A stretch of DNA of 64,000 bases, from assembly GCF_022808675.1 (NCBI RefSeq), contig NZ_JAKZKV010000013.1, positions 62,001 to 126,000 on the forward strand, read 5' to 3'. The DNA comes from Parabacteroides sp. FAFU027 (GTDB taxonomy: Bacteria > Bacteroidota > Bacteroidia > Bacteroidales > UBA7332). Position numbers and translations under genes: made by a program. The first letter of the stretch is position 1, and each line of letters begins with the position of its first letter. This document shows positions 1-64,000 of this stretch, piece by piece. A model generated the notes under the pieces. The model saw nothing but the letters and a program-made list of their open reading frames with translations, did no database searches and was not told the origin of the DNA.

Positions 1-1930
1 GTGAGGCAAGAATACGATAATCCAACTCACCTACAGTAACCAGAATCGGCGTATCCCATTTATCCACAAACTTATGGGGAGAATTGGCAAACGAACGCTG
101 GGCCGTAGCATTATTTTTATCCCAGAACGGACCGCCCAAATCCCAGTTGGCAAACCACGACTCCTCAGTCTCAAGATACTGCTGTTCCAGATTGAAAATA
201 CCGGCATGTGCGATAAAGGCTTTGAAACGTTTGTTGTGGTGTCCCGCTAACCAGTAAACAGAAAATCCTCCGTAGCTAGCTCCGACCGCACCAAGCTTAT
301 CTTTATTGACAAACGGCTCATTAGCCACAGCATCAATGGCAGATAGGTAATCCTTCATGTTTTGGCCACCGTAATCCCCGCTGATTTGTTCGTTCCATTC
401 CTGACCGAAACCAGGTAATCCGCGGCGATTAGGCGCAACCACAATATAACCGTTGGCTGCCATCAATTGCATATTCCATCGGTAAGAGAATAACTGACTC
501 ACGGTACTTTGCGGCCCTCCCTGGCAATAGAGAATGGCCGGATATTTCTTTTTCGGGTCAAAATGAGGTGGATAAATCACCCAGGTCAGCATCTTTTGAT
601 TATCGGTAGTCGTAATCCATCGCTCCTCCACTTTGCCCATCGTAAGTTGGTCGAGAATCTCCTTATTCTCAAAGCTCAATTCTTTAGTTACACCGGTTGC
701 CGGATCCACAGAATATACCTCATTGGGCTTCGACATCGAATGGCGCAACGCCACCAGCGTACCATTCGCCTGTTTCACCTCCTCAAAGTCATATTGTCCT
801 ATGGTTACCTGACGAATCGCGCAATTTGCCCCATCGACATGGAAAATATGCGTGACGCCCAGTTTACAGGCAATCATCCAGAAAGCTTTGCCATCCGGTG
901 TCCACTCAAAGGCATCACAATTGTAATCAAATGCCGAGGTCAGGTCACTTTTTGCACGGGTAGCCAGCTCCATCACCATCAGACGCTTCTTATCCGACTC
1001 GTAACCGTCTCGCTCCATACTAATCCAGGCAATGCTTTTCCCATCTGGCGAAAACTGCGGATTGGTATCGTAACCCATCATCCCTTCGGTGAGGTTTTCG
1101 GTCTTTTTTGATTCCAGATGGTACAGGTAAATGTCGGTATTGGTGGAAATGGCGTAATCTTTACCCTTCTTTTTACGGGAAGAATAGGCAACCGATTTGC
1201 TATTGGGGCTCCAACAGAGGTTGGCGATATCGGCATCGGGTTTGGTGGGGCATTCGTATGGTTCACCGGCCATGATGTCGGTGATATTTGTCAGTTTACC
1301 ATCCACAATATCAGCCACGAAAGGATGGGGAATCGTTTCCACCCATTCATCCCAATGCTTGTACATCAGATCATCAATCACACGCCCTTTGGCTTCAGGC
1401 AGGTCAGGATAAATATCGGAAGCGCGTTCGCCGTACTTCACCTGGCTGATAAAAAGCACCTTTTTCCCATCGGGTGAATAGATAAAGGCATCTATATCCT
1501 TTTCGTATTCGCTGATTTGCTTGCGGTCGTTGCCGTCGGCATTCATCTCCCAGATTTGGGAAGAGCCGCTTTCCGCCGAAAGGAAGGCAATCTTTTTTCC
1601 GCCATCTATCCAGCGGGCATTATTTTCACTTTTGGGACTTTCGGTGATTTGCATCTTTTCACTGCCATCTGCATTGATGGTAAAAAGCTCGCGGTTGCTC
1701 TTGTTTTTATGAATACTGATGTAGGAAACACCATACAGGAGCTTTCTGCCGTCGGGTGATACCTGCAAATCGGTAATTCGTCCGAAGCTGTTCAGGACTT
1801 CAGGGGTCATTAACCCATTTTCGATTTTGGGACTATTCTTGCCGATGATTTCGCCATCACCGTTTTTATTTCCGTTACAAGCCGTAACGGCTAAGGTTGC
1901 AGCCATAATACAAACGTTGATTTTATTCAT
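1..1930 (-). CDS. S9-family prolyl oligopeptidase-type lipoprotein, C-terminus cut by window edge
   Basis: About 643 codons are visible, read from an ATG at 1930 down to the window edge. The N-terminus is a lipoprotein signal with lipobox VTAC and acylated Cys18, so the protein should sit on the envelope. The middle has TolB/PD40-type propeller repeats (several SPDGK motifs). It is followed by an alpha/beta-hydrolase domain with the nucleophile motif GASYGG (Ser552) and the acidic-residue region GELDYRI just before the edge. The catalytic His lies outside the window. S9 enzymes of this layout are dipeptidyl or acylaminoacyl peptidases that cleave oligopeptides; the exact specificity cannot be read here. 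No close partner gene is visible. Confidence 0.9.
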   Translation of the reverse strand, partial: MNKINVCIMAATLAVTACNGNKNGDGEIIGKNSPKIENGLMTPEVLNSFGRITDLQVSPDGRKLLYGVSYISIHKNKSNRELFTINADGSEKMQITESPKSENNARWIDGGKKIAFLSAESGSSQIWEMNADGNDRKQISEYEKDIDAFIYSPDGKKVLFISQVKYGERASDIYPDLPEAKGRVIDDLMYKHWDEWVETIPHPFVADIVDGKLTNITDIMAGEPYECPTKPDADIANLCWSPNSKSVAYSSRKKKGKDYAISTNTDIYLYHLESKKTENLTEGMMGYDTNPQFSPDGKSIAWISMERDGYESDKKRLMVMELATRAKSDLTSAFDYNCDAFEWTPDGKAFWMIACKLGVTHIFHVDGANCAIRQVTIGQYDFEEVKQANGTLVALRHSMSKPNEVYSVDPATGVTKELSFENKEILDQLTMGKVEERWITTTDNQKMLTWVIYPPHFDPKKKYPAILYCQGGPQSTVSQLFSYRWNMQLMAANGYIVVAPNRRGLPGFGQEWNEQISGDYGGQNMKDYLSAIDAVANEPFVNKDKLGAVGASYGGFSVYWLAGHHNKRFKAFIAHAGIFNLEQQYLETEESWFANWDLGGPFWDKNNATAQRSFANSPHKFVDKWDTPILVTVGELDYRILAS

Positions 1931-2039
1931 AATTTCCACTGTAAAATGTTGGAGTGCTGAAATTAGCAAATTTGAATCAGGTGAGCAAATAAACGGAGCG
2001 AAAGGAGCAAAATGAGAAGTAATGTATTAAAAAAAACAG

Positions 2040-2159
2040 GAACCTCTATAAACGAGAAAAGGTTGTCATCCCGACAACCTCAACCTTTTTGTTAACCTTA
2101 AATCTAATACCATGAAAAACATTACAAAGGTAAAGCATTTTTCTCTCCATCCAAATTAA
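2040..2159 (+). other. Hairpin followed by a 15-codon ORF: candidate leader or attenuator
   Basis: In the 338-base gap between the peptidase start and engB there is a perfect stem AGGTTGTC / GACAACCT (2060-2067 and 2073-2080) with a 5-base loop, then a T-rich stretch. After it comes an ATG at 2112 opening a 15-codon frame (MKNITKVKHFSLHPN) that ends at 2159. No gene follows on this strand, so a leader without a downstream gene, a terminator, or a small RNA are all possible. The arrangement is seen in the sequence; the function is not known. The rest of the gap shows nothing else. Confidence 0.35.
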
Positions 2160-2268
2160 ATGTACAAGAAACACTTAACATTTAATCCTATTTAACCCAG
2201 CAAGTTATAGCGATACAGTTATTCACAATACAAGCTGGTTATTCTTAAAATATTTAGCGCTAGGAGTC

Positions 2269-2871
2269 CTATTTCCTTACCTCCCGGATAACCGATTCGA
2301 TGTATCCCAACACCTCTTCTTTGCCCAAACGATGCTCTGAAGATGTTTCGAACATCAGAGGAAGCTCTTCCCAGTTTTCGAGCAATTTTTGCTCAAACAG
2401 ATGGCGGTTTGAGGTCAGTTTACCCTTACCGATTTTATCGATTTTGGTAAATATAATGCAGAATGGAACACCGTTCTCTCCCAGCCACTCAATGAATTCG
2501 AGGTCAATCTGTTGCGGTTCGAGACGGGAATCAATCAGCACGAATAAGCAGGTCAGTTGCATACGTTCCTGAATGTAATTCTCGATAACGGTCCGAATCT
2601 GCTCGCGCCCCTCTTTCCCGCGGCGGGCATAACCATATCCCGGAAGGTCCACCAGATACCAGTCATTATTGATAATGAAGTGGTTAACCAGCATGGTTTT
2701 ACCCGGTGTGGATGATGTCATGGCCAAACCTTTTCGGTTGGTCAGCATATTAATAAGCGATGATTTTCCCACGTTGGAACGCCCGATAAAGGCAAATTCC
2801 GGCATTGTGCCTTCGGGGCATTTTCTCACATCGGTATTACTAACTAAGAATTGTGCGTCTTTGATAATCAT
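2269..2871 (-). CDS. engB: Ribosome-biogenesis GTP-binding protein EngB/YsxC (YihA)
   Basis: This is a 200-residue TRAFAC GTPase with the full G-motif set: G1 GRSNVGKS (30-37), G3 DLPGYG (75-80), G4 TKID (142-145) and G5 SSE (177-179). The family helps mature the large ribosomal subunit, and length and motifs are typical. The start ATG at 2871 lies inside the end of the upstream symporter gene (32-base overlap). It is supported because the family N-terminus aligns from this Met, with the G1 motif about 30 residues in. The overlap suggests translational coupling to the symporter, although the two functions are unrelated. Confidence 0.97.
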
Positions 2872-4303
2872 AAGAAAATAACATTAGTCCAGTGAATGTA
2901 ATTAATCCGTTAATCATCAGCAACTCGTAACCGAATTTGTATCCGGTATATGCCGTCACCAATGTATCAATCAGATAGGTAATAAATGGAGAAATCACGC
3001 AAATGTACGGCGTAAAGCGGTCGCGCGTATCCCTCCGGGTAAATAATCCGAACACATACAAGCCCAGCAATGGCCCGTAGGTGTAAGAAGCAATCGTGTA
3101 AATGGCATCAATCACACTTTTGCTATTCAGTTCTTTAAAAATCAAAATAATAACAACTACCAGCGCTGTAATGAATAGGTGCGAACGGATACGGATTTTC
3201 TTTGCTTTTTCGGCATGATACTTCTCTACATTAAGGATATCAATACAGAATGAAGTGGTCAGCGCCGTAATCGCGGAATCCGCACTGGCAAACGATGCCG
3301 CAATTATACCGATGGTAAAGAAAATCAAAACCGGAGTTCCCAACATGCCGTTTGTGGCAAACATCGGCAGGATTCCATCACCCGATTCGGGCAAAACAGT
3401 TCCGGTTTGTTGAGCCAATACCAGCAGCAAAACGCCCAGGGTCAGGAATAAGAGATTGACCGGAATAAAAGCAAATCCGTAGCAATACATGTTCTTTTTG
3501 GCCTCTTTCAGGCTTTTACAGGTGAGGTTCTTCTGCATCATATCCTGGTCAAGACCGGTCATAACGATGGTGATAAATATCCCGCTGAAAAACTGTTTGA
3601 AGAAATTCTGTTTGGATTGCCAGTCATCAAACACAAAGATTCGCGAATGGGCATGGTCTTTAACGGTATTTATTACCCCGGTAAAATCCAAATCGAGATG
3701 GGTGGAAATCTGGCGAATCAACAACACCAGCATCGTCACCATACAGATTGCCTGAAAAGTATCGGTCCAGATAATTGTCTTGATTCCGCTACGAAATGTG
3801 TAAAGGAAAATCAGTAACAATGTAATCGCCACATTGACCACAAACGGGATTCCCCACGGATCAAACACAAAGGTCTGCAATATCAACGCCACCAGATAGA
3901 GCCTTACCGCCGCCCCGATAGTACGTGACAACAGAAAAAAAGAAGCTCCCGTCTTATAGGCCCTGAAACCAATTCGCTGGAACAGATAACCGTATATGGA
4001 AGTCAGGTTCAGCCGGTAGTAAAGTGGTAATAAGACATTGGCAATCAACAGGTAGCCCACAAAAAAACCCAACACCGTCTGCATATAAGTCATGTCGATG
4101 TTGCGAACCATCCCCGGAACGGAAATAAACGTCACACCCGACAGCGAAGTACCAATCATCCCGAAAGCCACAATGTACCACGGCGACTCTTTATCTCCGG
4201 AAAAGAAGGTCCGGTTGCTCCCCTTTTTCCCTACTATAACTGAGGTGGTGAGCAAAACGGCAAAATAGATGGCAATAATGGAAAGAATCAGCGTTCCTGA
4301 CAT
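2840..4303 (-). CDS. Sodium:solute symporter (SSS/SLC5 family)
   Basis: A 487-residue, strongly hydrophobic protein with about 13 predicted membrane helices, beginning [20 protein letters not shown]. The early segment [17 protein letters not shown] is the conserved helix-1/2 region of SSS symporters, which couple sodium entry to uptake of sugars, amino acids, sialic acid or similar solutes. The substrate cannot be read from sequence. The 3' end overlaps engB by 32 bases in another frame, so the two are probably co-transcribed. I saw no clear TAnnTTTG box in the first 150 bases upstream. Confidence 0.92.
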
Positions 4304-4447
4304 GAAGTAAAGGATTTACAGACTGAAAAAAAGATGGTCTAAAAGAGCGCAAACCTGACAGGTGGGGTGTCAAAAATGTTGATGTTTGTAAATGTATTTT
4401 CGTTCCCAAAACCTCCAATGGATGTGTTTTGCACAAAAGATAGCGTT

Positions 4448-4552
4448 GTCATCCCGCACTTGATGCGGGATCTCTCAGTCAGATAATGACTCTGTTACGA
4501 GCAAAATGGAATATTCTGCGGTTTTGAGATCCCGTGTCAAGCACGGGATGAC
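4448..4552. repeat. 105-bp element with 27-bp inverted ends that are each a hairpin
   Basis: In the 389-base gap upstream of the symporter, positions 4448-4474 and 4526-4552 are inverted copies of each other. Each arm is itself a stem-loop: CCCGCA-CTTGA-TGCGGG on the left and CCCGTG-TCAAG-CACGGG on the right, flanked by GTCAT and GATCTC. The arms differ in the stem, but the changes are paired so both hairpins survive. This is the pattern of a REP-type doublet or a miniature non-autonomous element. The rest of the gap holds nothing recognisable. Confidence 0.75.
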
Positions 4553-4692
4553 AGTGCGAAGATTCGCTCACTTTAAAAAAATAGAACGAAGTTATTTTTA
4601 TCAACACCTTTGATTTTTGCCCCCCTACACAAAGTTTAGATTTAACACGGAAAATGTGAATATACAATCCGCGATATTTCAAATAAATGCAA

Positions 4693-5067
4693 TTATCTCT
4701 TTGCCGGAACAATCTCCACCCAGTATCCATCGGGGTCTTCGATAAAATAGATGCCCATCGCTTCATTGATAAAGCATACACAATCCATCTCCCTGTGTTT
4801 TTTCAACGCTGCTTCGTAGTCTTCGGTTGTTAGAGCCAAATGAAATTCATTGTCTCCCAACTCGTATGGTTTCTCCCAGTCGCGCAACCAGGTCAATTCA
4901 AGTTTGTGCGCTGTATTTCCATCAGAAAGGAATACGATGATATAACTGCCATCAGCCGCCTCTTTGCGTCTTACTTCGGTCAGACCCAGAGCTTCATTGT
5001 AAAACTTCAGACTTTTCTCCAGGTCAAAAACATTGATATTATTATGGTTAAATGAAAATGCACCCAT
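4693..5067 (-). CDS. VOC-family protein, glyoxalase I-like (lactoylglutathione lyase)
   Basis: A 124-residue single-domain vicinal-oxygen-chelate protein. The four metal ligands expected of glyoxalase I are in place: His8, Glu57, His76 and Glu118 (in WVEIVP). Glyoxalase I isomerises the hemithioacetal of methylglyoxal and a thiol to a lactoyl-thioester. Which thiol this organism uses is not evident. The C-terminal segment IEDPDGYWVEI is typical of the family. It is a monocistronic gene with a TACCTTTG box on its strand at 5108-5115, about 40 bases before the ATG. Fosfomycin-resistance-type or other VOC roles are less likely given the ligand spacing. Confidence 0.85.
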   Translation of the reverse strand: MGAFSFNHNNINVFDLEKSLKFYNEALGLTEVRRKEAADGSYIIVFLSDGNTAHKLELTWLRDWEKPYELGDNEFHLALTTEDYEAALKKHREMDCVCFINEAMGIYFIEDPDGYWVEIVPAKR

Positions 5068-5107
5068 CGTAAAATGAATTTATGTTCGACAATTGTTTAA
5101 GCGAACA

Positions 5108-5115
5108 CAAAGGTA
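5108..5115 (-). promoter_or_regulatory. -7 promoter box of the glyoxalase-like gene
   Basis: TACCTTTG on the minus strand matches the Bacteroidota consensus TAnnTTTG and would place transcription start about 34 bases before the ATG at 5067. Confidence 0.55.
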
Positions 5116-5153
5116 ATCAATTTCAGGCAAGGAATGAGTATGGTTTGAAAAGC

Positions 5154-5186
5154 AAAAGGAGAATGACGAACTGCCATTCTCCTTTT
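5154..5186 (-). terminator. Hairpin terminator after the four-module sulfur gene
   Basis: The arms AAAAGGAGAATG / CATTCTCCTTTT form a strong stem just past the stop at 5212. The A/T-rich arms give a T run on either strand, so it may work in both directions. Confidence 0.7.
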
Positions 5187-5211
5187 GAATATTTATCAAT
5201 GAGCCTGTTGT

Positions 5212-7644
5212 TTAGATAAACAGGTTGACATTAGAATCTTCAGCACGTTCCAGATAGGTAGCCACACCACCAATCTGAACCCCGTCAATCAGTTCCTCAG
5301 CCTTGATGCCCATCACGTCCATCGACATCTGGCAGGCAATCAGTTCCACACCATTAGCTATCGCCTGCTGCATAAGCGTTTCAAGACTTTCTACCTGTTT
5401 GCTTTTCATCACCCAGCGAATCATTCTCGGACCTATTCCGGCCATTTGCATTTGGGAAAGCCCTAACGCTTTGCTGCTTCCCGGCAACATCATGCCAAAC
5501 ATCTTCTCTATCAATGTTTTCTTCACCGGTGCCTGTTTGCGGATTACGCTCAATCCCCAGAAGGTAAAGAAGAGCGAAACCTTTTTACCTGTCGATGCCG
5601 CACCATTGGCAATAATAAACGTAGCCAGCGCCTTATCCAGGTCATTACTGAATACAATCATCGTCTTACCATCATTAGCCGCTTTAGTCGCCTCTTTCGA
5701 TTTCGGCATTGCCTTTTCAATCACAGCACGGATGATACCGCTTTTTTGCTCCAATGCAATTACCTTGTTGCCGGTAATATTCGCCCAGGACTGAGAATCC
5801 TTCAAGAAGCCCTGGTCTGTAGCCAGAATTTCCGCTCTTTCCCCGACATGAAGCTCATCGAAAGTAGATTTCAGTTTCATAATCGGACCCGGACATTGCA
5901 GGCCACAAGCATCCACCTTGATAGTTTTAGCATGCTTTATCTCCTGCTGGGTATCGGTATCCACTTCCGGTTCCTGATGCTCGGCGGTTTCCGGTGTCGT
6001 AACCGCAGCATCGTAGGTCTTATATCCTCCTGAAAGATTTACCACATTTGTAAATCCATTTTGCAAAAGGATTCTTGTTGCGATATAACCACGCAGACCC
6101 ACTGCACAGTAAATCACGATGCGCTGAGTCTTTGACAGTTTATCCAGATGGGTACGAAGTTCATCCAGAGGAATATTTACCGAACCGGGAATGCTACCCA
6201 ACTCATTTTCGGCTTTTGTACGTACATCAAGCAAGATGCTGCCTGCTTTTTTCTCATTCTCGATTTCATCCCAATGGCAAATCTGCATTCGACCAGACAG
6301 AATATTTTCAGCGGTAAAACCAGCCATATTCACCGGGTCTTTGGCTGATGAATAAGGAGGAGCATAAGCGTGCTCAATCTCCATCAAGTCATAGATGGTA
6401 CCGCTTTTACCCAACAGGGTAGCCACCATATCAATGCGTTTATCCACCCCATCGTGTCCCACAATCTGTGCACCAAACAACTTTCCGTCAGTCGGACTGA
6501 AGGTAATCTTGACACTCATTGGAATCGCTCCGGGATAATAACCGGCATGAGAAGCCGAGTGAGTAGTCGATTCAATATAAGGAATATTGTTCTTTTTCAG
6601 AAGTTTTGCCGATGCACCGGTAGCGGCTACAGTCAGGTCAAATACCTTAGCGATTGCTGTCGAAATAGAACCGTTGAATTTGTGCTTATTACCGTACAAC
6701 AAGTTATCCGCACAGATACGGGCCTGCTTATTGGCTGGTCCGGCCAGATAAGGCAGTGACGCTTTTCCGGTAATCGGGTTGATGGTTTCCACAGCATCCC
6801 CTACCGCATAGATGTCAGCATCGGAAGTCTGCATATATTCATTTACCCAGATGCCCTGTGTTTCGCCCAGTTTCAGGTCGGATTCCCTGGCCAGTTTGGT
6901 TTCGGGACGGACACCGATGGATAGAATCACCAGGTCGGCAGTCAGCTCCTTTTTACTTTTCAGCATTACTTTCAGCCCTTTTCCGGCAGGCTCGAATGCT
7001 TCCACCGCTTCATTGAGAAACAGCTCCACACCATGCGAACTCAGGTGGTGGTGTACGATAGCCGCCATCGGGAAATCAATCGGTGTCATCACCTGCGGAG
7101 CCATCTCCACGATTGACACCTTAATCCCCAACTGGTGCAGATTTTCCGCCATTTCCAGTCCGATAAATCCGGCTCCAACCACCACAGCGTTTTTCACCTT
7201 ATTATCACGAATGTAGTTTTTGATGCGGTCGGTATCAGGTACATTACGCAGAGTCAGAATACCGTTCAGGTCAATACCCCGCAACGGCGGACGCACCGGT
7301 TCGGCTCCCGGTGAAAGAATTAGTTTATCATAAGTTTCGGTGTAAACCTCTTCATTATCATGATTAACCACCGATACGGTTTTGGCTTCACGGTCAATGC
7401 TGAGCACTTCGCTATTTACGCGAACTTCCATATTGAAGCGCTTACCAAACGATTCCGGAGTCTGGAGAAAAAGCTTTTCACGCTCATTAATCGTATCACC
7501 AATGTAATAAGGCAATCCGCAATTGGCATACGAAATATAATTCCCTTTTTCAAACATGATTATCTCGGCGGTCTCATTCATACGCCGAAGTCTGGCTGCC
7601 GCAGAAGCTCCTCCGGCCACGCCTCCTACTATGACTATTTTCAT
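5212..7644 (-). CDS. Four-module fusion: CoA-disulfide reductase-like flavoprotein, rhodanese, TusA, DsrE2
   Basis: An 810-residue protein. Residues 1-450 are a pyridine-nucleotide-disulfide oxidoreductase of the CoA-disulfide/persulfide reductase type: FAD motif GGVAGGASAA, single redox Cys42 in YANCGLPYY, NAD motif GAGFIGLE (157-164) and a second FAD motif ending in AVGDA. Residues about 465-550 are a rhodanese with active Cys513. Residues about 573-645 are a TusA domain with CPGP (Cys584). Residues about 660-810 are a DsrE2-type domain with Cys771 in ACQMSMDVMG. All four modules keep their Cys, so persulfide sulfur could pass along one chain. Physiological direction (CoA reduction, persulfide reduction or sulfur delivery) is inferred only. 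The gene is monocistronic. Confidence 0.93.
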   Translation of the reverse strand: MKIVIVGGVAGGASAAARLRRMNETAEIIMFEKGNYISYANCGLPYYIGDTINEREKLFLQTPESFGKRFNMEVRVNSEVLSIDREAKTVSVVNHDNEEVYTETYDKLILSPGAEPVRPPLRGIDLNGILTLRNVPDTDRIKNYIRDNKVKNAVVVGAGFIGLEMAENLHQLGIKVSIVEMAPQVMTPIDFPMAAIVHHHLSSHGVELFLNEAVEAFEPAGKGLKVMLKSKKELTADLVILSIGVRPETKLARESDLKLGETQGIWVNEYMQTSDADIYAVGDAVETINPITGKASLPYLAGPANKQARICADNLLYGNKHKFNGSISTAIAKVFDLTVAATGASAKLLKKNNIPYIESTTHSASHAGYYPGAIPMSVKITFSPTDGKLFGAQIVGHDGVDKRIDMVATLLGKSGTIYDLMEIEHAYAPPYSSAKDPVNMAGFTAENILSGRMQICHWDEIENEKKAGSILLDVRTKAENELGSIPGSVNIPLDELRTHLDKLSKTQRIVIYCAVGLRGYIATRILLQNGFTNVVNLSGGYKTYDAAVTTPETAEHQEPEVDTDTQQEIKHAKTIKVDACGLQCPGPIMKLKSTFDELHVGERAEILATDQGFLKDSQSWANITGNKVIALEQKSGIIRAVIEKAMPKSKEATKAANDGKTMIVFSNDLDKALATFIIANGAASTGKKVSLFFTFWGLSVIRKQAPVKKTLIEKMFGMMLPGSSKALGLSQMQMAGIGPRMIRWVMKSKQVESLETLMQQAIANGVELIACQMSMDVMGIKAEELIDGVQIGGVATYLERAEDSNVNLFI

Positions 7645-7684
7645 CTAAAGTTGGTTTTGAAAAGTGATGTTTCTAAATTTGCCA

Positions 7685-7692
7685 CAAAGGTA
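7685..7692 (-). promoter_or_regulatory. -7 promoter box of the four-module sulfur gene
   Basis: TACCTTTG on the minus strand, about 41 bases upstream of the ATG at 7644; it matches TAnnTTTG. Confidence 0.55.
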
Positions 7693-7735
7693 TAATAATT
7701 ACACATTATATAAGCATGTATTTATATTACTAAGT

Positions 7736-7771
7736 AAAAAAAATGCCACTAAGCTATTCTGCAAAGTGGCA
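7736..7771 (-). terminator. Rho-independent terminator downstream of the glycosyltransferase
   Basis: On the minus strand a stem TGCCACT / AGTGGCA (7765-7771 and 7744-7750) is followed by eight T. It lies beyond the palindromic element that follows the glycosyltransferase stop, so that element would be transcribed before termination. Confidence 0.75.
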
Positions 7772-7785
7772 ATATAATGTAACTA

Positions 7786-7982
7786 AGAGCCTGTTTAAAT
7801 TTTATTGCGATACTTTTTTAGGACTATTTTGAGGTAGATTTTTGGCTTTTATTTCGCAGATTTAGCGGGCTAAATCAAGAAAGAAAAGTGAAAAATATGC
7901 CCAAAAGAGACTAAAAAAGGAGCAAAGAAAGGAGGCTCTTCTCCTTTATGAAAAATGTTTCGGTAAAATTCAAACAGGCTCT
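7786..7982. repeat. 197-bp near-palindromic element with 19-bp terminal inverted repeats
   Basis: The ends AGAGCCTGTTTAAATTTTA (7786-7804) and its inverted partner at 7964-7982 differ at one base. The arms remain complementary over much of their length and meet at GATTTAG-CGGG-CTAAATC (7859-7876). The right arm has an extra side hairpin (AAAGGAG / CTCCTTT). The element starts one base after the glycosyltransferase stop codon. I know similar sequences as dispersed repeats in Bacteroidales genomes from memory only. No ORF and no transposase are present. Confidence 0.75.
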
Positions 7983-7984
7983 AA

Positions 7985-8722
7985 TTATTTCTGAGGATAT
8001 TTCTTAAACAGGCTCCACCATTTGAGCTTCAAAACGCCTAAAACAGCTTCACTGAAAATACCGCCGTTCATCTTGGAAACACCCAATTCGCGGTTGATAA
8101 AAATGATAGGCACCTCTTTCAGGGTAAATCCGCATTTGAAAGCGGTAAATTTCATTTCAATCTGGAAAGCGTAGCCTTTGAAGTGGATTTTATCCAGATT
8201 GATAGTCTCCAACACCTTGCGGCGGTAGCATTTAAATCCGGCAGTGGTATCAGCGATTTGAAGACCGGTTACGTAACGAACATATTTAGAAGCAAAATAA
8301 GACATCAACACTCGTCCGATCGGCCAGTTGACCACATTCACACCGGTAATGTAACGTGAACCGATAGCGACATCAGCACCATCTTTACATGCGTCATGAA
8401 GCTTTATCAGATCATTCGGATTGTGAGAGAAGTCGGCGTCCATCTCGAAAATGTATTCATACTTCTTTTCAATCGCCCATTTGAATCCACAAATGTAAGC
8501 GGTACCCAGCCCCAGTTTTCCTTTACGCTCAATAATGAAAAGGCGGTCAGTAAATTCGCCCTGAAGCTTTTTCACAACATTGGCCGTTCCGTCGGGAGAA
8601 CCGTCATCTATAATCAATAAATCGAAAGGGTGGCTTTGACTGAATACGGCACGAATAATATTCTCAATATTCTCGAGCTCGTTATAGGTAGGAATAATTA
8701 CAATGCTATCGCTCATACTCAT
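7985..8722 (-). CDS. Polyprenol monophosphomannose synthase-like glycosyltransferase (GT2, DPM1 type)
   Basis: A 245-residue GT-A fold enzyme with IPTYNE at the N-terminus, nucleotide-binding DDGSPDGT (39-46), the metal-binding DAD (95-97) and a GSRY segment near 121. There are no C-terminal membrane helices, as in the short DPM1 class. The family moves mannose (or another sugar) from GDP/UDP-sugar to a polyprenyl phosphate on the inner membrane face, supplying lipid-linked donors for protein or glycan mannosylation. The start could be Met1 or Met3. It is divergent from mfd; the 5' ends are only about 110 bases apart. Confidence 0.92.
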   Translation of the reverse strand: MSMSDSIVIIPTYNELENIENIIRAVFSQSHPFDLLIIDDGSPDGTANVVKKLQGEFTDRLFIIERKGKLGLGTAYICGFKWAIEKKYEYIFEMDADFSHNPNDLIKLHDACKDGADVAIGSRYITGVNVVNWPIGRVLMSYFASKYVRYVTGLQIADTTAGFKCYRRKVLETINLDKIHFKGYAFQIEMKFTAFKCGFTLKEVPIIFINRELGVSKMNGGIFSEAVLGVLKLKWWSLFKKYPQK

Positions 8723-8797
8723 TTTAAAATCAGGTCAAAAATAACAATATAAATTGATTTGGGCGGACGAAGCGGCTATTAATAATCTGAAAAAAGC

Positions 8798-8805
8798 TAA
8801 TTTTG
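8798..8805 (+). promoter_or_regulatory. -7 promoter box that sets the mfd start
   Basis: TAATTTTG matches TAnnTTTG. It lies inside the longest possible mfd reading frame, which opens with TTG at 8754, so that upstream start would precede the transcript. Transcription would begin near 8812 and favours the TTG at 8835. A clear -33 element is not visible. Confidence 0.5.
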
Positions 8806-8834
8806 CAGCTATCGACAGACTAAATCAATTCATT

Positions 8835-11800
8835 TTGGAACTTACCGAGTTATTTGAGTTATACCCTAACCATCGGAACTTAAAAGCATTAGCCTCATTA
8901 GTTAATGATGACAAATCGCAGGTGATTCGCCTCGAAGGTATAAAGGGCTCATTAGTGGGAATTATCTTCTCATCACTTACAAAGACCACCAACCAACTAT
9001 ACATGGTGGTGATGAACGATGCCGAAGAGGCGGGTTATCTTTATCACGACATGACCCAGATTTGTGGGGAAAGCGATGTCTTTTTCTTCCCATCTTCTTA
9101 TAAAAGAGCAATTAAATACGGACAAATCGACCACGCCAACGCCATTCTGCGCACTGAAGCGCTCAACCGCTTGCGCCAGGCAAACGGTGCATCTGTTATC
9201 GTGACCTATCCGGATGCTTTGGCCGAAAAGGTAGTTTCGGATACGACACTCAGCTCGAAGACGTTGCGGATTGCCCAAAATGAGTCGGTTGACTCCGTCT
9301 TCGTGGCAGATGTGCTATACGAATACGGATTCGAACGGGTAGAATATGTCTATGAACCGGGGCAATATGCTGTGCGCGGTAGTATTCTGGACGTATTTTC
9401 CTTTTCACATGAATTCCCCTACCGCATCGACTTCTTCGGTGATGAGGTGGAAAGTATCCGGACGTTTGATGTCGAAAGCCAGCTTTCCAAAGAGAAGCTG
9501 ATGGAGATTTTCATTATTCCGAATCTGGAAAGTGACGAAATGGAAGGTGTCTCCCTGATGGAATTTCTGCCTGAAAATTGCATCCTGGGCGTGCAGGACC
9601 TCGCCTGGATACAGGGACGTGTCGAAGGCATCGTAGCGGAAGGCATCTCCCCGCAGGCCATCCAATCGGAAGATTACGATGAGCAACTGACGAAAAAGCT
9701 GGTCGACCCGAAAACCTTCGCCCGGGACCTGCTTCGTTTCCGCCGAATTGATTTCGGTGCCAAAACACTGGCACAAGCTCCATCCGTACTGACATTCGAC
9801 AGCAACATTCAACCTCCTTTCCACAAGAATTTCGACCTCGTGGCGGAGTTTTGCCACAGCGTACTGGCCGACAGCTATAAACTGTACATCCTCAGTGACA
9901 GCATTAAGCAAACCCAGCGTCTGGAATCCATCTTCGAGGAACGGGGCGACAACATCCCATTCATCCCGGTACTGAAGACACTCCACGAAGGATTCATCGA
10001 CCATGACCTGAAAATTGCCTGTCTGACCGACCACCAGATTTTTGACCGTTTCCATAAATACAACCTGAAGTCTGATAAAGCCCGCTCAGGAAAGATTGCC
10101 CTCTCCATCAAAGAACTGAATCAGTTTGAAAACGGAGATTACATCGTGCACATCGACCACGGTGTGGGTAAATTCGGCGGCCTTATCCGTACCGAAATCA
10201 ACGGAAGGATGCAGGAGGTTATCAAACTCATTTTTCAGAATGAGGATATCCTCTTCGTAAGCATCCATTCACTGCACAAACTCTCCAAATACCGCGGAAA
10301 AGAGGGCGAACCACCCCGCGTAAACAAACTGGGTACGGGTGCCTGGGAGAAGATGAAGGACCGTACCAAGGCCAAAGTTAAAGACATTGCACGTGACCTC
10401 ATCAAGCTCTATGCCGAACGCCGGGAGGAGAAAGGATTCAGTTTTTCGCACGACACCTATATGCAGCAGGAGCTGGAGGCATCGTTTATCTACGAAGACA
10501 CCCCTGACCAGCTGAAATCAACCGCCGACGTCAAGCGGGATATGGAAAGCATGCGTCCGATGGACCGTCTGATTTGCGGCGATGTAGGTTTTGGAAAAAC
10601 GGAAGTGGCTGTGCGTGCGGCTTTCAAGGCGGTATCCGACAGTAAACAAGTTGCTATACTGGTACCGACTACCGTTTTGGCATTGCAACACTATAAAACC
10701 TTCAGCGAACGCCTGAAGGAATTCCCTTGCCGGGTCGATTACGTCAGTCGTGCCCGTACCGCAAAAGATATCAGGCAAATCATCAAAGACCTGCACGAAG
10801 GTAAAATTGACATATTAGTGGGAACTCACCGGCTCATCAGCAAGGACATCCAGTTCAAAGACCTGGGGCTGCTGATTGTGGACGAAGAGCAGAAATTCGG
10901 CGTATCAGTGAAGGAGAAACTGCGCCAGCTGAAGATCAACGTAGACACGCTAACCATGACAGCAACCCCGATTCCACGGACGTTGCAGTTTTCCCTGATG
11001 GGAGCGCGCGACTTATCGGTTATCCAGACTCCCCCACCCAACCGTTACCCAATCCAGACGGAGGTTCACGCCTTCAATGAGGAGATATTAAAAGAAGCCA
11101 TCCAGTTTGAGATGAGCCGCAACGGCCAAATCTTTGTCCTCAACAACCGCATCAGCAGCATTTATGATTTGGAAAATACCATCAGACGGCTCGTACCGGA
11201 TGCGCGCATCGTTGTGGGTCACGGCCAGATGGACCCGCATACATTGGAACAAATCATTCTTGATTTTGCCAATTATGAATTCGACGTACTGATTGCGACC
11301 TCCATCATCGAATCGGGTCTGGATATTCCGAATGCCAACACGATTATTGTCAATAATGCGCAAAACTTCGGACTGAGCGACCTGCACCAGTTGCGCGGAC
11401 GCGTAGGTCGAAGCAATAAAAAAGCCTTCTGTTACCTCTTTGCCCCACCGTTACACATGCTTTCGGCGGAATCAAGACGACGCCTGCAAGCCATCGAAAA
11501 CTTCTCCGAGCTGGGTAGCGGCATCCACATCGCCATGCAGGATCTCGACATCCGCGGGGCTGGGAATATGCTGGGTGCCGAGCAAAGCGGATTCATCGCC
11601 GACCTCGGATATGAGACATACCAGAAAATTCTTCAGGAAGCCGTCACGGAACTCCGAAACGAAGAGTTCAGCGACCTGTATGAGGAGGTGGAAGCCGAAG
11701 AGGTGCGTCACGGCAAGGAGCGTTTCTTTGTCACCGACACGGTGATTGAGTCGGATATGGAACTGCTCTTCCCGAATGAGTACATCCCGAATGACTCAGA

Positions 11801-12182
11801 ACGCATCTCGCTTTACCGCGAACTGGACAGCATGGAGGAAGAGAGCGAAATCCAGGCATTCATTGCCCGCCTCGAAGACCGCTTCGGTCGCGTTCCTCAA
11901 CAGGGAAAAGAGCTGATACGCATCGTTCGTCTGCGTCGTCTGGCCAAACGCCTGGGTATCGAAAAGCTGGTATTGAAAAACGAACGAGCCTTTGCCTATT
12001 TCGTTTCGGACAATGATTCCCCCTACTATCAATCGGAAGCGTTTGGTAAAGTCTTGGCCTTTATGACCGAAAACCACAAAATTTGCCAGTTACGGGATAA
12101 AAACGGAAAGCGCTCAATGGTATTATCCCAGATTAATTCGGTAGAAAAGGCCGTTGACCTGCTGCAAAAGATGTTGGGATAA
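8835..12182 (+). CDS. mfd: Transcription-repair coupling factor Mfd
   Basis: A translocase that removes RNA polymerase stalled at DNA lesions and recruits UvrA. In numbering from TTG 8835 (1115 residues) the order is a UvrB-like N-terminal module, an RNA-polymerase-interacting domain from about 425 (ELNQFENGDYIVHIDHG), Walker A GDVGFGKT near 582, DEEQ near 683, helicase motif RGRVGRS near 853 and the C-terminal TRCF domain. There is no ATG near the 5' end. The frame is open back to TTG 8754, but a -7 box at 8798 sits within that extension, and known relatives begin with a short L-x-E-L...YP-H segment that here follows 8835. TTG 8835 is my choice; 8754 remains possible. Confidence 0.95.
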   Translation: MELTELFELYPNHRNLKALASLVNDDKSQVIRLEGIKGSLVGIIFSSLTKTTNQLYMVVMNDAEEAGYLYHDMTQICGESDVFFFPSSYKRAIKYGQIDHANAILRTEALNRLRQANGASVIVTYPDALAEKVVSDTTLSSKTLRIAQNESVDSVFVADVLYEYGFERVEYVYEPGQYAVRGSILDVFSFSHEFPYRIDFFGDEVESIRTFDVESQLSKEKLMEIFIIPNLESDEMEGVSLMEFLPENCILGVQDLAWIQGRVEGIVAEGISPQAIQSEDYDEQLTKKLVDPKTFARDLLRFRRIDFGAKTLAQAPSVLTFDSNIQPPFHKNFDLVAEFCHSVLADSYKLYILSDSIKQTQRLESIFEERGDNIPFIPVLKTLHEGFIDHDLKIACLTDHQIFDRFHKYNLKSDKARSGKIALSIKELNQFENGDYIVHIDHGVGKFGGLIRTEINGRMQEVIKLIFQNEDILFVSIHSLHKLSKYRGKEGEPPRVNKLGTGAWEKMKDRTKAKVKDIARDLIKLYAERREEKGFSFSHDTYMQQELEASFIYEDTPDQLKSTADVKRDMESMRPMDRLICGDVGFGKTEVAVRAAFKAVSDSKQVAILVPTTVLALQHYKTFSERLKEFPCRVDYVSRARTAKDIRQIIKDLHEGKIDILVGTHRLISKDIQFKDLGLLIVDEEQKFGVSVKEKLRQLKINVDTLTMTATPIPRTLQFSLMGARDLSVIQTPPPNRYPIQTEVHAFNEEILKEAIQFEMSRNGQIFVLNNRISSIYDLENTIRRLVPDARIVVGHGQMDPHTLEQIILDFANYEFDVLIATSIIESGLDIPNANTIIVNNAQNFGLSDLHQLRGRVGRSNKKAFCYLFAPPLHMLSAESRRRLQAIENFSELGSGIHIAMQDLDIRGAGNMLGAEQSGFIADLGYETYQKILQEAVTELRNEEFSDLYEEVEAEEVRHGKERFFVTDTVIESDMELLFPNEYIPNDSERISLYRELDSMEEESEIQAFIARLEDRFGRVPQQGKELIRIVRLRRLAKRLGIEKLVLKNERAFAYFVSDNDSPYYQSEAFGKVLAFMTENHKICQLRDKNGKRSMVLSQINSVEKAVDLLQKMLG

Positions 12183-12264
12183 ATGGAAATGCGATATCAG
12201 AGATATGAAACGGTGAAAAAAAACAGAATTTTCTCACCCGCGTAATTCATTGACAACAAGAGAA

Positions 12265-12286
12265 AAAGCCCTACCAGACGGGCTTT
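12265..12286 (+). terminator. Weak hairpin terminator after mfd
   Basis: The stem AAAGCCC / GGGCTTT is formed about 80 bases after the mfd stop. The T tail is poor (TTTCAT), so termination may be partial. Confidence 0.45.
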
Positions 12287-12310
12287 CATATAAAAAATAT
12301 GCATTTCGGC

Positions 12311-12341
12311 TTTGCAAATATCAAATTTAGCTCTATCTTTG
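12311..12341 (+). promoter_or_regulatory. Promoter of tRNA-Cys
   Basis: TTTG at 12311-12314, then 19 bases, then TATCTTTG at 12334-12341. This is the full Bacteroidota -33/-7 layout, with start expected about 12 bases before the tRNA. Confidence 0.65.
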
Positions 12342-12359
12342 CACTCGCAATCACGAAAT

Positions 12360-12430
12360 GGTTCCTTGGCCGAGTGGTTAGGCACCGGTCTGCAAAACCG
12401 TTTACGGCGGTTCGAATCCGCCAGGAACCT
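12360..12430 (+). tRNA. tRNA-Cys (anticodon GCA)
   Basis: The cloverleaf folds with acceptor GGTTCCT / AGGAACC and anticodon loop CTGCAAA (GCA). Discriminator base T73 is the known identity element for tRNA-Cys. CCA is not encoded. The last 22 bases before the discriminator recur exactly at 16998-17019. Confidence 0.95.
12408..12429 (+). repeat. Direct repeat, copy 1: 3' end of tRNA-Cys (candidate att site)
   Basis: Twenty-two bases covering the T-arm and 3' acceptor strand are identical to 16998-17019. Intact tRNA at one end and a 3' fragment at the other is the usual footprint of site-specific integration into a tRNA gene. No integrase lies between the copies. Confidence 0.6.
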
Positions 12431-12433
12431 CAA

Positions 12434-12466
12434 AAAGCGTTGGAATTTTTCCAGCGCTTTTTTGTT
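12434..12466 (+). terminator. Rho-independent terminator of tRNA-Cys
   Basis: AAAGCGTTGG (12434-12443) pairs with CCAGCGCTTT (12451-12460, one G-U pair), followed by six T in all before a G. The remaining bases up to queE show nothing further. Confidence 0.85.
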
Positions 12467-12642
12467 TTTATCACCCTCTTGCCCCTTACTCCTTTTAAAT
12501 ACAAAAAAAATAAAGCGCCACTATCCGAAAATAATGACACTTCTATATATTCTTCAGTCAATGAAACTGCGTGCAATATCAGCACATAGTCCGATCTGAC
12601 TACCAGCTAATTATCTTAATTTCTTAATACCCTTAATATCTT

Positions 12643-13344
12643 TCATTTCAAACTTATCGGCGCTTTACTATTCGGGTCGAGCATATCACAGTTATACACC
12701 TTGTGCAACTGCACTCCGGCCCTGTAACGACGGGGATGCGACTTTACAGCACGGGTAATACCATCCAATAATTCAACGCTCAGGCTGTTTGCCTCAGGCT
12801 GCAACCAAATATCAGGAGCTGATAATCGAACCTCATTAGGAAGACAATATTCACCAATCTCATTCCACCACTCTTCCGCCGAATCAGCATTTTCCATGAT
12901 AATCTTTATCTCGCTGGCTTTCTGTACATTCTCAGCCAACGGAAGCATATTCCACTTCGGACTCACGGTTATCCAGTCGAAATCTCCACGGATAGAATAG
13001 GCGCCGCTGGTCTCTATATGGGTCTGCAATCCCTGATCATGTAATGCGGTAGTCAACGCTGTCAAATCATAAATCGCAGGCTCGCCACCCGTGATTACGG
13101 CAAACGAAGCACCACTCATGCGCGCCATCTGGGCCAGTTCGACTACAGGAATCTTTTCTATTTTTGAGGGAAGATGATCTTTGTGCCAGGTTCCGATAGA
13201 GTCACACCAACTACATTGCACCGGGCAACCGATAGTCCGGATAAAAAATGCAGCACGACCAATGTGTGTACCCTCTCCCTGAAAAGCGTAAAAGGTCTCG
13301 TAAACCGGCAATGAAGCAGAGCTGTTACTCTGTAAATCCTTCAT
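12643..13344 (-). CDS. queE: 7-carboxy-7-deazaguanine synthase QueE
   Basis: A radical-SAM enzyme that ring-contracts 6-carboxytetrahydropterin to 7-carboxy-7-deazaguanine in the queuosine pathway. The cluster motif CPVQCSWC (CX3CX2C) binds the 4Fe-4S cluster, and GGEP of the SAM-binding region follows. The segment YETFYAFQGEGTHIGR is the family N-terminus. The frame is open to an ATG at 13551, but that extension is the antisense reading of queD. The ATG at 13344 (233 residues, family-like length) is chosen, giving a 20-base overlap with queD. An ATG at 13371 is the alternative. The gene is co-transcribed with queD, which makes its substrate. Confidence 0.93.
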   Translation of the reverse strand: MKDLQSNSSASLPVYETFYAFQGEGTHIGRAAFFIRTIGCPVQCSWCDSIGTWHKDHLPSKIEKIPVVELAQMARMSGASFAVITGGEPAIYDLTALTTALHDQGLQTHIETSGAYSIRGDFDWITVSPKWNMLPLAENVQKASEIKIIMENADSAEEWWNEIGEYCLPNEVRLSAPDIWLQPEANSLSVELLDGITRAVKSHPRRYRAGVQLHKVYNCDMLDPNSKAPISLK

Positions 13345-13768
13345 ATGCGGCACTGTTTTTGGAATCTTCATATACAACAACCTTTGAGCAGAAAACACGT
13401 CCACCGGTCTCTTCCCGGATAAACTTATCGGCAAGTCCGAAAACAAACTCAGCCAATCCTTCAGCCCCACAAGAAGGCACAATGCGCACATCGGCCAACT
13501 TACGGGCATGCATATCCTCAAAGAAAGCACGCTCCGGATCGTCCTCATCAATCAACAGGGTGTGATCAAAATAGTATTCCAGTTGTGCTTTAAGCGGACG
13601 CAATGCTCCAAAATCATAAACAAAATGCTGATGGTCCAACTCTTTTGCACGAAAGGAGATGTCGATGCGCCAGTTTTCGCCATGTGCAAATGCACAATGC
13701 CCGCAATGGCGCCATTGACGATGTGCAGCTTTAAGATTGTCGTATGATTTAGTGATAGTATGATACAT
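13325..13768 (-). CDS. queD: 6-carboxy-5,6,7,8-tetrahydropterin synthase QueD (PTPS family)
   Basis: A 147-residue PTPS-fold protein. His16 (AAHR), the catalytic-type Cys25 and His29 are placed as in QueD, and the later D-H pair (YFDHTLL) and Glu (AEG) are present. The usual HGH zinc motif reads HGE here (29-31), so the third zinc ligand would be Glu31. The family converts 7,8-dihydroneopterin triphosphate to 6-carboxytetrahydropterin. Its overlap with queE supports the queuosine role. TATCTTTG at 13806-13813 is the probable promoter. Confidence 0.9.
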   Translation of the reverse strand: MYHTITKSYDNLKAAHRQWRHCGHCAFAHGENWRIDISFRAKELDHQHFVYDFGALRPLKAQLEYYFDHTLLIDEDDPERAFFEDMHARKLADVRIVPSCGAEGLAEFVFGLADKFIREETGGRVFCSKVVVYEDSKNSAAYEGFTE

Positions 13769-13805
13769 ATTTTAGTGCAAAAGTGCTGTTTTAAAAATCA
13801 GTGCG

Positions 13806-13813
13806 CAAAGATA
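13806..13813 (-). promoter_or_regulatory. -7 promoter box of queD-queE
   Basis: TATCTTTG on the minus strand, about 38 bases before the queD ATG; it matches TAnnTTTG. Confidence 0.55.
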
Positions 13814-14095
13814 GCGATTTAACCCCGATTGTAAAAACGGCTTTTCATCAGGCCTGATAACGATTGCTAAATATCTTTACGCATATTTCGTGAATCCGAT
13901 TATGCTGATCCCATCATTGATAAGAAAAAACTCACGGGTACTAAAACATTCAAATCCGATTTTGGTTTATCAATCACCAACGTAACCCTACGACATTAAC
14001 ACAGTAAAGAGAACTTTAATGAAGTTTCCAAACTTGAATTCAGATAAAAAAGATTGTTGTTTATGTAAAAAGGGAAGAAGAGAGAAACCTTTGAA

Positions 14096-14278
14096 ATCCT
14101 CTGCCTTGTTCAGGCAGAGGATCTGACTCTTCACAGAGATTCCAAAAGTTTGGTTTGTATTTTGCTGTTGTTTGTTGTTCTTCGCATTGAAGAGATGAAG
14201 ATTGCTGCATCTTCAGGTTACAAAGATTACAACACCAACATTAAACAGAACTTAAAACCAACCTTAAAATCACATTAA
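14096..14278 (+). other. Strong hairpin plus 27-codon ORF in a 526-base gap
   Basis: Between queD and the acetyltransferase (13769-14294) there is a perfect 10-bp stem ATCCTCTGCC / GGCAGAGGAT (14096-14105 and 14113-14122). A T/G-rich stretch follows, then an ATG at 14195 opening 27 codons to 14278. The predicted peptide begins MKIAASSGYKDYNTN and is basic at its end. The layout resembles that at 2060-2159: hairpin, spacer, small ORF. It could be a small RNA, a leader or a small protein gene; I do not recognise it. The first 250 bases of the gap hold only the queD promoter. Confidence 0.35.
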
Positions 14279-14294
14279 AATATCTTAGCAGAAT

Positions 14295-14831
14295 TCAACG
14301 ATAGACAAACCGCTTTAATTTCGCTGTAATATGATCAAGCACATCAACTACATCAATATCACCATATCCCATCAAAAGTAAGCGGACAGCGCTTTTCTCC
14401 GGAGAATATGGAGGCTGCCAATAATCCACATCATATAGACAAAATCCCAATTGCTCATAAAACTGAATCCGTCTTTTCTGATCGGCATGAACCGGAGGCT
14501 CCACCTCTAACACAACCGGCAGCTGTTGCATGGAAAGCCAAAGTCGTATCGACTCCTTCCCTATCCCGCGTCCGCGCAAATGATGATCAACAGCAAAATG
14601 CTCCAGAAAAACGAAATCATCCAGATGCCAGTTTATCAGGAAACCGGCAGGCTTTCCACCCTTCACTATCAAATTAAAAGTTTGCCGTGATTCAGACTGA
14701 CACAATTGCATTAAATCTTTGAAATTCCGCCGCTCCTCCGGTGGAAATGATGATATATAGAGCTGTTCCACAAACTCCTGATAACAATCTGTTATTATCG
14801 TTAAGGTTTCTATCTGAATCATTTTCGGCAC
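14295..14831 (-). CDS. GNAT-family N-acetyltransferase
   Basis: A 178-residue protein. The acetyl-CoA-binding motif A is HLRGRGIGKE (R-x-x-G-x-G), preceded by the beta-strand segment LEHFAVD. The later segment RIQFYEQLGF is typical of GNAT motif B. The substrate is unknown, and the gene is isolated, so context does not help. There is no signal peptide, so it is cytoplasmic. The ATG at 14831 is followed by another at codon 4; either could be used. Confidence 0.85.
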   Translation of the reverse strand: MPKMIQIETLTIITDCYQEFVEQLYISSFPPEERRNFKDLMQLCQSESRQTFNLIVKGGKPAGFLINWHLDDFVFLEHFAVDHHLRGRGIGKESIRLWLSMQQLPVVLEVEPPVHADQKRRIQFYEQLGFCLYDVDYWQPPYSPEKSAVRLLLMGYGDIDVVDVLDHITAKLKRFVYR

Positions 14832-14923
14832 GATTTTATTTCAATTTATAGCCAGGACATACAATCTGGCTACAAATTACAACAAAAAGAAGAAAGTTCG
14901 ACTCAATTCTCCCCGAAAAATGA

Positions 14924-14931
14924 TAATTTTG
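14924..14931 (+). promoter_or_regulatory. -7 promoter box of the Lrp/AsnC gene
   Basis: TAATTTTG matches TAnnTTTG and lies 36 bases before the ATG at 14968. Confidence 0.55.
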
Positions 14932-14967
14932 TAAGACAGTAATTTCAACTCACACACTTTATCCGCA

Positions 14968-15444
14968 ATGGCACAACATCAATTAGACAGTCTGGACATC
15001 AAAATCCTAAAGCTGATCGCAGGCAATGCCCGTATCCCCTTCCTTGAAGTCGCCCGTGAATGTAACGTATCCGGAGCCGCAATCCACCAGCGTGTACAAA
15101 AACTGACTTCACTCAACATCATCAAAGGGTCGGAGTACATCATCGATGCTACAAAAATCGGGTATGACACCTGCTCCTATATGGGGTTATTTCTCAAAGA
15201 TCCCGTCCACTTCAATGACGTGGTAGAAGCCCTGCAAACCATACCGGAAGTGGTTGAGTGCCATTATACTACCGGCGAATACGACCTCTTCATCAAGATA
15301 TATGCCAAAAACAATAACGACCTGCTGAATCTCATCCACGACAAACTGCAGCCACTGGGGCTTTCGCGTACGGTTTCCCTGATCTCGTTCAAGGAAGCAT
15401 TTCGCCGCCAGATTCCTATTTGCGACCTGGAGGGAGAAGAGTAA
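14968..15444 (+). CDS. Lrp/AsnC-family transcriptional regulator
   Basis: A 158-residue protein with the standard two-part layout. The N-terminal winged helix-turn-helix (LDSLDIKILKLIAGNARIPFLEVA, then VSGAAIHQRVQKL) is followed by a C-terminal RAM/AsnC ligand domain from about residue 70 (YMGLFLKDP...VVECHYTTGEYDLFIKI). The family binds amino acids and forms octamers that wrap DNA. The target genes are not evident. It is followed after 66 bases by suhB, which has its own -7 box, so co-transcription is uncertain. Confidence 0.93.
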   Translation: MAQHQLDSLDIKILKLIAGNARIPFLEVARECNVSGAAIHQRVQKLTSLNIIKGSEYIIDATKIGYDTCSYMGLFLKDPVHFNDVVEALQTIPEVVECHYTTGEYDLFIKIYAKNNNDLLNLIHDKLQPLGLSRTVSLISFKEAFRRQIPICDLEGEE

Positions 15445-15472
15445 AACAGCCTGATTACGCTGAATAAATTCG

Positions 15473-15480
15473 TACCTTTG
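15473..15480 (+). promoter_or_regulatory. -7 promoter box of suhB
   Basis: TACCTTTG matches TAnnTTTG, 30 bases before the ATG at 15511. Confidence 0.55.
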
Positions 15481-15510
15481 CGACATTCAGCAAATTAATT
15501 CTGATTTAAT

Positions 15511-16290
15511 ATGTACAAAGAGTTTGACATCAATGAATGCCTCGCTCAGACTATTACCTGGGCAAAAGAGGTTGGCAAAATACATCTCGAATATTTCCGC
15601 AAAAAAGAGCTTTCCATCGAAACTAAGTCAAGCTCTTACGACCTGCTTACCATCGCCGACAAACTGAGCGAAGAGTACATCGTCGAGCAAATCCGCCACG
15701 CTTACCCCGACCATCAGGTCCTGGCCGAAGAGAGCGGACTGAACGAAATGGTCTCTGACTTTTGCTGGGTAATCGACCCTGTAGATGGCACCACCAACTT
15801 TGCACAGGGCATTCCTATCTTTTCGGTCTCCATTGGCCTGAGATACAGAGGTAAAGGCATCATGGGCGTTGTATATGCACCGTTTATGGATGAACTCTTC
15901 TACGCAATAAAAGGCCAGGGTGTATTCCACAACGGAAAACCCATCCACGTCTCCAACAAAACCGAACTGCACCAATCCCTGCTTTGTACCGGTTTCCCTT
16001 ACGACCACGGAACCAATCCGGACAATAACACTGATAACATCGCCCGCATTCTCCCGCATTGCCGTGACATTCGCCGCCTGGGCTCAGCAGCTTATGACCT
16101 TTGCTGCATTGCGGCTGGATATTTTGACGGATTCTGGGAAATGAACCTCAAAGACTGGGACGTAGCTGCTGCCACGGTCATTATTGAAGAGGCCGGTGGT
16201 CAGGTGATTCGTTTCCGCAAAGAGCCCAACTATTGCATCATTGCGGCAAACGCTCTGATTGTTGGTCAGATGCAGGAGTATATAAAATAA
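15511..16290 (+). CDS. suhB: Inositol-1-monophosphatase family protein (SuhB)
   Basis: A 259-residue magnesium-dependent phosphatase. The metal-site motifs are all present: EES in the first (LAEESG), DPVDGTTNF for the second and WDVAAATVIIEEAGG for the third. The family dephosphorylates inositol-1-phosphate and related sugar phosphates; in E. coli SuhB also acts in rRNA transcription. Which role applies here cannot be told. Length and motifs are normal. The stop is followed directly by a C-rich/G-rich hairpin. Confidence 0.92.
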   Translation: MYKEFDINECLAQTITWAKEVGKIHLEYFRKKELSIETKSSSYDLLTIADKLSEEYIVEQIRHAYPDHQVLAEESGLNEMVSDFCWVIDPVDGTTNFAQGIPIFSVSIGLRYRGKGIMGVVYAPFMDELFYAIKGQGVFHNGKPIHVSNKTELHQSLLCTGFPYDHGTNPDNNTDNIARILPHCRDIRRLGSAAYDLCCIAAGYFDGFWEMNLKDWDVAAATVIIEEAGGQVIRFRKEPNYCIIAANALIVGQMQEYIK

Positions 16291-16303
16291 GGGACCTCCC
16301 CTA

Positions 16304-16320
16304 TCCCTCCAAAGGAGGGA
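16304..16320 (+). repeat. CCCTCC/GGAGGG stop-proximal hairpin, copy 1
   Basis: TCCCTCC-AAA-GGAGGGA lies 14 bases after the suhB stop. Related hairpins follow the stops of mutS2 (19542-19566) and the cyclophilin gene (29139-29157). Confidence 0.5.
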
Positions 16321-16335
16321 CTTAATATATCTGGT

Positions 16336-16641
16336 ATGGATAAATTAATCAAAACTCAACTCAAAAAACTGAAGCCAGTCTTTCAATCTCATAAAGTGAT
16401 TAAGGCTTATATATTCGGCTCCGTTCTATCGGATAAATTTAACCCTGAAAGTGATATTGATTTCCTTGTCACTTTTCAGGATGACCTTGAGCCTCTGGAG
16501 AAAGGTGAACTCTGGTGGTCTCTCTATGACACGTTGAGAGAACTTTTTCATCGGGAAATTGACCTGGTTACTGAGAATTCACTTAAAAATCCATACTTTA
16601 TCGAAGAAGTAAACCAGACTAAACAATTGATTTATGGTTAA
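16336..16641 (+). CDS. mntA: MntA-type minimal nucleotidyltransferase antitoxin
   Basis: A 101-residue polymerase-beta-fold nucleotidyltransferase with the GSX10DXD signature: Gly28-Ser29, then Asp40 and Asp42 in SDIDFLV. In characterised pairs, MntA neutralises its HEPN toxin by adding AMP groups to a tyrosine of the toxin. The stop overlaps the start of the HEPN gene by 8 bases, as expected of a toxin-antitoxin operon. The base composition is more A/T-rich than in neighbouring suhB and mutS2, consistent with acquisition. Function is inferred from the family and the pairing. Confidence 0.88.
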   Translation: MDKLIKTQLKKLKPVFQSHKVIKAYIFGSVLSDKFNPESDIDFLVTFQDDLEPLEKGELWWSLYDTLRELFHREIDLVTENSLKNPYFIEEVNQTKQLIYG

Positions 16642-16966
16642 TGCCGTAAAAAAATACTTGTTCGACATCCAGTCTTGCATCAGCAATATTGACAAATACA
16701 TCGGAGAACCGAAGATATATCAGGCGTATTTGAAAAATGAGATGTTGCAGGATGCGGTGGAAAGAAACCTTGAGATTATCGGAGAAGCTATAAATCAACT
16801 ATTAAAAATACAACCGGACATCAAAATTACGAATGCCCGCCGGATTGTAGATGCCCGAAATAAAATTATCCATGGTTATGACAGTATAGAACCTGTAAAC
16901 ATTTGGGCTATCATCATAAACCATTTGCCTATTCTCAACGCTGAAGTAGAAGAACTCTTGAAATAA
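16634..16966 (+). CDS. hepT: HepT-like HEPN ribonuclease toxin (DUF86)
   Basis: A 110-residue helical HEPN protein. The active-site motif RX4HXY is intact: Arg75, His80 and Tyr82 in ARNKIIHGY. HepT toxins cleave RNA and are held in check by AMPylation of that Tyr by the paired MntA. The pair ends only 31 bases before a 22-bp copy of the tRNA-Cys 3' end, so it sits at the edge of a possible integrated segment. No defence genes are adjacent; plasmid or island stabilisation, or phage defence, are both possible roles. Confidence 0.9.
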   Translation: MVNAVKKYLFDIQSCISNIDKYIGEPKIYQAYLKNEMLQDAVERNLEIIGEAINQLLKIQPDIKITNARRIVDARNKIIHGYDSIEPVNIWAIIINHLPILNAEVEELLK

Positions 16967-16997
16967 ATATCAGTAATTTAACTGGACTACTAATATC

Positions 16998-17019
16998 CGG
17001 TTCGAATCCGCCAGGAACC
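16998..17019 (+). repeat. Direct repeat, copy 2: 3' fragment of tRNA-Cys (candidate att site)
   Basis: Exact 22-base match to 12408-12429. The rest of a tRNA is absent, since upstream bases run straight into the hepT end. The mutS2 start is 38 bases further on. Confidence 0.6.
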
Positions 17020-17057
17020 CCAAATCTTTCATTTCAGAAAATAATCCCCAATCATAA

Positions 17058-19541
17058 GTGATTTATCCCAATAATTTCGAAGAGAAAATCGGATTTGACA
17101 AAATCCGCCAATTGATATCCGATAAATGCCTCAGTCTGCTGGGCAAAGACAAAGTGCATGAGATGGATTTTTCCATCCACTACGAAGAGGTGAAAACCCG
17201 CCTCGGATGCACAGAAGAGATGGTGCGTATCCTGCAACTGGAGGACGAATTTCCCGCCAACTACTTTTTTGATGTCCGCATTCCACTGAAACGCATTCGT
17301 GTGGAGGGAACTTTCCTCGACGAGCCGGAGCTGTTTGACCTGCGTCGTTCGCTGGAGACCATACGCGACATTGCCCGCTTTTTCAAAAACGAGAAGGAAG
17401 GAGAAGCCAGATATCCGTATCTGACAGAAATGACGGCTAACGTCATGCTATTTCCGCAGATTCTTATTTCCATAGATAAAATTCTGGATAAGTTCGGTCG
17501 TGTAAAAGACAATGCTTCGCCCGAACTGGCTCGTATCCGCCGGGAAATTATCCATACTTCGAGCTCTATCTCTCGCAGTTTACAATCCATAATGCGTGCG
17601 GCTCAGGCTGAAGGTATTGTGGAAAAAGACCAGGCCCCAACCATGCGCGATGGCCGACTGATGATTCCGGTAGCACCCGCTTACAAGCGGAAAATCAAAG
17701 GAATCGTTCACGATGAGTCTGCCAGCGGTAAAACGGTTTTCATCGAACCTGCAGAAGTGGTGGAAGCCAACAACCGAATCCGCGAACTCGAAGGCGAAGA
17801 GCGTCGGGAGGTCATCCGCATTCTGGTGAGAATGGCAGACGAAATACGCCCCTTTGCCGAAGACATCCTCGGCTCATACGATTATTTAGGTGAAATAGAC
17901 TTTACCCGGGCGAAGGCTTCATTCTCCATTGAAATTAACGGTATCCTGCCAACCTTCGAGAACAAACGCCAGATTGACTGGCAACGGGCCATTCACCCCC
18001 TACTCTACTTATCTCATAAGAAACAGAATAAATCGGTCGTTCCGCTCGATATTGAACTGGATGAAAAGAATCGTATTCTACTGATTTCCGGGCCGAATGC
18101 AGGTGGCAAGTCGGTGTGTCTCAAAACAGTGGGATTACTGCAATACATGTTGCAGAGCGGATTGCTTATTCCGGTTTATGAGAGTTCACGAACCGGTATT
18201 TTCCACGATATCTTTATCGATATCGGTGACGAACAGTCCATTGAAAACGACCTGAGTACCTACAGCTCGCACCTCACCAACATGAAGCACTTCGTGCGCC
18301 GTTGCAACGAAAACTCAATCCTGTTGATTGACGAATTCGGGGGCGGTACCGAACCTCAGATTGGTGGTGCAATTGCCGAAGCCCTGCTGGACCGCTTCAA
18401 CCGCAATATGTCATACGGCGTCATCACCACCCATTATCAGAATCTGAAGCATTTTGCCGAAGACCACGAAGGAATCATCAACGGCGCCATGCTCTATGAC
18501 CGCCACCTGATGCAACCACTGTTTAAGCTTTCCATTGGAAATCCGGGAAGCTCATTTGCCGTGGAGATTGCACGCAAAATCGGATTGCCGGAGGATGTGA
18601 TTGCCGATGCTTCGGAAAAAGTGGGTTCAGACTACATCGATATGGACAAATACCTCCAGGATATTGTGCGTGACAAACGTTATTGGGAAAGCAAACGCCA
18701 GACCATTCGCCAGAAAGAGAAAAAACTGGAAGAATTGTCGGAACGATACGAGGAAGACCTCAATAAAATAGCTGCCCAGCGCAAAGAGCTGATGGCAAAA
18801 GCTAAAGCCGATGCTGAACGCATTTTGGCGGAAGCCAATGCCATGGTAGAAAATACCATTCGGAAAATCAAGGAGGCTCAGGCCGAAAAAGAATCTACCC
18901 GTCTCGCCCGCAAAGAGATGGAGGAATTCAAAGCGAAGCTGGCTGAACAAGAGGCGGCCAACGATGATATGATTGCCCGCAAAATCAAAAAGATTCAGGA
19001 GCGGGAAGAGCGTAAGAAGCAGGGCAAACCACAGAAGCCGGTTGAAGGTCAGAAGAAAGTCTTCCGTCCGGAAATAATTGAGACAGGTGATGCTGTCCGT
19101 CTGAAAGGGCAAACAACCATTGGAGAAGTACTTGAAGTCAGTGGTAAAAATGCGCTGGTTGCATTTGGAATGCTCAAATCAACCGTTCAGCTTGAACGAC
19201 TCGAAAAAATGAGCAAAAATCAGATTAAGAAAGAGACTCCCAAATCGACTTTCGTCAGCCAACAGACTGCCGATGACATCTATGAGCGAAAGATGAATTT
19301 CAAACAGGAGATTGATGTACGTGGGATGCGCGGCGATGAAGCGTTGCAGGCCGTGGTCTATTTCATTGATGATGCAATATTGGTAGGTGTGGCACAAGTC
19401 CGCATCCTGCATGGAACGGGGACAGGTGCCTTGCGTCAAATCATCCGCGATTACCTGAAAACAGTACATGGTGTGAAGAAATTCCGGGATGAACATGTGC
19501 AATTCGGTGGAGCGGGCATTACGGTGGTGGAATTGGAGTAA
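17058..19541 (+). CDS. mutS2: Endonuclease MutS2
   Basis: An 827-residue MutS2 with a GTG start; no ATG fits the family N-terminus (NNFEEKIGFDKIRQLI). Walker A GPNAGGKS is near 345-352 and Walker B ILLIDEFGGGTEP near 420. A long charged coiled-coil stretch follows (about 540-660). The C-terminal Smr nuclease domain is complete (IDVRGMRGDEA, then HGTGTGALR). MutS2 does not act in mismatch repair; in studied species it limits recombination or rescues collided ribosomes. The gene begins right after the tRNA-fragment repeat. I see no clear TAnnTTTG box in the 90 bases upstream. Confidence 0.95.
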   Translation: MIYPNNFEEKIGFDKIRQLISDKCLSLLGKDKVHEMDFSIHYEEVKTRLGCTEEMVRILQLEDEFPANYFFDVRIPLKRIRVEGTFLDEPELFDLRRSLETIRDIARFFKNEKEGEARYPYLTEMTANVMLFPQILISIDKILDKFGRVKDNASPELARIRREIIHTSSSISRSLQSIMRAAQAEGIVEKDQAPTMRDGRLMIPVAPAYKRKIKGIVHDESASGKTVFIEPAEVVEANNRIRELEGEERREVIRILVRMADEIRPFAEDILGSYDYLGEIDFTRAKASFSIEINGILPTFENKRQIDWQRAIHPLLYLSHKKQNKSVVPLDIELDEKNRILLISGPNAGGKSVCLKTVGLLQYMLQSGLLIPVYESSRTGIFHDIFIDIGDEQSIENDLSTYSSHLTNMKHFVRRCNENSILLIDEFGGGTEPQIGGAIAEALLDRFNRNMSYGVITTHYQNLKHFAEDHEGIINGAMLYDRHLMQPLFKLSIGNPGSSFAVEIARKIGLPEDVIADASEKVGSDYIDMDKYLQDIVRDKRYWESKRQTIRQKEKKLEELSERYEEDLNKIAAQRKELMAKAKADAERILAEANAMVENTIRKIKEAQAEKESTRLARKEMEEFKAKLAEQEAANDDMIARKIKKIQEREERKKQGKPQKPVEGQKKVFRPEIIETGDAVRLKGQTTIGEVLEVSGKNALVAFGMLKSTVQLERLEKMSKNQIKKETPKSTFVSQQTADDIYERKMNFKQEIDVRGMRGDEALQAVVYFIDDAILVGVAQVRILHGTGTGALRQIIRDYLKTVHGVKKFRDEHVQFGGAGITVVELE

Positions 19542-19566
19542 CCTCCTCCGCCCCTACGGAGGGAGG
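19542..19566 (+). repeat. CCCTCC/GGAGGG-type stop-proximal hairpin, copy 2
   Basis: CCTCCTCCG pairs with CGGAGGGAGG (one bulge) immediately after the mutS2 stop. There is no T run, so it is not a classic terminator. Confidence 0.5.
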
Positions 19567-19597
19567 GGAGATAGTTACTGCAAATTTACATCAGCAA

Positions 19598-19628
19598 TTG
19601 GGTATCTCTCAGATATTTTGTAGTTTTG
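19598..19628 (+). promoter_or_regulatory. Promoter of the DUF1015 gene
   Basis: TTG at 19598-19600, 20 bases, then TAGTTTTG at 19621-19628. This implies a 5' untranslated region of about 110 bases. Confidence 0.5.
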
Positions 19629-19744
19629 CACCGCTTTTAAAAAGAGCAGTTTTGCTTATAAATCACGGCAAATAAATTTACAATACAAACGAAAGACCGT
19701 TGCGTCTTCGTCTCTTTGCGTTTAATTAAACCTATATAACTACA

Positions 19745-20989
19745 ATGGCAAAAATCAAACCATTTAAAGGAGTACGTCCTCCTCAGGCATTGGTAGAAGA
19801 AGTGGCTTCACGCCCTTATGATGTGTTAAACTCAGAAGAAGCCCGTGCAGAAGCTGCCGGTAACGACAAATCGCTGTACCACATCATCAAACCTGAAATC
19901 GACTTCCCGGCGGGAACTGACGAACACACTCAGCCTGTTTACGATAAAGCGGTAGAAAACTTCGCTAAATTCCAGAAAGAAGGCTGGTTGGTACAAGACG
20001 AAAAAGAGATGTACTATGTGTACGCTCAAACCATGAACGGCCGCACTCAATACGGACTGGTAGTTTGCGCTAACGTAGAAGACTACCTGAGCGGCAAAAT
20101 CAAAAAACACGAGTTGACCCGTCGTGATAAAGAAGAAGACCGTATGATCCACGTTCGCATCAACAATGCAAACATCGAGCCGGTATTCTTCGCATTTCCA
20201 TATCAGGAAGAATTAGACGCAATCGTAAAAGCTACCGTAGCGGGTCCTGCTGAATACGATTTCGTTGCACCTGATGGTTTCGGTCACCACTTCTGGAAAA
20301 TCGAAGACGATGCAACGATTGCCCGCATCACCGAACTGTTTGCCGGTATCCCTTACCTGTATATCGCTGATGGCCACCACCGTACTGCGGCCGCTGCATT
20401 GGTGGGTGCTGAAAAAGCAAAACAAAACCCAAACCATACCGGTGACGAAGAATACAACTTCTTCCTTGCTGTCTGTTTCCCTGACAACCAGTTGAATATC
20501 ATCGACTACAACCGCGTGGTTACTGACCTCAACGGTTTGAGCGAAGAAGAATTCATCGCTAAAATCTCTGAAAACTTCATCGTAGAAGAGAAAGGTGCTG
20601 AAATCTATAAACCTAATGCATTGCACAACTTTGCACTGTATGTAGGTGGTAAATGGTATTCACTGACTGCCAAAGAGGGTACTTACAACGATAACGATCC
20701 TATCAGCGTTCTGGACGTAACTATATCTTCAAACCTGATCCTGGATCAGGTTCTCGACATCAAAGATCTTCGCTCGTCTAAACGTGTGGACTTCGTAGGC
20801 GGTATCCGTGGATTAGGAGAGCTACAACAACGTGTAGACAGCGGTGAGATGAAAGCAGCATTGGCTCTTTATCCGGTTTCTATGAAACAATTGATGGATA
20901 TTGCCGATACAGATAACATCATGCCTCCTAAAACTACCTGGTTTGAACCTAAACTTCGCTCAGGATTGGTAATCCACAAATTGAACTAA
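19745..20989 (+). CDS. DUF1015 family protein
   Basis: A 414-residue cytoplasmic protein of the DUF1015 family, recognised by the N-terminal IKPFKGVRPP...RPYDV, the HELTRRDKEEDR segment and the central ADGHHR motif. The ADGHHR block looks like a nucleotide- or metal-binding site, but no biochemical function is established that I know of. In many Bacteroidota relatives the gene lies beside serine-biosynthesis genes; here it stands alone. Codons are strongly biased to a preferred set, like rpsA, suggesting high expression. It has its own promoter and a strong terminator. Confidence 0.93.
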   Translation: MAKIKPFKGVRPPQALVEEVASRPYDVLNSEEARAEAAGNDKSLYHIIKPEIDFPAGTDEHTQPVYDKAVENFAKFQKEGWLVQDEKEMYYVYAQTMNGRTQYGLVVCANVEDYLSGKIKKHELTRRDKEEDRMIHVRINNANIEPVFFAFPYQEELDAIVKATVAGPAEYDFVAPDGFGHHFWKIEDDATIARITELFAGIPYLYIADGHHRTAAAALVGAEKAKQNPNHTGDEEYNFFLAVCFPDNQLNIIDYNRVVTDLNGLSEEEFIAKISENFIVEEKGAEIYKPNALHNFALYVGGKWYSLTAKEGTYNDNDPISVLDVTISSNLILDQVLDIKDLRSSKRVDFVGGIRGLGELQQRVDSGEMKAALALYPVSMKQLMDIADTDNIMPPKTTWFEPKLRSGLVIHKLN

Positions 20990-21012
20990 GAAAATTATTT
21001 TCGTTTATACAG

Positions 21013-21045
21013 ACTCCTGCTTTCTTTGATTGCGGGAGTTTTTTA
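21013..21045 (+). terminator. Terminator of the DUF1015 gene
   Basis: ACTCCTGC pairs with GCGGGAGT (one G-U pair), followed by TTTTTTAT. Confidence 0.8.
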
Positions 21046-21180
21046 TTTACAGGAAGGGTAAATCCTTACTCATTCGGTTATACGAAAGTATTTAACAATT
21101 ATAATCAAATGATTGCCCAAACCGCGATTTTTTATTTATTTTGCCGATACTTGCAGCAAATAGGAAAAACCCTGCATCTA

Positions 21181-21188
21181 TAATTTTG
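21181..21188 (+). promoter_or_regulatory. -7 promoter box before the sigma-factor operon
   Basis: TAATTTTG matches TAnnTTTG. Start would fall near 21195, only a few bases before the ATG at 21198, giving an almost leaderless transcript unless a promoter further upstream is used. Confidence 0.4.
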
Positions 21189-21197
21189 TATCACAAG

Positions 21198-21731
21198 ATG
21201 ATAAACGAAAAGCAACTGATTGAATCGTGCATTAAGGGAGATCGTAAAGCTCAGAAAGAGCTATATGATACCTATGCGCGAAAAATGATGTCAGTCTGTT
21301 TTCGTTATGCCGGTGAATATGAATTGGCAAAAGATCTCCTTCAGGAGGGATTTATCCGGGTGTTTTCAAATCTGAATGCCTATCAGTTTATCGGTTCATT
21401 TGAGGGATGGGTCAGAAAGATTTTCGTGAATACCTCTCTCGAATACCTTAGACGTAATGATTTGCTCCGTGAAGCTCTTGATATAGACACAAATATCTCG
21501 GTAAATGTAAAAACAGAAAATACAGTCATTGAAGAGCTTTCAGCAGAAGATCTGATGAAAATAATCAGTGAACTCCCCCCCGGTTTTAGAACCGTATTCA
21601 ACATGTACGCAATCGAGGGGTATTCTCACAAAGAAATCGCTGATATACTCGGAATTACGGAAAGTACCTCTCGCTCACAGTTAACCCGGGCGCGAATGCT
21701 TTTACAGAAAAGGATTAACGAGCTTTTATAA
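21198..21731 (+). CDS. RNA polymerase sigma factor, ECF/sigma-70 family
   Basis: 177 residues from ATG 21198 (MINEKQLIESCIKGD). The frame is open to 21141, but that start would precede the -7 box. Region 2 is CIKGDRKAQKELYDTYARKM through DLLQEGFIRVFSNL. Region 4 is the helix-turn-helix YSHKEIADILGITESTSRSQLTRAR. It heads a four-gene same-strand group with short gaps (11, 2 and 23 bases) encoding envelope proteins. The third product has a small N-terminal cytoplasmic domain and a membrane helix, so it is the best candidate for the cognate anti-sigma factor. The target promoters are unknown. Confidence 0.92.
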   Translation: MINEKQLIESCIKGDRKAQKELYDTYARKMMSVCFRYAGEYELAKDLLQEGFIRVFSNLNAYQFIGSFEGWVRKIFVNTSLEYLRRNDLLREALDIDTNISVNVKTENTVIEELSAEDLMKIISELPPGFRTVFNMYAIEGYSHKEIADILGITESTSRSQLTRARMLLQKRINELL

Positions 21732-21742
21732 GAAATCAGGTT

Positions 21743-22171
21743 ATGAAATCAAAACTCAAATCAAAGGGGCTGATTGCATTATGGATAATCTTAATACTAT
21801 CTGTGAATAGTTGCCGGAACAATGAGCAGGTTATCAACTCCAACTACCTGAGAGTAAATGACACTACATGTATCTGGCAGGGAGTTTCTTATAAAAACCT
21901 GAGTGAGAATATTTCACTAAAACTTGACTCCGTACCCAACGATTCAAGATGTCCTGTAGGGGCAATGTGCATCTGGCAGGGAAATGCTGTTGCTGCTTTT
22001 ACATTTACAAAGGGAAATGTTAAGCACTCATTCACTTTAAATACGATAACTGCTTTCAGGACAGATACTATTTTGGAAAATTACTATATAAAACTGGTAA
22101 AGCTTAGCCAACCGGATATTTATTCAGATAAAAGATATACCTATATCGCAACAGTTTTGATTAGCAAATAA
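21743..22171 (+). CDS. Small lipoprotein with a DSRCP...CIWQG motif
   Basis: A 142-residue putative lipoprotein: Lys-rich start, hydrophobic core and a signal ending VNSC with Cys24. The mature part is predicted mainly beta and carries DSRCPVGAMCIWQG (two close Cys), a motif I know from small beta-sandwich envelope proteins of Bacteroidota without an assigned function. It lies between the sigma factor and the membrane/barrel fusion gene, so it is probably part of the same envelope response. No enzymatic residues are apparent. Confidence 0.75.
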   Translation: MKSKLKSKGLIALWIILILSVNSCRNNEQVINSNYLRVNDTTCIWQGVSYKNLSENISLKLDSVPNDSRCPVGAMCIWQGNAVAAFTFTKGNVKHSFTLNTITAFRTDTILENYYIKLVKLSQPDIYSDKRYTYIATVLISK

Positions 22172-22173
22172 AT

Positions 22174-23439
22174 ATGAAGATAAACGACAACCATATTGAC
22201 AAACTCTTTAGCCAAAAGCTGGCTAATCTGGAGACTGATCTTCCGGATTCCTGCTGGAATGCCATAGAACAGGCATTGCCAAAGAGAAAGTCGCGCCCCA
22301 TAATTCCACTTTGGGGAAGAGTGGCTGTGGCGGCTGTGGGGCTATTTCTGGTCGGAACCATTGGCTATCTGACTTTTATTGGTAAAACTCCGAACCAAAC
22401 AGCATCGGTTATTTCAGATAAATCTAAGACAGCAATATTTCATAATGCGGCTGAAAACATAATATTTGCGGCGAATAATGCCGTTCAAAAACAGGACAAA
22501 AAAGCCGGGAAACAAGATTTCACAACAAACCATCAAGCAGTTGCAGTAACAAAAAAACATCGCGCTAACACTCAATTCAATATAGCTAAAGAAGAATTTA
22601 CCGATAACAATGCGACAAACACTCCAACTGTCCGGGATAATTCGAATGTTGCTGAAAATGGTAATCCAGAAGCTGTTGCAACCAAAGTCGCAACCCAAAG
22701 TGAAATCGACGATTTCGCCAAAGCCGGAAATGAAATGGCATCCAATACAGATCAAAACACGTCTGACCTGCATAGCAGTCTGGGATTACAGCTAGCATTA
22801 ACCGGTCCCGAAGGCAGTCAGAGCAAAAGTGAATTCTCTTCACTTCGAACTACTGCAAAAATGGATCAACTGATGTCGATTATCTCTGACAATCAAACAT
22901 CAACAGAGACATCTAACACGACTGTTGTGCATGATTTGCCCATTTCCCTGGGTATCTCGTTGGAAAATGAGATCAGCAATAAGTTTGCACTACAAACCGG
23001 AATCACCGGAACCTATTTGAGAAGTACGCAGACATCAAACACCTCTCTCTACTTTACAGATGAAATCCAGGAGCTTTACTATCTGGGTCTCCCGTTGAGT
23101 ATCGCTTATAAATTTGCAGAAAACGAACGTTTCTCATTCTATATTAAAACAGGCGGAATGGTCGAAAAGAATATTGGTGGGCGATGGAGAGACCGAGTTC
23201 AGAAGGATGGTAATGTTGTTTACACTAAAGTGCAACACGACCTCGAGAATAAGCTTCAATGGTCAACCTATATTGGTGGCGGTGCAAATTACAAACTATC
23301 CCAACGAATGAGGTTATACCTTGAACCGGCATTATCCTATTATTTTGACAATAACAGCAACATCGACAATATTCACAAACAGCAACGTTTAGATATAACA
23401 TTGCAGGCCGGACTAAGAGCCGTTTTCGATAGCCATTAA
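22174..23439 (+). CDS. Membrane-anchored protein with C-terminal outer-membrane beta-barrel-like domain; possible anti-sigma factor
   Basis: A 421-residue protein in three parts. Residues 1-45 are a small hydrophilic domain (DKLFSQKLANLETDLPDSCWNAIEQAL). Residues about 46-69 are one strong membrane helix (LWGRVAVAAVGLFLVGTIGY). Residues about 70-200 are a low-complexity, Asn/Thr/Lys-rich linker. From about 210 to the end are alternating beta strands like small porin-type barrels (LPISLGISLENEISNKFALQTGITG, ending LQAGLRAVFDSH). There is no signal peptide at the N-terminus. The first domain would face the cytoplasm and could bind the sigma factor encoded two genes upstream. That role is inference. 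This architecture is recurrent in Bacteroidota, but its function is unclear to me. Confidence 0.75.
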   Translation: MKINDNHIDKLFSQKLANLETDLPDSCWNAIEQALPKRKSRPIIPLWGRVAVAAVGLFLVGTIGYLTFIGKTPNQTASVISDKSKTAIFHNAAENIIFAANNAVQKQDKKAGKQDFTTNHQAVAVTKKHRANTQFNIAKEEFTDNNATNTPTVRDNSNVAENGNPEAVATKVATQSEIDDFAKAGNEMASNTDQNTSDLHSSLGLQLALTGPEGSQSKSEFSSLRTTAKMDQLMSIISDNQTSTETSNTTVVHDLPISLGISLENEISNKFALQTGITGTYLRSTQTSNTSLYFTDEIQELYYLGLPLSIAYKFAENERFSFYIKTGGMVEKNIGGRWRDRVQKDGNVVYTKVQHDLENKLQWSTYIGGGANYKLSQRMRLYLEPALSYYFDNNSNIDNIHKQQRLDITLQAGLRAVFDSH

Positions 23440-23462
23440 TCTCTTAAACACATATAACCACT

Positions 23463-24143
23463 ATGAAAGTATTGCGTTCAGCCATTAATCTATTACTATT
23501 TTCATCATTACTGTTTATTGCGACTTCCTGTCTCGAAGGAAAAGGAAATTATCAGACGATGCAGGGATTAACCGGTAGCGTTATTGCAATTGACGGCATT
23601 AAGTATTTCAGGTCAGATAACGGATATCTGTTTAAATCGACCGAGTTCAATAGCTATCAGGTCAATGACAGATTAATGGCCTCCTTTACGGTTAATTATG
23701 ACAATCAGGTAAGCAGTTCGTATTACACAGTAACAGAGGTAAATGCAAGCAAGTTTCCCCTTTTGAATATTACAGAAATTGAAAATGATGCTGCTGACAC
23801 TGTTTTCTCTAAAGACCCTTTAGCTGGAATGGAAGCTCATTATATTTCTACCCAGGGAAGTAATATCTATCTGACACTTTACTCTTATTATGTGGGTTCA
23901 AGTAAAGATCATACACCTGTACTGATATATAATGACGCACAGCAAACCAATAGCGATACTTTAAAGCTGGAATACAGGATTGATAAAAATGGGGAGACGG
24001 GGACAACAACATATTACAATCTCACATCTTTTGATCTGACAAATATTTTGAATCAGAAACCGTCAAAGACTATTCAGGTAAAATATAATTTTCTGTCAAA
24101 CTATTACTATTACTCATATACGAATCCTTTATATTCAAACTGA
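23463..24143 (+). CDS. Putative NigD-like lipoprotein
   Basis: A 226-residue lipoprotein with a signal ending ATSC (Cys23). The mature part begins with an OB-like beta segment (GLTGSVIAIDGIKYFRSDNGYLF, then VNDRLMASFTVNY) and continues as a beta-rich domain, a layout that resembles NigD-like proteins of Bacteroidales. Assignment is by overall pattern only. It is the last gene of the sigma-factor group and is followed by a strong bidirectional hairpin. Confidence 0.6.
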   Translation: MKVLRSAINLLLFSSLLFIATSCLEGKGNYQTMQGLTGSVIAIDGIKYFRSDNGYLFKSTEFNSYQVNDRLMASFTVNYDNQVSSSYYTVTEVNASKFPLLNITEIENDAADTVFSKDPLAGMEAHYISTQGSNIYLTLYSYYVGSSKDHTPVLIYNDAQQTNSDTLKLEYRIDKNGETGTTTYYNLTSFDLTNILNQKPSKTIQVKYNFLSNYYYYSYTNPLYSN

Positions 24144-24153
24144 TATGTAAAAA

Positions 24154-24197
24154 AAAGAAATGGCTGCAATTCAATTATGAATTGCTGCCATTTCTTT
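24154..24197. terminator. Bidirectional hairpin terminator after the sigma-factor operon
   Basis: The 19-base arms AAAGAAATGGCTGCAATTC and its partner (24179-24197) pair with one mismatch; A-rich and T-rich flanks on both sides allow termination on either strand. Confidence 0.8.
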
Positions 24198-24286
24198 TCC
24201 TTGATGCACAAAATTCCTCCTTATGGACAATTCTATACTGTCCAAAATTACTATTGGAAATATTCTTATTCCTCTCTAAAGTTATC

Positions 24287-24320
24287 AACTTTTCCAAAGT
24301 TTCAGAACTTTGGAAAAGTT
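24287..24320. repeat. Perfect 15-bp inverted repeat after clpB
   Basis: AACTTTTCCAAAGTT, loop TCAG, AACTTTGGAAAAGTT. It lies 20 bases beyond the clpB stop. There is no long T run, so it may be a terminator of unusual form or a dispersed repeat. Confidence 0.6.
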
Positions 24321-24340
24321 TACTGTAGCATCAATTCATC

Positions 24341-26926
24341 TTACCTAAAAATCAACTCTCCACCCTCAACATCAATCTCGATCGGTTTGGCTTTATCCAC
24401 CAAACCGGAGAGGATAGCTTTCGAGAGCTCATTAAGCACGTAGCGCTGGATTACCCGCTTCACCGGACGGGCCCCAAACTGCGGATCGAAGCCCTCGGTG
24501 GCGATAAACTGCAAAGCAGCCGGAGTGTAGGTCAGCGTCAGTCCGTTGCCGGCGAGCAGGTCTATTACTGATTTCAGTTGCAGCTCCACGATGTGGGCGA
24601 TTTCCGATTCGTCCAGCGGGGTAAACATAATCACCTCGTCGATGCGGTTTAGAAACTCGGGGCGAATCGTTTGTTTCAGCAAGTCAAGCACCTGCAACTT
24701 CGTTTGTTCGATGATCTGCTCACGGTTGTCGTGGGTGATCTTCTCAAAGTTCTCGCGGATGATCGGTGAACCCATATTCGAAGTCATGATGATGATCGTA
24801 TTTTTAAAGTTCACCACCCGGCCTTTATTGTCGGTCAGGCGGCCATCATCCAGCACCTGAAGCAAAGTATTGAAGACATCCGGATGTGCCTTTTCGATCT
24901 CATCAAACAAGACGACAGAATAAGGTTTGCGACGAATCGCTTCGGTCAGCTGGCCGCCTTCATCATATCCTACATATCCCGGAGGTGAACCGATCAGACG
25001 CGTCACGCTGAATTTCTCCTGATACTCGCTCATGTCAATGCGGGTCATCATATTCTCATCATCAAAAAGGTATTCCGCCAGCGCCTTCGCCAGTTCGGTC
25101 TTACCAACCCCTGTAGTTCCCATGAAAATAAACGAACCGATAGGCCTGCGCGGATCCTGCAGCCCGGCACGGCTGCGTCGAACAGCATCGGCCACCGCGG
25201 TGATGGCTTCCTCCTGCCCTACTACACGTTTGTGCAGCTCCTCCTCGAGGTGAAGCAGTTTTTCGCGCTCGCTTTGCAGCATTTTATGCACAGGAATTCC
25301 GGTCCAGCGGGAAACAATATCTGCAATATCATCGGCACTCACCTCTTCCTTCACCATCGCAGCAGCGCCCTGCATCTGATGCAGTTCGTCCTGCGCTCTG
25401 ACAATCTCCGACTCTTTCTCTTTGAGGCGACCGTAACGGATTTCGGCAACTTTACCGTAATCACCGTTGCGTTCTGCCTGATCAGCCTGGAACTTCAGAT
25501 CTTCGATCTCGATTTTCGATTGCTGAATGCTGTTGATTAGCGAACGTTCTGATTCCCATTTTGCCTTAAGAGTCTTCTCTTCCTCTTTTAGGTTGGCAAT
25601 CTCTTTATTGAGAATGTCCAGTTTTTCCCGATCATTCTCTCGCTTGATCGCTTCCCGTTCGATTTCCAGCTGCTTGATACGGCGGGTGATTTCGTCCAGA
25701 TCTTCCGGCACGGAATCCACCTCCAGACGCAGCTTGGCTGCAGCTTCATCCATCAGGTCGATCGCCTTATCCGGCAGGAAACGGTCAGTAATATAGCGGT
25801 GCGAAAGCTGTACGGCAGCGATAATCGCCTCGTCTTTGATCCGCACCTTATGGTGATTCTCGTAACGCTCCTTCAGTCCGCGCAGAATGGAGATGGAACT
25901 CAGTTCGTCCGGCTCTTCCACCATCACGGTCTGGAAACGACGCTCGAGCGCCTTATCTTTTTCAAAATATTTCTGGTATTCATCCAGTGTAGTTGCACCA
26001 ATGGCACGCAGTTCGCCACGGGCCAGTGCCGGTTTCAGGATGTTGGCGGCATCCATCGCTCCTTCGCTTTTTCCGGCACCTACCAACGTATGAATCTCAT
26101 CAATAAAGAGAATAATCTCACCTTCGGCTTTGACCACCTCGTTAACCACCGATTTCAAGCGCTCTTCAAATTCACCTTTGTATTTAGCGCCGGCAATCAA
26201 CGCTCCCATATCTAGGGAGAAAATCTGCTTCGACTTCAGGTTTTCAGGGACATCACCCCGCACAATACGGTGTGCCAGCCCTTCGGCAATAGCTGTCTTA
26301 CCTGTACCCGGCTCACCGATTAAGATCGGATTGTTTTTGGTACGGCGCGACAGGATTTGCAGCACACGACGAATCTCTTCATCGCGACCAATCACGGGAT
26401 CGAGCTTACCGCTACGTGCCCGTTCATTCAGATTAATAGCATATTTGCTCAGGGAATTATAAGTATCTTCAGCCGATTGAGAGTTGACTTTCTCTCCCTT
26501 ACGCAGGTCAGCAATGGCGGCACGAAGCTCTTTCTCCGTTACCCCGGCATCTTTCAGGATGGAGGCAACAGTACTCTTCTCGATCAGTAGCGCCAAAATG
26601 ATATGCTCGAGCGACACGAATTGGTCACCCATTTGGCCGGATAGGTCAATCGCTTTTTGCAAAACGGCGTTCGACTCGCGGCTGAGATAGGGCTCTCCGC
26701 CCGAGACTTTAGGATAAGAATCCAGCTGGCGGTCAATAATTGTCTGTATATTGGCAATATTCACGCCCAGCTTTTGGAAGAGGAAGTTGACCACACTTTC
26801 GCCTTCGGTCATGATTCCTTTCAAAATGTGAGCAGGTTCAATCGCCTGCTGATTTTTACCAGCAGCCAGTTGAACCGCTTTTTGTATCGCATCCTGCGAT
26901 TTAATCGTGAAATTGTTCAGATTCAT
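24341..26926 (-). CDS. clpB: ATP-dependent disaggregase ClpB
   Basis: An 861-residue Hsp100 chaperone that, with DnaK, pulls proteins out of aggregates. The domains are: Clp-N repeats 1-145, first AAA+ module with Walker A GEPGTGKT (204-211) and [12 protein letters not shown], the coiled-coil middle domain about 400-530 that separates ClpB from ClpA/ClpC, and the second AAA+ module with GTTGVGKT near 602-610, LFDEIEKAH and the C-terminal D2-small domain ending near VEGGEL. There is no ClpP-binding loop of the IGF type. It is monocistronic. I saw no CIRCE element in the 157 bases upstream. Confidence 0.97.
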
Positions 26927-27083
26927 ATCTTGTTCTCCTTTCTTTATCTTGCTTTAAGAGGTTTGAATGGCGGCCTTTCCAATCCTGCCTACCGCCTGAT
27001 TACCACACCTTCACTTATCTAGCCACAAATAAGATACCAAGGCAAAAAAAGGATACATTTCAGCCATTTTGACATAAATATAT

Positions 27084-27665
27084 CTACAAACCCTGATTCA
27101 CCCCATGAATATCTGTCAAAATTTCCGACCACCAAACTGAACGACCATATTGTTCAGGAGAGATTATTATATGTATCAACTTATTCTCCTTGAAGAAAAA
27201 CAGACAGCGCATGGTTTGATAATCATTGAATACAACCACAACATCCTGAGTCGTATTTACCCTAACTATTTTATTAAAGATATCTCTGGTCATACCAATC
27301 CGGAAACCCATCCCCAGTCGCACCACATCATCATGAAGGCTTAAGGAATCAAGTACATATCCCTGGTCATTCAGCATGTAATTTAGCCTCAGAACATTAT
27401 TTCCTTGTGTAAAAGTATGCACCCGTATATCTGTGAGTTCAGTGATATTCTCATGAAACGGGGTTTTAAAAAGACTCAAAATATGACTTTTTCTCGCATC
27501 ATACAGGTTTATCGGGAAAATGGCGGTAAAAAGTGAGTCGATAGTCAGGGTATCCGCTTTACGTGAGGGAGGTAAAGCATCTACAGAGGGGCCTTGGGCA
27601 TTTACAGTCAGAAACGAAATTATACCCAGAATGCAGAACAGTATTACTTTTGCTTTCATATACAA
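27084..27665 (-). CDS. Secreted protein of unknown function
   Basis: 193 residues with a clear signal peptide (MKAKVILFCILGIISFLTVNA, cleavage before QG) and no lipobox, so it is likely periplasmic. The mature part has mixed alpha/beta character. Segments such as RLGMGFRIGMTRDIFNKIV and VVVVFNDYQTMRCLFFFKENKLIHI recall small periplasmic folds that follow a GMT-x5-hydrophobic pattern, but I do not recognise the family. Start may be Met1 or Met3. It is not in an operon; neighbours are clpB and a divergent rhodanese gene. Confidence 0.7.
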   Translation of the reverse strand: MYMKAKVILFCILGIISFLTVNAQGPSVDALPPSRKADTLTIDSLFTAIFPINLYDARKSHILSLFKTPFHENITELTDIRVHTFTQGNNVLRLNYMLNDQGYVLDSLSLHDDVVRLGMGFRIGMTRDIFNKIVRVNTTQDVVVVFNDYQTMRCLFFFKENKLIHIIISPEQYGRSVWWSEILTDIHGVNQGL

Positions 27666-27805
27666 CTTCAGTTTGGTTTAGCACAAAGGTTTTCTGAAAA
27701 AGAATTTATCCCATGACACATTAAAAACAATCCGCTAACTTGCTTTGTTATAGCATACAATTTATTTTAATAGAATATCAATTATTCAACTAAAATCAGA
27801 ATGCA

Positions 27806-28186
27806 ATGAAGAAATGGATTAGTATGCTCATGCTGTTTATCGGATTAGGAACAGCAATGGCTCAGAATGGAAAAATTCAATCGCTTTCGGTAAATGACTT
27901 TGAAAAGGCTATCAAGCAAAAGAAGGTACAGCTGGTCGATGTCCGTACGCCTGAAGAATTCAAAAGCGGACATATCAAAGGCGCGTTAAACATTGATGTC
28001 AAGAATCCGGATTTTGACAATCAGATTCTTAAATTGAAGAAGAAGAGTCCGGTAGCAGTCTATTGCCGCAGCGGACACCGGAGCAAAATTGCAGCTCAAA
28101 AGCTTTCCGAAAAGGGCTTTGCAGTTATTGAGCTGGACCGCGGATTTAATGACTGGACCGGTCAGGGTAAGCCGGTTGAAAAGTAA
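27806..28186 (+). CDS. Periplasmic single-domain rhodanese
   Basis: 126 residues. A signal peptide ends at AMAQ, so the protein is exported. The single rhodanese domain has DVRTPEEFKSGHIKGALNID and active Cys87 in the loop CRSGHRS, a loop size typical of sulfurtransferases. The family moves sulfane sulfur from thiosulfate or persulfides to a thiol acceptor; the acceptor is unknown. It is a single gene with its own terminator. The cytoplasmic rhodanese module at 5.2-7.6 kb is not closely similar beyond the motif. Confidence 0.9.
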   Translation: MKKWISMLMLFIGLGTAMAQNGKIQSLSVNDFEKAIKQKKVQLVDVRTPEEFKSGHIKGALNIDVKNPDFDNQILKLKKKSPVAVYCRSGHRSKIAAQKLSEKGFAVIELDRGFNDWTGQGKPVEK

Positions 28187-28192
28187 TCAGAG

Positions 28193-28228
28193 GGCGTTTA
28201 AATGATGATTAATCACCGTTTAAACGCC
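28193..28228 (+). terminator. Terminator of the rhodanese gene
   Basis: GGCGTTTAAA pairs with TTTAAACGCC 7 bases past the stop, followed by TTTATT. Confidence 0.7.
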
Positions 28229-28282
28229 TTTATTAAGTTGGACCAATGCTAATCGCCATTTGCCTTACTCCTTAAAAAGTAG

Positions 28283-28290
28283 TAAGTTTG
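28283..28290 (+). promoter_or_regulatory. -7 promoter box of the cyclophilin gene
   Basis: TAAGTTTG matches TAnnTTTG, 22 bases before the ATG at 28313. Confidence 0.55.
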
Positions 28291-28312
28291 CACTACCAAT
28301 TCCGAGAGATTT

Positions 28313-29125
28313 ATGAAGAAAATATTCTATTTAATACTTATCCTTTTCACAACAACGATTCAAAACATGGATGCTCAGAAAGACAGCACTTTAGTGCTTA
28401 TCGAAACCACTTTGGGAAATATCAAAGTACACCTTTACAACGAAACTCCCCAACACCGCAACAACTTTATCAAGCTGGCCAAAGAGGGTTATTTCAACGA
28501 AACTCTTTTCCACCGCGTCATCAAAGATTTTATGATCCAGGGCGGTGACCCGAATTCTAAAAATGCACCTGCCGGCAAATCATTGGGAACCGGTGGACCA
28601 AGCTATACTATTCCGGCTGAATTTGTTTACCCGAAATATTTCCACAAACGCGGCGCTTTATCTGCTGCCCGTCAGGCTGACTCCGTGAATCCGGAGAAAC
28701 GTTCGAGCGGTTCGCAATTCTATATCGTTTGGGGAAATGTGATGAGCGACGGACAACTTAACGGCCTCGAAACTCAGCTGAACCAGGGTTTGCAAAAGAA
28801 AATCTTCGATCGTATGGCTGCTGAACATAAAAATAAAATTATGTCTTTCCGCAAAAACCGCGACCAGGAAGGATTGATGAAACTTCAGGACGAACTGATC
28901 GCCAAGTCAGGCGCTGAGGCCAAAGCCTATCCGTTCAAATTCACCGAAGAGCAACGTACGGCTTACACTACCGTCGGTGGTACTCCTTTTCTGGATAACG
29001 ACTATACTGTTTTCGGTGAAGTGGTCGAAGGACTCGACATCGTGGAGAAAATCCAAAACGTGAAAACCGGTTCAGGTGACCGTCCGGAGGAAGACGTGAA
29101 GATGAAGATTACGGTGATCCAGTAA
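28313..29125 (+). CDS. Cyclophilin-type peptidyl-prolyl isomerase, exported
   Basis: 270 residues with an N-terminal signal peptide (MKKIFYLILILFTTTIQNMDAQ). The catalytic landmarks of bacterial cyclophilins are present: FHRVIKDFMIQGGD, the SGSQFYIVWG strand and the final LDNDYTVFGEVVEG. Between SQFYIV and LDNDYTVF there is an extra charged helical insertion of about 65 residues (QLNQGLQKKIFDRM through KAYPF). Normal cyclophilins of this class have about 10 residues there. The enzyme would assist folding in the periplasm. It is monocistronic and followed by C-rich/G-rich hairpins. Confidence 0.92.
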   Translation: MKKIFYLILILFTTTIQNMDAQKDSTLVLIETTLGNIKVHLYNETPQHRNNFIKLAKEGYFNETLFHRVIKDFMIQGGDPNSKNAPAGKSLGTGGPSYTIPAEFVYPKYFHKRGALSAARQADSVNPEKRSSGSQFYIVWGNVMSDGQLNGLETQLNQGLQKKIFDRMAAEHKNKIMSFRKNRDQEGLMKLQDELIAKSGAEAKAYPFKFTEEQRTAYTTVGGTPFLDNDYTVFGEVVEGLDIVEKIQNVKTGSGDRPEEDVKMKITVIQ

Positions 29126-29138
29126 AAAGCCCCCCCTA

Positions 29139-29157
29139 CCCTCCCCGAAAGGGAGGG
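29139..29157 (+). repeat. CCCTCCC/GGGAGGG stop-proximal hairpin, copy 3
   Basis: CCCTCCC-CGAAA-GGGAGGG lies 13 bases past the cyclophilin stop. A second palindrome CCGATAGCTATCGG follows at 29227-29240 in the same 144-base gap. Confidence 0.5.
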
Positions 29158-29269
29158 AGTTAAGACCGACAAACAACAAGCACTTACGGTGTAAAATCTA
29201 TAACCTTACCCATCCAAAGTCCCCTCCCGATAGCTATCGGTACTGGGGATTTATGGGTCGCCCTCTATT

Positions 29270-30508
29270 ATGATAGAAATCAACAGACATACGCTCGATA
29301 ACGGACTGCGACTGCTGCACTCCAAAGACGACAGCACGCAAATGGTGGCTCTGAACCTGATCTACAACGTAGGTTCGAAAGACGAGAATCCGGAAAAGAC
29401 CGGTTTCGCGCACCTGTTCGAACACCTGATGTTTGGTGGTAGCGTCAATATCCCCGACTTCGATAGCCCGTTGCAGGATGCAGGTGGCGAGAACAACGCC
29501 TGGACGAGCAACGACTGCACCAACTATTACGATGTGGTGCCGAAGCAGAACGTGGAATTGGCCTTTTGGTTGGAGTCAGACCGGATGCTGAGCCTCGACT
29601 TTTCACAGAAAAGCCTCGATGTGCAGAAAAGTGTGGTCATTGAAGAGTTCAAACAACGCAATCTCAACCAGCCTTACGGCGATATTTCACTGTTGATTCG
29701 CCCGCTGGCTTATCAGGCTCACCCTTACCGTTGGTCAACCATCGGCAAGGAGGTTTCGCATATCGAAAAGGCGACCCTCGAGGATGTAAAAGAGTTCTTC
29801 TTCTCCTATTATGCTCCCAACAACGCTATTCTTTCTGTGACGGGAAACATTGATTGGGAAGAGGCAAAGGCATTGACCAAAAAATGGTTCGGTCCGATTG
29901 AACGGCGTAACGTACCGGTACGCAACTTACCTAAAGAGCCGACACAAATCGAGCCTCGCTTCCTTGAAGTGACGCGTAACGTTCCGCTCGACTCGATCAC
30001 CAAAGCCTATCACATGCCCGCCCGCACATCGCCCGACTATCACGCCTGCGACCTGCTGTCGGATATCCTGGCCAGTGGACGTTCCGCACGCCTGTTCCAG
30101 CGGTTGGTGATGGAGAAAAAACTCTTTACCGAGGTAAATGCCCATATCACGGGCGATATCGAAGAAGGACTGTTCTTTGTAACGGGAAAACCGGCTCCGG
30201 GAATCTCGCTAGAAGTGGCTGAAAAAGCATTGGTGGAAGAACTGGAGGTGCTAAAAACTGAATTGATCGGCGAATACGAAGTGCAGAAGGTAATCAACAA
30301 GTTTGAGTCGCAGGATCTCTTCTCCAACATCCACTACCTCAACAAAGCGACCAACCTGGCTTATTATGAACTCTTTTCCCAGGCGGAAAATATCAATACT
30401 GAGGTGCTGAAATACCAGGCCATCACGCCCGATAAGCTGAAAGAAACGGCCTGTAAAATCTTCCGACCGGAGAATTGCTCCACGCTCTATTACAGGGCGG
30501 AGAAATAG
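29270..30508 (+). CDS. M16-family zinc metallopeptidase
   Basis: A 412-residue single-copy M16 protein. The inverted zinc motif HXXEH is His48-Leu-Phe-Glu51-His52, with Glu125/Glu126 (VVIEEFKQRN) as third ligand and a C-terminal M16_C domain from about 170. No signal peptide is seen, so it is probably cytoplasmic, unlike exported pitrilysin types. Members of this size work as dimers on peptides or targeting sequences, and some partner with an inactive paralogue, which is not found here. It is followed by a strong hairpin that ends transcription. Confidence 0.92.
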   Translation: MIEINRHTLDNGLRLLHSKDDSTQMVALNLIYNVGSKDENPEKTGFAHLFEHLMFGGSVNIPDFDSPLQDAGGENNAWTSNDCTNYYDVVPKQNVELAFWLESDRMLSLDFSQKSLDVQKSVVIEEFKQRNLNQPYGDISLLIRPLAYQAHPYRWSTIGKEVSHIEKATLEDVKEFFFSYYAPNNAILSVTGNIDWEEAKALTKKWFGPIERRNVPVRNLPKEPTQIEPRFLEVTRNVPLDSITKAYHMPARTSPDYHACDLLSDILASGRSARLFQRLVMEKKLFTEVNAHITGDIEEGLFFVTGKPAPGISLEVAEKALVEELEVLKTELIGEYEVQKVINKFESQDLFSNIHYLNKATNLAYYELFSQAENINTEVLKYQAITPDKLKETACKIFRPENCSTLYYRAEK

Positions 30509-30543
30509 GTTGTTTGTATCACAGAGGACAACAGAGTTATTAC

Positions 30544-30586
30544 ACAGAGAGCCACAGAGATTTATTATTTCTCTGTGGCTCTCTGG
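30544..30586. repeat. ACAGAGAGCCACAGAG hairpin, copy 1 (also acts as terminator)
   Basis: ACAGAGAGCCACAGAGA pairs with the inverted copy at 30570-30586, then TTTT follows. A second copy lies at 31401-31444, so the two flank nth. Confidence 0.7.
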
Positions 30587-30614
30587 TTTTACAATAAATA
30601 AAACAACTTCGATG

Positions 30615-31280
30615 CTAATCAAACAAAGAAGGGTCCGAAAAAATTCTGTTGTCCGGATGGGTTCCGTTATAAAAACAACAGACGGCATTCATCACACAAA
30701 CTTCACATTTGGGATTGGTTGGACGGCAGACTTCACGCCCCAAAAAGGAGATTGCCATACCAATCTCTCCCCACCGTTCCTTTGAAATGAGGCGCATTAA
30801 TTGCTGCTCTACCTTTTCAGGTTGACTACCTTCAGCAATACCGATTCTCGGCGCAACACGCAATACATGTAAATCGACAATTATTCCTTCGGCTGGACGC
30901 CCGGCTTCTCGAAGAATCACATTTGCCGACTTCCGGCCTATTCCGGGTAACTGAACAAGTGACGGGAGGTCTAATGGCAGATTCTCCAAAGCTTTTTCTA
31001 TCGCCGCAATCTTAGTCAGCCAAATACACTTGTTCCCGAAATTACGAACCGAATTCAAGTAACTGTGCAAATCTTCCGGTTGGGCAAGGGAAAGAGTTTC
31101 AAACGTAGGGTATGTTTCAAAAAAAGATGGCGCCAACTGATTGATGTGTTTATCCGAATCCTGAGCGGATAACACGACCATCACCACCAGTTGATAGAGA
31201 TTATGGTAATCAAGCGGATGCTTACGTGATTGATATAAAGACATCAATTTATTCAATGCTTCTGACAAAGGTTGATTCAT
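30615..31280 (-). CDS. nth: Endonuclease III
   Basis: A base-excision glycosylase/AP lyase for oxidised pyrimidines. In numbering from the upstream Met at 31316, the helix-hairpin-helix LPGIGRKSANVIL carries the catalytic Lys129 and the catalytic Asp148 sits in VDLHVLRV. The 4Fe-4S ligands are Cys197, 204, 207 and 213 (CX6CX2CX5C). I chose Met13 (31280), whose N-terminus fits the family length; the 12-residue extension to 31316 is possible. The gene sits between two near-identical hairpins, so it may be transcriptionally insulated. Confidence 0.95.
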   Translation of the reverse strand: MNQPLSEALNKLMSLYQSRKHPLDYHNLYQLVVMVVLSAQDSDKHINQLAPSFFETYPTFETLSLAQPEDLHSYLNSVRNFGNKCIWLTKIAAIEKALENLPLDLPSLVQLPGIGRKSANVILREAGRPAEGIIVDLHVLRVAPRIGIAEGSQPEKVEQQLMRLISKERWGEIGMAISFLGREVCRPTNPKCEVCVMNAVCCFYNGTHPDNRIFSDPSLFD

Positions 31281-31400
31281 AACTTTGGTATTAAGGTGTG
31301 ATTTAAATAATGCCATTCTCGACCATTATGTTCGTGGCATTGGCATATTTAAGCAAGCAGGAAAAATCATTATTTAGCATCAGAATAAAAAGGGTTTTTA

Positions 31401-31444
31401 CACAGAGAGCCACAGAGCTGTAAATAACTCTGTGGCTCTCTGTG
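31401..31444. repeat. ACAGAGAGCCACAGAG hairpin, copy 2
   Basis: CACAGAGAGCCACAGAG (31401-31417), a 10-base loop, then a perfect inverted copy (31428-31444). It lies 22 bases past the stop of the RluA-type gene and can serve as its terminator. Confidence 0.7.
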
Positions 31445-31466
31445 TTACGTTTCTGTGATATAAAAC

Positions 31467-32150
31467 TCACGACTCTCCTACCAACTTCTCCATCGACTGC
31501 CAAAGCCGGTCTTCCGGCACAGGAGCTGTAACATCGACCAATTCCTTTGAAACCGGATGAATGAAACTCAACCGGCGTGCATGCAGACTGATACCTCCAT
31601 CTGGATTGGAACGCTCTGCTCCGTATTTCAAGTCGCCTTTAATCGGACAACCCAACTTGGCCAGCTGGCAACGGATTTGGTGGTGGCGGCCGGTCTTCAG
31701 GTCTATTTCCAGCAGGAAGTAGTTATCCGAACGGGCAATCACCTTATAGTGTAGGATGGCTTTTTTCGAATCTTTTTTCTCCGTATCGTAAGCGACGGAT
31801 TTGTTTTGTTTCTCGTTGCGCACAAGGTAGTGCGTGATAACAGCTTCGGTTTCTTTGGGACAATTCTTTACAATCGCCCAGTAAGTTTTCTTCACCTCGT
31901 GAGTCTTAAACATCTCATTGAGGCGGGTCAATGCCTTGCTGGTCTTGGCAAAAAGCACCAGTCCGCTTGTCGGACGGTCCAGACGGTGCGTCACCCCGCA
32001 AAAAACGTTGCCGGGTTTGTTGTATTTTTCCTTCAACCACTCTTTTACGATTTCAGAGAGTGGCTTATCTCCGGTCTTGTCACCCTGGACAATCTCGGAA
32101 CAGGTTTTATTGACCACAATGACGTGGTTGTCTTCATAAACAACTTGCAT
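31467..32150 (-). CDS. RluA/RluD-family RNA pseudouridine synthase
   Basis: 227 residues. The catalytic motif is HRLDRPTSG with the nucleophilic Asp. The later segments LKTGRHHQIRCQLA and GDLKYG are the conserved RluA-family blocks. There is no N-terminal S4 domain (the protein begins directly with VVYEDNHVIVVNK), so it is closer to the short RluA/TruC-like branch than to RluD. The family converts uridine to pseudouridine in rRNA or tRNA; the target position is unknown. It is an independent gene, with the fabG terminator upstream and a hairpin downstream. Confidence 0.9.
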   Translation of the reverse strand: MQVVYEDNHVIVVNKTCSEIVQGDKTGDKPLSEIVKEWLKEKYNKPGNVFCGVTHRLDRPTSGLVLFAKTSKALTRLNEMFKTHEVKKTYWAIVKNCPKETEAVITHYLVRNEKQNKSVAYDTEKKDSKKAILHYKVIARSDNYFLLEIDLKTGRHHQIRCQLAKLGCPIKGDLKYGAERSNPDGGISLHARRLSFIHPVSKELVDVTAPVPEDRLWQSMEKLVGES

Positions 32151-32190
32151 GAGCTGTTTCTTTATGGGTTGATTGGGTTATTTGAAAGAA

Positions 32191-32218
32191 AAGCCGAACC
32201 CTGCATAGGATCCGACTT
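32191..32218 (-). terminator. Terminator of fabG
   Basis: On the minus strand AAGTCGGATCC pairs with GGGTTCGGCTT through several G-U pairs, followed by TTCTTT. Confidence 0.6.
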
Positions 32219-32247
32219 TTTTATGTAATGCTTTAGTAAAACACAGA

Positions 32248-32994
32248 TTACATGTACATACCGCCGCAACAGTGGATAGTCTGGCCGGTAACGTAAGATG
32301 ACATATCTGAAGCAAGGAACAAACAAACGTTTGCCACATCTTCAGGGGTACCGCCACGACGTACAGGAATGCTGGCTTCCCACTGTTTGCGGACTTCTTC
32401 TGACAACTGGTGAGTCATATCAGTGATGATGAAGCCAGGAGCGATAGCGTTGGCACGTACACCGCGAGAACCCAATTCTTTAGCAGTTGACTGAGCCAAA
32501 CCAATCATACCCGCTTTAGAAGCTGAGTAGTTAGCCTGACCAGCGTTACCGTGAACACCTACTACAGAGCTCATGTTGATGATGCTACCTGTTTTTTGTT
32601 TCATCATGATAGGAGTACAAGCGTGGATGAAGTTGAATGCAGACTTCAGGTTCACGTTGATTACCATATCCCATTGCTGCTCAGTCATACGCATCATCAG
32701 ACCGTCACGGGTGATACCTGCATTGTTTACCAAAATGTCGATACGACCGAATTCTTTCTGGATTTCAGCAACCACATTGTGAGTATCTTCGAAGTTTGCA
32801 GCGTTTGAAGCAAAACCTTTAGCTTTAACACCCAAAGCGATTAATTCAGCTTCAGTAGCTTTAGCGTTTTCGTCGATAGCCAAATCGGTGAAAGCTACAT
32901 TACAGCCTTCCTGAGCAAATTTAAGAGCGATTGCTTTACCAATACCGCGTGCAGCACCGGTTACAATGGCTACTTTTCCTTCTAACAATTTCAT
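32248..32994 (-). CDS. fabG: 3-oxoacyl-[acyl-carrier-protein] reductase FabG
   Basis: A 248-residue classical SDR. The NADPH motif TGAARGIG is at 12-19, NNAG at 90-93, and the catalytic tetrad is Asn114, Ser142/143, Tyr156 and Lys160 (YSASK). Length and sequence fit FabG, which reduces 3-ketoacyl-ACP in fatty-acid elongation. It follows a KASIII gene and a TetR gene on the same strand (66-base and 15-base gaps), consistent with a small lipid-synthesis group. Codon use is highly biased, suggesting strong expression. A 12-bp palindrome lies just upstream. Confidence 0.93.
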   Translation of the reverse strand: MKLLEGKVAIVTGAARGIGKAIALKFAQEGCNVAFTDLAIDENAKATEAELIALGVKAKGFASNAANFEDTHNVVAEIQKEFGRIDILVNNAGITRDGLMMRMTEQQWDMVINVNLKSAFNFIHACTPIMMKQKTGSIINMSSVVGVHGNAGQANYSASKAGMIGLAQSTAKELGSRGVRANAIAPGFIITDMTHQLSEEVRKQWEASIPVRRGGTPEDVANVCLFLASDMSSYVTGQTIHCCGGMYM

Positions 32995-33034
32995 TGTGAA
33001 AAATTTTTAGGATTAGAAATGTATAGTTTTTTGA

Positions 33035-33046
33035 ACGAAATTTCGT
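33035..33046. promoter_or_regulatory. 12-bp palindrome upstream of fabG
   Basis: ACGAAATTTCGT lies directly downstream of a near-consensus -7 box (TTACTTTG on the minus strand, 33047-33054) and about 40 bases before the fabG ATG. The position suits an operator; no regulator is identified. Confidence 0.3.
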
Positions 33047-33060
33047 GCAAAGTAAATGAA

Positions 33061-34005
33061 TCAGAATTGAATAAGCAAACCGCCGCTGGAATATCCCCCT
33101 CCGAATACGGTCAAACCAAGCAGGTCTCCTTGCTTGAATTTATCCCAATTCTGGGAAACGACAATCATTGCGCTCGGCGAACCGGTATTCCCCAATTCAT
33201 GAATATTATTGATGAATTTATCCAACGATACATTCAAATGGTTGGCCACATTCGCTACGATGCGTTTGTTAGCCTGATGGGTAATGATATAGGTCAAATC
33301 ATCGGTGGTTTTTCCGTGATTAGCAGTCATAGTATTTAGTGCTTCGCACATGTACTTGGTTGCATTGATGAAGACGTCACGTCCGTCAGGCATAACCAGT
33401 CCTTCGGTGCGGGGACGAAGATATACGCCTTCAGTGCTTTTGCCTACAGTACCCAGACTGCGGGAGAAAACATCGATGATTTCAGCTTCACCGTCTTTCA
33501 TTTTATCCTTTGAAACAAATACGGCAACAGCTGCATCACCCCAAAGGTGTCCCGATTGCGGGTCTGCTTCGTTAGAATAAGCAGTATTGTGTTCCGACGC
33601 GATGATGAGGGCCTTGGTAGCCTTGCCTGCCGCAAAGAAACACTCCGCAACTTCAACCGCATTTACAAATGAAGAGCAGGCCGATGAAAGATAAAAGCCT
33701 TTTGCATTGGCAATACCGAACTCCTTCTGCGCTACGTGCGCCAAAGTGGCAACTGTATCGTAAGGAGAATAAGATGCGCCGATAATTAAATCGACTTCTT
33801 CAACATTATAAGGAAGATTAGGGAGAGCATTTTTAACTGCTGCAATACCCATTGTGTTGGTATTTTCATCAGCAGCAGCTTTGGAACGGGTAGAAATACC
33901 TGTACGCTGGAGAATCCATTCGTCGGTAAGGCCGTTTACATTGAGAAAATAGTCATTATGGACTCTTTCGGCTGGGACATACGCCCCGGTCGCATTTATA
34001 AACAT
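33061..34005 (-). CDS. 3-oxoacyl-ACP synthase III (KASIII/FabH-like)
   Basis: 314 residues with the KASIII triad at almost the E. coli FabH positions: Cys110 (SSACSSF), His243 (ITHQAN) and Asn273 (HELGNTGS). The C-terminal FGGGYSSGGLLIQF corresponds to the FabH end. The family condenses acyl-CoA with malonyl-ACP to start fatty-acid synthesis. FabH usually lies beside rpmF/plsX or acpP; here it is with a TetR gene and fabG. It could be the main FabH or a specialised paralogue, for example for a dedicated lipid. A second fabH elsewhere would decide between them. Confidence 0.9.
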   Translation of the reverse strand: MFINATGAYVPAERVHNDYFLNVNGLTDEWILQRTGISTRSKAAADENTNTMGIAAVKNALPNLPYNVEEVDLIIGASYSPYDTVATLAHVAQKEFGIANAKGFYLSSACSSFVNAVEVAECFFAAGKATKALIIASEHNTAYSNEADPQSGHLWGDAAVAVFVSKDKMKDGEAEIIDVFSRSLGTVGKSTEGVYLRPRTEGLVMPDGRDVFINATKYMCEALNTMTANHGKTTDDLTYIITHQANKRIVANVANHLNVSLDKFINNIHELGNTGSPSAMIVVSQNWDKFKQGDLLGLTVFGGGYSSGGLLIQF

Positions 34006-34020
34006 AGTTTTTGTGTAGGT

Positions 34021-34605
34021 TTATTTAAGTAATCCTTTAAATAGTAGCTTGATTATATCTTCTTTCAGTTGCGAACGTTCGATGCCTCCTTCGTTAAAGA
34101 CACCCCGGATGTAAGGCACATCCAATCCTTTTAAAGAATAGTGGAGCACCATTACCATCGACTCAACATCAGGAATTTCGAAAACGCCTTCGTTTACTCC
34201 ATCTGTCAGAATCTTACGCAACAGCTCTATTTCCTTGATATCAAACTGTTTCCGCACTTTCTCTACGCGCCAGATGTCCCGGAAGAAATCTGCGCGAAGG
34301 GTTCCGTTGCGGAAAACGGTCTCTTTTACCGCTTCGAGCCGTGTGAAGATAAAAGCGGTCAGCTTCTGATCTGGACGGATGTTGCGGTTGGCAACCTCTT
34401 CAAGCGACTGAATCAACTGTTGCAATTCGGTCTCGACAACGGCCATGTACACCTCATTTTTGCTTTTAAAATAGGTGTAAAGAGTGCGACGTCCTTTTTG
34501 GGAGGCCACGGCTATGTCGTTCATGGTAGTATTTTCAACTCCAATGCGGGCAAACAACTGTCTGGCCACATCTACCAGCAAATCTCGGGTACGGGATATC
34601 GGCAT
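34021..34605 (-). CDS. TetR-family transcriptional regulator
   Basis: 194 residues from ATG 34605 (MPISRTRDLLVDVARQLFARIG). The N-terminal TetR helix-turn-helix is complete (VENTTMNDIAVASQKGRRTLYTYFKSKNEVY), followed by an all-helical ligand/dimer domain. The frame is open to 34665, but a TATTTTTG promoter box at 34643-34650 lies within that extension, so the shorter start is preferred. It sits 15 bases upstream of the KASIII gene, so it probably controls the KASIII/fabG group and itself, sensing an acyl compound. An inverted repeat overlaps its promoter. Confidence 0.9.
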   Translation of the reverse strand: MPISRTRDLLVDVARQLFARIGVENTTMNDIAVASQKGRRTLYTYFKSKNEVYMAVVETELQQLIQSLEEVANRNIRPDQKLTAFIFTRLEAVKETVFRNGTLRADFFRDIWRVEKVRKQFDIKEIELLRKILTDGVNEGVFEIPDVESMVMVLHYSLKGLDVPYIRGVFNEGGIERSQLKEDIIKLLFKGLLK

Positions 34606-34618
34606 AACTCTATTACTA

Positions 34619-34650
34619 TTGCACATTTGAATATAATCCGTGCAAAAATA
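34619..34650 (-). promoter_or_regulatory. Promoter and candidate operator of the TetR gene
   Basis: The minus-strand -7 box TATTTTTG (34643-34650) is overlapped by an inverted repeat TTGCAC-N15-GTGCAA (34619-34645). This is the usual place for TetR autorepression. Confidence 0.5.
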
Positions 34651-34779
34651 CAACCTTTTTTGCATTTAACCTTTACATCGTGCAATAAAAAGGAAATACA
34701 GGGATGAGAGTACAGCGGTTTTTCACACTACCTCTCCCCCTCATGGGCTTATTCCCTTATGTTTCTCGATATTAATTAC

Positions 34780-34787
34780 TACTTTTG
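34780..34787 (+). promoter_or_regulatory. -7 promoter box of trpS
   Basis: TACTTTTG matches TAnnTTTG, 34 bases before the trpS ATG. Confidence 0.55.
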
Positions 34788-34821
34788 CATCCAAAATAAA
34801 AAACACAGAACAATATAACGC

Positions 34822-35811
34822 ATGGAAACAGTAGTAAGCGGTATCCGTTCGACCGGAAACCTCCACCTGGGCAATTATTTCGGAGCGTTGCGCAACTTTA
34901 TCAAGATGCAGCACGAAAACAATTGCTACTTCTTTATCGCTGATTATCACTCATTGACTACTCACCCTGACCCTGCGCACCTACACAGCAATGTGCGTCA
35001 GGTTTTATCAGAATATCTTGCTGCCGGACTTGACCCGGAAGTCTCTACCATCTTCGTTCAGAGCGATGTACCTGAAGTGACCGAACTTTATCTGCTACTG
35101 AACATGCACGTTTATATCGGTGAGCTCGAAAGAACCTCTTCTTTTAAAGAAAAAGTGCGCAAGCAACCCGAAAACGTAAATGCAGGATTGCTGACCTATC
35201 CTACCCTGATGGCTGCCGACATCCTGCTTCACAAAGCAAACAAAGTGCCCGTAGGTAAAGACCAGGAACAGCACCTTGAAATGACGCGCAAATTTGCCCG
35301 TCGCTTCAATACGATGTATAATGTGGAATATTTCCCGGAACCCTCAGCTTACAACTTCGGCTCGGAGCTAATCAAAATTCCGGGACTTGACGGTAGTGGT
35401 AAAATGGGTAAATCGGAAGGCAACGGCGTTTATCTCTTCGATGAACCGACTGCTATCCGCAAAAAGGTGATGAAAGCGGTGACCGACCAGGGTCCAACCG
35501 AACCCAATAGCGTGAAAGCAGAGCCGGTGGAAAACCTCTTTACCATCCTCAAAGTGGTTTCAAGCCCCGACACTGTAGCTTTCTTCGAAGAAAAATACAA
35601 CAACTGCGAAATTCGTTACGGAGACCTGAAAAAACAACTGGCTGAAGATATCGTGGCTGTAACCGCACCTATCCGCGAACGCATCCTTGAAATACAGAAG
35701 GATGAAGAATACCTGCGTAAGGTGGTAAAAATGGGTGCAGAAAAAGCCCGCGAGAGTGCCAGCAAAACGGTAGCAGAAGTTCGCGAAATCATGGGATTCA
35801 AAAAGTTCTGA
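34822..35811 (+). CDS. trpS: Tryptophanyl-tRNA synthetase
   Basis: A 329-residue class I synthetase that charges tRNA-Trp. The HIGH-type motif is HLGN (15-18, in STGNLHLGNYFGAL) and the KMSKS-type motif is KMGKS (194-198). Length and both signatures are normal for bacterial TrpS. It is a single gene with its own promoter and terminator. No T-box or trp leader peptide is seen in the untranslated region of about 28 bases. Confidence 0.97.
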   Translation: METVVSGIRSTGNLHLGNYFGALRNFIKMQHENNCYFFIADYHSLTTHPDPAHLHSNVRQVLSEYLAAGLDPEVSTIFVQSDVPEVTELYLLLNMHVYIGELERTSSFKEKVRKQPENVNAGLLTYPTLMAADILLHKANKVPVGKDQEQHLEMTRKFARRFNTMYNVEYFPEPSAYNFGSELIKIPGLDGSGKMGKSEGNGVYLFDEPTAIRKKVMKAVTDQGPTEPNSVKAEPVENLFTILKVVSSPDTVAFFEEKYNNCEIRYGDLKKQLAEDIVAVTAPIRERILEIQKDEEYLRKVVKMGAEKARESASKTVAEVREIMGFKKF

Positions 35812-35839
35812 TTGTTTGCCTGATTAGCATAGACGATAT

Positions 35840-35873
35840 AGCCTGATGGAATTTTTCTGTCAGGCTTTTTTTA
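35840..35873 (+). terminator. Terminator of trpS
   Basis: AGCCTGA pairs with TCAGGCT, followed by seven T. Confidence 0.8.
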
Positions 35874-35948
35874 TTGCACAAAGAGCTCTCGTTAAACTAA
35901 TGGATGACGGACAATGTTTTTAGAGTAATCACTTTTAAAACACCCGAT

Positions 35949-36449
35949 ATGATAAAGTCCAGAATCACTACCAATCTATGGTTTGATGACCAGGCAGAAG
36001 AGGCTGCGAAATTCTATACTTCTATCTTCCCCGATTCCCAGATGGGTGAAATCTCCCGTTATGGCGAGCTCGGTTTTGAATATCATCACAAACCTGCCGG
36101 TTCGGTCATGATGGTGGAGTTTTCCATTATGGGGCAATCCTTTTCAGCGCTCAACGGCGGACCTATATTCAAGTTTAACGAAGCTGTTTCATTTATCGTC
36201 AATTGCGATACGGCAGAAGAGATTGATTATTACTGGGAAAAACTCTCCGAAGGTGGTGACCCCGAAGCTCAGCAATGCGGTTGGCTCAAGGATAAATATG
36301 GATTATCCTGGCAAATTGTCCCATCTGAAATGGCAACGCTGATGAGCCACCCTGACTCCGAAAAGACCGACCGGGTAATGAGTGCGATGTTTGAAATGAA
36401 GAAGCTCGACATCAATAACCTGCGAAAAGCATTTGATGGAAGTATTTGA
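35949..36449 (+). CDS. PhnB-like VOC-superfamily protein
   Basis: 166 residues from ATG 35949 (MIKSRITTNLWFDDQAEEAAKFYTSIFP), the normal start of this family; the frame extends to 35904 without support. The pattern FxxQAEEAAxFYxSIFPxS, then FSALNGGPxFxFNEAVSFIVNC and CGWLKDKYGLSWQIVP define the PhnB / 3-demethylubiquinone-methyltransferase-like VOC group. Members bind small metabolites and have no single established function. It is a single gene sharing a bidirectional terminator with the convergent GH28 gene. Confidence 0.85.
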   Translation: MIKSRITTNLWFDDQAEEAAKFYTSIFPDSQMGEISRYGELGFEYHHKPAGSVMMVEFSIMGQSFSALNGGPIFKFNEAVSFIVNCDTAEEIDYYWEKLSEGGDPEAQQCGWLKDKYGLSWQIVPSEMATLMSHPDSEKTDRVMSAMFEMKKLDINNLRKAFDGSI

Positions 36450-36458
36450 AAAAGAAAA

Positions 36459-36484
36459 ACCAAACAGGCTCATTGCTGTTTGGT
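36459..36484. terminator. Bidirectional terminator between the PhnB-like and GH28 genes
   Basis: ACCAAACAG pairs with CTGTTTGGT, flanked by A-rich and T-rich runs suited to both convergent genes. Confidence 0.7.
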
Positions 36485-36490
36485 TCTTCT

Positions 36491-37864
36491 TTATTTGGCC
36501 GAACAAGGAATATTGACGACTCCTCCAATATTTACATCGCTCATTACGACATTGTCCGTATTTGTAAAACTGACTCCAATGGGCGCTTTCTCTATATTGA
36601 CATTCTTGAAATAGATATCTGTCACCTTTTTCTCCGGATACCCCTGAATGACCAACCCGGCATTGGTAGCCTCCCGACACTTCATTCCATTGACGAAGAC
36701 ATTATGAATGTCCGTTGCATATCCTTTTCCCTCCCCATGATAATAAGAGGTTATAAAGAAGCAATCTTCAACCTTATCAAAGGTGACATTATTCATAAAT
36801 ATATCGGTGATAAAACCACCTCGGTCAGGATTTGATTTCAGGTAAATGCCCCGTTTGCAATAACCGCCGTAGGTGCAATCTTCCACAAATACATTGCGCA
36901 CACCGGCTGACATTTCACTACCGATTACCACTCCATGCAATCCCTTAAACTTACAATTACGGATGATAATATTTTCCGAAGGCATAGCTGTAGAACGGCC
37001 TTCGTGGTCCCGGCCAGACTTTATTGCAATATTGTCATCTCCGTTATCAAACTCAACATTTTCGATAAGAATATTGCGGGAATACTCCGGGTCAATTCCA
37101 TCATTGTTGATGTTTTTGGCATCGTAACGAACCCCGCGAACGGTGATATTCTCCGATTTCAGCAAATGCACGCACCAAAAAGGCGAATTGGTTATTTTCA
37201 CTCCTTCAATCAGAATATTCCTGCATTCAAATAGCTGTATCAACTGAGGTCTAAGGTAGTGATTCCTGCCAAAAATACGCTCCTTCAATGGTGTTCCATT
37301 GTGATTCATATCACGGCTGAGCATTTGAGCTTCGTCCTGTTTGCTTTTCCATGTATTGAAAGTTTCAGCAGCATTTCCATCAATGGTTCCTTCGCCGATT
37401 ATCGAGATATTTTCAAGTTTATAACCATAAATAAAAGGACTGTAGTTATAAAGCAAAGTACCTTCCCAACTGGTAAGCACCACCGGCAAATACCGGGCAG
37501 CCTCAGAGGTGAACTTCAAACGTGCCCCCTTTTGCAACTCAATACACACGTTACTCACCAGATGAATCGGGCCGTTAAGGAAATAGGTTCCTGCGGGAAC
37601 GACCAATCTCATGCCGTTTCGCTTCTGAGCTGCTTTCATCGCTTTATCAAAAGCAGGCTTGCAGTCTGTCAGTGAATCCCCCTTTGCTCCGAAAGATAAA
37701 ATTGAGGCTGAGTATTCAGAAATTGCCGGAGGGACAATATTTTTCAAAATCGCATCCCGTCTGCTTATTCTAATGTCTTCTGGATTTGTTCCTGCTTTTA
37801 CATCCATGGTACTATGTAATATTAAAACGCCAACAAAGGCTACAACAGCTTTATAGATACGCAT
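36491..37864 (-). CDS. Glycoside hydrolase family 28 (polygalacturonase-like)
   Basis: 457 residues with a signal peptide (MRIYKAVVAFVGVLILHSTMDVKA). The right-handed beta-helix core follows from about 50 (ILSFGAKGDSLTDCKPAFDKAM). The GH28 catalytic blocks are present: NNDGID (253-258), GDD with Asp276-277, the LHG block with His310, and R-x-x-YLKS (338-344). The family hydrolyses galacturonan or rhamnogalacturonan backbones. No SusC/SusD pair or other pectin genes lie nearby, so this is an orphan rather than part of a polysaccharide-utilisation locus. It is exported; the final location is not evident. Confidence 0.93.
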   Translation of the reverse strand: MRIYKAVVAFVGVLILHSTMDVKAGTNPEDIRISRRDAILKNIVPPAISEYSASILSFGAKGDSLTDCKPAFDKAMKAAQKRNGMRLVVPAGTYFLNGPIHLVSNVCIELQKGARLKFTSEAARYLPVVLTSWEGTLLYNYSPFIYGYKLENISIIGEGTIDGNAAETFNTWKSKQDEAQMLSRDMNHNGTPLKERIFGRNHYLRPQLIQLFECRNILIEGVKITNSPFWCVHLLKSENITVRGVRYDAKNINNDGIDPEYSRNILIENVEFDNGDDNIAIKSGRDHEGRSTAMPSENIIIRNCKFKGLHGVVIGSEMSAGVRNVFVEDCTYGGYCKRGIYLKSNPDRGGFITDIFMNNVTFDKVEDCFFITSYYHGEGKGYATDIHNVFVNGMKCREATNAGLVIQGYPEKKVTDIYFKNVNIEKAPIGVSFTNTDNVVMSDVNIGGVVNIPCSAK

Positions 37865-37885
37865 ATTCGTCTCTTTATTTCAAGG

Positions 37886-38407
37886 TTATCTTCTTTTCTT
37901 TTTTGCTTTAACAACGATACGACGTTTGGTCTCAATGACCATTTCCTTTGCAGAATCTTTCCGGGTAATCAAATGAGGAATACCTACCCCCACAGACAAA
38001 CTCATCAGTATAAATGACGCTTTGGCACCGTTGTTGCACGTCTCTGCGAGCACTTGCATATAGTTAGCGTCTGCTGTTGCAGTCAGATTGATTAAACCGA
38101 TCATCGTCCGATAGGCAAAAATCCCCGGCACCATCGGGATAACTGCCGGTATTGAAAAAACAAGCGGAGGAGCATGTTTGCTCAACGAAGTCCAGATACT
38201 CAGAAACCCCACCACTGTCGCTCCGGCAAAAGCAGCAATAACCACATTGCTTCCCGATTCAATCATGGTAAATTTCACAAAGCTGCCACATACACCAAGC
38301 ACAAATACAAAAAACAGGGTGCGAACCGGCACATTAAACAAAACCCCGAATCCTATTGCTGCAGCTCCCGCCCAGAAAGCTTTTTCTATAATAGTAAACC
38401 ATTCCAT
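37886..38407 (-). CDS. ThrE-type threonine/serine exporter, C-terminal half (DUF3815, YjjB-like)
   Basis: A 173-residue integral membrane protein with about five helices and a basic C-terminal tail. The segment PAVIPMVPGIFAYRTMIGL is the conserved core of the DUF3815 half of ThrE exporters. In some bacteria the two halves are one chain; here they are separate genes only 3 bases apart, so the product should assemble with the upstream partner. The proposed substrates are threonine, serine or small dicarboxylates, by analogy with ThrE and YjjPB. Confidence 0.88.
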   Translation of the reverse strand: MEWFTIIEKAFWAGAAAIGFGVLFNVPVRTLFFVFVLGVCGSFVKFTMIESGSNVVIAAFAGATVVGFLSIWTSLSKHAPPLVFSIPAVIPMVPGIFAYRTMIGLINLTATADANYMQVLAETCNNGAKASFILMSLSVGVGIPHLITRKDSAKEMVIETKRRIVVKAKKKRR

Positions 38408-38410
38408 AGC

Positions 38411-39199
38411 TTAAATGTGATAAATGTAGATTGAAAACAACATGCCAAGCGCAATCATAAATGCCAGAATCAGACCGTGGGTCCAGCGCAGAATGCCATT
38501 CAGTGTATTTCCGTCAAACAGGTCGGTAAAAGTATTGATAAACGGCACTCCGGGAATAAGGAAAAGAACACTGGTAGCCAGGGCGTGTTCCACTGTAAAA
38601 TCCATATTCAGTTGGGTAAAAAATCCGGCAACCAACGATGCTGTTGCAGCTCCGGCAAATACGCACAGGTATAAGTTGAATTTCAGTTTATGGGCTTCCT
38701 GGCGGATAAAAAGTCCGGTAAAGGTTGCAAGATAAGTAATCATCATCTCAATCGCATTTCCACCGGCCAAACGACAAAAAGCACTTCCGGCCAATGCTAC
38801 CAATGCCAATATCAGCAGACGCGGATAATGAGGTAATGCAACCAAACGATCAATTTCCTGTCGTATCTGTTGAAGCGTCCAGCCATCTTCAACAACCCGC
38901 CAGCTCATTCGGCTAATACCGGAAACAATCCTGAAGTTTACGCCATGCGGTGAGGTTCTTTTGAGTCCGTGATAAAGGTTTTCATCTTCTTCGTCATGGA
39001 GATTTATCGTAAGAGCCCGGTGTGTGATAAACAAATCCATCGAATACCCATATGCTTCAGCAATTCGATTCACGATTATTCGAATCCTAGCCGTACTCGC
39101 TCCGTTACTCATCAGCAAAGCTCCTATTTCAAGCAGCAATACGCCTAACTCCTTTATTTCCTTTTCATCTCTTTTGGCCATAGCACTTTGGTTTGTCAA
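38411..39199 (-). CDS. ThrE-type threonine/serine exporter, N-terminal half (DUF1212, YjjP-like)
   Basis: 262 residues. A cytoplasmic N-terminal domain (LLLEIGALLMSNGASTARIRIIVNRIAEAYG, then HRALTINLHD) precedes about five membrane helices from about residue 130. The pattern matches the DUF1212 half of ThrE-like exporters. It is first in a two-gene operon with the DUF3815 half. There is no obvious promoter box in the immediate 5' region, and the substrate is not readable from sequence. Confidence 0.88.
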   Translation of the reverse strand: MTNQSAMAKRDEKEIKELGVLLLEIGALLMSNGASTARIRIIVNRIAEAYGYSMDLFITHRALTINLHDEEDENLYHGLKRTSPHGVNFRIVSGISRMSWRVVEDGWTLQQIRQEIDRLVALPHYPRLLILALVALAGSAFCRLAGGNAIEMMITYLATFTGLFIRQEAHKLKFNLYLCVFAGAATASLVAGFFTQLNMDFTVEHALATSVLFLIPGVPFINTFTDLFDGNTLNGILRWTHGLILAFMIALGMLFSIYIYHI

Positions 39200-39328
39200 T
39201 TTGAATACAAAAGTAGAGCATTTCCGCTATATAATCTGGAATTGACTTTTTTGCAGCCATTTTTCACTATTTTCATTCGAAATGTAATCCATTTGGCAAA
39301 ATATCACATGCCATCTCCCTAAAATATA

Positions 39329-39360
39329 AACGGCAGATTGAAATGTTCCAACCTGCCGTT
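39329..39360 (-). terminator. Terminator of the ruvA-sprA operon
   Basis: AACGGCAG pairs with CTGCCGTT about 20 bases past the sprA stop. The minus-strand continuation is TTATATTTTAG, so the T tail is moderate. Confidence 0.6.
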
Positions 39361-39381
39361 TTACCATTATTTCATTGTTGT

Positions 39382-42300
39382 TTATCTTGTCAATGTAAAC
39401 TTCATGCTGATACCAAAATTGGTATTTGAAACCGGATAAGACGACGATGAAACCAATGGTTTATTTATCTGCTTATCCAGGAAAGCCCGTAATGTCAGAG
39501 CTTTGCTCATTGCATAATCAGCCGAAAGTTTTACCGTAATGTTACTTGTTCCACTGGTAGGTTGGGTAAAATTATCAGCAATCTTACGGATTAATGCCTG
39601 ATTGAGTCGGTAGGAAATATCCCCGCGTAGATTAAGGTCATTCTTGAAGTTCGACTTACTTTTCTCATTCGATTCAAAGATCTTGAAATCTGCTATTTTA
39701 TATCCAAGCCCTACCACAAACTCATCAGCAAGTGATTCGACAATCTGGTTGGATGAAATATTCAAAGCTACATTTCGTGAGTCTTTGTATTCACCATGAA
39801 TAGACATGTTATTCTTCAAAGTCGCATCCACACCGATAAGCGGGCTGTAACTTTCCGTTATCGCTACCGAACTAATGTCGTATGGTGATGACGGAATCGG
39901 ATTTCCGGTCAGAACATCACGTATAAATCCAAGGTCATCTCCTGCACCTATTCCGGCAATCCAGTTAGTAAACGAAGAATACGATCCGACACTGTATGTA
40001 CAACGGTATGCGTGATTCAGACTCAACGCCTTCAATGCACTTTTGATAAACGGCAACTGGTTCAACCCGTCATAAGTAATACGCCAGTTAGGCAAAAGGC
40101 TTTTCAATGATGGGAAAGCTGATAGCTCGATGTTATTAGCATCTTTTCCGGTATAAGCGGCTATAAATGCAGGAATCAAGACATCAGCAGAACTTGAATT
40201 TACACCGCCGTATTTTGAATCATAGTATGTTGGATAGGTCATATTATCCTTGTTAAAACCGCTATTTGGATAAATCACACCCTGATACTTACCTTCAATC
40301 CGACCGGTGATGGTCTGTACGTTCTTTACAAATTGATCAAATGCATCTGATTGATATCCCCTCTTCGCATTTACAGATCTCAGGGAAGTCGAGATTGCAA
40401 TGGTAGTCATTGTAAAACTACCGGTAAATATTTCAGGCATTCCCTCATACATAAACTGAATCTGCTTATTGTTGTTAGTATTCCGGGTTGCATTTAGCTC
40501 TATCTTCAATCCGCGAATAGGTTCAACATTTGCCCGAATCTGCAATTCGTCGTTGATGTTATAAGTAGCAGGAGTTACTAATTTGGTTGAATCATTACCT
40601 ACACCTAACAACCAGCCTTTATTGTTAGCTCTTTCAATATAACTTTTATCTGTCAGACCAAAAGCAAAATCTAATCCCGGAGCCATTAAGCCCGCCTCCC
40701 TTCCTTGTCCAAAGAACGCACCGACTTCAGGTTGGAATGATGGTAATGACATGGCATTTATCCTACGATAACCGATAGATATATTTCTCACTGACATTAA
40801 TCCACGGGCAATGTATTGCCCAATTTCATAGATTGGAGAATCTTCCATTCTCGGGCCCGGAGTAACCGTTAACTGCAATGATAAGGCGCCTCTGCTGTTG
40901 ATGACGATCTTATTATTGTCAATTACCTTATAACTCACCTCATACAAGCTATTATCCGCTTTTCGGGCAATTACTTTTACATTGCGGCTGTTCAGGTTGT
41001 GGTAAATTGTCAGGGTCGTATCCTTGCGTAGGGAAATGGTCTGCTTGAATTCCTTCTTTGCCATAACATCATTTCTTCGCGGCATTCCCTGACTCTGCTG
41101 CAGGGAGGAAAATTTCCTGTTCGCATCTTTCAGAAACTTGAACTTATTATACAGCTGTTCCAGGTTTAACCGGCTATCAAAACCTATCTGCATCTGGTTA
41201 CGGATGGTATTTCCATACTCGGTATTTGCATCGATATATGCACCTCTGTCCCAGTTATATGATGAATTATATTTCACATCTGCGGTAGTCCAGTCGAGGA
41301 ATCCGATTTTACTTAGAGGTAAAGTCCATGTTAAATTCGCCGTTTGAGAATATGTCAGAGGACGACCTAACTTCCGCAAGTTCATATTGACTGTATCTTT
41401 CCAGTCCTCGTATCGCTCAGGGAACAGACGACGGTTCACAGGAACATTCGGCTCATCAATACGGGCATTCGTTGCCGCATTAATATTGAATTTGATCTGT
41501 TTGGTAAAATCCCATCGCAGACTAAATTGGCGATCCCACAAGAAATCTTTTTTCCAGGATAATAACGGATCCGATATTTCTAGTTTTCCTGTTGTGGGAT
41601 TATTCAAATCACGCGACAACATTTCATAGTAATTGCGTGTAATATTCGTATTGAATCCGAAGTTATTTGGCAAAAAGTTAATACCAAAATCCTTTACTAC
41701 TTTAAGCGATTTTGCCTTCACCTTATTAAATGGCTCCCAGGCCTTCAACATTGGAGAATAGTTATAGGTAAACATTCCGCGATAGTCACGGCTAATCTCC
41801 CACGCAGTAGTCGGATTGTGCTTATTACTTTCGTTATATGCGTATCCTACACTAAAGTTCGCCGGGTCATATGGCATCGGTTTTTTACTCTGAATATCGA
41901 ATTTCAGGCTTGATACACTGAAGCTTCTGACCTTAACCAAGGTTTGGGAAAGATCTTTGATTGAATCTCTCTTTTCCTGTGTATTGTAGGTATTCAGAAC
42001 ATTTTGCAATAATAAATCCTGATCAGTCGCACTATATTTCGGGCTGGTTACCTGTTCTGAATATGAATAAAAAAGCGGTGCTTTGAGTTTTACTTTTTCA
42101 GGAACTAAACGCCCCAACTCAACATTTGCGGCTACGTTCATTTGTTGATAATCTTCGGTCAGTCGTTCTGATACAGACTGTTCTATAGAACCGAAGCCTG
42201 CTGTCTGTTTCAATCCGCTCACATTCAAGCTGGCAATGTCAGATATTGCAAGATTGGCGTTACCGGTTAATGCCCATCCGCCATCTTCATTAAATCCGGT

Positions 42301-45300
42301 TACTCGCAATTCATTCACCCATATCTCAGCAGATTTTGAATTAGTAGAATTATTACGCACCCCGATCATAATAGTCTTGACATCTGACAAAGAAGGGCTT
42401 CCCACAACCGTAATCTTGTTTGCAGGGTTATCCGGATCGGACAATGTATATGGTGTAATAAAGGTCACGTTTGTGCCGGCTCTGTTTTTTTCTGTGTTTC
42501 TTTTCGTCTTAGTATCGGTCAAAACAGAAAGCGGAAAATCAAACATATTCGTAACCGGCCAAACTTCTAAACGACTTTTTGTCGAATTTGCAAGATATTC
42601 CCCCCATTCAGTCAGTGTGAGAGGAATCTCATATTCATAATAGTTATTTTTATAGTCAGAACCTAATCTAATAAAAACGGAAAGATCTCCCGATTTAGGT
42701 GTCTTATCATCTTCAGCGATTTTCTCCGCATGAGAGTACATTTGCAGACGCTTATACTGGCGAAGATCTATGCCTGAACCTTTGTAAACAGCACGCGCAT
42801 CACTGGCGCCCAAATCAGTAATTTTCAACGAAAGTGCCTGTTCATTTAATTGGGTCAACTGAGGTTGACTTGGGTCAATCACACGGCTAATACCCGGAGG
42901 TAATACATAAGCCACCGGTTTTCGGTTTGCATTTTCTTCGATATTGACTGCCGAAAGTACCAGCGACCCATTGCTTGATGCCGCATTTTGTTTATTCAGG
43001 GTTTGAGTATAAGCACGCCATTCTCCGCGAATTAATTCTAAAGTTGCAAAACGAAGAATTACAGAATCCTGGAAACCGGTAAGATACATACGCATAAAAC
43101 GTATGGTCTTAAAATCCTTGATATTATTTATTGCTTTATTATAATCATGGACCGGAATTTTAAACTGATACCAGGTTACAGGTTTATTATTAACCAAAGC
43201 AACTCGTTTATCTGTTATAAAGTTGTTACCGATAGTTGTGTCCTTGTGGTTGATTTGAACGCGATATTCAAAGTAGCGTTCATATTCATTCAAAGTATTA
43301 TCCTGATTAATATCCTCAACATCTGGTACATTCTTTGCTGCCACATCATATTTCTCGGGAGAATCTGATGATGCTGTTGAGTTTCCCTCTGTACCGTTAT
43401 AGCGTTTGTAACGATTTAGAATGCTTACTTTATCCTTGTCAAAATCAGAACCTCGGAAATAGTGATAATTATCTCCGGCCGGGTCATTATTAATCTTCTC
43501 GTACGCAGCATCAGTCAGGTAACCTTTTAAGGAAGCTAAATAACTGGCATAGGTCGAAAACGATTTTTCTTCTGTTGTTGAAAGCCCATCCAATCCGATG
43601 TCTTGTAACTTCCGAAGTCCGGTAGTGTTATCAAAAGCATAAGTCAGAGATTGTCTTTTTGAGATGTACCCCCAATTTGTAGAATCGACAATGCTTTTAT
43701 CGCCTGTAAAGCCATTTTCAAAAGACTTTTTCCCATCCTTGAGGATATCTTCAGAAACCTCCCCGAGATTGAATACCAATTCTCCATTACTTCCCTTTTG
43801 AGCATCGGATTCATTTACAAATGGATCCATCATCCAAAACTCAATATATTCGATATTAGAGCTTTCAAAGTCTGTAATATCAAGTTTACGCATCACCCCC
43901 CCCCAGCGTTTGGCCGGGTCCCTTAAAGTACCATCGGGGTTGATACCGGATGAATAACTTGTTGGATTGACATCCAGGTTGTAAGGGCCTCTTTCTTTTG
44001 GATAATAGGCAACGTTAAGCACCGGTATTATTGATGTTTCGCCATACACCCTTGATTTATTCGGGAAAATCTCCTGTTCAGTTACTTCTCGAACAAAGTT
44101 ATTCTGACGTTGCTCTTTATCTGCCTTAATGTGAGCCGGCATCAAAGATGAGCTGGTCCGCGTAAAGATCCCATCAATCTGATACCAGGCCAGAAGAGCC
44201 CGGTTTTTCCCGTAGCTTATGTCGTTTGACAATTTTGACTCAGCAAATTCCGAAGGTGTTGAAGCAATCGTCCAGGGATAATATTCACGCAAACTGTATC
44301 CTGTCTGTGTCGCCTCAAAGTCATCCAGATAAGAAGTTCCCTGGTTTCCCAGTTCTTTAGCATGACCGGGATTTAACTTCGCAAATTCTGCATTAACAGT
44401 AAGATAAGACGGTGCCTTTGCATTGATAAAAGGAACTTTGTTTACAAGATCTGTCAACCACTGGAATTGCTTACGGTACGAAGTATTGAAGCCCCATATT
44501 GTATTGCTGATTGACTCCTCACCCATATTGACTTTTTGTGTCAATGGCTTTTCAGATAAGTGCATAATCGTACCACCCACGGTGAAATTCGGATTGAACT
44601 CATAATTCAGATTCAACCCTGTCAACGTTTTGCGCTGCATGCTAAATGTGGATTGATTCTCAAGCGATACACTCACCGGAGTTCCTGATTCCAATATATT
44701 ACTATTGAGAATGGTCACCACACCCATCGCATAATCTACCGTATAATCGACATTTTCAGTCAACGCTGCTCCCCCGGCTGTTACTTTTACCGATCCCCGC
44801 GGCACATTCATTGCATTCAGTCTGATTTCCGAACCTGATGAGGATTTATATTCTCCTTTCAACAAAAACTTATTCTTTTCGGCAAGTTGTTGGGCAACCG
44901 TTTTAGTTGAATCATAGAGTTCTTGGAAAACATATTTACTCGCCTTGTTAGCGTCAGTAAACTGTTTCGCAAGGTGGGCGCCAAATGGCTCTACAACAGG
45001 AAAGTAAATGCGTCCGGTTTGTGAATTAACGGTAAATCCCTCAACATAGTCAAAGAATCCGTCAGGATAATTCTCATTTTTAGAATCAAGACGGTCCAGA
45101 TTCATGGTTTTCAGCAGGACTTGTTTTCCATTCTTACTTTCAGGCAAATAGTTCACGTAGTTACCGGTAGAATCGCTTTGGTAAACAATATCCATACGGA
45201 ATTTATCTTTCTGAATCTGGTAAGCATTGAGTGCATACACGTTTTTCATCATCAAATTCCACATTTTTGAATCCGGCGAGAACGAGGTGTTTTTCAACAA

Positions 45301-46791
45301 CTTAGCATACAATGTTTTACCGGCAGTTGTATTATCCGACGAAAATTCCCCCACCTGATAAACAGTACCATTCATGGTATATTCGTAAGCCACACACAAT
45401 ACTTCATCCGGTTGAAGCGCCGATTTCAGGGAAACATATCCCAACTGGCTATTGTAGGTATATTCCGAAGATTCAAGCTTGCGTGCACTCTCGATTTTCT
45501 CATAATCCTTTCCTCCCACAATCTGGCCTTCCAATATCTGGCTTGCTTTGCTGATTTCACGTAGATCTGTCCAGGAAGTAATTGTTTTATATAATGAGTT
45601 TGACTCATTATCAGGAACTTCTTTACTTCCGGGTGTCCATTTATTATCAGACAAATCCTTGGCATTATGTTCCCCTAAATCGGTAAAACCTATAATATTA
45701 CGGGCCTGATCATAATTACCTCTTTTATTTGTCACCCATACCTCCATCCGGTTAATAACCATTCCGGAAGAAATATATGGCAATTTGCTCATCCACTTAT
45801 CGTAATTATCCCGGAAGTAGTGAGAAAGAAAGAAGTGGCGATTTTCGTCATACTGATCAATTTTAATTTCAAATGAAGTCGTCTGAACTCCTCCTTTTGC
45901 ATTGACCGTTTTTGACTGGGATTCTTGTTGAGCCAGAATAGCTGTAGCCTTAAGTTTTCCAAACTGCAATGTGGATTTGACCCCAAACAGCGCCTGAGAA
46001 CCTTTTATCAATGAACCGGTAGCCGGCATACTAACATTCCCGGCTTCAATGTTTTTAATAATCTCATCCTCTTTTCCCTGATACTGAAGTTTGATTTTCT
46101 TAGAGTCAAAATCAAACGTTGCCTCCGTATCATAGTTCAGGTTAAAGTTCACTTTATCACCTACTTTGGCATTGACATTCAACTGTACCTTCTCGTCGAA
46201 ATCAAAGTATGTACGTTTGCGGGAACGCTCCGGCAATGAAGGGTTGTCAATTACGTTACGCTTAATCCCAAGCCCGATCTCGGCAGATCCCTGTGTACGA
46301 ATATCAATTCCTCCGGGGCCAAATAATTTATCTGCAGGGCCGAGACCGATTTTCACATTCAAAAATCCGAGATTGTCTTTTCCCTTAGACAGAGCCTCTG
46401 CATTTTTGGACTTGTAATATGACTGCAGGGACTGATAAAAAGTCTGGTTCATATACTCTTTTTCAGTCAGCAAAATCGGAGTCGCTATATCCACATCCCC
46501 CATCCTGGTCCGAATGATATAATTACGTGTATCCGTATCAAATTCAACTGAGGTATTAACATTTTTGGGATTAGGAAGATCAATCGGGTTCTTTTGGCGA
46601 TACTCAGTCGCAGAAGCAGGTGCAAGCTGCGCAACCGGGTAGCGCGATTTTGCGGTAGAATCCTGGCTTGTTGATTTTACCGTCTGATTGGGTATTTGTT
46701 TTTCCCCTCCGGTCTTTGCAAATACACTGATAAATCCGCCTGCCAGTGCAACCAGAGCAAGAGATAAAAGAGGTTGGATTTTATTTTTCAA
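39382..46791 (-). CDS. sprA: SprA (Sov), translocon of the type IX secretion system
   Basis: 2469 residues, close to known SprA/Sov lengths (about 2400-2500). A signal peptide at the N-terminus ends near FAKTGG. The early GFLNVKIGLGPADKLFGPGGIDIRTQGSAEIGLGIKRN block and a second related region around the middle correspond to the repeated SprA_N segments. The remainder is a long series of amphipathic beta strands forming the giant outer-membrane barrel, ending with strands SNTNFGISMKFTLTR. SprA is the pore through which folded cargo with type IX signals crosses the outer membrane. The gene follows ruvA by 26 bases; no other type IX gene is in the window. It is the largest gene here, with no frameshift. 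Confidence 0.96.
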   Translation of the reverse strand: MKNKIQPLLSLALVALAGGFISVFAKTGGEKQIPNQTVKSTSQDSTAKSRYPVAQLAPASATEYRQKNPIDLPNPKNVNTSVEFDTDTRNYIIRTRMGDVDIATPILLTEKEYMNQTFYQSLQSYYKSKNAEALSKGKDNLGFLNVKIGLGPADKLFGPGGIDIRTQGSAEIGLGIKRNVIDNPSLPERSRKRTYFDFDEKVQLNVNAKVGDKVNFNLNYDTEATFDFDSKKIKLQYQGKEDEIIKNIEAGNVSMPATGSLIKGSQALFGVKSTLQFGKLKATAILAQQESQSKTVNAKGGVQTTSFEIKIDQYDENRHFFLSHYFRDNYDKWMSKLPYISSGMVINRMEVWVTNKRGNYDQARNIIGFTDLGEHNAKDLSDNKWTPGSKEVPDNESNSLYKTITSWTDLREISKASQILEGQIVGGKDYEKIESARKLESSEYTYNSQLGYVSLKSALQPDEVLCVAYEYTMNGTVYQVGEFSSDNTTAGKTLYAKLLKNTSFSPDSKMWNLMMKNVYALNAYQIQKDKFRMDIVYQSDSTGNYVNYLPESKNGKQVLLKTMNLDRLDSKNENYPDGFFDYVEGFTVNSQTGRIYFPVVEPFGAHLAKQFTDANKASKYVFQELYDSTKTVAQQLAEKNKFLLKGEYKSSSGSEIRLNAMNVPRGSVKVTAGGAALTENVDYTVDYAMGVVTILNSNILESGTPVSVSLENQSTFSMQRKTLTGLNLNYEFNPNFTVGGTIMHLSEKPLTQKVNMGEESISNTIWGFNTSYRKQFQWLTDLVNKVPFINAKAPSYLTVNAEFAKLNPGHAKELGNQGTSYLDDFEATQTGYSLREYYPWTIASTPSEFAESKLSNDISYGKNRALLAWYQIDGIFTRTSSSLMPAHIKADKEQRQNNFVREVTEQEIFPNKSRVYGETSIIPVLNVAYYPKERGPYNLDVNPTSYSSGINPDGTLRDPAKRWGGVMRKLDITDFESSNIEYIEFWMMDPFVNESDAQKGSNGELVFNLGEVSEDILKDGKKSFENGFTGDKSIVDSTNWGYISKRQSLTYAFDNTTGLRKLQDIGLDGLSTTEEKSFSTYASYLASLKGYLTDAAYEKINNDPAGDNYHYFRGSDFDKDKVSILNRYKRYNGTEGNSTASSDSPEKYDVAAKNVPDVEDINQDNTLNEYERYFEYRVQINHKDTTIGNNFITDKRVALVNNKPVTWYQFKIPVHDYNKAINNIKDFKTIRFMRMYLTGFQDSVILRFATLELIRGEWRAYTQTLNKQNAASSNGSLVLSAVNIEENANRKPVAYVLPPGISRVIDPSQPQLTQLNEQALSLKITDLGASDARAVYKGSGIDLRQYKRLQMYSHAEKIAEDDKTPKSGDLSVFIRLGSDYKNNYYEYEIPLTLTEWGEYLANSTKSRLEVWPVTNMFDFPLSVLTDTKTKRNTEKNRAGTNVTFITPYTLSDPDNPANKITVVGSPSLSDVKTIMIGVRNNSTNSKSAEIWVNELRVTGFNEDGGWALTGNANLAISDIASLNVSGLKQTAGFGSIEQSVSERLTEDYQQMNVAANVELGRLVPEKVKLKAPLFYSYSEQVTSPKYSATDQDLLLQNVLNTYNTQEKRDSIKDLSQTLVKVRSFSVSSLKFDIQSKKPMPYDPANFSVGYAYNESNKHNPTTAWEISRDYRGMFTYNYSPMLKAWEPFNKVKAKSLKVVKDFGINFLPNNFGFNTNITRNYYEMLSRDLNNPTTGKLEISDPLLSWKKDFLWDRQFSLRWDFTKQIKFNINAATNARIDEPNVPVNRRLFPERYEDWKDTVNMNLRKLGRPLTYSQTANLTWTLPLSKIGFLDWTTADVKYNSSYNWDRGAYIDANTEYGNTIRNQMQIGFDSRLNLEQLYNKFKFLKDANRKFSSLQQSQGMPRRNDVMAKKEFKQTISLRKDTTLTIYHNLNSRNVKVIARKADNSLYEVSYKVIDNNKIVINSRGALSLQLTVTPGPRMEDSPIYEIGQYIARGLMSVRNISIGYRRINAMSLPSFQPEVGAFFGQGREAGLMAPGLDFAFGLTDKSYIERANNKGWLLGVGNDSTKLVTPATYNINDELQIRANVEPIRGLKIELNATRNTNNNKQIQFMYEGMPEIFTGSFTMTTIAISTSLRSVNAKRGYQSDAFDQFVKNVQTITGRIEGKYQGVIYPNSGFNKDNMTYPTYYDSKYGGVNSSSADVLIPAFIAAYTGKDANNIELSAFPSLKSLLPNWRITYDGLNQLPFIKSALKALSLNHAYRCTYSVGSYSSFTNWIAGIGAGDDLGFIRDVLTGNPIPSSPYDISSVAITESYSPLIGVDATLKNNMSIHGEYKDSRNVALNISSNQIVESLADEFVVGLGYKIADFKIFESNEKSKSNFKNDLNLRGDISYRLNQALIRKIADNFTQPTSGTSNITVKLSADYAMSKALTLRAFLDKQINKPLVSSSSYPVSNTNFGISMKFTLTR

Positions 46792-46817
46792 AACATAGAA
46801 GTTTTTGAATGAACAAA

Positions 46818-47399
46818 TTACAGTAACTTAAGAGCTGACTTAATCACCTGTTCCACCGTCATTTGAGGCGATTCAGAGAGCAGCTTGCGTACCACTTTAG
46901 CCGATGCAGCCTGCATAAAGCCTAGCATGATTAATGCAGCAACTGCTTCATTTTCCGTTTCGGAATGAGCCAATGCACCCATAATTAACGAGTCTCCCGA
47001 GGCTTTTATTTTGTCTTTCAGGTCAACAATAATACGTTCTGCTGTTTTAGCACCGATACCTTTCACTGTTTTAAGCAGTTTGGAATTACCGGATGCAATG
47101 GTTGATTCCAGTTCCGCTACGGTCATCGAGGAAAGAATCACCCTTGCAGTATTGGTCCCGACCCCCGAAACGGAGATCAGCAGAAGAAAAATCTCCCGCT
47201 CATGCTTATCCCGGAAGCCATAAAGCAGATGCGCATCTTCACGAATGGCCTCGTAAACGTAAAGTTTTATACGATGGCCTACCGACATATTTTGATAAGT
47301 ATTGAGCGATATATTAATAAAATACCCCAGGCCGTTACAGTCAACAACCACACTTGCGGGCGTAAGTTCTACAATTTCTCCGGAAATATAATCAAGCAT
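46818..47399 (-). CDS. ruvA: Holliday junction branch-migration protein RuvA
   Basis: 193 residues. An N-terminal OB domain ([30 protein letters not shown]) is followed by two helix-hairpin-helix motifs ([17 protein letters not shown] and [21 protein letters not shown]) and a C-terminal RuvB-contacting domain. RuvA tetramers bind four-way junctions and guide RuvB. The gene is upstream of sprA on the same strand with a 26-base gap, so both are probably on one transcript. A candidate -7 box (TATTTTTG on the minus strand) lies at 47546-47553, implying a leader of about 140 bases. Confidence 0.96.
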
Positions 47400-47631
47400 A
47401 AATCTCTTAATTTTTCGGGTCTGATTTTTATGGTTTACTACTCAAAATCGCAAGTTGGGTAATTCTTATTTTCAAGTTGTTAACTCAACAAAAAGACAAA
47501 ACAGACATGCGTGTCTACATTTACCCTAATTTACGATAAGAGCCACAAAAATATAACAAATTCCCGAACAAATAAGAGCGCTATTAATATTGTTTATTTC
47601 GAACAACAAAGAATATTCACCCTGAATGGAC

Positions 47632-47639
47632 TATTTTTG
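47632..47639 (+). promoter_or_regulatory. -7 promoter box of the YkgJ-like gene
   Basis: TATTTTTG matches TAnnTTTG. It lies after the upstream ATG at 47626 and so points to the ATG at 47656 as the real start. Confidence 0.55.
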
Positions 47640-47655
47640 CAACAAATTTCAAAGC

Positions 47656-48147
47656 ATGACAGATTTGAGCCAACTGGCGGAAAAAGCTAAAAAACAGGAA
47701 AAGCAGTTTAAGCTCTTTTTCAAAGGACTGAAGAAGAACCAGCTCCGGGATTTGGATGACACGATTCATGACATTCATGAAGAGGTTTTCGAAGAGACAA
47801 ACTGCCTGGAATGTGCCAATTGTTGCCGTTGCCTTGGCCCCCGCATTACCGACCGGGATATTGAAAAAATTGCTTCTGCTCTTCGGCTAAAGCCACATGA
47901 AGTCGTTGCCTCCTACCTTAGAATAGATGAGGACAACGATTATGTTTTTAAATCAATGCCCTGCCCTTTTCTGATGCCGGATAATTATTGCAGCATTTAC
48001 GAAAACCGACCCAAGGCTTGTCGCGAATATCCGCATACCGACCGGAAGAAGTTTTTTCAAATCCATCAATTGACCATCCGTAATGCACAGACCTGCCCGG
48101 CTGTATTCGAAATACTGGAGCAGCTTAAAGCAGAGTTCGAAGGCTAA
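47656..48147 (+). CDS. YkgJ-family cysteine cluster protein (Zn/Fe-chelating, UPF0153)
   Basis: 163 residues from ATG 47656. A charged N-terminal helix precedes the cysteine cluster CX2CX2CCXC (Cys50, 53, 56, 57 and 59 in CLECANCCRC). Later Cys in MPCPFL, YCSIY, KACREYP and QTCPA complete the usual eight or nine. The family is thought to bind zinc or an iron-sulfur cluster; its role is not established. The ATG at 47626 is rejected because the -7 box lies downstream of it. It is a single gene. Confidence 0.85.
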   Translation: MTDLSQLAEKAKKQEKQFKLFFKGLKKNQLRDLDDTIHDIHEEVFEETNCLECANCCRCLGPRITDRDIEKIASALRLKPHEVVASYLRIDEDNDYVFKSMPCPFLMPDNYCSIYENRPKACREYPHTDRKKFFQIHQLTIRNAQTCPAVFEILEQLKAEFEG

Positions 48148-48179
48148 TTTGGCGATACAATCGTTTTTGAGTAATTTTG
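48148..48179 (+). promoter_or_regulatory. Promoter of aroC
   Basis: TTTG at 48148-48151, exactly 20 bases, then TAATTTTG at 48172-48179. This is one of the best matches to the Bacteroidota consensus in the window. The leader would be about 75 bases. Confidence 0.65.
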
Positions 48180-48259
48180 CGTGATCATATTGGGTGTTTT
48201 TACATTAGGTATTCTACTGTAATTCACTTGACTCAAACTAACAAGCACAATCAGACCCA

Positions 48260-49333
48260 ATGAATTCATTCGGAAATATTTTCAAACTAACCTCTTTTGG
48301 TGAATCACACGGTAAAGGCATCGGCGGTGTAATCGACGGAGTTCCTTCCGGAATAGAAATAGACATGGCTTTTATCCAAAGCGAGCTAGACCGCCGCAAA
48401 CCCGGCCAATCCAAAATCACCACCCCCCGCAAAGAAAATGACGAAGTTTCGTTCCTTTCGGGAATCTATGACGGCAAGACAACCGGCACCCCAATCGGTT
48501 TCGTCATCTATAATGAAAACCAGCACTCTTCAGACTATGATAATCTGAAAGAGCTATACAGACCATCTCACGCTGACTTCACTTATGCCTCCAAATACGG
48601 CAATCGGGACCATCGTGGCGGTGGCCGCTCATCTGCCCGCGAAACCATCTCCCGCGTTGTAGCAGGTGCAATTGCCAAGCTGGCTCTCAAACAACTAGGT
48701 ATCGAAATTATCGCTTACACGTCACAAGTGGGGTCCGTAGCCCTGACAGGCTCGTACCAAGATTACGACCTTTCAACCATAGAAAACACCCCCGTTCGCT
48801 GTCCGGACGCGGAAGTGGCAGAAAAGATGATTGAGCTCATCCACCAGATGAAAGCAGAAGGCGACACGATCGGCGGTGTAATTTCGTGTGTAATCAAAGG
48901 TACGCCCGTAGGACTGGGAGCTCCGGTTTTTGACAAACTACATGCAGCTTTGGGGAATGCCATGCTAAGCATAAATGCGGTAAAAGGATTCGAATACGGA
49001 ATGGGATTTGCCGGAGTCGGGCTTCGTGGCTCTGAGATGAACGATGCATTCTACAATGACAACGGCACCATCCGCACGCGCACCAACCATTCCGGAGGTA
49101 TCCAGGGGGGAATCTCCAACGGAGAGGACATCTACTTCCGTGTAGCATTCAAACCCATTGCTACCCTATTGAGAAATGTGGAAACAGTAGATAATGAAGG
49201 CAACGAAATCACTTTAAAAGCCAAAGGTCGTCACGACTCCTGCGTGCTGCCCCGCGCAGTACCCATCGTAGAAGCAATGGCCGCCATGGTTATTTTCGAC
49301 CATTATCTGATAAACAGAACCACTAAACTCTGA
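48260..49333 (+). CDS. aroC: Chorismate synthase
   Basis: 357 residues. It catalyses the last shikimate-pathway step, EPSP to chorismate, using reduced FMN. The three family signatures are present: [18 protein letters not shown] at the start, [17 protein letters not shown] in the middle and [19 protein letters not shown] near the end. Length is typical. It is not linked to other aro genes here and has its own promoter and terminator. Confidence 0.97.
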
Positions 49334-49355
49334 TTTATTTACAGAATATCATATT

Positions 49356-49390
49356 AACGTCTGGCTCAATGATGAGCCAGACGTTTTTTT
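49356..49390 (+). terminator. Terminator of aroC
   Basis: AACGTCTGGCTC pairs perfectly with GAGCCAGACGTT (49374-49385), followed by a T run. Confidence 0.9.
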
Positions 49391-49470
49391 ATTTCAATCC
49401 ACGGCAAAAAACAAATAACAACTGAACACAAACAAAAAAAGGCCACCGAAACTTCGATGACCTTATTTTG

Positions 49471-49544
49471 CTCTTCAAGTAGGACTTGAACCTACGACCC
49501 TCTGATTAACAGTCAGATGCTCTAACCGACTGAGCTATTGAAGA
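49471..49544 (-). tRNA. tRNA-Asn (anticodon GTT), array copy 4 in transcription order
   Basis: Anticodon loop CTGTTAA, acceptor TCTTCAA / TTGAAGA, discriminator G. This copy differs from the other three by a compensated change in the seventh acceptor pair (A-T instead of G-C). CCA is not encoded. Confidence 0.95.
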
Positions 49545-49567
49545 GTGTATAACCAATAAAACTTTTG

Positions 49568-49641
49568 CTCTTCAGGTAGGACTTGAACCTACGACCCTCT
49601 GATTAACAGTCAGATGCTCTAACCGACTGAGCTACTGAAGA
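49568..49641 (-). tRNA. tRNA-Asn (anticodon GTT), array copy 3
   Basis: Same fold, with acceptor TCTTCAG / CTGAAGA and anticodon GTT; the gene sequence is identical to copies 1 and 2. The spacer to the next copy repeats GTGTATAACCAATAAAAC. Confidence 0.95.
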
Positions 49642-49666
49642 GTGTGTATAACCAATAAAACTTTTG

Positions 49667-49740
49667 CTCTTCAGGTAGGACTTGAACCTACGACCCTCTG
49701 ATTAACAGTCAGATGCTCTAACCGACTGAGCTACTGAAGA
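49667..49740 (-). tRNA. tRNA-Asn (anticodon GTT), array copy 2
   Basis: Identical gene sequence to the neighbouring copies, with acceptor TCTTCAG / CTGAAGA. Tandem unit length is 96 to 99 bases across the array. Confidence 0.95.
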
Positions 49741-49763
49741 GTGTATAACCAATAAAACTTTTG

Positions 49764-49837
49764 CTCTTCAGGTAGGACTTGAACCTACGACCCTCTGATT
49801 AACAGTCAGATGCTCTAACCGACTGAGCTACTGAAGA
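49764..49837 (-). tRNA. tRNA-Asn (anticodon GTT), array copy 1 (promoter-proximal)
   Basis: First transcribed copy, with acceptor TCTTCAG / CTGAAGA and anticodon GTT. Its promoter box lies about 30 bases upstream at 49866-49873. Confidence 0.95.
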
Positions 49838-49865
49838 GTGATGCACCTCCTTTGAAAATGCAGTG

Positions 49866-49896
49866 CAAAAGTAATAGGTTATTCGCAATTATGCAA
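49866..49896 (-). promoter_or_regulatory. Promoter of the tRNA-Asn array
   Basis: On the minus strand TTG (49894-49896), 20 bases, then TACTTTTG (49866-49873). It overlaps the region of the divergent sugar-kinase promoter. Confidence 0.6.
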
Positions 49897-49904
49897 TATC
49901 TTTG
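49897..49904 (+). promoter_or_regulatory. -7 promoter box of the PfkB-family kinase gene
   Basis: TATCTTTG matches TAnnTTTG, 21 bases before the ATG, and abuts the -33 element of the divergent tRNA promoter. Confidence 0.55.
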
Positions 49905-49924
49905 CACAATAAAATCACAAAAAA

Positions 49925-50911
49925 ATGAGAGTACTTGGAATGGGCAATGCCCTTGTGGACGTGCTTACACAACTTAAATCAGATGATTCTCTGAACGTTA
50001 TGGGTCTTCCCAAAGGCAGTATGCAATTAATCGATGAAGCGAAATTATTTTCAATTATCGACGAAATAAAGTCATTTGAAAGCAAACATGCCTCCGGTGG
50101 ATCGGCAGCAAACACAATTTGCGGCTTAGCTCAGCTGGGTATTTATTCTGGTTTTATCGGTAAAACAGGCCCCGATCATTACGGCAAACTATATGCAGAG
50201 GAATTAAAAAAGAACAATGTTATTCCTCATTTGCTCGAAAACGACATGGCATCGGGATGTGCAATGGCCATGATCACTCCGGATGGTGAACGTACCTTCG
50301 GCACCTACCTGGGAGCTGCCGCCACCCTGGAGGTCGACGATATTAAACCTGAAATATTCGAAAACTATCAATACTTCCATATAGAAGGATATCTGATCCA
50401 AAATCCGGAACTGATCCGCAAAGCATGCAAACTGGCTAAAGCGGCAGGTTGCAAAATCGCTCTTGATATGGCAAGCTACAATGTGGTTGAAGCTAATCTT
50501 GATTTCTTCCGCGAATTATTGACGGAATATACCGACATCGTTTTTGCCAATGAGGAAGAAGCCTATGCCTTTACCGGTAAAGAACCGGAAGAAGCATTGG
50601 AAATACTCGGTGAACTCTGCGAAATTGCAGTTGTGAAAGTCGGAGCGAAAGGCTCATTAATTAAACGGGGAGAAGAAATCGCTACTGCTCAGGCCATCGA
50701 AGCTTCATGCCTCGACACAACCGGAGCCGGGGACCTCTATGCTGCTGGTTTCCTTTACGGACTAATCCATAATCATCCGTTACAGGTTTGCGGTCAAATC
50801 GGATCATTACTTTCGGGCAACGTTATCGAAGTTATTGGTGCAAAAATGGACGCGGAACGTTGGGACGCAATCAAAGACCGCGTCTCCCAAATCACTCTGG
50901 GCAACAACTAA
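49925..50911 (+). CDS. PfkB-family carbohydrate/nucleoside kinase (adenosine kinase-like)
   Basis: 328 residues of the ribokinase fold. The N-terminal GMGNALVDVLTQL and GGSAANTICGLAQLG, and the C-terminal DTTGAGDLYAAGFLYG with the catalytic Asp of GAGD, are the two PfkB signatures. The overall pattern is close to the adenosine-kinase/ribokinase branch common in Bacteroidota; the substrate (adenosine, another nucleoside or a sugar) cannot be fixed from sequence. It is a single gene with its own promoter and terminator, divergent from the tRNA-Asn array. Confidence 0.9.
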   Translation: MRVLGMGNALVDVLTQLKSDDSLNVMGLPKGSMQLIDEAKLFSIIDEIKSFESKHASGGSAANTICGLAQLGIYSGFIGKTGPDHYGKLYAEELKKNNVIPHLLENDMASGCAMAMITPDGERTFGTYLGAAATLEVDDIKPEIFENYQYFHIEGYLIQNPELIRKACKLAKAAGCKIALDMASYNVVEANLDFFRELLTEYTDIVFANEEEAYAFTGKEPEEALEILGELCEIAVVKVGAKGSLIKRGEEIATAQAIEASCLDTTGAGDLYAAGFLYGLIHNHPLQVCGQIGSLLSGNVIEVIGAKMDAERWDAIKDRVSQITLGNN

Positions 50912-50931
50912 TACCCAAATTAAAGATACAC

Positions 50932-50960
50932 AAGGGAGTCTCTGCAGGCTCCCTTTTTTA
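50932..50960 (+). terminator. Terminator of the PfkB-family gene
   Basis: AAGGGAG pairs with CTCCCTT, followed by a T run. Confidence 0.85.
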
Positions 50961-50984
50961 GATCTATAACGCTTTGTGCGTATC

Positions 50985-51229
50985 TTTGCCACGAATCGTA
51001 GTTCGACGAAGGCAATCCACGAATAAGAAAGTATCTTTTCTTTTTCGGTTTTGAAAAAGCATTTGTGGTATTCGGTCTTTATTTATTCATGATTTCAGCA
51101 AGCTAGCCTCTCTAAATTAATTTGAGTCCACTCCGAAAACGAAGTTTTTCGGAGATTCGCGAAATTTCAGTTTTCAGATTGTTAATCTTCAGCGTAGTAT
51201 AAATGTGATATTCGTGGATTCGTGGCAAA
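50985..51229. repeat. 245-bp element with 13-bp perfect terminal inverted repeats
   Basis: TTTGCCACGAATC at 50985-50997 and GATTCGTGGCAAA at 51217-51229 are exact inverted copies. Second inner copies of the CCACGAAT / ATTCGTGG words lie just inside both ends. A strong internal hairpin CTCCGAAAA / TTTTCGGAG is at 51131-51154. There is no ORF of note. Part of a 639-base gap between the kinase and protease genes. Confidence 0.65.
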
Positions 51230-51334
51230 AATAACTTTTCGGAGCAAACTCAATTTGTGAATCGAAGATCAACGAAGTTAATTCGTGGCTTACAATTTTG
51301 ATTTATGTCTTGTTTTTCGGAATAATTACACGAA

Positions 51335-51359
51335 ACTTAGGAAAATACTTTTCCTAAGT
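51335..51359. other. Hairpin in the rest of the 51.23-51.55 kb gap
   Basis: ACTTAGGAAAA-TAC-TTTTCCTAAGT is a perfect 11-bp stem about 190 bases before the protease ATG. One further ATTCGTGG word lies at about 51281. I see no clear promoter box and nothing else in this stretch. Confidence 0.4.
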
Positions 51360-51550
51360 GATAAAGTAAGCCACACCACCCATAACAGAGCTCACTTTTT
51401 CATACCTGACCGTTCTATCCCGTTTCTTTATATAAAAAAAGAAAATCCGGCAAAGTATCCCGGAGCAAAATATTGTTTTAACAAAAAACTCTCTCTAATT
51501 TTAGCCTCGATTTTGACTGAATAAAGAAACAACCATTACACCATTACTTT

Positions 51551-53221
51551 ATGAAAAGATTTAGATTAGGCAGAAATGCAGTTATTGCAGCCACCCTGCT
51601 CCTATCCAATATCGCCGTTTCAGGTTATTGCGACGAAAAACACAATTTCGACAACACTAAAAATCTGGACGTTTTCTATAGTATCTATAAACAGCTTGAC
51701 CTGTTTTATGTGGATTCTATCAAGCCGGAGAAAGTGATCCGCACAGGCATCAACGCCATGCTGGGGAGCCTTGACCCATACACCAACTACATCCCCGAGG
51801 ATGAAATGGAGGACTTTAAATTCATCACAACCGGGGAATATGGCGGCATCGGCTCAATCATTGGTTCACGCAATGGCAATATCATCATCTCTGAGCCTTA
51901 TGAAAATATGCCTGCTGCCAAAGCCGGATTGAAAGCCGGAGATGTTGTTCTGGAGATTGATGGGAAAAGCGTAAAAGGTAAAGCCATCAACGAAGTTAGC
52001 GAATGGTTAAAAGGCCAACCCAACACCATCATCAAAATTAAATACCAAAGAGACGAAAATAAACCGAAAGAAGTAACAGTTACCCGTTCTAAAATTACGG
52101 TCAGCTCTGTCCCCTATTACACCGTGGTCGGAAATAATACCGGCTACATTCTCATCAGCAGTTTTACCGACAAAACCGGAGAAGAGTTTAAAAGCGCATT
52201 TCTGGATTTGAAAAACAATAAAAAAATTACTTCTCTCATCATTGACCTGCGCGGCAATGGCGGTGGCATCATGGAGGAAGCTATCAAAGTGATTAACTAC
52301 TTTGTACCGAAAGGAGTGGAGGTTGTTTCCACAAAAGGCAAAGTAAAACAATGGGATCGCGTCTATAAAACACCCGCCGAACCATTGGACACCCAAATTC
52401 CTATAGCCGTAATGGTCAACCGTGGTTCGGCCTCCGCATCAGAGATTGTATCCGGAGCACTTCAGGACCTGGATCGTGCCGTGATTATTGGCAGTCGCAC
52501 ATTCGGCAAGGGTCTGGTGCAAACGACACGTCCGATCAGCTATAATGGAAGCATAAAGGTAACAACCGCTAAATACTACACCCCAAGCGGACGATGTGTG
52601 CAGGCGATTGATTACAGCAACCGGAATCCCGATGGCAGTGTAGGTAAAACCCCGGATAGCCTCACCACGGTTTTCTATACAAAAAACAGACGCCCGGTTC
52701 GTGACGGTGGCGGTATCACCCCCGATGTGACGACCGAGGAGGTTCAAATACCGAACATTGTGTACTACCTCGAAAGCGATTACCTGTTGTTTGACTACGC
52801 AACGCAATACGTTAGAAAACACGATAAAATTGATATCGCAGGCAAATTTGCTCTAACGGATGCTGACTTCAACGATTTTAAGGCCTTTGTAAAGTCTAAA
52901 AACTTCACCTACGATCGTCAAAGTGATAAAGCATTGAAAGAATTGAAAGAGGTAGCTAAATTTGAAGGATATTACGAAAGTGCCGAACCGGAATTCAAGG
53001 CTCTGGAAGCAAAGCTCACTCACGATTTGGATAAATCTTTGAATAAATTCTCAACTGATATCCGCAATATGCTGGAAATCGAGATTGCCAAACGTTACTA
53101 TTTCCAGAAGGGTGAAATCGCCCAGACACTGAAAAACGACAAGGAGATCAAGAAGACCCTGGAAGTGATCAACAATGCACAAAAGACTTCCGAACTGCTT
53201 AAAGCGACTGCTTCGAAATAG
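51551..53221 (+). CDS. S41-family C-terminal processing peptidase (CtpA/Prc-like)
   Basis: 556 residues. A signal peptide (MKRFRLGRNAVIAATLLLSNIAVSG) exports it to the periplasm. A PDZ domain covers about 88-175 (GGIGSIIG, then MPAAKAGLKAGDVVLEIDGKSV). The protease core has the Ser-Lys dyad: Ser295 in NRGSASASE and Lys320 in TFGKGLVQT, 25 residues apart as in Prc. Such enzymes trim or degrade envelope proteins from the C-terminus. A C-terminal helical extension of about 150 residues follows the core. It is a single gene; no lipoprotein adaptor is nearby. Confidence 0.95.
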   Translation: MKRFRLGRNAVIAATLLLSNIAVSGYCDEKHNFDNTKNLDVFYSIYKQLDLFYVDSIKPEKVIRTGINAMLGSLDPYTNYIPEDEMEDFKFITTGEYGGIGSIIGSRNGNIIISEPYENMPAAKAGLKAGDVVLEIDGKSVKGKAINEVSEWLKGQPNTIIKIKYQRDENKPKEVTVTRSKITVSSVPYYTVVGNNTGYILISSFTDKTGEEFKSAFLDLKNNKKITSLIIDLRGNGGGIMEEAIKVINYFVPKGVEVVSTKGKVKQWDRVYKTPAEPLDTQIPIAVMVNRGSASASEIVSGALQDLDRAVIIGSRTFGKGLVQTTRPISYNGSIKVTTAKYYTPSGRCVQAIDYSNRNPDGSVGKTPDSLTTVFYTKNRRPVRDGGGITPDVTTEEVQIPNIVYYLESDYLLFDYATQYVRKHDKIDIAGKFALTDADFNDFKAFVKSKNFTYDRQSDKALKELKEVAKFEGYYESAEPEFKALEAKLTHDLDKSLNKFSTDIRNMLEIEIAKRYYFQKGEIAQTLKNDKEIKKTLEVINNAQKTSELLKATASK

Positions 53222-53243
53222 AGCTCAAACTCATAAAAAAATT

Positions 53244-53282
53244 AGGCGACTGCGCAAATATAGCGTAGTCGCCTTGTTTTTT
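53244..53282 (+). terminator. Terminator of the S41 peptidase gene
   Basis: AGGCGACT pairs with AGTCGCCT, followed by TTGTTTTTTT. Confidence 0.85.
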
Positions 53283-53319
53283 TAACCACAGATGAAATCA
53301 AAATATCAAATCTATGTAG

Positions 53320-53349
53320 TTGATTTTCCGAATAAAAGCATTACCTTTG
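53320..53349 (+). promoter_or_regulatory. Promoter of rpsA
   Basis: TTG at 53320-53322, 19 bases, then TACCTTTG at 53342-53349; the leader is about 60 bases. Confidence 0.6.
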
Positions 53350-53416
53350 CAGCACTTTTTGAGAATTACAATATAATGTCTAACTCACTAGTAAACCAAA
53401 AATCAATTAATTATTT

Positions 53417-55207
53417 ATGTCTGAACAATTTAAAAATGTAGCTCCTGTTGAGAACTTCGACTGGGATGCGTTCGAAAAAGGTGAAGTTTTTGGCGAAAAA
53501 AGCCACGACGAATTGGTTAACACTTACGACCAGTCTTTAAACACAGTTAAAGACAAAGAGGTAATCGAAGGTACAGTTATTTCATTGAACAAACGCGAAG
53601 TAGTTGTAAACATCGGTTACAAATCAGACGGTATCATTTCTATGAATGAATTCCGTTACAATCCTGAATTAGCTGTAGGTGACACTGTAGAAGTTTACAT
53701 CGAAAGCCAGGAAGACAAAAAAGGACAATTGATCCTTTCTCACAAAAAAGCTCGTGCTACCCGCTCTTGGGATCGTGTTAACGAAGCTTTGGAAAAAGAC
53801 GAAATTATAAAAGGTTTCGTGAAATGCCGCACTAAAGGTGGTATGATCGTTGACGTATTTGGTATCGAGGCGTTCTTGCCAGGTTCTCAAATTGACGTTA
53901 AACCTATCCGTGACTACGATGTATTCGTTGGTAAAACAATGGAATTCAAAGTGGTTAAAATCAATCAGGAATTCAAAAACGTTGTTGTTTCTCACAAAGC
54001 TCTTATCGAAGCAGAAATCGAACAACAGAAAAAAGATATCATCTCTAAACTTGAAAAAGGTCAGGTACTTGAGGGAACCGTTAAAAACATCACTTCTTAC
54101 GGTGTATTCATCGACTTGGGTGGCGTTGACGGCTTGATCCACATCACTGACCTTTCTTGGGGACGTGTTTCACATCCTGAAGAAGTTGTTGCATTGGATC
54201 AAAAACTTAACGTTGTTATCCTTGACTTCGACGATGAGAAAAAACGTATTGCTCTCGGCTTGAAACAATTGACTCCTCACCCATGGGATGCTTTGAGCGC
54301 AGAACTGAAAGTTGGCGACAAAGTTAAAGGTAAAGTTGTTGTTATGGCTGATTACGGTGCATTCATCGAAATCGCTGCTGGCGTAGAAGGTTTGATCCAC
54401 GTTTCAGAAATGAGCTGGTCACAACACCTGCGTAGCGCTCAGGACTTCCTGAACGTAGGCGACGAAGTTGAAGCTGTTATCCTGACTTTGGACCGCGAAG
54501 AGCGTAAAATGTCTTTGGGTATCAAACAGTTGAAACAAGATCCATGGGAAGCTATCGAATCTAAATATGCAGTAGGTTCTAAACACACTGCTAAAGTTCG
54601 TAACTTCACTAACTTCGGTGTATTCGTAGAAATCGAAGAAGGTGTTGACGGTTTGATCCACATCTCTGACCTTTCTTGGACTAAAAAAGTAAAACACCCA
54701 TCTGAATTCACTCAAATCGGTGCTGAAATCGAAGTACAAGTATTGGAAATCGACAAAGAAAACCGTCGTTTGAGCCTGGGTCACAAACAATTGGAAGAAA
54801 ACCCATGGGATGTTTTCGAAACAATCTTCACTGTTGACTCAGTTCACGAAGGAACTATCATCGAATCTTTGGACAAAGGCGCTGTAATCGCTCTTCCTTA
54901 CGGTGTTGAAGGTTTCGCAACTCCTAAACACTTGGTTAAAGAAGACGGTACTCAGGCACAAGTTGAAGAAAAACTTGAGTTCAAAGTAATCGAATTCAAC
55001 AAAGAAGCTAAACGCATCATTCTTTCTCACAGCCGTATCTTCGAAGATGCTCAAAAAGCAGAAAACAAAGAAGCTGCGAAAGAGAAAAAAGCTGCGAAAA
55101 AATCTTCTAAGAAAGAAGATGTAGCTCCTACTCAGACACTCGAAAAAACTACTTTGGGTGACATCGAAGAGCTTGCTGCTTTGAAAGACAAATTGGCTGG
55201 TAAATAA
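53417..55207 (+). CDS. rpsA: 30S ribosomal protein S1
   Basis: 596 residues with six S1 (OB-fold) repeats. The third to fifth are the most canonical (GVFIDLGGVDGLIHITDLSW, GAFIEIAAGVEGLIHVSEMSW, GVFVEIEEGVDGLIHISDLSW), and the first two and the last are more divergent. The tail is Lys/Ala-rich. S1 helps load mRNA on the 30S subunit, which matters in Bacteroidota because most genes lack a strong Shine-Dalgarno sequence. Codon choice is extremely biased, as expected for a highly expressed ribosomal gene. It is a single gene with a good promoter and terminator. Confidence 0.97.
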   Translation: MSEQFKNVAPVENFDWDAFEKGEVFGEKSHDELVNTYDQSLNTVKDKEVIEGTVISLNKREVVVNIGYKSDGIISMNEFRYNPELAVGDTVEVYIESQEDKKGQLILSHKKARATRSWDRVNEALEKDEIIKGFVKCRTKGGMIVDVFGIEAFLPGSQIDVKPIRDYDVFVGKTMEFKVVKINQEFKNVVVSHKALIEAEIEQQKKDIISKLEKGQVLEGTVKNITSYGVFIDLGGVDGLIHITDLSWGRVSHPEEVVALDQKLNVVILDFDDEKKRIALGLKQLTPHPWDALSAELKVGDKVKGKVVVMADYGAFIEIAAGVEGLIHVSEMSWSQHLRSAQDFLNVGDEVEAVILTLDREERKMSLGIKQLKQDPWEAIESKYAVGSKHTAKVRNFTNFGVFVEIEEGVDGLIHISDLSWTKKVKHPSEFTQIGAEIEVQVLEIDKENRRLSLGHKQLEENPWDVFETIFTVDSVHEGTIIESLDKGAVIALPYGVEGFATPKHLVKEDGTQAQVEEKLEFKVIEFNKEAKRIILSHSRIFEDAQKAENKEAAKEKKAAKKSSKKEDVAPTQTLEKTTLGDIEELAALKDKLAGK

Positions 55208-55227
55208 TTTACCGTCTGAATATACAG

Positions 55228-55262
55228 AAGAGGCGTTCCGAAAGGTTCGCCTCTTTTTTTTA
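55228..55262 (+). terminator. Terminator of rpsA
   Basis: AAGAGGCG pairs with CGCCTCTT, followed by nine T in all. Confidence 0.9.
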
Positions 55263-55320
55263 TCCAAACCATTTACCCCGGTAAAACGTTCTTCATTCAT
55301 CCTGACTAAATATTAATCCG

Positions 55321-56043
55321 ATGAACACAAAACAATTTGAAAACAAAGTTGTGCTGGTAACCGGAGCCTCAAGAGGCATTGGAAATGAAATAGCCAGACA
55401 ATATGCCCATATGGGAGCCAGTATCATTATTGCAGATATCCAACCCGCTAAAAAGGATTTCCCATTTGAATTTATTCATACAAACGTTGGAGAAGCCGAC
55501 TCCGTAAAGGCTCTGTTTTCGATCATTAAGGAGCGTTACAAGCAACTGAATATCTTGATTAATAATGCGGGAATTTCGATATTTACCCCCTTTGAAGAGT
55601 TGAGCTTGGAGAATTGGGACAAGGTAATCAATACCAATCTCCGTAGTGTATTCCTTTGCAGTCAGGCGGCACTGCCATTGATGAAAGAGAAGGGCGGAAA
55701 AATCGTCAATATAGCTTCTACGCGGGCTTTTATGAGTGAAGCGAACACGGAGGCCTATTCTGCATCGAAAGGCGGAATAATAGCCCTTACACATGCTTTG
55801 TCTGTGTCTTTATCTAAACACCAAATACAAGTCAATTCGATTTCACCCGGGTGGATAGAAACAGGAAATTACGAAGCGCTTAGAAAAGAAGACCATGCTC
55901 AGCACCCTAGTAACCGGGTAGGAAAACCGACAGATATAGCAAGAGCCTGCCTCTTCCTGACAAGCCCTGAAAATGATTTTATAAATGGGACAAATCTCAC
56001 CATTGACGGAGGAATGACCATCAAGATGATATATGAAGAATAA
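55321..56043 (+). CDS. Short-chain dehydrogenase/reductase (SDR)
   Basis: A 240-residue classical SDR with TGASRGIG (14-21), NNAG (81-84), catalytic Ser133, Tyr146 and Lys150 (YSASK), and the C-terminal GTNLTIDGGM. It resembles FabG-type oxidoreductases but differs clearly from the FabG at 32.2 kb, for example in its shorter cofactor-variable region. The substrate is unknown. It is a single gene; the convergent rel gene shares the terminator. Confidence 0.9.
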   Translation: MNTKQFENKVVLVTGASRGIGNEIARQYAHMGASIIIADIQPAKKDFPFEFIHTNVGEADSVKALFSIIKERYKQLNILINNAGISIFTPFEELSLENWDKVINTNLRSVFLCSQAALPLMKEKGGKIVNIASTRAFMSEANTEAYSASKGGIIALTHALSVSLSKHQIQVNSISPGWIETGNYEALRKEDHAQHPSNRVGKPTDIARACLFLTSPENDFINGTNLTIDGGMTIKMIYEE

Positions 56044-56090
56044 AAGAAGAGCGGCATTGAATTTTTTCATTTCAATGCCGCTCTTCTTTT
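56042..56090. terminator. Bidirectional terminator between the SDR gene and rel
   Basis: A perfect 20-bp stem (56042-56061 with 56071-56090; core GAAGAGCGGCATTGAA) with A-rich and T-rich ends suits both convergent genes. Confidence 0.9.
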
Positions 56091-58334
56091 TTATTTTCCA
56101 TCCACTCTCGCTACGGTAGTCAGATTGGTCAATCTATTGAGCTTAGAGCAAAGATTATTCACATCAATGGCACTGTGAACCATAAACTCAATCCGACCCT
56201 CAAATATACCATCTTTTGTTTCGATATGAATCTTTTGGATATTCATGCTCAGTTCCTCAGAGAGGACTTTTGTGATATCATTCAATACGCCAATCGCATC
56301 AACTCCCTTCACCTCGATACTAACCGGGAAAGAGTGCTCAGCAAAGGAACTCCACTCTACTGAAAGAAGCTTATTCCCGAAAGTACTTTTGAGTCGCATC
56401 GCAACCGGACAAGAGCGTTTATGCACCTCTACCATCCCACTGTCGCTGATATATCCCAATGCATCATCAAAAGGCAGGGGATGACAACAATCAGCAAACT
56501 TGAAGGTTTTGTTAAAGTCCTCCTCTTCAAGAAAGAAGGATTTTTTCTTGTCAATGGGGACTTTTTCAGAATTAACGGCATTCCTTTTATTCGACTTTCC
56601 ACCTCCGAATATTTGCCTCAGATTTCGGGTAAAGAATCCGGACTCTTTATCCTTCACCTGCTCAACAATATCACCATCTTCCAGGTCAATTTCTTTCTTC
56701 CCAACCTGTTTAAACAGCTCTTCTTTGGATGCCAGATTATGTATCTGAATCAGGGTATTGATTGCGTGAGGCTTTTCCCCTAAATGACTTGAAATAAATT
56801 CTTTTACAATAGTTTCGCCCTGTTGGATAGCCAGCCTGTCATCTTTCTGAAGCTGTTTATTGATATTTACTCGAGCATGGGATGTTGTTACATAATTCAG
56901 CCATTCTGGTTGTGGTAGTTGTGAGCGTGATGTCAGAATCTCAACCTGATCTCCACTCTGAAGTTTATGGCTGAGAGGAACCAGTTTATGGTTTACTTTT
57001 GCACCAATACAATGATAACCAAGTTGGGTGTGTAGGTTAAAGGCAAAATCGAGTGCAGTAGCCCCCTGAGGCAGGGTTTTAATTTCTCCTTTTGGTGTAA
57101 ATACAAAAATTTCAGAAGCGTACAGATTCATCTTAATAGAATCCAGAAAATCCATCGCACTCGGCCCCGGATTTTCCAACACTTCACGGATTCGTTTCAA
57201 CCAATCATTCAATTCACTGCTGGTTTCAACGGTAGTTGTTTCAGTCTTGTAATTGAAGTGAGCTGCCATCCCTTTTTCGGCAATCTCATTCATACGCTCG
57301 CTTCGGATTTGAACCTCAATCCAGTGTCCTCCCGGGCCCATGACCGTAACGTGAAGTGCCTGGTAGCCGTTTGCTTTAGGTCGGCTCACCCAGTCGCGGA
57401 TACGCTCAGGATGTAATCGGTAAATATCGGTAATCAGGGAGTAAATGTTCCAACATTCTATCTTTTCAAGATTCTCATCCTTTGGTTTAAAGATGATACG
57501 GGCAGCGCAAAGGTCATAGATTTCTTCAAAAGAAACTTTTTTGGTTTGCATTTTAAGCCAAACGGAATAGACAGACTTGGTTCTCCAAATCATGTCAAAT
57601 TTCACTCCCATTTCACTCAATTTGTGTCTAATGGGGGCAGCAAAATCCTCATATATATTTTGTCGAAGAGATTCTTCGGTTGAAATACGTTCACTCAGTT
57701 CACGGTAGGCATCAGGATGCTCATACTTAAAACTAAGGTCTTCAAGTTCTGATTTGATAGCATGAAGACCTAAACGATAAGCCAATGGCGCGTAGAGGTA
57801 TTGCGTCTCCCCTGCAATTTTAAATTGCTTGCTGGGTAACATCGAATCGAGTGTGCGCATGTTATGCAGGCGGTCGGCCATTTTAATAAGCACCACTCGA
57901 ATGTCTTCCGACATCGTCAATAGTAATTTTCTAAAGTTTTCAGCCTGGGAAGAGGCTTGTTCTCCGAAAATACCGCCAGAAATCTTGGTAAGGCCGTCCA
58001 CAATCTGTGCAACCTTTTCGCCAAAAAGATTTGAAATATCTTCAACCGTAAACTCTGTATCCTCAACCACATCATGTAATAATGCAGCACAAATCGAGGT
58101 AGAGCCCAAGGTCATGTCTTTAGCAACAATCCGTGCTACAGCAATGGGATGAAGAATATAAGGCTCTCCGGAACGGCGACGAATGCCCTTGTGAGCAGCA
58201 TTCGCAAAATTGAATGCTTTAGTAATTATTTCAATTTTCTTCCTGTGAGGTGAGTTCAGGTAATCTTCAATCAATTCCTGAAACTCCTTCTCTATCAGTT
58301 CTTCGTCTGACAAATTCTTTATCTCTTCGCTCAT
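56091..58334 (-). CDS. rel: RelA/SpoT homologue, (p)ppGpp synthetase/hydrolase
   Basis: A 747-residue long RSH protein. The N-terminal HD hydrolase domain keeps HPIAVARI and HDVVEDTE, so hydrolysis is likely active. The synthetase domain has the conserved YDLCAARIIF and RPKANGYQALHVTV blocks. The TGS domain begins near IFVFTPKGEIKTLPQGATALDFAF, and the C-terminal part has a zinc-finger-like CCHPLPFD and an ACT/RRM domain. The layout is that of a bifunctional SpoT-type enzyme for the stringent response. It is the last gene of a minus-strand run from parA, 9 bases after the transglycosylase. Confidence 0.95.
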   Translation of the reverse strand: MSEEIKNLSDEELIEKEFQELIEDYLNSPHRKKIEIITKAFNFANAAHKGIRRRSGEPYILHPIAVARIVAKDMTLGSTSICAALLHDVVEDTEFTVEDISNLFGEKVAQIVDGLTKISGGIFGEQASSQAENFRKLLLTMSEDIRVVLIKMADRLHNMRTLDSMLPSKQFKIAGETQYLYAPLAYRLGLHAIKSELEDLSFKYEHPDAYRELSERISTEESLRQNIYEDFAAPIRHKLSEMGVKFDMIWRTKSVYSVWLKMQTKKVSFEEIYDLCAARIIFKPKDENLEKIECWNIYSLITDIYRLHPERIRDWVSRPKANGYQALHVTVMGPGGHWIEVQIRSERMNEIAEKGMAAHFNYKTETTTVETSSELNDWLKRIREVLENPGPSAMDFLDSIKMNLYASEIFVFTPKGEIKTLPQGATALDFAFNLHTQLGYHCIGAKVNHKLVPLSHKLQSGDQVEILTSRSQLPQPEWLNYVTTSHARVNINKQLQKDDRLAIQQGETIVKEFISSHLGEKPHAINTLIQIHNLASKEELFKQVGKKEIDLEDGDIVEQVKDKESGFFTRNLRQIFGGGKSNKRNAVNSEKVPIDKKKSFFLEEEDFNKTFKFADCCHPLPFDDALGYISDSGMVEVHKRSCPVAMRLKSTFGNKLLSVEWSSFAEHSFPVSIEVKGVDAIGVLNDITKVLSEELSMNIQKIHIETKDGIFEGRIEFMVHSAIDVNNLCSKLNRLTNLTTVARVDGK

Positions 58335-58343
58335 ATAATCGGA

Positions 58344-60383
58344 TTACGATTTCGGAATTTTAATGCGCATGCCAACCTGAATCGCATCCTGGCGGCTCAT
58401 TTTATTAGCTTGCATAATCTGCTCTACACTTGTCCCGGGGTATTTGCTGGCAATAGCCCAAAGCGTATCCCCTTTTCTGACACGGTAATATTCGAAATCT
58501 TTTATTAAACTATCCTTGGATACAAATTTATTAGAGCGATCATCCACCGATATAGAATCATTTACAGCCTTGGAAACAGTTTTGTTTTTCAAGGCCAAAT
58601 CTTTAGACTCAACCAGCACTGTTTTTACACGTTTTTCTTTCGTGCGTATAGAAAGCATGTCTCCTCTGTCCAGTTTTGTACTCTTGAGATGATTCCACTT
58701 CTTTACGTCTGAAGTATTAACATTATATTTATCTGCAATTTCAGACAAGGTCTCACCTTTTTTCACCTTATGATGCAAGGTTACATCGACCATCTCGATA
58801 ACCTGCTTGCGTTTTGCCGACTGATTTGTATCTGCCAATGTTGCTTTTTCCTCGGTCTCTTTGGTTCTCTTTTCCACTTTGATAGCTAAAAGCTGACCTT
58901 TGCTGACTTTAGATTTGCTTAAGTGATTCATTTTTTTCAAATCACATACACTTACATCATATTTAGCAGCAATCTCCTGCAATGTTTCCCCTTTCTTCAC
59001 TTTATAATATTGGGTAGTAGCGGAAACACTCTTTGCTTTTGTTTTCTCTTTTACAACAGAAGCCGTTTGGTTTGAGATAGAATCATTTGAGTTTTTGACC
59101 GGCGCAACAGGAGTTACTCTTTTCTCTTTATAGATAGCTAAAAGGGAATTCTTTTTGAGTTTTGTTGATTTCAGGTTATTCCAGCTTTTAATATCAGAAA
59201 CCGAAACCCCGTAACGACTGGCAACATTATAAATCGACTCTCCTTTACGGACTTTATGCCTGATTACTGTCTGTACAACATCGTCATTGATTGTTCCCGG
59301 ATCAACGGTTTTACGGAAGTTAAGCAGAAACTCTTCAGAACGGTATTTGGCAATGGTATCCTCTTGCTCAATATAGGCATAAGCTGATGCCATGGGCAAT
59401 CTCAATGTCTGAGGTTTAATATTTCCCGGGATAAGCTCTTTCCGGTATTGAGGATTCAGAATTTTAACCTCTTCCACAGGGATATTGAGCATGTCCGCAA
59501 TCTGTTGGAAATGCACCATTTTATTCACCTGTACGGTATCTGAATTTACCGGGAGTTTACATTGGGCTGCACAGATATTATGCTCTTTTGCGTAGCTCAT
59601 CAGATAATTAACAGCGATGAATGCAGGCACATATCCACGCGTTTCTTTCGGCAGGTTGAAATAAATCTCCCAATAATCACGCTTTCCACCGGAACGACGG
59701 ATCGCTTTATTGACATTTCCGGGTCCACAGTTATAAGCTGCAATAGCCAGATTCCAGTCTCCATAAATTCGATGAAGCGCCTTTAAATATCTTACTGCGA
59801 CATATGTCGATTTAATCGGGTCACGACGTTCGTCGATGAGGTTATCAATCTGCAAACCGTAATCTTTTCCGGTATAAATCATAAACTGCCACAAACCCGC
59901 AGCTCCAACACGCGAAGTAGCGGCTGGATTCAATGCCGATTCAATTACCGGCAGATACTTGAGCTCCAGCGGCATATTTTCAGCGTCGAGAGCTTGTTCA
60001 AAAAGCGGGAAATAAAACTTTGACAAGCCCATCATGTAGCTGACACGCTCTCTCAGGCGACCTGCATAGAGGTCAATATACGTTCTAACCACCTGGTTAT
60101 AGGGCATTTCTATAACAGATGGCATTTTTGATAATCGTTCAATGTAAATTGAGTCTGAAAATAGAGGATTCTCGGATTGCTGAATGCAATGTTCATCCAA
60201 AGACAGGTGATTGGTAACGATCCAATCCGAAAGTAGAGAATCAATATTGGAAGTCAGAGGAGCTGGTACCTGAATGGCATCATCATGAATTGTTTCCTTT
60301 ATACCACCCGGCGTTCGTTTGGCAGCAAAAGAAGAAAGGCTAATAATGAAAAGAGAAAAAACAAATAAGCGAGTCTTAATCAT
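58344..60383 (-). CDS. mltD: LysM-containing membrane-bound lytic transglycosylase (MltD-like)
   Basis: 679 residues. A signal peptide (MIKTRLFVFSLFIISLSSFAA) is followed by an SLT domain with catalytic Glu148 (PVIESALNP), GLWQFM and AYNCGPGNV. Four LysM repeats lie at about 376-418, 460-502, 538-580 and 633-677, separated by Lys/Thr-rich linkers. The enzyme cleaves peptidoglycan glycan strands with 1,6-anhydro product formation, while the LysM repeats hold it on the wall. There is no lipobox, so it is periplasmic rather than lipid-anchored. Gaps of 4 and 9 bases to the neighbours indicate one operon with parAB, the DUF5683 gene and rel. Confidence 0.94.
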   Translation of the reverse strand: MIKTRLFVFSLFIISLSSFAAKRTPGGIKETIHDDAIQVPAPLTSNIDSLLSDWIVTNHLSLDEHCIQQSENPLFSDSIYIERLSKMPSVIEMPYNQVVRTYIDLYAGRLRERVSYMMGLSKFYFPLFEQALDAENMPLELKYLPVIESALNPAATSRVGAAGLWQFMIYTGKDYGLQIDNLIDERRDPIKSTYVAVRYLKALHRIYGDWNLAIAAYNCGPGNVNKAIRRSGGKRDYWEIYFNLPKETRGYVPAFIAVNYLMSYAKEHNICAAQCKLPVNSDTVQVNKMVHFQQIADMLNIPVEEVKILNPQYRKELIPGNIKPQTLRLPMASAYAYIEQEDTIAKYRSEEFLLNFRKTVDPGTINDDVVQTVIRHKVRKGESIYNVASRYGVSVSDIKSWNNLKSTKLKKNSLLAIYKEKRVTPVAPVKNSNDSISNQTASVVKEKTKAKSVSATTQYYKVKKGETLQEIAAKYDVSVCDLKKMNHLSKSKVSKGQLLAIKVEKRTKETEEKATLADTNQSAKRKQVIEMVDVTLHHKVKKGETLSEIADKYNVNTSDVKKWNHLKSTKLDRGDMLSIRTKEKRVKTVLVESKDLALKNKTVSKAVNDSISVDDRSNKFVSKDSLIKDFEYYRVRKGDTLWAIASKYPGTSVEQIMQANKMSRQDAIQVGMRIKIPKS

Positions 60384-60387
60384 AAAA

Positions 60388-61080
60388 CTAAAATTTAATC
60401 GAACACTGAAGCCCGAGGTTCAGCGAACGGTCATTCTGGTTAGTTGATTTGATCAATGAAGGGTTTAACTTTAAACTCAGATCGGGACTGATATCAAACT
60501 GAAACAGTTGAGCATCCACATAAGCATCGATCATTGTAACAAAATAAAGACCTACCATACTGATTACGGTCAGGTCTCGATTGCGCCGGAAATAATCTCT
60601 CCGGTTCTTAAGGATAGTAGTCAGTTGATCTTTTGATATTTCGCCGTTTTCATATCGTGTCACATATGAAAGCGGTAAAATATCCTTAAAACGGTTTGTA
60701 TTGGGATTGTTATCAGTTATATCCTGATAAGCATTCGAATAGTCCTTCAAATACTGACTATTCCAGGTCAACCCATAAGTTAACCCTGCAAAACCGCCAT
60801 ACACCAGCGGCAATTTCCAATACTTGCGGTTATAAATCTGACCAAGACCCGGCAACAAAGCTGAATACCATACAGCCTTTCCGGGATCGGGAGCAAAACG
60901 AAGCTTTTGGGTAGCTCCGGCAATATCTGCTTTGTTGTATCCTGTCGGTAATTCCTTTACCGACAATGTATCATTCTGCCTGCTATTAATGACAGAAACT
61001 CCGCCTTGCTGAGCAAAAGCGGAGGTAAAGCACAAATATAGTGCAATTATCGCAAATATTCGTCTGGTTATCAACGTCAA
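60388..61080 (-). CDS. DUF5683 membrane protein
   Basis: 230 residues with a signal peptide ending AFAQ, then a central membrane part (WYSALLPGLGQIYNRKYWKLPLVYGGFAGLTYGL) and another helix (DLTVISMVGLYFVTMIDAYVDAQL). The PGLGQIYNRKYWK block is the core of DUF5683. No function is known to me. It lies between parB (1-base gap) and the lytic transglycosylase (4-base gap), an order I believe is common in Bacteroidota, which suggests a role at the envelope during division or segregation. Confidence 0.85.
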   Translation of the reverse strand: MTLITRRIFAIIALYLCFTSAFAQQGGVSVINSRQNDTLSVKELPTGYNKADIAGATQKLRFAPDPGKAVWYSALLPGLGQIYNRKYWKLPLVYGGFAGLTYGLTWNSQYLKDYSNAYQDITDNNPNTNRFKDILPLSYVTRYENGEISKDQLTTILKNRRDYFRRNRDLTVISMVGLYFVTMIDAYVDAQLFQFDISPDLSLKLNPSLIKSTNQNDRSLNLGLQCSIKF

Positions 61081-61081
61081 A

Positions 61082-61966
61082 TTACTTTAATCCGTCAAAA
61101 ATATTGATAATCCGTTCCAGATCTTCTTCCGATTTAAATGGAATACTAATCTTTCCCTTACCTTTTTCGTTTATTGAAAACTGAACCCTGGTCTTGAAAT
61201 ATTTAGTCAAATGCTTCTTCAAAAGATTGTATTCTTCGGGCAGAGCATTCTTCTTTTTCTCCTTCGGAGCAATATCGTCAATATTTTTCCCGGCATTATA
61301 TGCTTTTACCAGCTCCTCTACCCTTCTTACCGAAAGTTCATGAGTCAGTATCTCTTCGTAAATCTTCAACTGCACAGTCGGATTGTCCACCGGAATCAAT
61401 GCGCGGGCGTGTCCCATGTCGATCTTCTTATCCTTTAATCCCATCTGGATATCAGCCGGAAGCTTCAGAAGACGCAGAAAGTTGGCAATAGTAGTTCTTT
61501 TCTTACCGATACGTTCACTTAAACGTTCCTGGGTAAGATTATATTGCTCGATGAGGTTTTGATAAGCCAGGGCAACCTCTATCGCATTCAGGTCTTCACG
61601 CTGGATATTTTCAATCAACGCCATCTCAAGCACCTCTTCATCTCCGGTAGTACGGATGTAGGCCGGTATCGAAGAAAGACCGGCTAAGATGGAAGCCCGG
61701 TAACGACGTTCTCCGGCGATAATCTGGTACTTCTCACTACCCACTTCACGGAGTGTAATGGGCTGAATAATCCCAAGTTCTCTTATTGATGACGCCAGCT
61801 CATTCAGTGATTCCTGATCAAACTCACGACGGGGCTGATCCGGATTGGGGAAAATCTTCTTCAGATCCACCTCATTAATGGACGAAGAACCACCGGTTTT
61901 CACTTCATCCATGGTAATGAGAGCATCCAACCCCCGTCCGAGAACATTTTTCTTAATTGCTGCCAT
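61082..61966 (-). CDS. parB: Chromosome-partitioning protein ParB (Spo0J)
   Basis: 294 residues. The N-terminal LGRGLDALI is followed by NPDQPRREFD, then the CTP-binding motif GERRYR (85-90) and ENIQRE (119-124). The helix-turn-helix (about 146-169) binds parS, and the C-terminus is a dimerisation domain. ParB loads as a CTP clamp at parS and spreads. It is encoded 51 bases after parA. No full consensus parS was found in the window. Confidence 0.96.
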   Translation of the reverse strand: MAAIKKNVLGRGLDALITMDEVKTGGSSSINEVDLKKIFPNPDQPRREFDQESLNELASSIRELGIIQPITLREVGSEKYQIIAGERRYRASILAGLSSIPAYIRTTGDEEVLEMALIENIQREDLNAIEVALAYQNLIEQYNLTQERLSERIGKKRTTIANFLRLLKLPADIQMGLKDKKIDMGHARALIPVDNPTVQLKIYEEILTHELSVRRVEELVKAYNAGKNIDDIAPKEKKKNALPEEYNLLKKHLTKYFKTRVQFSINEKGKGKISIPFKSEEDLERIINIFDGLK

Positions 61967-62017
61967 AAATAGCGACTAATATTTTTCTATATATCAAATA
62001 ATCGGAAACCTCTCCGC

Positions 62018-62782
62018 TTATTTATTTTTCTCAATAATCTCTTTAGCCAACTGAATGTGGTTGATCGCCCCTTTTGATTCCGCATCATAAAGCAATACCG
62101 GAAGGCCATGACTTGGCGCCTCACTCAATCGAATATTCCGCTGAATCACTGTCGTAAATACCATTTCACGGAAATGACGTTTCAATTCTTCGTAAATCTG
62201 GTTCGCCAGACGAAGACGTGAGTCATACATCGTCAAGAGAAAACCTTCAATCTCAAGGGATGGATTCAGTTTGGACTTGATGATTTTAATCGTGTTGAGC
62301 AGTTTACTAATCCCTTCCAACGCAAAATACTCTGATTGAACCGGAATAATCACCGAATCGGCAGCCGTCAGTGCATTTACCGTAATCAAGCCTAAAGAAG
62401 GTGAGCAATCTATGAGAATGTAATCATATTCACCTCGTATCTTTTGAAGAGTACTCTGTAATACCCGATCGCGATTTTCCACATTCAAAAGTTCCAGCTC
62501 GGCTCCAACCAAATCGATATGAGAGCATACGATACTCAGATTCTCAATGCAGGTCGGCATGATAGCTTCGTGAATATCCACACCATCAATCATACATTCG
62601 TAGATCGAATATTGAAGCGATTTAATATCGATACCCAATCCGGAAGAAGCATTGGCCTGAGGGTCAGCATCTACGACAAGGACTTTCTTATCGAGTGTAG
62701 CCAATGAAGCAGCCAGATTTATGGTGGTGGTGGTTTTACCGACCCCGCCTTTCTGATTAGCTAATGCAATGATTTTCCCCAT
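62018..62782 (-). CDS. parA: Chromosome-partitioning ATPase ParA (Soj)
   Basis: A 254-residue deviant-Walker ATPase. The P-loop KGGVGKTT (11-18) includes the signature Lys, followed by VVDADPQANASSGLG and the ILIDCSPSLGLITVNAL block. It lacks an N-terminal DNA-binding extension, so it is the chromosomal Soj type. With ParB it moves origin regions. The promoter box TAGATTTG is at 62805-62812, and an inverted repeat lies just upstream of it (62821-62853), a likely autoregulatory site. Confidence 0.96.
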   Translation of the reverse strand: MGKIIALANQKGGVGKTTTTINLAASLATLDKKVLVVDADPQANASSGLGIDIKSLQYSIYECMIDGVDIHEAIMPTCIENLSIVCSHIDLVGAELELLNVENRDRVLQSTLQKIRGEYDYILIDCSPSLGLITVNALTAADSVIIPVQSEYFALEGISKLLNTIKIIKSKLNPSLEIEGFLLTMYDSRLRLANQIYEELKRHFREMVFTTVIQRNIRLSEAPSHGLPVLLYDAESKGAINHIQLAKEIIEKNK

Positions 62783-62804
62783 ACGATTCAGATCTATTTT
62801 TTGG

Positions 62805-62812
62805 CAAATCTA
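62805..62812 (-). promoter_or_regulatory. -7 promoter box of the parA operon
   Basis: TAGATTTG on the minus strand matches TAnnTTTG, about 23 bases before the parA ATG. Confidence 0.55.
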
Positions 62813-62820
62813 AGCAATAA

Positions 62821-62853
62821 ATTGTTTCACGACCTACTCTATTATGAAACAAT
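62821..62853. promoter_or_regulatory. Inverted repeat upstream of parA (operator-like, parS half-site words)
   Basis: ATTGTTTCA (62821-62829), 15 bases, TGAAACAAT (62845-62853). It covers the expected -33 region. The arms contain GTTTCA/TGAAAC, the half-site words of consensus parS (GTTTCACGTGAAAC), but spread apart. Confidence 0.45.
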
Positions 62854-62923
62854 TGCCGTAAATGTTGAAAAGTTGCGCATTTTGTTGATAACTGAGCGTT
62901 TTAAACAGGTTTTTCAACGCGGT

Positions 62924-63589
62924 TTATTCGTTCTCCTGTTGCTCTTTTTTCAATGCTTCTATTTTCTGTTCCAATGAGTTGACAACATCCTGCTGGGCAG
63001 TCACTTGCTGCACTTTATCTTCTGATGAACGGAAAAACTGAAACTCATTGATCTTATCCAGCTTTGCTTTTTCCGCGTCCAATTGCGTATTTAATTCGGC
63101 GATCTGCTTTGTAAGAGAGATTCGTTTCTCTTCTTTCTGGCGCATCAGCTCTTCTTGTTTCATTTCATCAATCTCTGTCTGACGGCTGTCGGATACACGA
63201 CGGATATCTTTCAATGAATCTGTCTGTTCTGTCAAATCGCTTTCAAGTGTATCTATTCTAATTTGCTGATAAGTAAAAACCGCTATGCTAATACATACGA
63301 TTATCACAAACAAGACATATACCCAGCCATTGCTTTTCTTTTTCTCCTTAGTTTTAGGAGATTCAGGCATAACTTTTTCTTCCGGCTTCGGTAGTACTTG
63401 CGGTTTAATCAATGGTGGCGGCGTACTTCTAAAGAGAAATTGCAATTCGGCAACCTCCTTAGCTGACACCCAACTATCCATACCTTCACTCCAAACTGGA
63501 GTATTCGGTGTTATTTTTCTCTGCCTCAATTCGCCAATAGAAAACGGGCCTAACGACTGGCCCTCCTGATGAATAAAATATGTGTTCAC
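62924..63589 (-). CDS. GYF_2-domain membrane protein with C-terminal coiled coil
   Basis: 221 residues. The N-terminal 50 residues form a GYF_2 domain (YFIHQEGQSLGPFSIGELRQ, then PVWSEGMDSWVSA), a fold that binds proline-rich peptides. A Pro/Lys linker and one membrane helix (WVYVLFVIIVCISIAVFTY, about 88-106) follow. The rest is a long charged coiled coil (about 110-220). The GYF part should be cytoplasmic and the coiled coil outside. The function is unknown. It lies upstream of parA on the same strand but has its own -7 box. Confidence 0.8.
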   Translation of the reverse strand: MNTYFIHQEGQSLGPFSIGELRQRKITPNTPVWSEGMDSWVSAKEVAELQFLFRSTPPPLIKPQVLPKPEEKVMPESPKTKEKKKSNGWVYVLFVIIVCISIAVFTYQQIRIDTLESDLTEQTDSLKDIRRVSDSRQTEIDEMKQEELMRQKEEKRISLTKQIAELNTQLDAEKAKLDKINEFQFFRSSEDKVQQVTAQQDVVNSLEQKIEALKKEQQENE

Positions 63590-63633
63590 GATTCTAATAT
63601 GTTTAAGATATGCGATATCAAATTCATTACGCG

Positions 63634-63641
63634 CAAATTTA
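63634..63641 (-). promoter_or_regulatory. -7 promoter box of the GYF/coiled-coil gene
   Basis: TAAATTTG on the minus strand matches TAnnTTTG, 45 bases before the ATG at 63589. Confidence 0.5.
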
Positions 63642-63701
63642 GGCCTATTTTATTGATTTACAAATGAAGGCTGGTGTTAAGCAGGCTTACAATATATCAA
63701 A

Positions 63702-63731
63702 AAACCCGGACAGAAGCATCTAGCCGGGTTT
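63702..63731 (-). terminator. Terminator of the truncated gene at the window end
   Basis: On the minus strand AAACCCGG pairs with CCGGGTTT, followed by a T run into GATATA; it is placed about 115 bases past the stop at 63846. Confidence 0.75.
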
Positions 63732-63845
63732 ATCCTTTTGTTTTTCAACAAAATATTATTCTTTGCTCATATCAGCTTTATTACTCTGATTTTGCCGTTT
63801 TGGAATAGACAAACAAAGGGAAATCAACATTTTGAAACTCCCCGC

Positions 63846-64000
63846 TCATCGCAACGTAATATTCCGGATAGTTTCCCGCAGCACTTTCACCTCCATCTCC
63901 AGCTCTTTGTTTCGCTCGGTCAATGTCTGATTTTGCTCTTCCAGGGATTTGAGTTGAGCCTCTTTTTCCTGGTTCAAAACCTCGGGATTTGCGTATGGCA
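63846..64000 (-). CDS. C-terminal end of a coiled-coil protein, start beyond window
   Basis: Fifty-one codons are visible, read into the window from the right edge and ending with TGA at 63846. The peptide is a heptad-rich coiled coil (LNQEKEAQLKSLEEQNQTL, then ELEMEVKVLRETIRNITLR). This could be the tail of a structural protein or of a transposase/helper protein with a leucine-zipper end. Nothing else can be said. A second frame is open over the same bases to about 63788, but its composition looks non-coding. Confidence 0.5.
   Translation of the reverse strand, partial: PYANPEVLNQEKEAQLKSLEEQNQTLTERNKELEMEVKVLRETIRNITLR

Follow-up and report, generated by a model that had tools for sequence, protein, structure and literature searches.

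A copy of the tRNA-Cys 3' end before mutS2 in Parabacteroides sp. FAFU027: a possible fossil attachment site around resident genes

Introduction

When a mobile element integrates into a tRNA gene, a fragment of that gene can mark the attR end. Such fragments are well documented, for example that of PYG1 in Pyrococcus yayanosii, which lies at tRNA-Gln (PMC9897764). Type VII toxin-antitoxin pairs, MntA/HepT, are described by the motifs GSX10DXD and RX4HXY (PMC7641770). Here we consider a locus in which a partial tRNA-Cys copy and an MntA/HepT-like pair lie side by side. The window, that is, the whole stretch of DNA analysed, comprises 64,000 nucleotides of Parabacteroides sp. FAFU027 (contig NZ_JAKZKV010000013.1), whose 4.9-Mb genome is called G000 below. 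Its features are collected in Table 1. The relatives most often referred to are a sister species (G002), a member of the same genus (G001) and one of the same family (G003).

The repeat and the genes that it bounds

The 22-bp sequence CGGTTCGAATCCGCCAGGAACC runs, as copy 1, to the acceptor-stem end of tRNA-Cys and recurs exactly as copy 2, on the same strand, within 4.6 kb, ending 38 bases 5' of the mutS2 start. With up to three mismatches allowed, the window contains these two matches only (0 expected from 100 shuffles), and a scan at up to five mismatches again returns just the two. G000 has a single tRNA-Cys gene, and the remaining matches to its repeat in the whole genome all have E values of 2 or more. 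Since the repeat is unique in the window, does not arise in the shuffles and has no comparable match in the genome, it is real and not a product of chance. ARAGORN finds no tRNA body 5' of copy 2. Immediately past the 22 bp, copy 2 differs from tRNA-Cys by T to C. The initial annotation had described this bodiless exact recurrence and the short distance to mutS2 correctly, and a direct repeat of a tRNA 3' end does stand at the far edge of the segment, as in tRNA-borne islands.

Table 1. Features of the locus (positions in the window)
Feature	Position	Strand	Basis and occurrence in relatives
mfd	8754..12182	+	tblastn; immediately 5' of tRNA-Cys in G000 and G002 only
tRNA-Cys (GCA), intact; would be attL	12360..12431	+	ARAGORN; Rfam RF00005
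22-bp repeat copy 1 (T-arm and 3' acceptor strand of tRNA-Cys)	12408..12429	+	
Left variable stretch	12432..12494	.	
queE-like radical SAM	12643..13395	-	Present in G002; G001 lacks it near mutS2
queD-like PTPS	13325..13768	-	Found in G002 but in neither G001 nor G003
GNAT acetyltransferase	14295..14822	-	Pfam and synteny; gene 1 of conserved trio
Lrp/AsnC regulator	14968..15444	+	Pfam; conserved trio
suhB-like inositol phosphatase	15511..16290	+	Pfam; conserved trio
MntA-like antitoxin, GSX10DXD motif intact	16336..16641	+	Degraded in G002
HepT-like RNase toxin, RX4HXY motif intact	16634..16966	+	No match in G002 genome
22-bp repeat copy 2; putative fossil attR	16998..17019	+	Common to G002 (2 mismatches there)
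mutS2, right flank	17058..19541	+	

The genes that had been named in and beside the segment (queDE, an acetyltransferase, Lrp, suhB, MntA/HepT and mutS2) are all present; the queE, queD, MntA and HepT matches score under the NCBIfam curated cut-offs, with queD and HepT above those of Pfam. The protein family search also bears out that the segment is free of an integrase: all its proteins match other families, and the integrase expected within or beside a tRNA island was not found among them. The sole match in G000 to the tyrosine integrase of G001 (see below) is on contig C5. Elsewhere in the window, four tandem tRNA-Asn(GTT) genes occupy 49470-49837 of the minus strand.

The mntA and hepT genes have a GC content of 0.365 against 0.43-0.49 in the other nearby genes measured, and the pair is thus A/T-rich, at the far edge of the segment, as first annotated. 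The genes adjoin and carry both type VII motifs. Where NCBIfam sets a cut-off of 60 bits they score 47.3 and 35.9; the HepT-like protein passes Pfam PF01934. Judged from sequence, they may be a genuine toxin-antitoxin pair derived from an integrated element, with family scores that lie under the curated cut-offs. The top PADLOC score of the MntA-like protein is for a candidate defence family, PDC-S09.

The sister species

The mutS2 gene of G002 is 98% identical to that of the window. Its locus lies on a contig of 17,071 bases (MAG JAUZOF010000027 among the mutS2 loci; the MAG is 89% complete) and reads queE-queD-GNAT-Lrp-suhB, about 190 bases, a copy of the tRNA end with two mismatches, and mutS2, the copy being again 38 bases 5' of the gene. 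Within the 22 bp the G002 copy differs from tRNA-Cys by G to A. The copies of the two species thus depart from the tRNA at positions of their own, as expected of unselected relics that decay independently. Since block and copy both recur in G002, where the copy has decayed independently, the copy is older than the split between the two species. Over the 3.8 kb in common the identity is 92.9%, and over the flanks 91.2-92.6%; this similar divergence fits inheritance of the block from the common ancestor.

The gap between suhB and mutS2 in G002 contains no intact mntA or hepT gene, and nothing in the genome as a whole (a MAG, 89% complete) matches hepT. The gap does keep a 50-bp remnant of the mntA/hepT junction (score 53, the best of 200 shuffles being 33). 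From this remnant it follows that the pair adjoined the copy in the ancestor, and that the gaps of G000 and G002 descend from one state. A swap of the gap between the two genomes by site-specific recombination was considered and rejected on the local alignment that revealed the remnant. At the other end, the stretch to the left of queE measures 60-70 bases in the window but comprises 1.26 kb or more of different DNA in G002, with a 269-aa ORF that falls into no known family. The tRNA-Cys gene of G002 is found behind mfd on a contig separate from that of the queE-mutS2 block, and this contig ends 100 bases past the tRNA.

Resident genes between the copies

In G001, GNAT-Lrp-suhB stands directly 5' of an ORF with a weak TPR match, which is followed by mutS2 (80% identical to that of the window), and the locus has neither tRNA-Cys nor the copy. 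At 80% identity, a fossil of 25 bases could have decayed beyond recognition, so its absence there dates no integration. The divergent order of GNAT and Lrp-suhB is kept in G001, in G002 and in two genomes of other families (G023 and G027), in which the trio is on contigs different from those of mutS2. The search with suhB covered 14 relatives, five of which have suhB at 50% identity or more; the trio occurs in four of these, and in the fifth (G013, suhB 51-53%) the contig ends about 240 bases upstream, cutting off the neighbour. Lrp itself is present, at E 1e-30, in 35 of 60 genomes (a count that includes G000), with an identity that declines with that of mutS2 (69% vs. 68% in G003). The trio is, in short, a resident chromosomal cluster. 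The accessory-looking content is limited to mntA-hepT and queDE; queD occurs in 3 of the 14 relatives, with a strong match in G002 only.

An empty site, with tRNA-Cys directly 5' of mutS2, had been proposed as something to look for in close relatives. It was found in none of the 68 mutS2 loci, not one of which includes a tRNA-Cys. Upstream of mutS2 the copy occurs in one of the 61 loci scanned, that of G002; seven of the 68 were left out as having little or no upstream DNA, and 39 of the 61 offered the full 6 kb. It had also been held that the segment would be no mobile element if all relatives shared the queDE-suhB block. This applies by half: G002, the closest relative, carries the block with the copy before mutS2.

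The left junction is probably itself derived, because the 12 other genomes that yielded both mfd and tRNA-Cys all have them on separate contigs. In G001, mfd is on another contig, and the genes at 37.9-48.1 kb of the window are rearranged in order. Around mutS2, long-range gene order is not conserved in other families. In one Porphyromonadaceae MAG (L140, 1012-6765), mutS2 comes directly after mfd at a distance of 42 bases, which is not so in other relatives.

tRNA-Cys as an integration site

The tRNA search covered 15 genomes, the window's own included. In G001, a prophage of about 58 kb occupies tRNA-Cys, with a 389-aa tyrosine integrase (Pfam domains Arm-DNA-bind_5, Phage_int_SAM_5 and Phage_integrase) 240 bases past the tRNA. 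Some genes beyond the integrase match phage families, and after 58 kb a 19-base second copy of the tRNA-Cys end follows in the same orientation. The segment shares with this prophage the tRNA gene, the side of it that is used and the second copy of its end, and differs in size, in having neither integrase nor phage genes, and in that the G001 copy starts further 3'. Two tRNA-Cys genes are present in G003, the second of which has an exact 26-bp repeat at a distance of 5.8 kb. On G003 contig C30 (L152, at about 96 kb) this second gene is followed by the 5.8-kb segment with an integrase fragment between repeats, which are near-identical over about 80 bp, terminator hairpin included. Three viral contigs match the 22-mer. 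Two of them (L180 and L181), which are prophage-like, have integrases directly past the tRNA-Cys end, 60% and 44% identical to that of G001; in the third, both tRNA-Cys genes present are complete, and nothing matches the G001 integrase.

Thus mobile elements do use tRNA-Cys for integration in this clade, and the gene is here documented as a repeatedly used site of one tyrosine-integrase group in Bacteroidales. The G001 prophage, the G003 segment and the L180 and L181 integrases all support the original suggestion that the copy is an integration footprint. The window repeat extends some 5-9 bases deeper into the T-arm than the G001 and G003 copies, so its element was not necessarily of their kind.

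Several further observations concern phages and tRNA genes. A blastn search of phages with the segment gave 36 records. Among the 20 matches listed, 18 are at tRNA-Cys (Streptomyces and Mycobacterium phages, and a few under another label) and two, from unannotated phage records, are to the Lrp gene at 66-67%. The integrase of Bacteroides phage BT-TP2 (L288) belongs to the same group, with 41% identity to that of the tRNA-Cys prophage, and has a reverse transcriptase gene near it; the 3.8 kb around this integrase contain no tRNA-Cys end at up to two mismatches in 13 bases. On contig C3 of G001 (L069, 1006-2747), eight tRNA-like genes are packed in 1.8 kb; to five of them ARAGORN gives the label 'tRNA-???' and an anticodon of two bases. 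A literature search for tRNA-Cys as an integrase or prophage attachment site in Bacteroides/Bacteroid found no relevant paper.

Origin of the copy

The explanation we favour, with about even confidence, is that copy 2 is the fossil attR of an old integration at tRNA-Cys and that the segment is a decayed island, with resident genes rearranged into it or around it. An element with a tyrosine recombinase, a prophage or an island, would have entered the 3' end of tRNA-Cys in the ancestor of G000 and G002. The end that it brought along would have made the tRNA whole again, and the displaced end would have come to lie at the far side of the element, today 5' of mutS2. Afterwards the element would have been lost bit by bit; what probably remains of it is the A/T-rich MntA/HepT pair next to the copy, and perhaps also queDE with other DNA right behind the tRNA. 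We infer that tRNA-Cys once stood directly 5' of mutS2. That tRNA and copy lie so near each other and on one strand points to a causal connection rather than chance. Against this history, none of the 68 mutS2 loci shows the empty site, and in G002 the tRNA-Cys is on a different contig from the block. It also requires a presumed rearrangement step, since in G001 the trio is already beside mutS2, with neither tRNA nor copy. The simplest route for the trio would be a rearrangement with its breakpoint inside the decaying island.

The G001 arrangement, trio, TPR ORF and mutS2 without a tRNA, also indicates that the gap before mutS2 itself accepts insertions. An element whose attP carried the tRNA-Cys 3' end could then have used the gap between suhB and mutS2 as a secondary, non-tRNA site, with the tRNA brought near later by an unrelated rearrangement. 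That the tRNA did move is suggested by its adjacency to mfd in G000 and G002 alone. Against this, the only tRNA-Cys in 4.9 Mb would have had to land by coincidence no more than 4.6 kb from the copy and in its orientation, by rough reckoning a matter of about 1 in 2000, and we consider this history unlikely. The initial annotation had taken the whole 4.6 kb as one element, decayed or mobilised in trans, with queDE, GNAT, Lrp, suhB and MntA/HepT as cargo. The bounding repeats, the patchy occurrence of MntA/HepT and queDE across relatives and the short tRNA-bounded segment of G003 are in keeping with that idea, but GNAT-Lrp-suhB is resident in other families, Lrp is widespread with an identity tracking that of mutS2, the divergence from G002 resembles that of the flanks, and no mutS2 locus shows an empty site. 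What is supported, then, is an integration footprint at tRNA-Cys; that the 12.43-16.99 kb segment is a single mobile element is quite improbable. It is very improbable that copy 2 is the 3' rump of a duplicated tRNA-Cys gene whose body was deleted by the MntA/HepT insertion. Duplication has a precedent in the two genes of G003, but no remnant of a body accompanies the copy in either species, and the identity ends at nearly the same T-arm base in both species even though hepT is deleted in G002.

Returning to a fossil attR with rearranged resident genes, the repeats could in principle still act as a working att pair, from which an incoming integrase of the tRNA-Cys type would excise the 4.6 kb. 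We find this scarcely credible. If true, MntA/HepT would be a retention device, with the regulator and the phosphatase carried along, and core genes would be moved by a prophage. More generally, a correct observation of an att site can mislead on what was inserted: the segment bounded here is mostly resident.

Comparison with known systems

With PYG1 (PMC9897764), the segment has in common a partial tRNA copy and inserted DNA between it and the intact gene; the segment differs in having no integrase, a length of only 4.6 kb, and resident chromosomal DNA in the middle. The Riemerella anatipestifer 10K genomic island at tRNA-Arg, also of Bacteroidota, likewise has direct repeats adjoining the tRNA, but it is described with a working integrase of its own, island-free strains and 53-bp repeats (PMC6764341), in all of which the segment differs. 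With type VII MntA/HepT (PMC7641770), the pair of the window shares adjoining genes and both motifs, whereas its scores are under the NCBIfam cut-offs and its function is a prediction. A fossil att site around a rearranged chromosomal block is a known kind of feature, of which this locus, so read, is a modest further example.
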